A stretch of 34,081 nt of DNA from Pleurocapsaceae cyanobacterium CSU_1_1. Lineage in GTDB: Bacteria > Cyanobacteriota > Cyanobacteriia > Cyanobacteriales > Xenococcaceae. Below are positions 1-34,081 of the stretch, piece by piece. Made by a program: the position numbers and the translations under genes. The stretch covers positions 1-34,081 of the forward strand of contig JAAUOU010000046.1 in the NCBI GenBank assembly GCA_012034765.1, read 5' to 3'. Each line of letters opens with the position of its first letter. Position 1 is the first letter of the stretch. A model generated the notes under the pieces. It worked only from the letters and a program-made list of their open reading frames with translations, did not search any database and was not told the DNA's origin.

Positions 1-47
1 TACTTGGAAGAAGATTAAAAGGCTCGCCAAGTGATAGATCGCGGTCG

Positions 48-175
48 GTGCGCCCGTGATTAAACAGCCCAGTAACGGCGTTCTAGCGGGGGCATAACTT
101 CGGTTTTGCCTAGTCAAGAGTCTATATGGGAATCCTTCGGTTTTACCGATGGGAGGTTCAAGTTAGTCAACTTTA
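48..175 (+). mobile_element. Possible 5' fragment of a group II intron
   Basis: The stretch begins with GTGCGCC, which fits the GUGYG start of group II introns. It continues with short GC-rich complementary segments, such as AATCCTTCGGTTTTACCGAT, that would fit domain I structure. No reverse transcriptase reading frame and no domain V/VI follow before the next gene at 204, so at most a 5' remnant is present. The call rests on recalled resemblance to cyanobacterial introns and could be wrong. Confidence 0.3.
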
Positions 176-203
176 CTCATAAGTAAAAATTTCAGAAAGA
201 TAA

Positions 204-587
204 ATGAGTTTAATCGAAATTATTCCTCTGGAAACCAAGCATACCGAAGATTATATTCAGATAACTTCTGCTGCTTTCAATGGCTATCCATTAATGGATT
301 TCTTTTTTGGTAATGCTTATCAGCGATCGATAGAGATAATCGGACAGTATCTTTGCGATCGCGCGACGATTGATGATTCAATACTTCTGGGTTTTTTAGT
401 TCAGGACGAATTGCAAGGAATTATCTTAGCTACTCCACCAGAAACAAACAAAAACAAAGATGATGCTATTTCTGACTTAGACGAAAGATTTGGGCGATCG
501 CTTGCAGATGAAGCATTAGAGCGTTTGGTTTATGTTTCGAGAAAAAGCTTAATAAGCTATTATCAAATCTATGAGCTTAGAGTTTGA
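204..587 (+). pseudogene. Truncated GNAT-type N-acetyltransferase
   Basis: The 127-residue product starts like a GNAT acetyltransferase: MSLIEIIPLETKHTEDYIQI, then the AAF and FFFG segments and the strand ILLGFLVQDELQGIILA that normally precedes the acetyl-CoA site. The acetyl-CoA-binding motif A (Q/RxxGxG/A) and the rest of the fold, usually another 60-80 residues, are missing. Homology seems to end near VYVSRKSL, exactly where the left copy of an 18-19 bp direct repeat (535-553) begins; the last residues are read from sequence ahead of the toxin gene. The 3' end overlaps the next gene by 17 bp. I infer a gene remnant cut by arrival of the toxin-antitoxin cassette or by a related rearrangement. 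Family assignment is moderate. Confidence 0.5.
535..553 (+). repeat. Left direct repeat flanking the toxin-antitoxin pair
   Basis: TTTCGAGAAAAAGCTTAAT occurs here and again at 1059-1076, differing by one A in the A-run (A5 here, A4 there). The two copies bracket the toxin-antitoxin pair. Confidence 0.7.
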
Positions 588-858
588 ATGGAATGAAGAC
601 AAAGCTATACTAAATATTAAAAAACATGGTGTAGATTTTGAGACAGCGACAGCAGTTTTTAACGATCCTTTAGCTTTAATTTTTGATGATACTTGGAATT
701 CAGTTGATGAATCTAGAGAAATTATTATTGGACACGATCACAACCATCGTCTTTTATTAGTTTGTTTTACCGAAAGAAATAATCAGATACGTATTATTAG
801 CGCACGTCTAGCAACAAAAAAAGAGCGTCAATACTATGAACAACACACAGGATTTTAA
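571..858 (+). CDS. brnT: BrnT-family (DUF497) toxin
   Basis: This 95-residue protein is of the BrnT/DUF497 type, small RelE-like ribonuclease toxins that act on mRNA in the cytoplasm. The N-terminal FEWNEDKAILNIKKHGVDFE matches the family hallmark FEWDxxKxxxNxxKHGVxFExA, followed by VFNDP and the later strands EIIIGHD, LLLVCFTER and IRIISAR. Length is normal for the family. The ATG lies inside the tail of the broken acetyltransferase gene, and the 3' end overlaps the next frame by 23 bp, as expected for a co-translated toxin-antitoxin pair. Such pairs are usually autoregulated by the antitoxin complex; no operator was identified. Function comes from family knowledge; activity is not shown. 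Confidence 0.85.
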   Translation: MSLEFEWNEDKAILNIKKHGVDFETATAVFNDPLALIFDDTWNSVDESREIIIGHDHNHRLLLVCFTERNNQIRIISARLATKKERQYYEQHTGF

Positions 859-1057
859 CAACGACCAAGAATTAGAAGAAGATATGCTTCCTGAATATAA
901 TTTTGATTATAGTAAGGCTCGTTCTAACCGTTTTGCTGCTTTTAAAGATAAAAATACTACTGTTAAGTTAGAACCAGATGTAGCCAAAATATTCAAAACT
1001 TCTGAAGATGTAAATAAGGCTCTGCGGGCTATTATATCTGCTATTCCAAAAAGTTAG
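836..1057 (+). CDS. brnA: BrnA-type antitoxin
   Basis: This 73-residue acidic protein directly follows and overlaps the BrnT-like toxin (836-858 shared). It has a charged N-terminal half including LPEYNFDYSKARSNRF, then a C-terminal VKLEPDVAKIFKTSEDVNKA segment that resembles the DNA-binding ribbon-helix-helix part of antitoxins paired with DUF497 toxins. It should neutralise the toxin and repress the pair. Assignment comes from position, size and this segment together. The start could be slightly internal, but the first ATG gives the usual overlap. The gene ends just ahead of the right-hand direct repeat at 1059-1076. Confidence 0.75.
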   Translation: MNNTQDFNNDQELEEDMLPEYNFDYSKARSNRFAAFKDKNTTVKLEPDVAKIFKTSEDVNKALRAIISAIPKS

Positions 1058-1058
1058 T

Positions 1059-1076
1059 TTTCGAGAAAAGCTTAAT
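1059..1076 (+). repeat. Right direct repeat flanking the toxin-antitoxin pair
   Basis: TTTCGAGAAAAGCTTAAT is the second copy of the repeat at 535-553, with one A fewer. It lies one base after the antitoxin stop codon. Confidence 0.7.
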
Positions 1077-1093
1077 TGTAAAGGAAATTTTGA

Positions 1094-1940
1094 ATGAATA
1101 CACATAAAGTAGCGATCGTTACTGCTGCTAGTCGTGGTATTGGTGCAGGATGTGCCAGAGAATTAGCAGCGCAAGGCTATACAGTTTCTTTAATGGCAAG
1201 AAGTGAAAGCATTTTTGACTTAGCCAAGGAGTTAGATGGTATTGCAACTCAGGGTTCTATTTCCAGTCCTGAAGATTTAGAGCGATTAGTTGGCACAACG
1301 CTAACTCAGTTTGGTCGTATAGACGCTGTAGTCAATAGTTTTGGCGATCCACCTCGACCAGATTTACTAGAAATTGACGATGCTATGTGGCAAGAAAACT
1401 TTGAAATGTTATTGATGAGTGTAGTCAATACTTCTCGTTTAACAACTAATAGAAAAACTAGAACAGTAGGGAATTGGGGCATTAGGGGATTGGGGCTTAA
1501 TCATTTCCCTAAATCCCTAAATCCCTAAATCCCTAAACGAGAAGTATTGTGAGTGTAGTTCGTATCGCCAGATTAGTAACAGAACCGATGATTCAACAAG
1601 GAGGAGGCGCGATCGTCAATATTTCCGCTAGTGACTCTCAAGAACCAGATTTGGGTACACCTTTTAGTGGTACAGTCCGCGCTGCGATGGAAGGATTTAC
1701 TAAACTCTATGCCAAACGTTATCGTCGCGATCGCATTAGAATGGTTTCTCTTGCACCTTTTTTGTAGCAGATTCAATGGAGGAGTTAGCAGGATGGAATG
1801 TCCCACAAGATTTGATGTTTGGTCGTCCTGTTACTTATGCTGAGTTGGCTAAAATAGTTGCTTTTCTGCTTTCTGAGGATGCCAAGTTTATTACAGGTAC
1901 AACTATTAAAGTAGATGAAGCCTATTCTGCTACTATCTAA
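1094..1940 (+). pseudogene. Short-chain dehydrogenase (SDR), broken by MITE and frameshift
   Basis: The gene encodes an SDR oxidoreductase. The N-terminal piece has the Rossmann motif TAASRGIGAGCA (TGxxxGIG-like, with TAA) and an NSFG segment in place of NNAG. The middle has GGGAIVNISASDS and a YAKRY motif, and the C-terminus GTTIKVDEAY. Two lesions break it. First, a 124 bp inverted-repeat element plus its 10 bp target duplication (134 bp in total, not a multiple of three) interrupts codons after MSVV. Second, after LAPF the frame stops at TTG TAG; adding one T to the T6 run (1758-1763) restores VADSMEELAGWNVPQ and the rest to the TAA at 1938-1940. Without both lesions a continuous protein of about 237 residues would be read. 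Loss of function is very likely. Confidence 0.9.
1426..1549. mobile_element. MITE-like element, 124 bp, with perfect 16 bp TIRs
   Basis: The left end CAATACTTCTCGTTTA (1426-1441) is the exact reverse complement of the right end TAAACGAGAAGTATTG (1534-1549). The element is flanked by identical 10 bp direct repeats TGAGTGTAGT at 1416-1425 and 1550-1559, a clean target-site duplication. Removing the element and one repeat copy joins the SDR reading frame perfectly (LLMSVV then RIARLV). The interior has no gene; it carries G-rich units (ATTGGGGC, ATTAGGGG) and then four CCCTAAAT-type octamers, which can partly pair, so the whole element could fold. It is non-autonomous and would need a transposase acting in trans. 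The 10 bp duplication would suit an IS4-like parent, but that is a guess. Confidence 0.92.
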
Positions 1941-1977
1941 TTGCTATTGCTCATAAGATGACAAAATTTGAACATGA

Positions 1978-2000
1978 AAAAAGACCGCTTTGAGGCGATC
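1978..2000 (+). terminator. Possible hairpin terminator after the SDR remnant
   Basis: AGACCGC and GCGATCT around the loop TTTGAG form a seven-pair stem with one mismatch, preceded by an A-run. There is no strong T-run after it, so termination strength is doubtful. Confidence 0.3.
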
Positions 2001-2013
2001 TAATAAATAATAG

Positions 2014-2042
2014 AGCTAAATTAAAGTAACAACAATTTAGCT
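2014..2042 (-). terminator. Hairpin downstream of pgm
   Basis: AGCTAAATT (2014-2022) and AATTTAGCT (2034-2042) form a perfect nine-pair stem with an 11-base loop, starting four bases after the pgm stop codon. On the minus strand it is followed by an A/T-rich stretch. It is a plausible terminator of pgm. Confidence 0.55.
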
Positions 2043-2046
2043 ATTT

Positions 2047-3684
<1,638 letters not shown>

Positions 3685-3837
3685 TTAAAAAGCAATATAC
3701 AACCAATCTTACAGGTCGATAGGATCTCTCAGGTTATCAACTGCTACCAAAGTTCTTAACCTCTAGTAAAAATGCGATCGCCAAGTACGACGCGGAACTA
3801 TATGCCCTAAAGGATACCCGAAAGACTAGCACTCAAA

Positions 3838-3889
3838 TGACTTCTGTACGGACGTTCCATGGAACGTCCCTACTCCTGACTTCTGACTT
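3838..3889 (-). repeat. Palindrome cassette forming the HyuB C-terminus
   Basis: On the minus strand the order is AAGTCAGAAGTCA, then GGAGTAG, then the perfect palindrome GGACGTTCCATGGAACGTCC (3850-3869), then GTAC and AGAAGTCA. The same order with a different palindrome core occurs at 9396-9443. Here it is read through in frame and supplies the last residues of the HyuB remnant. Confidence 0.75.
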
Positions 3890-5091
3890 GCATCAACACC
3901 CCAACCACCACCACCTGGAGTTTCAATCACAAACGTATCTCCTGGCTGCATGGCAACTGTAGCAGTACTGCCTAATACTTCAATAGTTTGATCTTGTCTG
4001 ATTACATAATTATTGCCTAATTCTCCTGCTTCCCCACCATTCAAACCAAAGGGAGGAACAACACGGTGGGTAGAGAGTATTCCCGCCGTCATTGAACTTA
4101 AAAATCTAACTTTTCGCACTACTCCGTTTCCCCCAAAGTATTTTCCTTTACCTTGGCTACCTTCGCGAATCGTAAAACTTTCCAATATGACAGGATAACG
4201 AGATTCCAGCACTTCAGGATCGGTGAGCAAAGAATTAGTCATGTGAGTCTGTACTGCATCAGTACCATTGAACCCATTCCCTGCACCCGAACCACCACAG
4301 ATAGTTTCATAATATTGATAGCGATCGTTGCCAAAGGTAAAATTATTCATCGTCCCCTGGGAAGCTGCCATGATGCCTAATGCGCCATACAATGCATCGA
4401 CGATAGTTTGGGAAGTTTCCACATTACCCGCAACCACCGCAGCAGGATAAGTAGGATTCAGCATACAGCCTTCGGGAATAATAATGTCGATGGGTTTTAA
4501 ACATCCTGCATTGAGGGGAATAGCATTATCTACCAAAGTTCGAAAAACATATAATACCGCAGCTTGAGTTACGGCCGCAGGAGCATTAAAATTGCTTGTT
4601 TGCTGGGGTGATGTGCCTGTAAAGTCAATTACCGCCCGCAGCTTATCTCGCTCAATAGTTACTTTAAGGTTAATTTCTGCACCATTATCCATAGCATAGC
4701 TAAACTGACCATCTTGTAAAGAGGCGATCGCGCCTTTTACTGCTAACTCGGCATTATCCTGAACATATTGCATATATGCCTGTACGGTTTCTAAACCATA
4801 ATTTGCCACCATGTTTAAAAGTTCTGTAACCCCGCGATGATTGGCAGCAATCTGTGCTTTAAAATCAGCTAGGTTTTGAGGAATATTACGGGCAGGATAG
4901 GCATGGTTAGTTAGTATTTCTCTAACAGCATCCTCTCTAAAGTTACCTTCGGCTACCAATAAGAAATTATCAAATAAGATTCCTTCTTCGGCGATGTTTG
5001 TACTATGGGGAGGCATTGAACCTGGAGTAATGCCGCCAATATCTGCCTGATGTCCCCCGTGAGCGGCGACAATAGGTAAAATGGGGGTTTT

Positions 5092-5116
5092 GTAGGGGCG
5101 CTGCGCGAGCCCCTAC
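5092..5116. repeat. 25 bp palindromic repeat inside hyuB
   Basis: GTAGGGGC and GCCCCTAC bracket a nine-base GC-rich centre. This is a common design of cyanobacterial interspersed hairpins. It sits exactly where the two frames of hyuB part, so its arrival is the simplest cause of the frameshift. Confidence 0.8.
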
Positions 5117-5520
5117 TGAGAAATACAGGGGTAATTGTCGTTACGTCAGGGAGATGTGTACCGCCGTTATAAGGATTATTAGACAGATAAACATCTCCTG
5201 GTTTAAATTCACCCTGCACATGATTAATTAAGCTGGTGACGCTGGCACTCATCGAGCCTAAATGAACGGGAATATGAGGCGCGTTAGCAACTAATGCACC
5301 CGATGCATCAAAGATGGCGCAGGAAAAATCTAGTCTTTCTTTGATATTGACTGAAGCTGCCGTATTCTGTAGGACAATTCCCATTTGTTCGGCGATGAAC
5401 TGATACAGGTTTTTAAATATTTCTAAACGAACAGGATCGGGTTTGGGTATATTGTTCATTATCAAGTCGAATATAATTTTAATTGCTTAGATCTAGTAAT
5501 TGTTCTTCAAAGTTGAGTTT

Positions 5521-6006
5521 ATGGTATTGGCTATTACGTTTATTTTTGCGTTTATTTTTGCCAGTTTTGTCGAATATTGGCTACACCGCATGATGCACAT
5601 CTTTCCTCACTTTGGACGAGATATTGTGCCTCACTACGAACACCATCGCGAAAATACGGCTAATGGAGTGTTACGAGAGTTTAAAGATTATCTAATGGTA
5701 GTCCCTCTAAGCTGTTTAGCTTTTTTGATTTCTCTGAGCGTTGGCATCAGCTTTGTGGGCGGGAGTATTGTCTATGCTGCTTTTTCAGCCTATGCTCATC
5801 AGCTACAGCATGAAAATCCAACTAAATGTGTTTGGATGAAGATGCCAGTTCATTATGTTCATCATAAATACAATCAGTGGGAACATAACTTCGGCTTGGC
5901 GGTGGATTGGTGGGATCTGGTTTTCGGCACTTATCAAGCAGTAGACTGGCTCACCGAATCAGAGTTAGAGCAATCCCAGAAAGGTTATTGGCAGATTAAG
6001 TGGTAA
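5521..6006 (+). CDS. Fatty acid hydroxylase / sterol desaturase family membrane protein
   Basis: This protein of about 161 residues belongs to the di-iron, histidine-cluster fatty acid hydroxylase superfamily, which oxidises lipid or carotenoid-like substrates in membranes. From the ATG at 5521, the His clusters are HRMMH (22-26), HYEHH (38-42), HQLQH (93-97) and HYVHH (111-115), then EHNFG. Hydrophobic segments lie at about 2-20 and 58-85. A TTG at 5500 would add seven residues (MFFKVEF), but the ATG is preferred because the hydrophobic segment starts directly after it. Small size and motif spacing suit the short bacterial members near beta-carotene hydroxylase-like proteins; the substrate cannot be told. 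It stands alone on the plus strand upstream of the MbnP/MbnH pair, about 300 bp away. Confidence 0.85.
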   Translation: MVLAITFIFAFIFASFVEYWLHRMMHIFPHFGRDIVPHYEHHRENTANGVLREFKDYLMVVPLSCLAFLISLSVGISFVGGSIVYAAFSAYAHQLQHENPTKCVWMKMPVHYVHHKYNQWEHNFGLAVDWWDLVFGTYQAVDWLTESELEQSQKGYWQIKW

Positions 6007-6046
6007 GTATTATTCGCTCTTAAAATTATAATTTTTCTTTAGTAAA

Positions 6047-6075
6047 GGAAACAGGGAACAGGGAACAGGGAATAG
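6047..6075 (+). repeat. Short tandem heptamer repeat
   Basis: There are four units of the GGGAACA type in a row, the last two variants slightly changed. Heptamer tandem repeats of this kind are widespread in cyanobacterial spacers. Confidence 0.75.
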
Positions 6076-6221
6076 AGTTTTGTAAGCTATTTGGCGATTA
6101 ACTATAGTCGTGCAAAATAATTTCCTAGTTGAAAAGGCTTTATGTTTGGGTGTTTAGGCGATCGCAATCACTGCAAAAAAAATCAAGTTCTACAGCCTGT
6201 CTTTGGACAGCTGTAATGTTG

Positions 6222-6250
6222 TTTTGATAGGATGCGAAGTTATCTATAGT
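6222..6250 (+). promoter_or_regulatory. Candidate sigma-70 promoter for mbnP
   Basis: TTTTGA (6222-6227) and TATAGT (6245-6250) are 17 bp apart, and the start codon follows 53 bp later. The -10 matches TATAAT at five of six bases, but the -35 is weak. This is only a candidate. Confidence 0.25.
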
Positions 6251-6303
6251 GCAATGGCTTCAAGAAAACTAATACATCACAATATATTCAATAATATTAA
6301 TTA

Positions 6304-7272
6304 ATGTTGTTTGCATTTAACCAAAAAACTTTTTTACTCGCCAGTGCGATCGCTTTTAGTTCTTATAATGTTACTCAAGCTCAATCAGAGACTAAAGAGG
6401 TTGCAATTAACTTCGCAGCTTATGTAGGAAATCAAAAATTTGTTTGTGGAAAAAGCTACCAAGGAGTAGGAACAAAAGAATCGACTATTACCCCCACAGA
6501 TTTTCGTTTTTATGTATCTAATGTCGCTTTAATCGATCAAGAGGGGAATGCTGTCCCCTTAAAATTAGAACAAGACGGTAAATGGCAATATCAAAATACG
6601 GCTTTATTAGACTTTGAAGACGGAAAGAGTGCTTGTGATAATGGTACAGCCGAAATAAATACTACTGTCGTGGGGACAATACCTGAAGGCAATTATCAGA
6701 GTCTCCAGTTTACATTGGGAGTGCCACAAAACTTAAATCATCAGGATGCAGCGATCGCACCATCTCCTTTGAATCTAACTTCGATGTGGTGGAATTGGCA
6801 GGGAGGCTACAAATTCCTGCGAGCCGATCTAGAAACAAAAGATGCAATTACTAATGTTGGAGATAGTACCCACAGCCAAGTTACTCATAGTCAAACCAGC
6901 AATACTAACACTCATCAGGGTCATAACGGCGAACACACCTCTGCTCATAGTGAAACTATGAACAGCAACGCTTATTTAATTCACCTGGGTAGTACTGGAT
7001 GCTCCGATTCTTCTCAAAGCGATTTATTTGATTGTGCTAATCCTAACCGTGCCAAGGTTGTTCTGGAAGACTTTGACCCAGAAGATAATTTGGTAATTGC
7101 TGACTTGGGGGAACTATTGGCTCAAAGCGATTTAACTAGCAATCAGGCTAATACTCCTAATGGTTGTATGTCCTCTCCTGAAGACGGTGACTGTATGCCA
7201 ATTATGCAAAATCTGAATTTATCTTCGAATAGTAAAGGTGAATCTGCACAATATTTCTTTTTTGTGGAGTAG
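6304..7272 (+). CDS. mbnP: MbnP-like periplasmic copper protein (metallo-mystery pair)
   Basis: This 322-residue exported protein resembles MbnP and the 'metallo-mystery pair four-Cys motif' family. Known members bind copper at a site that includes kynurenine made from Trp by the di-heme partner MbnH. A signal peptide is seen (cleavage near TQA-QS). The strands VAINFAAYVGNQKFVCG and TDFRFYVSNVAL are family-like. The conserved aromatic core MWWNWQGGYKFLRADLE (Trp162, 163, 165) is followed by HLGSTGC. Six Cys are present: 48, 111, 233, 244, 288 and 297. Between the Trp core and HLGSTGC lies a His/Ser/Thr/Asn-rich insert, about residues 187-222 (His190, 195, 204, 207, 211, 215), which looks like an extra metal-binding loop. 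The di-heme partner starts 73 bp downstream on the same strand. Copper binding is inferred from the family. Confidence 0.88.
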   Translation: MLFAFNQKTFLLASAIAFSSYNVTQAQSETKEVAINFAAYVGNQKFVCGKSYQGVGTKESTITPTDFRFYVSNVALIDQEGNAVPLKLEQDGKWQYQNTALLDFEDGKSACDNGTAEINTTVVGTIPEGNYQSLQFTLGVPQNLNHQDAAIAPSPLNLTSMWWNWQGGYKFLRADLETKDAITNVGDSTHSQVTHSQTSNTNTHQGHNGEHTSAHSETMNSNAYLIHLGSTGCSDSSQSDLFDCANPNRAKVVLEDFDPEDNLVIADLGELLAQSDLTSNQANTPNGCMSSPEDGDCMPIMQNLNLSSNSKGESAQYFFFVE

Positions 7273-7344
7273 ATTTTTAGATCGTAGGGAATTTACAGCC
7301 AGGGATTCTAGATTTTACTGTTCGTAGTTATTAAGTACTATTGC

Positions 7345-8517
7345 ATGGGCGATCGCATTTTTAATTTGTTGCTGGCTTTTTTCTTATCTGTTTGCCTCTC
7401 AATCAGCTTGAGTAAAGCCATGGCGCTGGATGGGCATTTGGCTGCTAAAACAGAATATAACTGGAATTTACCAGAGTGGACACCAAAACCAGTAGTCCCA
7501 GACAGTAATCCTATGACGGCGGAGAAAGTTGCATTAGGTAGACATCTATTTTACGAACCCCGTTTATCGATTACAGGAAAGTATTCTTGTGCCTCATGTC
7601 ATCAGCAGTCTCTAGCTTTTACGGATGGGAAGCGGGTGGCCCTTGGTTCGACCAATGAATCTCATACTCGCAACTCTATGGGATTAGGAAATGTCGCTTA
7701 CAGTAACGTATTAACTTGGGCAAATCCCCTGATCACTAGCTTGGAAAATCAAGCATTAATTCCTATTTTTGGAGAACATCCAATTGAGATGGGGATGGTA
7801 GGCAAAGAAGAGCAAATGATTCAATGGCTGCAAGATGATCTTAACTATCGGCAAATGTTTGCCCAGGCTTTTGATGATCCCCAACCCGTCAACCTGGATA
7901 ACTTAACTAAAGCGATCGCTAGTTTTCAAAGAAGTCTGGTATCCTTTAATTCTCCTTATGATCGTTATCGTTATCAAGGAGAGAAAAACGCTATCTCTGC
8001 TGCTGCTAAACGGGGAGAAAAGCTATTTAACAGCGAACGGACAGAATGCTTTCACTGTCATACTGGCATTAATTTTAGTGACTCAACCCAGCACGAAAAT
8101 TTGGCATTTACTCAAACAGCATTTCACAATACAGGTTTATACAATATTGACGGTAAGGGTAGTTATCCGCCAGAAAATATCGGTATCAAAGAGATGACTC
8201 AAGCAGCCAAAGATATGGGTCGTTTTAAAACTCCTAGCCTGCGAAATATTGCTCTGACAGCACCCTATATGCACGATGGTAGCATAGCTACCCTGAGAGA
8301 AGCGATCGCTCATTATCAAGCAGGTGGTAGGACAATTAGCGAGGGAGAATGGGCAGGAATAGGTAGCGCCAGTCCCTATAAAAGTGGCTTTGTTAAAGGT
8401 TTTGAAATTACCTCATCGGAAATTGATGATTTAATCGCCTTTTTACAAAGTTTAACTGATCGAGAGTTGATTACTAATCCCGCCTACAGCGATCCTAATT
8501 TGCCAAAACCCAAATAA
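7345..8517 (+). CDS. mbnH: MbnH-like di-heme cytochrome c peroxidase family protein
   Basis: This 390-residue exported protein belongs to the di-heme peroxidase/MauG superfamily, the partner type of MbnP. In the studied pair, MbnH reaches a bis-Fe(IV) state and oxidises a Trp of MbnP to kynurenine. A signal peptide spans about residues 1-27. Two c-heme sites are present, CASCH (82-86) and CFHCH (235-239). The family segments LGRHLFYEPRLS, TRNSMGLGNVAYS and LTWANP (Trp125, between the two hemes) are seen, as are the late FKTPSLRN and APYMHDGS, the latter supplying a candidate distal ligand area. It follows mbnP at 73 bp, so the two are probably co-transcribed. An ordinary cytochrome c peroxidase is less likely given the MbnP neighbour. 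The physiological electron acceptor is unknown. Confidence 0.9.
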   Translation: MGDRIFNLLLAFFLSVCLSISLSKAMALDGHLAAKTEYNWNLPEWTPKPVVPDSNPMTAEKVALGRHLFYEPRLSITGKYSCASCHQQSLAFTDGKRVALGSTNESHTRNSMGLGNVAYSNVLTWANPLITSLENQALIPIFGEHPIEMGMVGKEEQMIQWLQDDLNYRQMFAQAFDDPQPVNLDNLTKAIASFQRSLVSFNSPYDRYRYQGEKNAISAAAKRGEKLFNSERTECFHCHTGINFSDSTQHENLAFTQTAFHNTGLYNIDGKGSYPPENIGIKEMTQAAKDMGRFKTPSLRNIALTAPYMHDGSIATLREAIAHYQAGGRTISEGEWAGIGSASPYKSGFVKGFEITSSEIDDLIAFLQSLTDRELITNPAYSDPNLPKPK

Positions 8518-8537
8518 GTAGAGATTTATAGCCAAAT

Positions 8538-9314
8538 CTATAGTAAAAACTGTAGTAGTAAAGAGCCGACACTACCAATAAACTTACCGATTTGTCCATG
8601 TCCTCCTTCCTTTTTAGCCACATTATTCTCGGCTTCTTGAATTAGAGTCATCTTTTGTTGAAAATTAGTAGCAGTTTGCAAACCTAATTCATGCTTTTGT
8701 TGCTTAAACAGATTGATAGCCATCTGAGTGTTCTTTTGGGCTGCGGTTCGATAATCAAAATTATATTGAATTATCGCTAAACCCAAATAAGCTGGGGCTA
8801 ATTCAGGATCGAGCTGAATCGCTTTTTGATAATTAGCGATCGCACCTTGATAGTTGCCACTTTCAGCTTCTCGTACACCCCAACGATGAAACTGCTCGGC
8901 AGAGGCAGCCGTGGCAGCCAAACCTTTGATCCCATCAACATGAGCCGACTCCAGCTCTACCTCTGCTAAGTTAGCACGCTCCACATAAGCATTTCTGAGA
9001 TCTGTACCTGTTAAGTTAGCACCTGTTAAATTAGCACCTGTTAAGTTAGCACCATATAATGATGTTCCTGAAAGATTTGCTCCGCGCAGATCTGCACCCT
9101 GAAGATTAGCCTGGCTCAAATTAGCTCCTGTCAAATTAGCTCCTGCCAAATATGAACCCATTAAGTCTGCCTGGACTAATCCAGCATTGCTCAAATCACA
9201 TTGAGAACATTTCTTGGTGCTTAAAAGTTGACTTAAATCACTCAAGTTTTCCGCCTGAGCAGGAGCAGCAATAGTAGTTAGAAGAACAATTACAGCTAAT
9301 AGTTGCGGTTTCAT
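8538..9314 (-). CDS. Exported pentapeptide-repeat and TPR protein
   Basis: The protein has 258 residues. A signal peptide ends at AQA (residue 21), followed by a Cys pair CSQC (36-39) and then about 15 pentapeptide units of the A(N/D)LxG type (residues 40-120), which fold as a right-handed beta-helix. TPR-like helices follow at about 140-205, with the typical [20 protein letters not shown]. The C-terminus is hydrophobic ([12 protein letters not shown]). Proteins with this order are common in cyanobacteria and probably act as envelope or thylakoid-lumen scaffolds; no enzyme motif is seen. At DNA level the pentapeptide region has near-identical 15 bp units (9003-9055), which may allow unit number to vary. 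It converges with mbnH, the two stop codons lying about 20 bp apart. Confidence 0.85.
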
Positions 9315-9393
9315 AAAATTTAAAATAGAGCAAAGATTACGCCATTTTAGCCTCTATAAATTGAATCGGCTTGGTAGTAAAATGTCAGGGGGC

Positions 9394-9443
9394 AAAAGTC
9401 AGAAGTCAAGGGGCAAGGCATTGCCTTGCCCGTACAGAAGTCA
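9394..9443 (+). repeat. Palindrome cassette, sister of the copy at 3838-3889
   Basis: AAGTCAGAAGTCA (9396-9408) is followed by GGGCAAGGCA-T-TGCCTTGCCC (9411-9431), then GTAC and AGAAGTCA. The arms match those of the hyuB copy, while the palindrome core is different. Here it lies in the spacer upstream of hyuA. Confidence 0.75.
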
Positions 9444-9517
9444 GTAATTCTACCGTATGCTAAATACTATAAGAAAAATAAATGATTTATTTCTGTTCGT
9501 AATTTTTTTATGCGAAT

Positions 9518-11539
9518 ATGACTCCTGGGCAACGCTGGCAATTTTATATTGATCGTGGGGGAACATTCACCGATATCGTGGCGCAAACTCCACAGGGTCA
9601 GATAATTGTCCATAAATTGCTCTCAGATAACCCAGAACAGTATCAAGATGCACCGATTCAAGGGATTAGAAAGCTCATGGGCATTGCCGCCGATGAACCT
9701 ATTCCCATAGAACAAATCGAGGTAGTTAAAATGGGGACGACGGTAGCGACTAATGCCTTACTGGAACGAAAAGGCGATCGCTTAGTATTATTAATCACCA
9801 AGGGTTTTAAAGATGCCCTCCGCATTGGCTATCAAAATCGCCCTGATATCTTTGCCCGTGAAATTGTTCTCCCCAGTATGCTGTATGAATCTGTGGTGGA
9901 GATCGATGCTCGCTACGATGCTCAAGGAAATGAATTAAAACCTATAGATAGGCAACAGGTTAAACAAGATTTACAGGTTGTACATGAGACGGGAATTAAG
10001 TGCTGTGCGATCGTTTTGATGCATGGTTATCGTTATAGAAAGCATGAACTACAAGTAGCCGAGATTGCTAGAGAAGTTGGGTTTACTCAGATCTCTATCT
10101 CTCATGAAATAAGCCCATTAATCAAGCTGGTAAGTCGAGGAGATACTACTGTAGTTGATGCCTATCTTACACCGATCCTCCGTCGCTATATTGACCGCTT
10201 GATCCAACAGCTACCCGATACTCAACTGATGTTTATGAAATCTGACGGAGGATTAGTTTCTGCTGTTGATTTTCAGGGTAAAGATAGCATTCTCAGTGGG
10301 CCAGCAGGAGGTATTGTCGGGGCAGTAAAAACTAGTCAGCGGGCAGGTTTTCAGCGCATTATTACCTTCGACATGGGCGGAACTAGTACTGATGTAGCCC
10401 ACTATGCAGGAGCATACGAACGAGAATTAGATTCAGAGATTGCTGGAGCGCGGATGCGAGTTCCTGTTTTAGCTATTCATACCATTGCCGCAGGAGGCGG
10501 ATCGATTCTGACTTTTGATGGTGCTAGTTACCGTGTTGGCCCTGAATCAGGCGGTTCAAACCCTGGCCCTGCCTGCTATCGCCGTGGTGGAGCATTAACT
10601 GTCACCGATGCTAATGTCATGCTGGGCAAGATTCAGCCTCAATACTTTCCTGCGGTGTTTGGTCAAGATGCTAATCAGCCTTTAGAGCGAGAGATTGTGC
10701 TGACCAAATTTGCCGAACTAACCAAAATAATCAATACCGCTACAGATGATAATCTTACACCCGAACAGGTGGCTTCTGGCTTTATGGCGATCGCCGTAGC
10801 CAACATGGCAAATGCGATTAAAAAAATTAGTCTACAGAAAGGTTATGATGTCACTCGTTATGTTCTTTGCTGCTTCGGTGGTGCAGGGGCGCAGGTAGCC
10901 TGTTTAGTGGCAGACAACTTGAGCATCAGCAAAATATTTATTCATCCCTATGCAGGAGTGCTTTCGGCTTACGGTATCGGTTTGGCAGATATCAGCACTA
11001 CCAAAGTGGAGTCTGTAGAAAGGCCCCTGACTCTTGAGATTATGCCTGAATTGGAGTTTTTGTTGGCATCTTTGAGCGACATAGACCTAGCTGGAGATAT
11101 ACAGGTAATTAAACAAGTAAACTTAAAATATACGGGGACTAATTCAACTTTAACTGTCAATTTTAATCGCGAGCTGGCAATCATGGAACAAGATTTTGCC
11201 ACCGAACATCAAACTCGCTATGGTTTTATTCAATCAGACAAAGAATTAGTGATTGAGTCGATTTCTGTAGAATTAGTTCAAACAATGGATGCTCTTGAAG
11301 AAGCAATTATCTCCCGTACTCGCCCCATCAATCAATCCGCAATAGCAATAGAATCAGTTCAAATGTTTGCTTTTGACAGTTGGCATAATACCCAGATCTA
11401 TCGCCGTGAAGATTTACAGCCACAAGACTGTATTAAAGGCGCTGCGATTATCGTCGAACCCATTAGCACTATTGTCATTGAACCCAATTGGCAAGCTACA
11501 GTTAGCGATCGCAATTATTTAATTCTCGAACGTATTTAG
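9518..11539 (+). CDS. hyuA: HyuA / 5-oxoprolinase alpha-type subunit
   Basis: The 673-residue protein has the hydantoinase A/oxoprolinase fold (actin-like ATPase). The family acts with HyuB to open 5-oxoproline or hydantoin rings with ATP. Seen are the first phosphate loop FYIDRGGTFTDIVA (8-21), KMGTTVATNALLERKG, SGPAGGIVGA, the second loop ITFDMGGTSTDVAHY (about 284-298), AAGGGSI, GPESGGSNPGPACYRRGG and CFGGAGAQ. The C-terminus RNYLILERI is where single-chain cyanobacterial oxoprolinases would continue into the HyuB part. The only HyuB in this window is broken and lies 4 kb away on the other strand, so this gene may be an orphan unless a second HyuB exists. The ATG at 9518 fits the family N-terminus. 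The frame is intact. Confidence 0.92.
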   Translation: MTPGQRWQFYIDRGGTFTDIVAQTPQGQIIVHKLLSDNPEQYQDAPIQGIRKLMGIAADEPIPIEQIEVVKMGTTVATNALLERKGDRLVLLITKGFKDALRIGYQNRPDIFAREIVLPSMLYESVVEIDARYDAQGNELKPIDRQQVKQDLQVVHETGIKCCAIVLMHGYRYRKHELQVAEIAREVGFTQISISHEISPLIKLVSRGDTTVVDAYLTPILRRYIDRLIQQLPDTQLMFMKSDGGLVSAVDFQGKDSILSGPAGGIVGAVKTSQRAGFQRIITFDMGGTSTDVAHYAGAYERELDSEIAGARMRVPVLAIHTIAAGGGSILTFDGASYRVGPESGGSNPGPACYRRGGALTVTDANVMLGKIQPQYFPAVFGQDANQPLEREIVLTKFAELTKIINTATDDNLTPEQVASGFMAIAVANMANAIKKISLQKGYDVTRYVLCCFGGAGAQVACLVADNLSISKIFIHPYAGVLSAYGIGLADISTTKVESVERPLTLEIMPELEFLLASLSDIDLAGDIQVIKQVNLKYTGTNSTLTVNFNRELAIMEQDFATEHQTRYGFIQSDKELVIESISVELVQTMDALEEAIISRTRPINQSAIAIESVQMFAFDSWHNTQIYRREDLQPQDCIKGAAIIVEPISTIVIEPNWQATVSDRNYLILERI

Positions 11540-11659
11540 TTAAGGTTGCCAAAATTCCCCAAATCACTTGAGGAACACACTTCTAACATCAATAAATTAA
11601 GTATTTTTAATAATTTCTTTATATTTGCATTAGAATGGGTCGATATATAAGAAAAAAAT

Positions 11660-11953
11660 ATGTATACAAAATTACAACCCACGATCGCACCATCCAAAAG
11701 AGAAAACAACAAAGCTCTAAATCAACAAAAAAATTTATCTTATGGCTTAAAAAAGATTATTCAAATCCGAGAATTGGATAAAAGACTTACCCATGCTAAC
11801 CCCAAAAGAGGAAAGTGTACGATGGAGGGTTGCCATAACTGTGCGACTCATTGGCTAACTCGCAGCAATGTAGATTACTGTCAATCGGACATGGTATGTC
11901 ATAAAGACGCAATCATTTGGATGCAGGTCAAAGATTTAATCGATTGGCAATAA
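11660..11953 (+). CDS. Small Cys-rich protein of unknown function
   Basis: The 97-residue protein is not recognised. The N-terminal half is basic and Gln/Asn-rich. The C-terminal half has a dense Cys/His pattern: CTMEGCHNCATHW, then DYCQSDMVCHKD. That gives six Cys and three His in about 40 residues, which suggests a zinc-binding fold. The ending IIWMQVKDLIDWQ may form a helix. No signal peptide is seen, so it is probably cytosolic. The start ATG follows an A-rich stretch with no clear ribosome site. It stands alone between hyuA and a convergent P-loop gene. Confidence 0.6.
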   Translation: MYTKLQPTIAPSKRENNKALNQQKNLSYGLKKIIQIRELDKRLTHANPKRGKCTMEGCHNCATHWLTRSNVDYCQSDMVCHKDAIIWMQVKDLIDWQ

Positions 11954-11977
11954 GGCTGGTAAAACCAAATAAATTAA

Positions 11978-12517
11978 TTAAAACCTAGAATTAGAAGCGA
12001 TCGCATTTTCAATCGAGCCAAGAAACTGTGCAATCTGCTTAGTTGAGCGGAGATGATAAACACTTTTGGTACTTTGAACCTTCTCAACATACTCACGATA
12101 TTTTGGAGTTAAAAATTTGTGGCAAAGCCGAAGCGTACGGTAGCTATTTATTGAACTCTTTAAGATAGGACTATTTTGAGGCCAACCTGCTGGTGGCTTA
12201 AAGTAACCTGTGATTAGTCGTTTAGTCACCCACCAGAAATGTACAGGTAGCGGTAGATCGACAAAAATCAGACTGTCCGCTTCGCTCAATCGTAGCCAGA
12301 GAGTTTCCATACAACCAAACCCGTCAATAATCCATTGGTCAGTGTCTAAAATTTGCTGATGGGCGCGCCTGTAGTTTTTCTGCGGAATCTCAATGCCTCC
12401 AGATAAATATTGAATTTTGTCCAAGACGTGAAGCGGTAAACCAGTGACCTCTGATAATCTGCTGCTGAGAGTAGATTTACCACCTCCTGCATTGCCAAAC
12501 ACTGCTACTTTTTTCAT
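11978..12517 (-). CDS. Adenylate kinase-like P-loop protein (FlaR-type)
   Basis: This 179-residue protein of the small P-loop kinase class is often annotated as 'topology modulation protein' or adenylate kinase-like. The Walker A loop is GNAGGGKST (8-16), followed by LSEVTGLPLHVLDKIQYL, DQWIIDGFG (a Walker B-like strand) and LIFVDLPL, with basic residues in the lid region (FWWVTKRLITGYF). It probably binds ATP or GTP; the acceptor substrate is unknown. It is the last gene of the minus-strand series that starts with the ABC ATPase at 17148, after a gap of about 75 bp from the deacetylase gene, so it may belong to that operon or be separate. Confidence 0.8.
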   Translation of the reverse strand: MKKVAVFGNAGGGKSTLSSRLSEVTGLPLHVLDKIQYLSGGIEIPQKNYRRAHQQILDTDQWIIDGFGCMETLWLRLSEADSLIFVDLPLPVHFWWVTKRLITGYFKPPAGWPQNSPILKSSINSYRTLRLCHKFLTPKYREYVEKVQSTKSVYHLRSTKQIAQFLGSIENAIASNSRF

Positions 12518-12592
12518 CCATTCTCTCCTTGACGATCACCCTTAAATTAATTACTTGTTTAAAAAAGCGATCGCACCTAAGCAACCACTAAC

Positions 12593-13315
12593 TTATAAAT
12601 TTTGGTTTAATAGTTCGCTGACGGTAACTATCCGATAACCTCTTTGTCTCAAGTCTTTTAAGATAAGTTTTAAAGCGATCGCTGTATTTTTTGCCACCTT
12701 GAGAGAGTTAGCATGAAAAACTAAAATTGCTCCAGGAAAGACCATTTGTTTGGTATACATGGCGGTTAACCAAGGCTGATTAGTTAGCTCAAAAGTATCA
12801 AAGGGAATCATTGAGGCAAGGACTAATTTAAGATCATAATTCTCTTTGGCGGTTAAATTGGCGATCGCCTGCACCATAGTCTGATTATAAAAACCTCTTC
12901 CTGGACGATACCAACGAACCTCTCTTCCCGTCAGTTCTAGTAGTTGGTCGTGGGCTTCTTTTAGCTGCTGCTCAAACTGTTGCGGAGTTAACCAAGCGTG
13001 GGTTTCATCAATTACCCCATGATTGGCAATTTCATGACCTTGAGCCATTATTTCGGCAATAATTTGAGAATCAGGATTGAGATGGCTGCTAATAATAAAA
13101 AAAGTTGCTCTAGCTGGCTCTAAATAACTGTATTGTTGATTGTGTTGAGCGATCGCCTCTAAGATTAATTTTGTGCCGCAATCTCCTCGATCTAGAAGAC
13201 AAGGTGCATCATCAATCGTTAATGCCACGATTTTTTCTGTAGTTTGATGATGAAAAATTGCATCAGGAAATAACTGCGCCACACCATTTACTAATTCCTG
13301 AGATAAATTCTTCAT
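12593..13315 (-). CDS. NodB-type polysaccharide deacetylase family protein
   Basis: The 240-residue protein has NodB homology domain (carbohydrate esterase 4) motifs: TIDDAP (33-38, a variant of TFDDG, with the catalytic and metal-binding Asp pair), HEIANHG (His94 and His99, metal ligands), RPGRG (137-141) and a late VFHANS strand. The family removes acetyl groups from N-acetylglucosamine polymers using Zn or similar metals. No signal peptide is seen, unlike most cell-wall enzymes, so it may act inside the cell or on a small substrate. It lies 26 bp from the small secreted protein gene, within the presumed ABC/P450 operon. The metal-site residues are all present, so activity is plausible. Confidence 0.88.
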   Translation of the reverse strand: MKNLSQELVNGVAQLFPDAIFHHQTTEKIVALTIDDAPCLLDRGDCGTKLILEAIAQHNQQYSYLEPARATFFIISSHLNPDSQIIAEIMAQGHEIANHGVIDETHAWLTPQQFEQQLKEAHDQLLELTGREVRWYRPGRGFYNQTMVQAIANLTAKENYDLKLVLASMIPFDTFELTNQPWLTAMYTKQMVFPGAILVFHANSLKVAKNTAIALKLILKDLRQRGYRIVTVSELLNQNL

Positions 13316-13341
13316 CTTCTTTGGTTCTGCCGATCAATCAT

Positions 13342-13689
13342 CTATTTGGCAGTTTCTGTCGTTTCTCCTTTTGGTTGTCCCAACTGTTGTTGTTCTAAAA
13401 TTCTTTGCTGTTGCAGACGTTTAAAGTCTGATGCAGAATTGTCGATTTGTGTCTGAGATTCTTGATCAAACTCGGCTGCACTACGGCTATTTGTTTGTTG
13501 GGCGCGATGTATAATATCAAGAGGATTTAATCCCGCAGGCGCATCTCCATAAATACCATCTTTTTCGTTAGGCTGATAGCCATCATCAGCGCCAGATTGA
13601 GCTAAAGCAGAGAAATTCAACCCAGCGATCGCCACTAAAGCTATTCCTACTGCCCAACCAGTTCGATGTAATCGGTTATTTTTAATCAT
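13342..13689 (-). CDS. Small exported protein of unknown function
   Basis: The 115-residue protein has a clear signal peptide (basic start, hydrophobic stretch, cleavage after ALA at residue 30). The mature part is short, polar and rich in Gln, Asp and Ser, with a conserved-looking GADDGYQPNEKDGIYGDAP segment followed by GLNPLDIIHRA. The C-terminal half is probably a coiled coil or disordered (RLQQQRILEQQQLGQ). I do not recognise the family beyond resemblance to small exported cyanobacterial proteins. It sits 43 bp from the ABC permease gene, in the same direction, so co-transcription is likely. Confidence 0.65.
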   Translation of the reverse strand: MIKNNRLHRTGWAVGIALVAIAGLNFSALAQSGADDGYQPNEKDGIYGDAPAGLNPLDIIHRAQQTNSRSAAEFDQESQTQIDNSASDFKRLQQQRILEQQQLGQPKGETTETAK

Positions 13690-13732
13690 AATTAAACCTC
13701 GTAATAAAAGTTAAAGTTGTTAAGATTATTTT

Positions 13733-14629
13733 TTAGGCAAAACGACGACGTAATAGAGGTTGAATTGCCAGTAAAATCAAAGCGTCAAATGCTAACAAGA
13801 CTAGGATAACTGCACCAAAACTAAACCCAAACCAGGGAGTATCCATAACGATACTGTTAATTGCCCAATCTCCATGACCATAAATATAGCGAATTGGTTC
13901 GATCGCATAGGTTAAAGGATTAAGACTAGCAATGACCTGAAGCCAATCAGCCATAAAGCTTAAAGGCGCAAGAGCCGTACTGGCGAACAATAAAGGTAAG
14001 TTAGTCACAAAAATCACGGCAATTAGTTCAATATGACCAGGTAGGGCAAAAGCTAAACCAAGGCTTAAGGCAGTAACTCCTAAAACAATCAAAAAGACAA
14101 TTAAAGCGATCGCACTTAACCCAGCCAATCCTGGCAATCCCGCACCTAAAATAGCACTAGCCAAGACAATCACTGCGGTTTGAATAAAGCTCAGGGCAAT
14201 GATATAAACTGTCGAAGCTGCCACAATTGAGTAGCGGGAAGATAATGGTGCTACTAGCAAACGGTTCAAAAACCCAAATTCACGGTCAAACATTACTGGT
14301 AATCCTGCGTTTAATGCTCCCGAAAAAGCAGTAAAGACAATTACACCTGGCGCGAGAAATTTAGCGTAACTCAGGTCAGTACCAAATAATCCTGATGGTG
14401 CTTTGCTAAACAATGCGCCAAACAAGACCAACCACATAAAAGGTTGAATGATTCCCGCAACCAAGGTCGAAGGACGGCGTTGCAGTTGAATAAATAGACG
14501 TTGAGTTAGGGCTAATGTTTCCTGAATAAAATCCCCCAGGGAGCTACTTTGCTGATTGCTTTGTCCACTAATACCTGGATTTGGTGCTAGGACAGACTTG
14601 ATGTTTTGACTAGATATTGACTGACTCAT
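13733..14629 (-). CDS. ABC-2 type transporter permease
   Basis: This 298-residue membrane protein is of the ABC-2 (DrrB-like) exporter class, with about six membrane helices after a cytoplasmic N-terminal stretch of about 45 residues. Typical features are GIIQPFMWLVLFGALF in the first helix, FLAPGVIVFTAFSGAL, the MFDREFGFLNRLLVAPLSR loop that contacts the ATPase, and the late FMADWLQVIASLNPLTYAIEPIR. It should form the membrane half of an exporter with the ATPase encoded at 16129-17148; the two are separated only by the P450 gene. The substrate is unknown; relatives move drugs, lipids or polysaccharides. The gap to the P450 gene is 66 bp. Confidence 0.9.
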   Translation of the reverse strand: MSQSISSQNIKSVLAPNPGISGQSNQQSSSLGDFIQETLALTQRLFIQLQRRPSTLVAGIIQPFMWLVLFGALFSKAPSGLFGTDLSYAKFLAPGVIVFTAFSGALNAGLPVMFDREFGFLNRLLVAPLSSRYSIVAASTVYIIALSFIQTAVIVLASAILGAGLPGLAGLSAIALIVFLIVLGVTALSLGLAFALPGHIELIAVIFVTNLPLLFASTALAPLSFMADWLQVIASLNPLTYAIEPIRYIYGHGDWAINSIVMDTPWFGFSFGAVILVLLAFDALILLAIQPLLRRRFA

Positions 14630-14695
14630 AATTTATTGGTGATGGTAAACAGTATGTTTTATGTTTGTTGATTTAAAATTAATCAGCTTAACTTG

Positions 14696-16132
14696 TCACG
14701 ATTGCCTATTATTTATACTTATTACCTTCATTTTGACTCCCCCTTCAGGAGTAAAAGTAAAACCCCGACGACCAGATTTTAATGGGCGATTATCGAGCAA
14801 TTCCAATTTTATCTGGGACATAATAGTCGCTAAAACTAGCTTCATTTCAAATAAGGCAAAAGCATACCCCAAGCAACGACGATTTCCCCCGCCGAAAGGC
14901 AAATATTCGTAAGGAGAGAAGCGGTGAGACCCCGCGTCGGCGTAAGACGCAAGGGAACGCTCACCAAGACACTGTCTTTCAATAAACCTTTCTGGTTTAA
15001 ATTTTTTTGGTTCGGGATAAAGATCTTCTCGTTGATGAGTTAAATAAATAGAAGGAAACAGAGATGTTCCCGCCTCAAGTCGATATCCCATTAATTCAAA
15101 GGGTTGCTTTAATTGACGACCAACAAATACCACCACGGGATTTAATCTGAGGGTTTCTGATACTATTGCACTAAGATAGGGAAGTCTGGCAATATCGGTA
15201 AATTCGGCATTTTCAGCCAGAGAATTTAATTCTTGTCGACACTTTTGACCGACTTCAGGCAAACGATGTAGCCAATAGAACGACCAAGCCAAAGAACTTG
15301 CAGTAGTTTCATGTCCTGCAAATAACATAGTCATCAATTCATCTGTGATCGATTGATCGCTCATTGGTTGACCATCTTCGTATCTAGCTGTTAACAATAA
15401 GCTGAGGATATCTTCGCCCATAGTATCGGGATTTTGACGACGGCGATCGCATTCCTCTTGTAAAATCTTTTTAATCTGATCTTGTTGTTGGCAAAACTTA
15501 CTCCAGGGAGTTAATACACCCAAGTCTTTTTGTAAGGCGGGAAAAAATAAGAAAAAAGAACGCAATGGCGAGTTAAACGTATCTAACCAATCTAGCAAAA
15601 TTGCTTTAAGGCGATCGTATCTTTGTCCTGACTCTAAACCAAAAATAGTCCTTAAAATAATCCGCAGGGAAATCTCTTGAGTATAGTCTCGAATACAAAT
15701 AGTTTGACCAACCTGCCATTGAGAGATCACTTCTTGAGTGACACTAACCATGGTTTGACCGTAGCTTTTCATCCTTTCCCCGTGAAAAGGCGGCATCAGT
15801 AACTTACGGTGTTGTTTATGTTCAATGCCGTCTAGCAATACTAAAGATTTATCTCCTAGCAAAACCTTTACTGGTGCGGTGGACTGTTGACCAACTTCAA
15901 ATAAACTAGGATCGGCGGTAAAAACTTTTTCAATTGCTTGAGGATTACTAAAAATTACATAAGGAGGCATTAAAGAAGATTTTGAACCATAAAATATCTC
16001 TCCATATTTTTGGTTATATCTTTCTAATGTGCCAAACTGATCGAGTAAAGCTTGAACTATACCGACGATCGCAGGAGCTTTTGAACCAGGGGGAAGTTTG
16101 GGTTTAGCTGATGATGGAATTGCAGTAGTCAT
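14696..16132 (-). CDS. Cytochrome P450, CYP110-like, with repeat-encoded insert
   Basis: The 478-residue P450 lacks an N-terminal membrane anchor and is therefore probably soluble. It starts with the LPPGSKAP proline hinge and has the oxygen-binding helix AGHETT (272-277), ExxR (Glu326, Arg329), PERF (380-383) and the heme loop FGGGNRRC with ligand Cys420. Sequence style resembles cyanobacterial CYP110, some of which hydroxylate fatty acids; the substrate here is unknown. Residues of about 388-404 (CLGERSLASYADAGSHR) are not family sequence: they are encoded by a palindromic repeat (14923-14965) and keep the frame, lying just before FSPYEYLPFGGG. The start codon overlaps the ABC ATPase stop by 4 bp (16129-16132), so the two are translationally coupled. 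Whether the insert spoils heme binding is unclear. Confidence 0.93.
   Translation of the reverse strand: MTTAIPSSAKPKLPPGSKAPAIVGIVQALLDQFGTLERYNQKYGEIFYGSKSSLMPPYVIFSNPQAIEKVFTADPSLFEVGQQSTAPVKVLLGDKSLVLLDGIEHKQHRKLLMPPFHGERMKSYGQTMVSVTQEVISQWQVGQTICIRDYTQEISLRIILRTIFGLESGQRYDRLKAILLDWLDTFNSPLRSFFLFFPALQKDLGVLTPWSKFCQQQDQIKKILQEECDRRRQNPDTMGEDILSLLLTARYEDGQPMSDQSITDELMTMLFAGHETTASSLAWSFYWLHRLPEVGQKCRQELNSLAENAEFTDIARLPYLSAIVSETLRLNPVVVFVGRQLKQPFELMGYRLEAGTSLFPSIYLTHQREDLYPEPKKFKPERFIERQCLGERSLASYADAGSHRFSPYEYLPFGGGNRRCLGYAFALFEMKLVLATIMSQIKLELLDNRPLKSGRRGFTFTPEGGVKMKVISINNRQS
14923..14965 (-). repeat. Palindromic repeat inserted in frame in the P450 gene
   Basis: GGTGAG (14923-14928) and CTCACC (14960-14965) form the outer arms, and GCGTC with GACGC forms an inner hairpin. 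With a few flanking bases it adds about 51 bp, or 17 codons, to the P450. Similar hairpins are common in cyanobacterial spacers and genes. Confidence 0.75.
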
Positions 16133-17148
16133 TTCATTTGCTGTTTTTTCTCTTTTTTCAGATCCCTGGCGCTAGATGAAGCTATTTGAGCATCCATGAT
16201 GGTTTGTCCTGTGGCTGCTAGGTAAACATCATCCAGACTAGGACGAGACTGCGCCAAACTAAAGGTAGGTAACTCGACTTCTGCTAGGGACTGCTCAATT
16301 TTACTCAAGGAACTTTGACCAGATTTAACAATCAGGTTAAGAGAATTTCCCTGAACGGCATTGATAATTACTTCTTCGACAAAAGACAAAGATTCCAGAA
16401 TGTGTTTAGCTTTATCTGCCTCTTCATCACTGGTAAACTCTCTAATTCTTAAGGTAACGCGATCGCCTCCTAACTTGTCTTTTAATTCTGACGGTTTACC
16501 CTCAGCGATCACTACTCCTCGATCAATAATCGCCAAGCGATCGGCTAAAGCATCGATTTCCTCTAGGTAATGACTAGTAATTAGTACAGTTGTTCCTGCT
16601 GAGCGCAACTCTTGCAAAAACTCCCACACCACCATTCGACTTTCGATATCTAAGCCGACGGTAGGCTCATCTAAGATTAAAACTTCAGGCTGATGTAGTA
16701 AACCTGCTGCTAAATCTAGGCGTTTGCGAATCCCACCCGAATAAGTGCCTGTTTTTTTGTTAGCATATTCTTCTAAACCTAATACTTCAATTAATTGTTG
16801 AATGCGATCGCCAATTATTTTTTGGGGTAAATGGTATAGTGCTGCCTGTAACTTTAATAGCTCTCTACCCGTCAATACCTTATCAATTGCTACTTCTTGA
16901 GCAACATAACCCAGCCGTTGCCTGACTGCTTTAGGAGATGCGACGGCACTAATTCCCCCTACTTCAATCTTGCCAGCGTCAGGTTTAGCTAAAGTACACA
17001 AACAGCGAATAGTTGTAGTTTTGCCCGCACCGTTAGGGCCTAATAGACCGAAGATCTCGCCAGGCTGTACAGTGAAGGAAATATCTTTTACTGCCTGGAC
17101 ATCACCATAGCTTTTTTGGAGGTTTTCAATTAAAACGGCAGCGGACAT
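16129..17148 (-). CDS. ABC exporter ATP-binding protein (DrrA-like)
   Basis: This 339-residue ATPase drives the exporter whose membrane half is encoded at 13733-14629. Walker A is GPNGAGKTT (37-45), the Q-loop is in YVAQE, the signature is YSGGIRKR (136-143, Tyr in place of Leu), Walker B is VLILDEPT (156-163), and the H-loop is SHYLEE (His193). The C-terminal region of about 100 residues with SLDDVYLAATGQT is the extension typical of the DrrA/NatA group. It is the first gene of the minus-strand series, with a spacer of about 220 bp shared with the divergent exporter at 17369. It overlaps the P450 by 4 bp. The substrate is unknown; pairing with a P450 suggests export of an oxidised product, which is inference. 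Confidence 0.93.
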   Translation of the reverse strand: MSAAVLIENLQKSYGDVQAVKDISFTVQPGEIFGLLGPNGAGKTTTIRCLCTLAKPDAGKIEVGGISAVASPKAVRQRLGYVAQEVAIDKVLTGRELLKLQAALYHLPQKIIGDRIQQLIEVLGLEEYANKKTGTYSGGIRKRLDLAAGLLHQPEVLILDEPTVGLDIESRMVVWEFLQELRSAGTTVLITSHYLEEIDALADRLAIIDRGVVIAEGKPSELKDKLGGDRVTLRIREFTSDEEADKAKHILESLSFVEEVIINAVQGNSLNLIVKSGQSSLSKIEQSLAEVELPTFSLAQSRPSLDDVYLAATGQTIMDAQIASSSARDLKKEKKQQMK

Positions 17149-17368
17149 AATCTCTAAAAATTGTTTTGTCTACATTGTTATTTTATATATTTATTGTAAT
17201 AGTTTGGCTGAGGACAGATGTTAAGTAATTATCTAGATCTCAACGAGTGGACTGATTATCTTTCTTGCCAGCGATCGCCACTTAATTGACTCCAAACTCC
17301 GAACTCCTATACTTTCTTTAGGCAAATTCTGTTAAGTTGCATAAAGAATATGTCAACTAGATCACCTC

Positions 17369-19168
17369 ATGACTGCACGTAAACGGAAATCATCAGAACA
17401 TCCTTTAAATCGACTGTTGCGATATGGAGATAAATATCAAACCATAGTCTGGCAAGCAACAATTTGCTCAATTTTAAATAAACTTTTCGATCTCGCACCT
17501 CCCGCTATTATTGGTGCTGCGGTGGATGTGGTGGTTCAAAAACAAGATTCAATCGTGGCACGCTTGGGGATTACTGATATTTTCCAACAGCTAGTGATAC
17601 TGTCAGTTTTATCGGCAATTATTTGGGTTTTCGAGTCAATCTTTGAATACGCTTTTACTCGACTGTGGCGCAATTTGGCTCAAGATGTACAGCACGATAT
17701 TCGCTTGGATGCTTATAGTCATGTCCAAAATTTAGAATCAGCCTACTTTGAGGAACGCAGTACAGGAGCATTACTATCAGTTCTCAATGACGATATTAAC
17801 CAACTGGAGAGATTTTTAGACGTTGGAGCAAATGAAATCATTCATGTTCTCACTACGGTAGTCGTCATCGGGGGGGCATTTTTTGTCTTGACTCCCAATC
17901 TAGCCTGGATGTCAATTATCCCTATTCCCATTATCGTTTGGGGTTCAATCGCTTTTCAAGGATGGCTTGCGCCTAGATATGCGGAAGTGCGAGAACGAGT
18001 CAGTACCCTTAATTCTCGTTTAGCCAATAACCTGAGTGGGATTACTACTATTAAAAGCTTTACTACTGAAGCTTATGAAATAGAACGTCTGGCTAAAGAT
18101 AGTAACGCCTATAGACAGAGTAATCAAAAAGCGATCGCTCTTTCCGCTGCTTTTATTCCCTTGATTCGCATGGTAATTCTGGCTGGCTTTACCGCTATCT
18201 TGCTTTATGGAGGGGTGCAGGCTGCATCTGGTGCTTTAGCAGTGGGAACTTATAGTGTGTTGGTGTTTCTGACTCAAAGATTACTTTGGCCATTAACTCA
18301 TTTAGGACAAACCTTTGATCTTTATCAACGGGCAATGGCTTCGATCGCCCGCGTGATGGACTTATTAGACACTCCCATTGCTATTCATTCTGGAGAGAAG
18401 TCTTTACCTCTAGCAAAAATTAAGGGTGCAGTAAGTCTCAATAACATCACTTTTGCCTACAGCCAGAGAGAACCAGTAATTAAAAATCTTTCTCTTAATA
18501 TACCCGCAGGTAAAACTATTGCGATCGTGGGAGCAACAGGTTCGGGTAAAAGTACTTTAGTTAAGCTACTGCTGCGACTATACGAGGTACAGTCAGGGGA
18601 AATCACTTTAGATGGTCAAAACATTAAAGATATTGTGCTGTGGGATTTACGTCGTGCTGTCGGTTTAGTTAGCCAAGATGTCTTTTTGTTCCACGGCACG
18701 GTGAGAGAAAATATCAGCTATGGTTCTCCTGATGCTACTACCCGCCAAATCGAAGAAGCTGCCAGAATTGCCGAAGCTGCCCAGTTTATTAGCGAACTAC
18801 CCCAAGGCTATGACACCATTGTGGGGGAAAGGGGACAGAAACTATCTGGAGGACAAAAACAGCGAATTGCGATCGCCAGAGCCGTCTTAAAAGATCCTCC
18901 AATCCTCGTCTTAGACGAAGCCACCTCCGCCGTCGATAACGAAACCGAAGCTGCGATCGCTCGTTCTTTAGAAAAAATTACGCAAAATCGAACCACTATT
19001 GCGATCGCTCACCGTCTTTCTACCATTAGACATTCAGACTGTATTTATGTGATGAGTTATGGTCAACTAATCGAACGGGGAACTCATGAAGAATTATTAG
19101 CCCAGGATGGTGCTTATGCTGGCTTATGGCGGGTTCAAACAGGAGCAAGAAGCAAAATCGAAGCCTAA
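17369..19168 (+). CDS. ABC exporter, fused membrane and ATPase domains
   Basis: The 599-residue half-transporter works as a homodimer or heterodimer in the inner membrane. Six membrane helices span about residues 30-310 (ABC_membrane fold), including the coupling-type segment [19 protein letters not shown]. In the ATPase part, Walker A is GATGSGKST (388-396), the signature is LSGGQ (492-496), Walker B is ILVLDEAT (512-519) and the H-loop is AHRLST (His548). It is close to MsbA/BmrA-type exporters of lipids or drugs; the substrate cannot be told. It diverges from the ABC/P450 operon and so may share its regulatory spacer. The 3' end overlaps the convergent 19165-19506 gene by 4 bp. The frame is intact. 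Confidence 0.94.
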
Positions 19169-19506
19169 ATGTTAACTAACTCTAGATGTCGGCTGCGGAT
19201 TGTATCGGCGATCGCTTTTAACCAAGTTTCGTTGATCATTTCTTTCGATAGCTGAAAGACACAATAGCCCTGTTGTTGGGCTAAATTGAGCTTTTCATAG
19301 TCTCGCATCAAACTCTTGCCTGTACTGTGTCCGCCTTGATGCCAAATTTGTCCATTAATCTCAATGGCGACTTTGGCAGCAAAATTTACATAGTCGAATT
19401 TAAAACGACGCTGAGGAATTAGCCGTACCTCTGTTTCTAGATCTAAGTCAGGAAAAAGCTCTGACCACATTAGATCGAACTCAAATTCTAGGCTACTAAT
19501 ACTCAT
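19165..19506 (-). CDS. DUF559/VSR-like endonuclease-fold protein
   Basis: The 113-residue protein resembles the short restriction-endonuclease-like domain of DUF559 and very-short-patch repair proteins. The core [20 protein letters not shown] carries Asp and Glu in the PD-(D/E)xK arrangement, followed by [20 protein letters not shown] and a final strand GYCVFQLS. It is probably a nuclease-like fold, but metal-ion activity is not proven. It is cytosolic and compact with no extra domain. It converges with the ABC exporter and shares 4 bp with its stop. A MITE-end-like sequence lies about 75 bp upstream of its start (19581-19625). Confidence 0.72.
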
Positions 19507-19580
19507 CGGTTAAGTTAAACTAAAAGTGTTTTTTTTACTGAAGATAACCTGATTTTCTCGGATTGACCAACAGAATTAGC

Positions 19581-19625
19581 TCCTATACTTCTCGTTAGGG
19601 AGATAGGGAGATAGGGAGAAAATTA
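19581..19625. mobile_element. Solo or decayed end related to the 1426-1549 MITE
   Basis: TATACTTCTCGTTAGGG is followed by AGATAGGG octamers and then GAGAAAATTA. This parallels the reversed right end of the MITE, CAATACTTCTCGTTTAGGG, followed by ATTTAGGG octamers and then GAAATGATTA. Fourteen of the 16 terminal bases can be aligned. No second inverted end is seen nearby, so it looks like a one-ended remnant. Confidence 0.5.
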
Positions 19626-19669
19626 AATTGTTAATAACCCCTAATTGCGTTTAAATCCAAGAGCAAAAA

Positions 19670-20606
19670 TCAATTTTGTGGCTGTTTAAGATAACTCTCT
19701 AACAATTCTATATTTTTATGGGGTTCTAGCTGAATAGTGGCACGAACTGAACCATATCTTTCCTTCAGTTTCTGTTCTACTGCCGTTACAATTGCGTAAG
19801 CCGCATCAATTTCTCGTGGCGCAACAACTAGATGCATCTCAATAAAAATTTCTTGACCGATTACTCCTCTAGAAGTGATTGAATGACAGTTTAGTACGCC
19901 ATAAACATCCATGACAATTTCCATGATTTCTCTAGCTGAGATAGCGACGCGATCGCTAAGAAAAGGAATATTATCTCTGATTACTTCCCAGGCACTCCAA
20001 AATACTAAACCTGCCACCAGAAAAGCTAATACAACATCTAACCATGTCCATCCCAAACGTATTCCCCACATCCCAGCTAAAAGAACTATTGTTACCCAAA
20101 CATCACCAAGAGTATGTCGAGCATCGGCTTGTAATAGCTTGCTATTGAGTGCTTTTCCTCTTTGAGCTTCGTACACAGAAATACCAATATTGATCATCAA
20201 AACAGCAATCATCATAATTAAACTAAGATTGCTCACCTGAATGGACTCGCTATCCCCAGAAAAAAAGGCGCTTCACCGCAGAACCTAAAATTTCTACCCC
20301 CGCTACTATCAAAAAACCCGCAATTCCTAACGCGCCTAAAGATTCAAACTTTGAATGTCCATAAGGATGATCCCAGTCTGGTTGAGGGTTGGCAAGACGC
20401 ATCGCAATTAAACCCAAAATATTGCTGGCACTGTCTGAAAAAGAGTGCAAGGCATCTGCTAATAAACTCAAAGAACCAGTAGCTAAACCTAAGCTAAATT
20501 TCGTTTCTAAAACAAGTAAATTCAATCCTAATGTTATGTAAAGCACATTTTTAATTGAACTTTGTCTTTGAGATAGCCGAACATCAAGCTCAGGTGAGAA
20601 GTTCAT
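19670..20606 (-). pseudogene. Cation diffusion facilitator transporter, split by +1 in A7
   Basis: The gene encodes a CDF (ZitB/FieF-like) metal exporter for Zn, Fe, Co or similar ions. The N-terminal piece (20606 to 20250) has the first metal site HSFSD in LLADALHSFSDSASN and the loop DWDHPYGHSKFESLG, then runs AVKRLFFWG and stops. The second piece reads ESIQVSNLSLI, then the second metal site HTLGD in LLQADARHTLGDV, and the C-terminal cytosolic domain with HLVVAPR. One T fewer in the run (A7 at 20260-20266 on the plus strand) would join them as RLFSGDSESIQVSN in one continuous protein of about 311 residues. All key residues survive, so transcriptional slippage or a sequencing error could leave a working transporter. 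The second piece could not easily fold alone. Confidence 0.85.
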
Positions 20607-20726
20607 TAGCAGCTGCCAAATTATTTATTAACTTAATTTCTGATTCGCTTCAAGATTATCTCATATTCGGCGAAAATAGCAGCGTAATTGGACGAGGAAA
20701 TTTAGCTTCAAGTAACTTAAACTTTT

Positions 20727-21530
20727 TTAAGTTTCTAGCAGAAATGCGTCACTATTACTGCTTAATTCTGGAGATAGATTTAACCAACTAGCAGAACTAA
20801 CCTCTATTTTGGACTTAAGACTAATTAATACTTGCTGTAGTTCTAATGGATTATGATAACGATCGCAGATGAAGTCAATCTGTACTTCTATTTCTGGCAA
20901 AATATGGTCGCCAACTAAATTTCTACTGCTAACTTTAGTCGGTATTAGTTCTTGTTCTTTCCCTAATTGAACTAATAAAGCTAAAACGTCAGATTCATCT
21001 ACTGCTAGGCAATTGACTCGATATTGGTAACGAATTTCTTGAGTAACTGATTTTGTGGTTGATTCTACTTTAGTTTGGGGCTTTAAATCACTCTTTAACT
21101 CTTTTTCTATGTTGGGCATAAAATCTTTTTCGGGAGCGGGAAAGAGTAAATTAGTGAGGAGAATTATCAATATAGCAATATAAGCAGGAAAGAAAAGACC
21201 AGATCCTACCAGAGATCCCGCTGCTCCTGCACACCAAAGTTTAGTTATGACATTTACATTTACATTTTGGAAAGGAACTAGCCTTTCTTGTTTTTGAAAA
21301 AAAAGTCCAGCACAAAGAATGCTGATACCCAAGATCAGCTGTGAAGAAAATTTAGTTTCTGAAGTCAAGCTGGCAAGTATTGAAAACATCGCTGCTCCCA
21401 AAGCCATCTGAATATTAGATAGAATAAATTGCTTAGTTTGATACCATTTTTTTTCGATTGCTACAGTACTTCCGACAATAAAAGCAAATAGTAGCCTTCC
21501 GGCGATTTCTTGCCAGCTTATTAGATTCAT
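20727..21530 (-). CDS. MgtC/SapB family membrane protein
   Basis: This 267-residue membrane protein resembles MgtC/SapB: the opening WQEIAGRLLFAFIVGSTVAIEKKWYQ, where most members have a GR and GxxR-like start, then GAAMFSILASL, GISILCAGLFF and a fourth to fifth helix ending near residue 128. A soluble C-terminal part of about 125 residues has ACT-like strands (YRVNCLAVDESDV and IEVQIDFICD). Such proteins are linked to Mg or phosphate homeostasis and to membrane ATPase control in other bacteria; the role here is not known. It is the upstream neighbour of the split CDF gene, so a metal-related context is possible. The spacing to the CDF start is about 120 bp. Confidence 0.8.
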   Translation of the reverse strand: MNLISWQEIAGRLLFAFIVGSTVAIEKKWYQTKQFILSNIQMALGAAMFSILASLTSETKFSSQLILGISILCAGLFFQKQERLVPFQNVNVNVITKLWCAGAAGSLVGSGLFFPAYIAILIILLTNLLFPAPEKDFMPNIEKELKSDLKPQTKVESTTKSVTQEIRYQYRVNCLAVDESDVLALLVQLGKEQELIPTKVSSRNLVGDHILPEIEVQIDFICDRYHNPLELQQVLISLKSKIEVSSASWLNLSPELSSNSDAFLLET

Positions 21531-21614
21531 TTGTTCTACTTGATTATCCAGCTTTAAACTAAGTTTTTCAGCATTGTAGTAGTATACAAGCCTATGTGAA
21601 CTCTGGTATTCAGT

Positions 21615-22364
21615 TTAAGCATTGATTAGTTTAAGAGGTGATGTATCTAAAGGTTGTTCAAGTTTTTGCCAAAATTTAATTATTTTTCTTCCCGTATTTT
21701 CAGGAAAAAAGTAATGAAAGAAATGATGTCCTAATGGGTTAAGCCAGAGTAGATCTTCATCTTTCAAATAATCTGACCATCCTTGTAAAGCAGAGCGATC
21801 GCTAATGCCATCATTCTCACTGCCACACACCATCATCGGCATTAATACCCCTCCAGGTTGCACTCGATCTAACTGATAAAGTGAATGAGCGGTAGGTGCT
21901 GTATATAAATCTTGCTTGAGAGTCTCAACTAGTTTTTGGGTATTTGTCTGGCTTTGATGACCAAACATCATCTGTACCATCCGAGCCAGAATAATATCTT
22001 GACTGCAAGGTAATAGCTTTCGCATTTGATAATAGTGCGCTTGCCAATCAATAGAGGGAGAGCAACCTACTCCCAGTAGAGTTAAAGATTTGACTCGCTG
22101 GGGATATTTACGAGCATAGAGTAATCCGAGTAAACCACCTGTGCCATGACCAATTAGATCTATCGGTTGAGATTTAGATTTAAGATAGTCATGAAGTAAT
22201 GTTATGCCTATTTCTATAGAGCTTGCTTCGTCTATTTCCTGATGATATTCCCAATAGGCGATGGGTATTTGTTGAGATAGATAGCGAATGATGCGACCAT
22301 CAAAGTATTTGAAACTAGGATTGGCATTAAGCCAAATTGGCGCTGTTTCAGGAGATCTCTTCAT
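21615..22364 (-). CDS. Alpha/beta hydrolase-fold protein with altered nucleophile elbow
   Basis: This 249-residue protein has an alpha/beta hydrolase fold. The nucleophile elbow reads GHGTGG (72-77) where active enzymes have GHSxGG, so Gly74 stands in place of the catalytic Ser. An acid-type strand CGSENDGISD and a late LGHHFFHYFF with His candidates are present. The N-terminus is short, without a signal peptide. It may be a non-catalytic member, or it may use another residue (Thr75 is next to the position). The start codon overlaps the stop of the small Cys-rich gene by 4 bp (22361-22364), so the two are co-translated. I do not recognise a substrate. Confidence 0.8.
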   Translation of the reverse strand: MKRSPETAPIWLNANPSFKYFDGRIIRYLSQQIPIAYWEYHQEIDEASSIEIGITLLHDYLKSKSQPIDLIGHGTGGLLGLLYARKYPQRVKSLTLLGVGCSPSIDWQAHYYQMRKLLPCSQDIILARMVQMMFGHQSQTNTQKLVETLKQDLYTAPTAHSLYQLDRVQPGGVLMPMMVCGSENDGISDRSALQGWSDYLKDEDLLWLNPLGHHFFHYFFPENTGRKIIKFWQKLEQPLDTSPLKLINA

Positions 22365-22624
22365 TTTAAGTAAGTAATTTTAGGTTTGAATACTGAATGC
22401 TGTGATTTTTGATTGGCATTACTACAATGATTTACAGCAAGACAGCTACTACAGCCAGTTTTGCTTTGATCTGCAAGAAAGTCTCGGCAACCAATCGCTG
22501 TTTCTGACATCGCTGCTAGAGGATTAACTGTACATTTCAGTCGATAGTCCCCCGTAAAGTAGACACATTTGTCGCAGGGTATTTGGTGCAGGCGCTTGAG
22601 ATGATTAACTGCCTGCTCGATCAT
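22361..22624 (-). CDS. Small conserved Cys-rich protein of cyanobacterial type
   Basis: The start at 22624 gives 87 residues; a longer frame from 22696 would add a hydrophobic stretch (MVHLAFCCSIWTLIFSCLFW) that looks unlike the rest and probably is not translated. The core has CDKCVYFTGDYRLKCTVNP, then AIGCRDF and a final CSSCLAVNHC, seven Cys in all, pointing to metal or disulfide binding. Function is not known. It overlaps the alpha/beta hydrolase start by 4 bp. Its place in a two-gene unit with a hydrolase-fold protein suggests a shared job. Confidence 0.7.
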   Translation of the reverse strand: MIEQAVNHLKRLHQIPCDKCVYFTGDYRLKCTVNPLAAMSETAIGCRDFLADQSKTGCSSCLAVNHCSNANQKSQHSVFKPKITYLK

Positions 22625-22729
22625 AGAAAGCGATCGCCAAAACAAGCAAGAAAAAATTAATGTCCAAATACTACAACAGAAAGCTAGATGTACCATGAGT
22701 AGATGATTCTAGTGGCTGTTAGAAGAAAA

Positions 22730-22780
22730 GGGAAAAGCAAGAGATAAAATATTGGCTCATTATTATCAGGTGCTTTTCCC
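22730..22780. repeat. Ten-base inverted repeat between flavodoxin and the Cys-rich gene
   Basis: GGGAAAAGCA (22730-22739) pairs exactly with TGCTTTTCCC (22771-22780) across a 31-base loop. It lies between the minus-strand flavodoxin stop and the next minus-strand start, and could be part of a transcription end. There is no clear T-run. Confidence 0.45.
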
Positions 22781-22832
22781 TGGTTTTGGAGAGGAGAATC
22801 CCCAAACTTTTTAGATAGCTTTTAGCTATTTA

Positions 22833-23348
22833 TTACAGAGCAAATTCAGATTTCAGTTGTATCGTCCATTGTTGAATTCGCTCTTCTGTTAATTCTGATT
22901 GATTATCTTCATCTAAAGCCAAGCCGACAAATTTACCACCTTTATCCGCTTTAGATGCTTCATGTTCATAGCCTTCTGTAGACCAATGACCTACTGTTTC
23001 ACCTCCTAGACTAGAAATCTTTTCTTCCAAGATTCCCATCGCGTCTTGAAAATTATCGGCATAGCCTACTTGATCCCCAGTGCCGAAATAGGCCACTTTC
23101 TTCCCACTAAAGTCGATGTTGTCTAGATCGTCTTCATAGAAGCCTTCCCAGTCTGATTGTAATCCGCCAATATCCCAAGTGGGACAGGCAATAATAATGC
23201 GATCGTAGTCTGCAAAGTCACTATCTGAGACATCAGAAATTTCGTGAAGTGCCACAACGCTTGAGCCTCCTAAAGCCTTTTGTATGGCTTCGGCAGCTTC
23301 TTCAGTTTTCCCTGTAGTCGATCCGTAAAATAATCCAACTTTAGCCAT
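22833..23348 (-). CDS. isiB: Flavodoxin, long-chain
   Basis: The 171-residue flavodoxin carries electrons from photosystem I in place of ferredoxin, usually under iron limitation. The FMN phosphate loop is GSTTGKTEE (9-17), the 60s loop is PTWDIGGLQSDW, and the 90s loop is GTGDQVGYADNF. The long-chain insert is present (about SSLGGETVGHWSTEGYEHE). Acidic composition is typical. The symbol isiB is the usual cyanobacterial name for this type. Upstream (23422-23446) lies an A/T-rich inverted repeat that could be an iron-responsive operator. No isiA gene is adjacent, so it is not part of the classical isiAB operon in this window. Confidence 0.95.
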   Translation of the reverse strand: MAKVGLFYGSTTGKTEEAAEAIQKALGGSSVVALHEISDVSDSDFADYDRIIIACPTWDIGGLQSDWEGFYEDDLDNIDFSGKKVAYFGTGDQVGYADNFQDAMGILEEKISSLGGETVGHWSTEGYEHEASKADKGGKFVGLALDEDNQSELTEERIQQWTIQLKSEFAL

Positions 23349-23708
23349 GATGGTTTTTTCTGTTAATTGATTTTGTGATTTTTCGTGGGCGGTATGTCTG
23401 TTTTAGTTATCTCTCAAGTTATTGAAATTAATTACTAATTATTCAAAATAATATTAGCCTTGGGAAAAAGTAGGAATCAGACAATTTCAATTAGACTAAA
23501 GCCACAATCTTGACTATGAAGTAGCAGTCAAATCTTGATCACTACCCAATTCCTAATCAGGCGTGAGAAAATTCTCTTTAGTATCATACACATTATTGCA
23601 AAATAATTGCAATAAAATTTGAAATTTAAATTCTGCGTTTGGACATTGGTAGTTTGGGAATATAGTTCGATAGCTCAAATCAAGTCATCGTTCCCACCCA
23701 AAAGACTA
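23349..23708. other. Intergenic region upstream of flavodoxin
   Basis: This spacer of 360 bp is A/T-rich, without a supported reading frame or tRNA. It holds the TTGAA/TTCAA inverted repeat at 23422-23446. The rest shows no clear repeat or terminator, although both neighbouring minus-strand genes need signals here: the flavodoxin promoter and the end of the oxidoreductase gene. Confidence 0.6.
23422..23446. promoter_or_regulatory. A/T-rich inverted repeat upstream of flavodoxin, possible Fur-type operator
   Basis: TTGAAATTAATTA and TAATTATTCAA form an imperfect dyad with TTGAA/TTCAA ends, about 75-100 bp upstream of the flavodoxin start. Iron control of isiB by Fur is known in cyanobacteria, but the match to a Fur box is not strong. 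Confidence 0.3.
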
Positions 23709-24805
23709 TTATTTAGTCCACTGACTGCGAAGCCAATCTATTGTCTCCATAATCTTTAGTGTTTCATCTAAAGGCATCACTTTGCTTTCCAACTCACCGT
23801 TTTGCAGACATCTAACTACTTCTGCTGCTTCGTAATTGTAGCCATTTCCGACTAAGGGTTTGACCGTCTTTGCGTCTGAATTTAATAAACCTGTCAGGGA
23901 AATATAGGCTCGTTTAATTAGCGAGTTTTGCTTAACTTTCGCCAACAGCTTTTGTTTACTGTTAAGAGGTATTAAAGGAGAGGGAAAAGAATTATTCGTA
24001 GCTTCAGGAAATTTAGTGAGGGAAAGCTTTTCGGGCATAATAAACAGTTTTTCTAGAGTAATTCTGCCCTTGTCGCCCATGATCATTGCTTGATTAGAGC
24101 TTTCTGTACAGAGAGATTGAGCCAAAACAGCTAATGCCCCATCAGCATAATTTAACAGCACCGCAGATTGTTCATCTACTCCTGTAGCTGAAAGATTTGC
24201 CTGTGTTTGCATTCTGGATGGTTCACCCAGGAGATAATAAGCTAGAGAAAGACCATAAATACCGCGATCAAGTAGCACCCCTCCGCCTTGCTCTAAAGTG
24301 TCAAAATGGCTGCTGTTACCGTTAACGATATAACCAAAATCTGCTGTAAGCATTCTCACCTTGCCAATTTCTCCCTGCTCAATCATGGTTTTTACCTGTT
24401 GAACCAAAGGCATAAAGCGCATCCACATCGCCTCCATGCAAAATAGCTTTTGGCGACGGGCGACTTGAATGACTTCCTGGGCTTGAGCAGCATTAACTGT
24501 AAAAGGTTTTTCGCAAAGAACTGGTTTTTTGCTGATAAACATAAAATACTCAAATCTTTGTGAGTATAGTTAGGAGTTCCAATGTAAACAACGTCGATAT
24601 CTGGATCTTGAACTAATTCTTCACAGCTATTATAAAAACGGGGAATCTGAAATATTTGGCTAAATACTTTGGCATTGGCAGCTTTTCTGGAAGCCACTCC
24701 TATTAGTTGAGCTTGTGGGACTGATTTTAATCCTTGAGCGAATTTTCCTGCAATGAATCCCGTGCCGATAATTCCCCAACGAATAGGTTGTGATGACATA
24801 CTCAA
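23709..24805 (-). pseudogene. Gfo/Idh/MocA family oxidoreductase, split by -1 in a T6 run
   Basis: The gene encodes an NAD(P)-dependent Gfo/Idh/MocA oxidoreductase, which acts on sugars or sugar-like alcohols. The N-terminal piece has the Rossmann start RWGIIGTGFIAGKFAQGL, GVASR and VVYIGTPNYTHKDLSI, then goes out of frame after LCLSAK. The second piece resumes as KKPVLCEKPFTVNAAQA, with the diagnostic EKP motif, MEAMWMRF and a C-terminal beta-sheet domain. Restoring one base in T6 (24525-24530 on the plus strand) gives LSAKKPVLCEKPF in one frame. The two frames overlap at 24392-24542. All family motifs survive, so this is a recent change, slippage or a sequencing error. The full length would be about 365 residues. 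Confidence 0.88.
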
Positions 24806-24849
24806 AAAATTTGGTTAAAAGCTACATGCTGCTGATCTAAATTTACTTA

Positions 24850-25895
24850 TTAATTAGCAGATTTAGCAAGAGCGATCGCGACTGCATCATTATTTTTGCG
24901 TAGTCCTTCGTAATGGAAAAACACTTGACCACTGAAGTGGCGATCGCGATTAGTTTTAATATATTTAATCAAGTCTTGATGACGAACATCTTTGCCATTA
25001 GCAGTCAAGGCAATACCTGGGGCAAATTTAGATAGTGAGTTAGGGTCAAAAGTTTGAACAATCTTCTTCACTTCTTGGTTGTAGCCGAAGAAATTAGAGC
25101 GATAAATCTGGGGGTGAATCATGTCGCATAAACCCTGATCTACCCAAGCTTTGCTATCTTGCAGCAGGTTATTCAGACAAAAAGGATATACCGCAGGGGA
25201 CAGGGAAACAATTGCTTGAGGCTTAATTGTTTTTACTGCTTGATACATTTCGGCTAAAAACTCAGTTAAAAGATTGGCGCGCCACTGTATCCACTGTTGG
25301 TTTTGGTGATTATAAGGCGGCTGCTTAACAAAACTTGCTTGATATTTCCCGATCGTAACACTATCGTATCCTGCGGTAACGGGCAAGGCAGGCAGCGATC
25401 GCATCCTTGAATTCCGTCTACATCATAGTTACTGATGATTTCTTTGATAATCGACTGCATAAATTGTTGAGCTTCGGGGTGAAAAGCATTCATCCAGGTT
25501 AGCCCACCCTGTCTTACCGTTGCGCCATCACGATCAATTGCTTGCCAATGGGGATATTGCTGGAGAATATGCCCTCCATCTGAGCGGTGAGAGGCAGCAA
25601 AACCATATTCCAACCAGGGGATTATTTGAAGATTACGCTGTCTTGCTTCTGTAATGATCTCTGCTAAAGGATCGCGCTCCTGCTTTTGATAAAAAGGGTC
25701 GATTGCTGGTAAATGATAGTGATTCATTATTTGGCTAGGATAGAGAGTATATCCCCGATTCCAAACCACAGGAAAGATCAGATTAAATCCATAAAAGCTT
25801 AAAAAATCTAACGCCTCAATTATATTTTGCCGTGACTCCAGCACTTTGCTGTGAGGACGATTGGCAATCCAAACTCCGCGTATTTCTGACATCAA
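24850..25895 (-). pseudogene. Glycosyl-hydrolase-like family 10 (GHL10) protein, split at a HIP1 site
   Basis: This is a TIM-barrel glycosyl-hydrolase-like protein of the GHL10 kind. The N-terminal piece reads EIRGVWIANRPHSKVLESR, then FNLIFPVVWNRGYTLYPS, PLAEIITEARQRNLQIIPW and NYDVDGIQG, then goes out of frame. The second piece resumes as LPALPVTAGYDSVTIG, with MIHPQIYRSNFFGY and PGIALTANG. A missing C beside GCGATCGC (25395-25402) would restore DRLPALPV. No signal peptide is seen. The frames overlap at 25266-25404. Joined length would be about 348 residues. The enzyme activity of the family is not well known; the likely substrate is a polysaccharide. Confidence 0.82.
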
Positions 25896-26023
25896 GACTG
25901 GTTACTAAAATATACTGCTGAGATGATAATCAACCCTAGTAAGCACAAGGGAACTAATAAATTAATTGGTTCAATCATTTTAAGATCAAATTAAATTGCG
26001 TTTTCTCTCCCCTAAATTTTTAC

Positions 26024-27223
26024 TTGAACCAATCTCTTTTAGCCAACTTAACCAAGCTTTATATTCTACAGGGATTATCCTTCGCTTGGTTTCCCATTCC
26101 CACGATTGTTTTATTTTATCAACATTATGGGTTGAACATTGAGCAGATCGTGTTGCTCAAAACGATCTTGTCCTTGTCAATCTTAGTGCTAGAAGTTCCT
26201 TCTGGATATATAGCCGATCTGTGGGGCAGAAAAGCATGTTTGGTCGTTGGTAGCGGGGTATGGATTGCTAGCTGGTTAATTTACTGTACTGGAACTTCAT
26301 TTGATGCCTTTGCGATCGCCGAAATCTTAGCGGGAGTAGCTGGAAGTCTAATTTCTGGGGCAAACACTGCCTTGGGTTACGACACCCTCTTACAGTTGGG
26401 GAAAGAACAACAATATCAAGTATGGGAAGGAAAACTAGTTGCCATTGCTGGTATCAGTGAAGCAGTTTGTGGCATTATCGGCGCAGAGATCGCCTCAATT
26501 AATTTAGTCTATCCTTTTTATCTCCAGACGCTTTGCTTAATTATTTACTTTGGTTTGAGCATAACTTTAGTCGACCCACAAGATCATCAAGCGATCGCGA
26601 AGCCTTCCCAGAAGGAAATCGCCCAAACACAGAAATTAACTCAGCTAAAAAACATTATTGTTGATGTCTACCAACGTCCCCAACTGCGATGGTTAATCTT
26701 ACTCAGCAGCATTTTTTCTAGCGCTAGCTTCTTGATTGTTTGGCTATCGCAAGATTATCTCCAGCAATTAAATATTCCTATTCAAGCTTTTGGTTGGACG
26801 TGGGCAATATTTCATCTGGGAATGAGTTGGGCATCGCTTAATTCCCATCATCTACAGCGCATTTTGGGTATCAAACAAGCGCTCTTGCTGCTCACAATGA
26901 TTTTAGCTGCTTCCTATATCTGTCTGGGCAGTATTACCCAAACCTGGGGGATAGTCTTTGTCATCAGCATCTATCTAGTGCGGGGTTTTTGTTCTCCGTT
27001 GATTCTCAATGCCATTAATCAGCAGATCTCTTCTTCTGTTAGGGCAACAATTCTTTCTCTCAATAGCCTCGTGTTTCGGGTTGCTTTTGCAGTAATTGCC
27101 CCTCTAGTTGGAGCGATCGCCTCTGAGTATGATTTGTTTATTAGTTTGAGTGTGGCGGGGTGTTTGTTTTTTCTATCTGGTTGGTATTGCTGGTGGCAAT
27201 TGGTCAAAGTTCAAACTTTTTAA
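26024..27223 (+). CDS. MFS transporter
   Basis: The 399-residue major facilitator superfamily protein has about 12 membrane helices. The signature loop between helices 2 and 3 reads LEVPSGYIADLWGRKACLV, close to the MFS consensus GxLaDrxGrk. It starts at TTG 26024 (MNQSLLANLTKLYILQG); no in-frame ATG precedes the first helix, and a TTG start is the best fit. In the central cytoplasmic loop, bases 26591-26622 form a HIP1-containing partial palindrome that encodes AIAKPSQKEIA and may be an inserted repeat. The substrate is not known; the style is that of drug or sugar efflux. It is divergent from the GHL10 gene, with a spacer of about 130 bp. Confidence 0.87.
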   Translation: MNQSLLANLTKLYILQGLSFAWFPIPTIVLFYQHYGLNIEQIVLLKTILSLSILVLEVPSGYIADLWGRKACLVVGSGVWIASWLIYCTGTSFDAFAIAEILAGVAGSLISGANTALGYDTLLQLGKEQQYQVWEGKLVAIAGISEAVCGIIGAEIASINLVYPFYLQTLCLIIYFGLSITLVDPQDHQAIAKPSQKEIAQTQKLTQLKNIIVDVYQRPQLRWLILLSSIFSSASFLIVWLSQDYLQQLNIPIQAFGWTWAIFHLGMSWASLNSHHLQRILGIKQALLLLTMILAASYICLGSITQTWGIVFVISIYLVRGFCSPLILNAINQQISSSVRATILSLNSLVFRVAFAVIAPLVGAIASEYDLFISLSVAGCLFFLSGWYCWWQLVKVQTF

Positions 27224-27553
27224 TTTTTTATTTTTAATTTCTGTAAAACCCCAAAAACCTTATATACGTAAATATACAGACGTTTTTCCTCAACAGTTTT
27301 CAAATTAAAAACAAAAATTTAAGTATTTTCACTAGGCATTTTGAGTTTTTGCGGTTATAAAGTTCTTATAAAGTTTAGATAAAGGATTTATAAAGCAAGC
27401 AAAAAAAACTCGAACAGAAGCAGACTACGGCCAAGTATTTATAACTAGTCAATCTTGTCCAAGCGCGATCGCCGAACACTGAATATGTTGCCTACAGAAC
27501 AATTCAGCACCTTCACCTAATTACACTCAATCTTTATATAGAGGCTATTTACT
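27224..27553 (+). other. Intergenic region with helically phased direct repeats
   Basis: This spacer of 330 bp has A/T-rich runs, a block of four 11-bp-spaced repeats (27355-27395) and an isolated HIP1 site (about 27467). No reading frame is supported. A promoter for the small gene at 27554 is expected here; TATATA lies just upstream of it (about 27536-27541). Confidence 0.6.
27355..27395. promoter_or_regulatory. Four direct repeats at 11 bp spacing, possible response-regulator site
   Basis: TTATAAAG lies at 27355, 27366 and 27388, with AGATAAAG at 27377, each step exactly 11 bp. On the minus strand these read as CTTTATAA-type octamers with 3 bp spacers, the same layout as SphR Pho boxes (PyTTAAPyPy(T/A), 3 bp spacers), matching six of eight consensus positions. 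This is a candidate operator only. Confidence 0.45.
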
Positions 27554-27829
27554 ATGGATTCATTGATAGACATGCTCAATATCTCAATTGCTGATGCTAA
27601 AGAACTTGGACAACAAGTTGACTATGACTTTACCAGTAATTTTGCTGATGGTGAATCAGATGGAGAAAACAACTTTGAACCGATTGCTTACCAGTGGTTT
27701 AACTCAGACTATCGCAAGGGATATTTGAGCGGGATAGCCAAGAGAATTGGGATTGAATGCACACCAATTCACAGCCAAGAGATAGATCGAGTTTTTTTGT
27801 CTGACTGTGTGGCAGCCAGCACAGTATAG
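27554..27829 (+). CDS. Small acidic protein of unknown function
   Basis: The 91-residue acidic protein is not recognised. It has an N-terminal helix (SLIDMLNISIADAKELGQQV), an acidic and aromatic middle (FADGESDGENNFEPIAYQWF) and YRKGYLSGIAKRIG near the end. There is no signal peptide, no membrane helix and no Cys pattern of note. The ATG follows GAGGCTATTTACT, a modest ribosome site. It is the first of three small genes in a row on the plus strand, about 160 bp downstream of the phased repeats at 27355-27395. Confidence 0.55.
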   Translation: MDSLIDMLNISIADAKELGQQVDYDFTSNFADGESDGENNFEPIAYQWFNSDYRKGYLSGIAKRIGIECTPIHSQEIDRVFLSDCVAASTV

Positions 27830-27939
27830 GGAGGAGGTTTGTGAGGAAAAGGTTGTGGGTCTTCTCTAGTACCCCTTGAGACTTTCACTTTGCTGCTGCA
27901 AGGATCAAGTTGACCTCAATATAGAAATATAGAAGTTTT

Positions 27940-28380
27940 ATGGGCAATTTCAATTTATTAGGTTCGATAAGTAAAATTTGCCAAGTTAAACCAGACAATC
28001 TTATGAACTTAGACCATTTATTAATTCTGCTGAACGAAATCGATATTGACAATGTCAATCAAGAAGCAAAACAATCGCTCGAAAATTATTTAAAACGCTT
28101 GGTTGAAAATATATTCAAGCTACAGTACTGGGAATTAGAAAAAGGACGCAACTATAAGTATTGGCAAACTATGGTGTCTAATTCTCGCAGTGATATCCAA
28201 AAATTAATTACATGCAGTCCTAGCCTTAGAAGATATATGGAACAAATATATCCAAAACTTTATCAAGATGCTGTCAACCTATGTCAATACGAGTTCTACA
28301 TACCTAGAAATATGTCAATTGAACTAGAGCAAATCTTGGAAAATAATTATTTGGATAATCGATTAAATAGCTCCCTTTAA
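27940..28380 (+). CDS. DUF29-like small protein
   Basis: The 146-residue helical protein carries the DUF29 pattern: YLKRLVENIFKLQYWELEKG, NYKYWQTMVSNSRSDIQKLI, CSPSLRRYMEQIYPKLYQDA, then YIPRNMSIELEQILE. DUF29 proteins are abundant in cyanobacteria and have no known biochemical role. The N-terminal 30 residues (GNFNLLGSISKICQVKPDN) are unlike the usual DUF29 start, so the gene may be a variant or fused remnant. The ribosome site is weak. It lies between two other small genes. Confidence 0.72.
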   Translation: MGNFNLLGSISKICQVKPDNLMNLDHLLILLNEIDIDNVNQEAKQSLENYLKRLVENIFKLQYWELEKGRNYKYWQTMVSNSRSDIQKLITCSPSLRRYMEQIYPKLYQDAVNLCQYEFYIPRNMSIELEQILENNYLDNRLNSSL

Positions 28381-28421
28381 GTTTTTTTCTACTAAATTCG
28401 CCAGTATGGAGGTAAAGTACG

Positions 28422-28682
28422 GTGACCAACTGTCATGACAAAGAATTATTACGCTTAATTATTAATGCTATTGATGATTTAGAACAAGTGGTACGTGCTA
28501 GAGAATTAATCAATATTTTATGGGCTATTAACACTAGCAGCTGTAAAACTGAGGAAGATTGGAATCGGGCTGAAATTCTACTAGAATCTTATGAAAAGAC
28601 CAGAGACGAATTTTTAGAGGCTGCTATCTCTAATTTAAAAGAATCAGTAGAAGTTATGGCTGGTTCAACTAGCTATCTCTGA
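28422..28682 (+). CDS. Small helical protein of unknown function
   Basis: The 86-residue protein starts at GTG 28422 with a strong ribosome site GGAGGT a few bases upstream, which decides the start. It is predicted all-helical and acidic: ELLRLIINAIDDLEQVVRAR, then ELINILWAINTSSCKTEEDW and a final LKESVEVMAGSTSYL. I do not recognise the family. It lies 41 bp after the DUF29-like gene in the same direction, so they may be co-transcribed. Confidence 0.6.
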   Translation: MTNCHDKELLRLIINAIDDLEQVVRARELINILWAINTSSCKTEEDWNRAEILLESYEKTRDEFLEAAISNLKESVEVMAGSTSYL

Positions 28683-28810
28683 AATCTAATGTAATAACTT
28701 CATCAACTCGTCATAGGTGTTTCAATTTACGGCGAGTTTTCGATACCCGCATGTAGTCAAAAAATTAATCGTTACCTTTGTCAATCGAATTTAGATGAGT
28801 TTTCTAGTAT

Positions 28811-29479
28811 TTACGACGCTAAAGTAGTGCCAGCAAACAACTCTGCCCAAGATTTACTCTGAGCATCTGGGCTAGCTATAATCTCAACTATTGCTGATTT
28901 AGCCCTTGGCTGGGATAGCGCCTCAACACATACCTGGGCTACTTTTTGTCTAGGAATACTACCTTCAAACAGAGTATCAGCCGAAGACATAATAATTTTG
29001 TCGGCATTATCTTCTTCTTTGAGTCCTCCAGGTCTAACAATTGTGTAGGGAATACCACTAGATTGAATATAATTCTCCGCCTGTTTTTTCCAATACAAGA
29101 TGAGCCAAAATAAATTTAACGGGTGAAAAAATTTAGAAGTACACAGAGAAGATACTAAAATAAAATGCTCTAAGTCACGCTCTTTGGCAGCATCGACTAA
29201 ATTTTTAGTTCCTTCATAATCTACCTTATATGGCCCTGTCGGATCTAGGCTGGGGCTAGCACCAGTGGCACAAATCAAGGCGTTACAGTCATTTAAAGCA
29301 GATTCATAGCTTGCGGGACTTAAAACATCTCCTTCAACCAGTTTAACTGTGTCAGGCAATATTGTTCTGCCTCGTTCCAGATTTCTAACTAATGCTGTGA
29401 CAGCAATATCATTATTGATTAACTGTCTAACAATATGTTTACCAGTTTTTCCTGTAGCTCCTGCAACAAATACCCGCAT
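28811..29479 (-). CDS. NAD(P)-binding atypical SDR (NmrA/Ycf39-like)
   Basis: This 222-residue protein of the NAD(P)-binding atypical SDR class has the dinucleotide loop GATGKTG (7-13) near the N-terminus, LVRN (second basic position), VEGDVLSP, CATGASP, VDYEGTKNLVDAA, HFILVSSL and YTIVRPGGL. The start at 29479 (MRVFVAG) is preferred over one eight codons upstream, because the beta-strand begins there. Proteins of this group act as reductases, epimerases or assembly factors; the substrate is unknown. It diverges from the DUF1997 gene, with about 115 bp between. No catalytic Tyr-x3-Lys is obvious; the nearest is LYWKKQAENY. Confidence 0.88.
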   Translation of the reverse strand: MRVFVAGATGKTGKHIVRQLINNDIAVTALVRNLERGRTILPDTVKLVEGDVLSPASYESALNDCNALICATGASPSLDPTGPYKVDYEGTKNLVDAAKERDLEHFILVSSLCTSKFFHPLNLFWLILYWKKQAENYIQSSGIPYTIVRPGGLKEEDNADKIIMSSADTLFEGSIPRQKVAQVCVEALSQPRAKSAIVEIIASPDAQSKSWAELFAGTTLAS

Positions 29480-29593
29480 AAGATCTAAATCACACCCATA
29501 CAATTAAAAAAGTGTTTAGCTGATAATTAACACCTTTATTGTAATTATATTAACAGTAAGGATTGGCTATCAAACGTTAGTTTAAAAAGTGAC

Positions 29594-30325
29594 ATGCAGT
29601 CTAAATTTATCAATCATTCACAAAATACCTTCTTAAAAATTTCTTCTTCTGACTCTATGCAGCTTACCTATACTGATTCTATTGAACAGCAAAGAACGTT
29701 TGCTTTTACAGTTAGCTTTAATGGGCGCATGGATATGTATAGTGATCTAGATACTGTAGCTAAATATTTAGATGCTCATGAAGGCTGGTTTTGTCGCTGC
29801 GCTCAACCAATGAAGGTTGAACCTGTGGCTGATAACGGCTACATTCTTACCGTTGGTAGATTCGGTTCATTTGGCTACGAAGTTGAGCCAAAAATTGCTG
29901 TGGTGTTAAATCCTCCAATAGATCGAGTCTATCTAATGCAGACTATACCTCTTCCTGACTGCGATGAAGGATATGAAGTAAACTATCGTGCCAACATGAG
30001 GCTAGAGGAAGTAGCTGGTAATGTTCAAACACAAAGTCAAGGTTTATTTAGCAAACAGATAACCATGCCTCAGCGCGTTACCAAAGTAAACTGGGATTTG
30101 GATCTTAAAGTCAAAGTTGAGTTTCCCCAATTTATTAGCAAACTTTCACCTAACTTAATTCAGGCTACAGGCGATCGCCTATTAACGCAAATTGTTCGCC
30201 AGATTTCGCCTCGTCTTACTTATAAAGTACAACAGGATTTCCACAACAGCCATGATTTTCCTATGCCACCTAAAAGCAGTAGACAATTGCATAGAGTTCC
30301 TCATCCTCAACAATATGCTGTTTAA
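29594..30325 (+). CDS. DUF1997 family protein
   Basis: The 243-residue protein matches the DUF1997 family of cyanobacteria and plastid-bearing plants. Family-like segments are FNGRMDMYSDLDTVAKYLD, HEGWFCRCAQPMKVEPV, NGYILTVGRFGSFGYEVEPK, DRVYLMQTIPLPDC and the basic ending LTYKVQQDFH. There is no signal peptide or membrane helix. The beta-rich pattern suggests a START-like or lipid-type cavity, but this is only an impression. The gene ends at a perfect 12-pair hairpin (30324-30357) just upstream of modA. It may lead a unit with modA and modBC, or the hairpin may end it. Confidence 0.85.
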   Translation: MQSKFINHSQNTFLKISSSDSMQLTYTDSIEQQRTFAFTVSFNGRMDMYSDLDTVAKYLDAHEGWFCRCAQPMKVEPVADNGYILTVGRFGSFGYEVEPKIAVVLNPPIDRVYLMQTIPLPDCDEGYEVNYRANMRLEEVAGNVQTQSQGLFSKQITMPQRVTKVNWDLDLKVKVEFPQFISKLSPNLIQATGDRLLTQIVRQISPRLTYKVQQDFHNSHDFPMPPKSSRQLHRVPHPQQYAV

Positions 30326-30357
30326 CTCTCTTCTGCCTAGAGTGACAGAAGAGAGTT
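30324..30357 (+). terminator. Perfect 12-pair hairpin between DUF1997 gene and modA
   Basis: AACTCTCTTCTG (30324-30335) and CAGAAGAGAGTT (30346-30357) form a perfect stem with a 10-base loop, beginning on the stop codon of the DUF1997 gene. No T-run follows, and modA starts 13 bp later. It could be a terminator, attenuator or mRNA processing/stability site. Confidence 0.5.
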
Positions 30358-30370
30358 ACTCACACAAGAT

Positions 30371-31183
30371 ATGAAAAAAAAGAGTTTTTTGACTTTTGTA
30401 ATCTCGTTGATTATTTCTTGTTTATTAGTAGTTAGCTTAGGTCAAATTAATCAATTCTATCTAACTACTTTTGCCCAATCTAACCAGCTTATAGATTTAA
30501 CAATTTCAGCAGCAACTAGTTTGCAAGATGCCCTCAAAACAATCAAACCGACTTATGCAACTAAAAAGACGGAATTAAGTATTACCTATAACTTTGGTTC
30601 TTCTGGTTCTCTACAACAACAGATCGAACAAGGTGCGCCTGTAGATATATTTATTTCTGCTGCTGCCAAACAAATGGATGCTTTAGAAGCCAAAAATATG
30701 CTGTTACCTGGAACTCGACGCGATTTAGTCAAAAATAAAGTAGTTCTAATTGTGCCAAAAGATAACACTACAATTAAAAGTTTTGAAGATTTAGGCACAG
30801 ATGCTTTAACTCAAATTGCTTTAGGCGAACCAGAAAGTGTTCCTGCTGGTAAATATGCCGAGGAAATTTTAACCTCCTTGGGGATTCTCGATGCTGTTAC
30901 ACCTAAAGCCGTTTATGGTAAGGATGTCCGACAGGTACTAAATTATGTCGCCACAGGCAATGTCGATGCAGGAATTGTGTATCTTAGCGATGCTAAAGTT
31001 TCGGAGGACGTAAAAATAGTTGCTACTGCCTCTGAAGATAGTCATTCTCCTGTAGTTTATCCAGTTGCAGTTTTAAAAGATAGTGCTAATCCTAAAGCGG
31101 CTAGAGAATTAGAAGACTTTCTCTTTACGCCAGAAGCTAAAACGATTTTTGAAGAATATGGTTTTATGGCTATTAATAGTTAA
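30371..31183 (+). CDS. modA: Molybdate ABC transporter, substrate-binding protein
   Basis: The 270-residue protein captures molybdate or tungstate in the periplasm and hands it to ModBC. An N-terminal export signal (MKKKSFLTFVISLIISC) is seen; IISC could be a lipobox at Cys17, or cleavage could be after TTFAQS. Typical ModA segments are LTISAATSLQDALK, YNFGSSGSLQQQIEQGAPVDI, NKVVLIVPK, GEPESVPAGKYAEE and VDAGIVYLSDA; the SSGSL and VPAGKYA loops bind the oxyanion. It sits 20-45 bp upstream of modBC in the same direction. The 3' end overlaps a TTAATAG heptamer repeat (31173-31193). Confidence 0.93.
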   Translation: MKKKSFLTFVISLIISCLLVVSLGQINQFYLTTFAQSNQLIDLTISAATSLQDALKTIKPTYATKKTELSITYNFGSSGSLQQQIEQGAPVDIFISAAAKQMDALEAKNMLLPGTRRDLVKNKVVLIVPKDNTTIKSFEDLGTDALTQIALGEPESVPAGKYAEEILTSLGILDAVTPKAVYGKDVRQVLNYVATGNVDAGIVYLSDAKVSEDVKIVATASEDSHSPVVYPVAVLKDSANPKAARELEDFLFTPEAKTIFEEYGFMAINS

Positions 31184-31193
31184 TAGTTAATAG
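31173..31193 (+). repeat. Three TTAATAG heptamers across the modA stop codon
   Basis: Three exact TTAATAG units in tandem cover the last codons and stop of modA. A change in unit number would move the stop codon, because seven is not a multiple of three. Confidence 0.7.
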
Positions 31194-31227
31194 TCATTAG
31201 TTATTGCTTACGAACAACAAAAAACAA

Positions 31228-33114
31228 ATGACCGCTCTCTCCCCCATCTGGATCTCCCTCAAAACTGCTAGTACTGCCACGGTAATTACTTTTTTCCTGG
31301 GCATCATGGCAGCGCGGTGGATGTTGGGTTATCGCGGTAAATCAAGAGAAGTAATCGAAAGTTTGTTAACTGCCCCTTTGGTGCTTCCTCCCACAGTAGT
31401 TGGCTTTGTGCTACTGCTTTTATTGGGTAAAAATGGCTTTATTGGGCAAATATTGGCTCATTTTGGGCTAACAGTCATCTTTTCCTGGTATGCCACTGTC
31501 ATCGCTTCAACAGTGGTAGCTTTCCCCTTAATGTACAAGACTGCATTAGGGGCATTCAAACAAATTGATACTAATCTTTTTGGCTGTGCCAGAACATTAG
31601 GAGCTTCAGAAAACAGAATTTTCTGGCAAATTATGTTGCCTTTAGCTCAACCTGGGTTGATTGCTGGTACTTTACTCGCTTTTGCGCGTGCTTTAGGAGA
31701 ATTTGGTGCAACTTTAATGTTAGCTGGCTCAATTCCTGGGAAAACCGAAACCATTCCCATCGCGATTTTCTTTGCTGCTGAAGCTGGAGATATGCAACAA
31801 GCATTATGGCTGGTAATTATTATGCTGGCGATTTCCTTGGGGGTGATTACGGGGGTGAATTATGGAACAGAAGCAAAAGAAGGGGAAAGGGTTAAAGGGA
31901 GAGGGGCAAAGGGGAATAAAGGAGATATTTTGTGCTTGATTCCAAGAGTTTTGAGATTTGTCATCGATCCCAAGACTATTAGCAGTAAAAAAAGACAAGA
32001 TTATCCTTTACCTCACGCCAAAATCGAATTAATTGTCGATATTCAAAAACAGTTACCTGGGTTTAGATTAGATGTCTCATTTCAAACAGATCAAACGCCA
32101 TTGGGTTTACTAGGGGCTTCTGGGGCAGGAAAAAGTCTCATTTTGCGGTGTATTGCTGGTTTAGATACTCCAGATCGAGGGCATATTATCTTAAACGGTA
32201 GAGTATTATTTGATTCTGAGAAAAATATTAATTTACCACCACGCGATCGCAATTGTGGTTTTTTGTTTCAAAATTACGCCTTGTTTCCTCATTTAACTGT
32301 TGCCGAAAATATAACCTTTGGAATGGATCCAGGAAAATCTTGGCGGGAGATTAAACAAGAAGTAGAAAAGCAACTGATTTCAGTAGACTTAGCAGGAATG
32401 GGCGATCGCTATCCAGAAGAACTTTCAGGTGGACAGCAACAAAGAGTAGCTTTAGCTAGAGCCAGAGCAAGTGAACCAGGGATAATGCTTTTAGATGAGC
32501 CATTTTCCGCTTTAGATACATATTTACGAGATAAACAAGAAAAAATCCTCAGAAATAACCTGATTCACTATCAAGGAGTAACTTTATTTATTACCCACAA
32601 CCTCGAAGAAGCCTATCGAGTATGTCCTAACTTGATGGTAATAGATAAAGGAAAAGCGATCGCTCAGGGTACAAAACAAGATATATTTGAGCATCCTGGT
32701 AATTATCGAACTGCTCAAGTAACTGGTTGTAAAAACTTTTCCCGCGCTGTAATTATTAATGAAAATCAAATTCAGGCGATCGATTGGAATTGTACTCTCG
32801 AAACGATTGAACCTGCAAACTTCCCCGACACCCATTCAGCTTCAGAATTCTATGTCGGTATTCGCGCTCATCAGTTAATTTTCCCTGATACAGATAAGGA
32901 AGTAAATACTTTTCCCTGTTGGTTAGCTACCATTAGCGAAACCCAACACCGCATGACTTTATATCTTAAATTAAACCAACCTGCCAATTATCCTGAAGAT
33001 TATCATCTACAAGCGGAAGTAGTTAAAGATCAATGGCTGAAATTAAAAGCTCGTGCTTTCCCTTGGAAAATTCAACTTCATCCTGTAAAAATTATGCTGC
33101 TAATCAGTTATTAA
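31228..33114 (+). CDS. modBC: Fused molybdate ABC transporter ModB-ModC
   Basis: The protein has about 628 residues from the ATG at 31228; a TTG at 31204 would add eight residues. The N-terminal permease (about 1-210) has the ModB helices and the EAA loop RTLGASENRIFWQIMLPLAQPG. A basic Gly/Lys-rich linker (about 211-260, GERVKGRGAKGNKGD) follows. The ATPase has Walker A GASGAGKS, the signature LSGGQQQR, Walker B GIMLLDEP and the H-loop ITHNLEE, then the ModC regulatory part that binds molybdate (YVGIRAHQLIF). ModB-ModC fusions are known in cyanobacteria such as Anabaena variabilis. The linker is encoded by G/A-rich repeat-like DNA (31861-31926). It forms a high-affinity importer with ModA. 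Confidence 0.94.
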   Translation: MTALSPIWISLKTASTATVITFFLGIMAARWMLGYRGKSREVIESLLTAPLVLPPTVVGFVLLLLLGKNGFIGQILAHFGLTVIFSWYATVIASTVVAFPLMYKTALGAFKQIDTNLFGCARTLGASENRIFWQIMLPLAQPGLIAGTLLAFARALGEFGATLMLAGSIPGKTETIPIAIFFAAEAGDMQQALWLVIIMLAISLGVITGVNYGTEAKEGERVKGRGAKGNKGDILCLIPRVLRFVIDPKTISSKKRQDYPLPHAKIELIVDIQKQLPGFRLDVSFQTDQTPLGLLGASGAGKSLILRCIAGLDTPDRGHIILNGRVLFDSEKNINLPPRDRNCGFLFQNYALFPHLTVAENITFGMDPGKSWREIKQEVEKQLISVDLAGMGDRYPEELSGGQQQRVALARARASEPGIMLLDEPFSALDTYLRDKQEKILRNNLIHYQGVTLFITHNLEEAYRVCPNLMVIDKGKAIAQGTKQDIFEHPGNYRTAQVTGCKNFSRAVIINENQIQAIDWNCTLETIEPANFPDTHSASEFYVGIRAHQLIFPDTDKEVNTFPCWLATISETQHRMTLYLKLNQPANYPEDYHLQAEVVKDQWLKLKARAFPWKIQLHPVKIMLLISY

Positions 33115-33254
33115 CGAACATTTCACAGGTAAAGGGGTTTGAGTAGGTGCGATTCGTTGATGTCAGGAACTTTTAGTTTAATAAGGGTGGACATTAAATA
33201 ATTAAAATGCCCACCAATCTAGATAACTATTTATTCACGTTATTCACAATTTAC

Positions 33255-34081
33255 TTAATTCCCTGCCAAAGCTGCCTGAGTTTTCTTACGGTCTATCTTC
33301 AGCATCAAGACCCCAAGAGGAGGCAGACAAAGATCTAACGAAAAAGGTCTATTGTGGCAAGACCAGTCATCTGTCCATTTACCACCATAGTTACCCATAT
33401 TGCTACCGCCATACTTACCAGCATCGCTGTTAAATATTTCGGTATAAAAACCTTTTTCAGGAACACCAATGCGGTAGTGACTATGGGGTTGAGGAGTGAA
33501 ATTGCATACGGCAACTATAAATTCATTGGAATCTTTGCTACGGCGAATAAATGCCACGACGCTATGACGATTATCACTACAATCGATCCATTGGAAACCT
33601 TCTTCTTCGAAATCTTGACTATACAGTGCAGGCTCGCTCTTATAGATTCTATTCAGGTCAACAAAAAACTGCTTCAAAGCTTTGTGACGATGATAGTTTA
33701 GTAAATCCCATTCTAAATCTATCCAAACATTCCACTCACTCCACTGGGCAAATTCCATGCTCATAAACATAGTCTTTTTGCCAGGATGGGTAAACATATA
33801 ACCAAACAGACAGCGCACATTAGCAAATTTCTGCCATTCGTCTCCAGGCATTTTACCAATGATATTGCTTTTTCCGTGAACAATCTCATCATGAGATAGG
33901 GCAAGCATGTAGTTTTCGCTATGGTGATACCACATACTAAAAGTTAGATTGTTCTGATGAAATTGGCGAAACCAAGGATCCATGTTGAAATAATCTAACA
34001 TGTCGTGCATCCAGCCCATATTCCACTTCATGTTAAAGCCTAAACCACCAGTATAGGTAGGCCAGGAAACCATTGGCCAGG
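33255..34081 (-). CDS. glgB: 1,4-alpha-glucan branching enzyme, C-terminal part (runs off window)
   Basis: This is the C-terminal part (about 275 residues) of the GH13 glycogen branching enzyme, which transfers alpha-1,4 chains to alpha-1,6 branch points. Seen are the end of the catalytic barrel, [18 protein letters not shown], and the fourth conserved region [12 protein letters not shown], whose Asp is the transition-state stabiliser. [18 protein letters not shown] follows, then the all-beta C-terminal domain with [12 protein letters not shown] and [11 protein letters not shown]. The start and the first half, including the other catalytic Asp and Glu, lie beyond 34081. The frame is intact where visible. 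Confidence 0.96.

Follow-up and report, generated by a model that had tools for sequence, protein, structure and literature searches.

The interruption of a short-chain dehydrogenase/reductase (SDR) gene by a short sequence raises the question whether this sequence is a mobile element and, if so, to which family the transposase belongs that moved it. The window, i.e. the whole stretch of 34,081 nucleotides that was analysed, is the entire contig C95 of a 4.6-Mb draft genome consisting of 196 contigs, and its features are collected in Table 1. The original prediction of a 124-bp element with matching 16-bp inverted ends and a 10-bp target-site duplication (TSD) in an SDR gene was confirmed, as the inverted arms are complementary at 16 of 16 positions (100%), lie 92 nt apart and are bordered by an exact duplication. 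In the window there is a single occurrence of the paired-end pattern, which none of 100 dinucleotide shuffles contained, and the fold energy of the element as single-stranded DNA is -25.5 kcal/mol as compared to -9.23 kcal/mol (sd 2.27) for 200 shuffles. The 124 bp do not contain a transposase gene, and the sole open reading frame of at least 80 aa that enters the element is read-in from the host gene. With a length within the 50 to 1000 bp of MITEs, 16/16 ends, an exact 10-bp TSD, multiple copies and no transposase, the sequence has the properties of a MITE, and more specifically it is, with a probability of roughly 0.92, a type I MITE of the IS4 family, subgroup IS4, that is a non-autonomous element which retains only the ends of an IS.

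Table 1. Features of the interrupted gene, of the inserted element and of a related sequence in the window
Position	Strand	Feature	Remarks
1094-1940	+	Interrupted short-chain dehydrogenase/reductase gene, pieces 1094-1425 and 1560-1940	Pfam domains, homologues in relatives
1416-1425	.	Left TSD copy TGAGTGTAGT, 10 bp	Identical to right copy; single TGAGTGTGGT here in nearest homologue L188
1426-1441	+	Left terminal inverted repeat CAATACTTCTCGTTTA, 16 nt	Fits IS4-subgroup end consensus -AATR--------WTW----
1426-1549	.	124-bp MITE without transposase coding capacity	23 two-ended rows in fetched stretches; fold-back z -7.17
1469-1495	+	G-rich quasi-repeat, four runs of 3-4 G	Pattern of a putative G-quadruplex, at sequence level only
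1506-1537	+	Octamer array TCCCTAAA x4	2-6 units in other copies
1534-1549	-	Right terminal inverted repeat, same 16-mer	Pairs with left arm
1550-1559	.	Right TSD copy TGAGTGTAGT, 10 bp	Identical to left copy
1758-1763	+	T run of 6, compared to 7 in nearest homologue	Second frameshift or sequencing error
19583-19634	+	Related element, probably decayed to a remnant: left end damaged, units of GGGAGATA, AAATTGTTAA	Between genes

In the interrupted gene, PF00106 is found in 1094-1426 and PF13561 in 1767-1937. The insert is missing at all eight homologous loci, two of which are more distant (41% identity) and one of which (L193) contains a stop at another position of the gene. The nearest homologue, L188 from the same genus, is 93% identical over 111 residues with an open frame, and its single ten-letter sequence at the site agrees with the TSD of the window in 9 of 10 letters. 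The alternative of a non-mobile sequence, either ancestral to the dehydrogenase gene or due to a repeat expansion within it, is favoured solely by the octamer array, which is a simple tandem repeat. Its probability is practically nil, and it is already refuted by the insert-free homologues, in keeping with what had been expected of a mobile sequence, and by identical copies which are present elsewhere in the genome with different flanks.

Since the 134 added bases are not a multiple of three, the frame of the dehydrogenase gene is shifted. With the insert removed, translation across the junction gives MSVVRIARL, in agreement with the nearest homologue, so that the proposed restoration of the frame at MSVV-RIAR holds locally; the frame breaks again at the short T run further downstream, which is one letter short, and there is therefore no full-length frame even without the insert. 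The case for a second frameshift rests on the alignment to L188 and not on the length of the T run by itself, as L190 and L191 also have six T yet are open. The missing T could be due to decay after the insertion or to a sequencing error and, judging from these alignments, the gene could be carrying either two lesions or one lesion plus a sequencing error. Elsewhere in the window, pairs of overlapping frames on the minus strand at 23709-24805 and 24850-25895 resemble, by eye, one oxidoreductase-like and one glycoside-hydrolase-like gene, each of them split, and look like further frameshifts or draft errors in the contig.

With respect to the distribution of the element in the draft genome, the exact 16-mer occurs 45 times, and the whole element has at least 38 matches at E <= 0.001, including partial ones and bare octamer arrays, with 40 of 70 candidates scored. 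At up to three mismatches the 16-mer is unusable for counting (78 forward and 74 reverse hits, compared to 61 and 45 for the reversed control); the degenerate exact end pattern CAATACTTYTYGKTTA gives 27 + 27 hits in the genome against 0 + 0 for the control. Pairing of ends, limited to 39 fetched stretches and to at most four mismatches per end, resulted in 25 paired rows, of which C26:2314 and C163:8108 are nested mispairings that involve a chance end further out and were left aside. The remaining 23 two-ended rows span 107 to 203 bp and correspond to 22 insertions, since C118 and C189 are one insertion. The genome thus contains other copies of the ends, as anticipated for a transposable element, and most of those that are testable have a 10-bp TSD of their own: among the 20 rows having both flanks on one contig, the TSD is exact in 13, has one mismatch in two and two mismatches in one, and is lacking in four (C4, C60, C148, C74). 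As a control, flank pairs from different rows had at most two mismatches in 3 of 462 cases, and these three are explained, from the printed flanks, by the two nested mispairings and the C60 chimaera described below. The TSDs vary by site, with a purine in first place in 15 of 19 and a pyrimidine in last place in 15 of 19 (counts without background). Several contigs terminate in MITE copies. Copies at contig ends pair into three further insertions with an exact 10-bp TSD (C104/C45, C78/C152, C118/C189). A wider contig search for exact end pairs of 108-138 bp, from which records of this genome and of very close ones may be missing, returned one record, Xenococcaceae cyanobacterium MO_188.B32.

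The copy on C60 (L009, C60 41693-41753) shares its right flank with the window, its left flank is foreign, and on this ground it is probably an assembly chimaera. False joins thus probably occur in this draft and, together with the contigs terminating in MITE copies, this would be in line with the window, too, being a product of unrelated flanks joined through a shared MITE. Such an origin is nonetheless very improbable, as a false join would not yield flanks that belong to one gene and share one and the same 10-mer, which L188 has once and in 9 of 10 letters.

The recent activity that had been proposed for the element finds support in 9 of the 25 rows being letter-identical (window included, leaving seven other loci), which makes it a candidate for a recently active element; movement itself we infer from this identity, and the draft assembler may have evened the copies.

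As to the family of the transposase, relatives contain elements of 1.48-1.52 kb in which an IS4-family transposase gene is flanked by these ends or by variants of them. In G007, which belongs to the same genus, the ends enclose a stretch of 1494 bp with the transposase. The transposase of a relative scores 64.4 bits for PF01609 (cut-off 23) and 166.1 bits for NF033592, 'IS4 family transposase' (cut-off 115). Seven two-ended IS copies, from which two loci with ends around pieces of transposase were excluded (L119, apparently nested, of ~2.7 kb, and L150, of ~1.4 kb and containing an additional end), measure 1479-1517 bp and have 16/16 ends in six cases and 15/16 in one; an exact 10-bp TSD is found in three of the six testable copies, the other three being without. 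The YREK pattern, Y-(2)-R-(3)-E-(6)-K, is present in 10 of 12 loci scanned, the misses being L074, a stretch of the window's genome in which no transposase is expected, and L156, a true transposase locus. For the second catalytic aspartate, a narrow pattern found its target on the same strand as the IS4-like gene in L116 only.

According to Table 1 of De Palmenaer et al. 2008 (PMC2266710), subgroup IS4 comprises elements of 1400-1650 bp with ends of the form -AATR--------WTW---- and direct repeats of 10-13 bp, and in the sections of that paper considered here a transposase gene without frameshift is named as a hallmark. The left end of the window's element matches this consensus at 7 of 7 specified positions, and the end consensus, the 10-bp TSD where found and the length of the full element, the latter in relatives only, all fit the subgroup. 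The likeness to the subgroup as described there thus comprises ends, TSD, full-element size in relatives and YREK, and the difference is that the window's element has 124 bp and no transposase. In G070 (L137) the transposase is a 423-codon open frame with the variant end CAATACGGTTCAGTTA; those of G007 and G006 are either split or incomplete, and several genes are broken. The G007 transposase (L116) consists of two ORFs of 63 and 341 aa and, judged by eye, has a small insert containing GTCCTAAAGGA at the break (about 1204-1240). This IS copy may be inactive.

Across 100 genomes, the transposase protein query has matches in 18 at E <= 1e-20, its source genome included, and CAATACTTYTYGKTTA is found in 31, the window's included; because the reversed control also matched 6 genomes (8 hits), a lone end hit in a relative may be chance. 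Both end pattern and transposase occur in 11 genomes, ends only in 20, transposase only in 7 and neither in 62 (Fisher's exact test, p = 0.004, of little weight as kinship is ignored). That 20 of the 31 genomes with the end pattern, the window's own among them, are without transposase at this threshold suggests that short elements are able to persist after loss of their source, with the reservation that single end hits may have arisen by chance.

In the 4.6-Mb draft of the window's own genome, the partner transposase has no match at E <= 0.001. In addition, such an end pair is absent, at up to three mismatches, from all 10 of its DDE_Tnp_1 loci, each read with flanks of up to 1.5 kb, and no transposase was recognised by eye among the ORFs beside the single unpaired ends on C168, C19, C152 and C53. 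A transposase gene with the same ends, towards which the original prediction had pointed as a check, therefore exists in relatives but was not found in this draft. Since repeats are where contigs break, a partner missing from the draft may still exist in the genome; the autonomous partner is lost, unassembled or elsewhere. This missing partner, and the presence of ten other DDE_Tnp_1 loci, would also be compatible with a MITE moved by a different transposase family resident in the genome, its likeness to IS4 ends being a matter of convergence. Such a history is unlikely, given that 0 of these 10 loci (the scope being DDE_Tnp_1 loci alone) carry such an end pair and that an IS4-family transposase is enclosed by this very 16-mer in relatives, with a TSD of equal length.

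Following the preferred assignment to subgroup IS4, we infer a mobilisation in trans in which an IS4-type DDE transposase would have bound the 16-bp ends, excised the element and inserted it at cuts staggered by 10 bp, and in which gap repair would have produced the 10-bp duplication. The insertion would have struck the short-chain dehydrogenase gene and shifted its frame. Counting against this assignment are the missing partner and the lack of end pairs at the DDE_Tnp_1 loci in the window's own draft, the 4 of 20 testable MITE rows and the 3 of 6 testable IS copies without TSD, as well as the lack of YREK in L156 and the restriction of the aspartate match to L116. Furthermore, the interior of the MITE bears, by eye, no clear likeness to the IS copies outside the ends, so that descent by internal deletion would be no more than a possible origin.

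In the majority type of copies, the interior consists of a G-rich stretch and an array of CCCTAAAT, and copies of 108, 116, 124, 132 and 140 bp have 2, 3, 4, 5 and 6 units, respectively, the 124-bp copy on C62 having only three intact units owing to a point change. The octamers and G-rich units that had been described for the interior are hence present, in the window as a fourfold array and one G-rich stretch, with the qualification that the number of octamers differs between copies; replication slippage would most likely be the process that changes it. A four-run G pattern on each strand, as a sequence pattern only, is found in 12 of 12 rows with at least four units, mispairings excluded. In other copies, identical or similar ends enclose an interior that is GGGATGTA-like or TACCTAC-like, and ACAA follows one end in the majority type and in most copies with other interiors.

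A link between the element and short tandem repeats elsewhere was found in part. By coordinates, four arrays of CCCTAAAT lie outside elements in the window's own genome (C54, C75, C148:14971 and C157:2980), and around the arrays of C54 (L209) and C75 (L214), at about 1501, no end-like sequence was found within 400 nt at up to five mismatches. The C75 array has a G-rich stretch ahead of it, as in the MITE. In the relative G002 (L200), an array adjoins an end-like sequence with three mismatches. As CCCTAAATCCCTAAATCCC reads identically backwards, the reversed control for the array search is void. It is conceivable, if rather doubtful, that the element represents a mobile mini-VNTR, in which an IS4-type MITE took up the octamer array of the genus and spreads copies of it, the number of units then changing.

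Elements of this kind are already known, published examples comprising cyanobacterial MITEs, MITEs located in genes and one MITE with a tandem repeat inside. Nezha is reportedly counted among the cyanobacterial MITEs. The MITEs of Anabaena sp. 90 (PMC3542288) and the 187-bp MITE of Microcystis aeruginosa PCC 7806 (PMC11448079) include gene-interrupting copies and predicted stem-loops, as given in the respective excerpts; there, the former are reported to have no match to the IS ends of that genome and are called type II, and the latter is assigned ISL3-family ends. The BrickBuilt MITE of Porphyromonas gingivalis has a tandem-repeat interior and 19 copies in one genome and, in the text available from that report (Klein et al. 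2015, PMC4596501), a 23-nt unit, both ends in 4 of 19 copies, TSDs of varying length and an always intergenic location. In contrast, the element described here has an 8-nt unit, 10-bp TSDs where found and at least this one copy in a gene. The G-rich heptamers GGGGA(C/T)T of Nostoc and GGGAATC of Xanthomonas are characterised, in the relevant extracts of PMC4692102, as short tandem units with putative quadruplex potential, whereas here the unit is an octamer which is mostly carried within a transposable element. A literature search for CAATACTTCTCG found no paper, and the literature on MITEs with IS4 and cyanobacteria contains, as far as surveyed, no account of this element. What is added here is the likely partner family, the 10-bp TSD and the variable octamer array inside the element.

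Some cyanobacterial MITEs, e.g. those of Anabaena 90 as presented in the cited part of PMC3542288, are without an assigned partner. The present element provides a well-documented cyanobacterial case, comprising ends, TSDs, an interrupted gene with insert-free homologues and a named candidate transposase family. If the element should indeed be a mobile mini-VNTR, the short tandem repeats scattered through cyanobacterial genomes would in part derive from MITEs.
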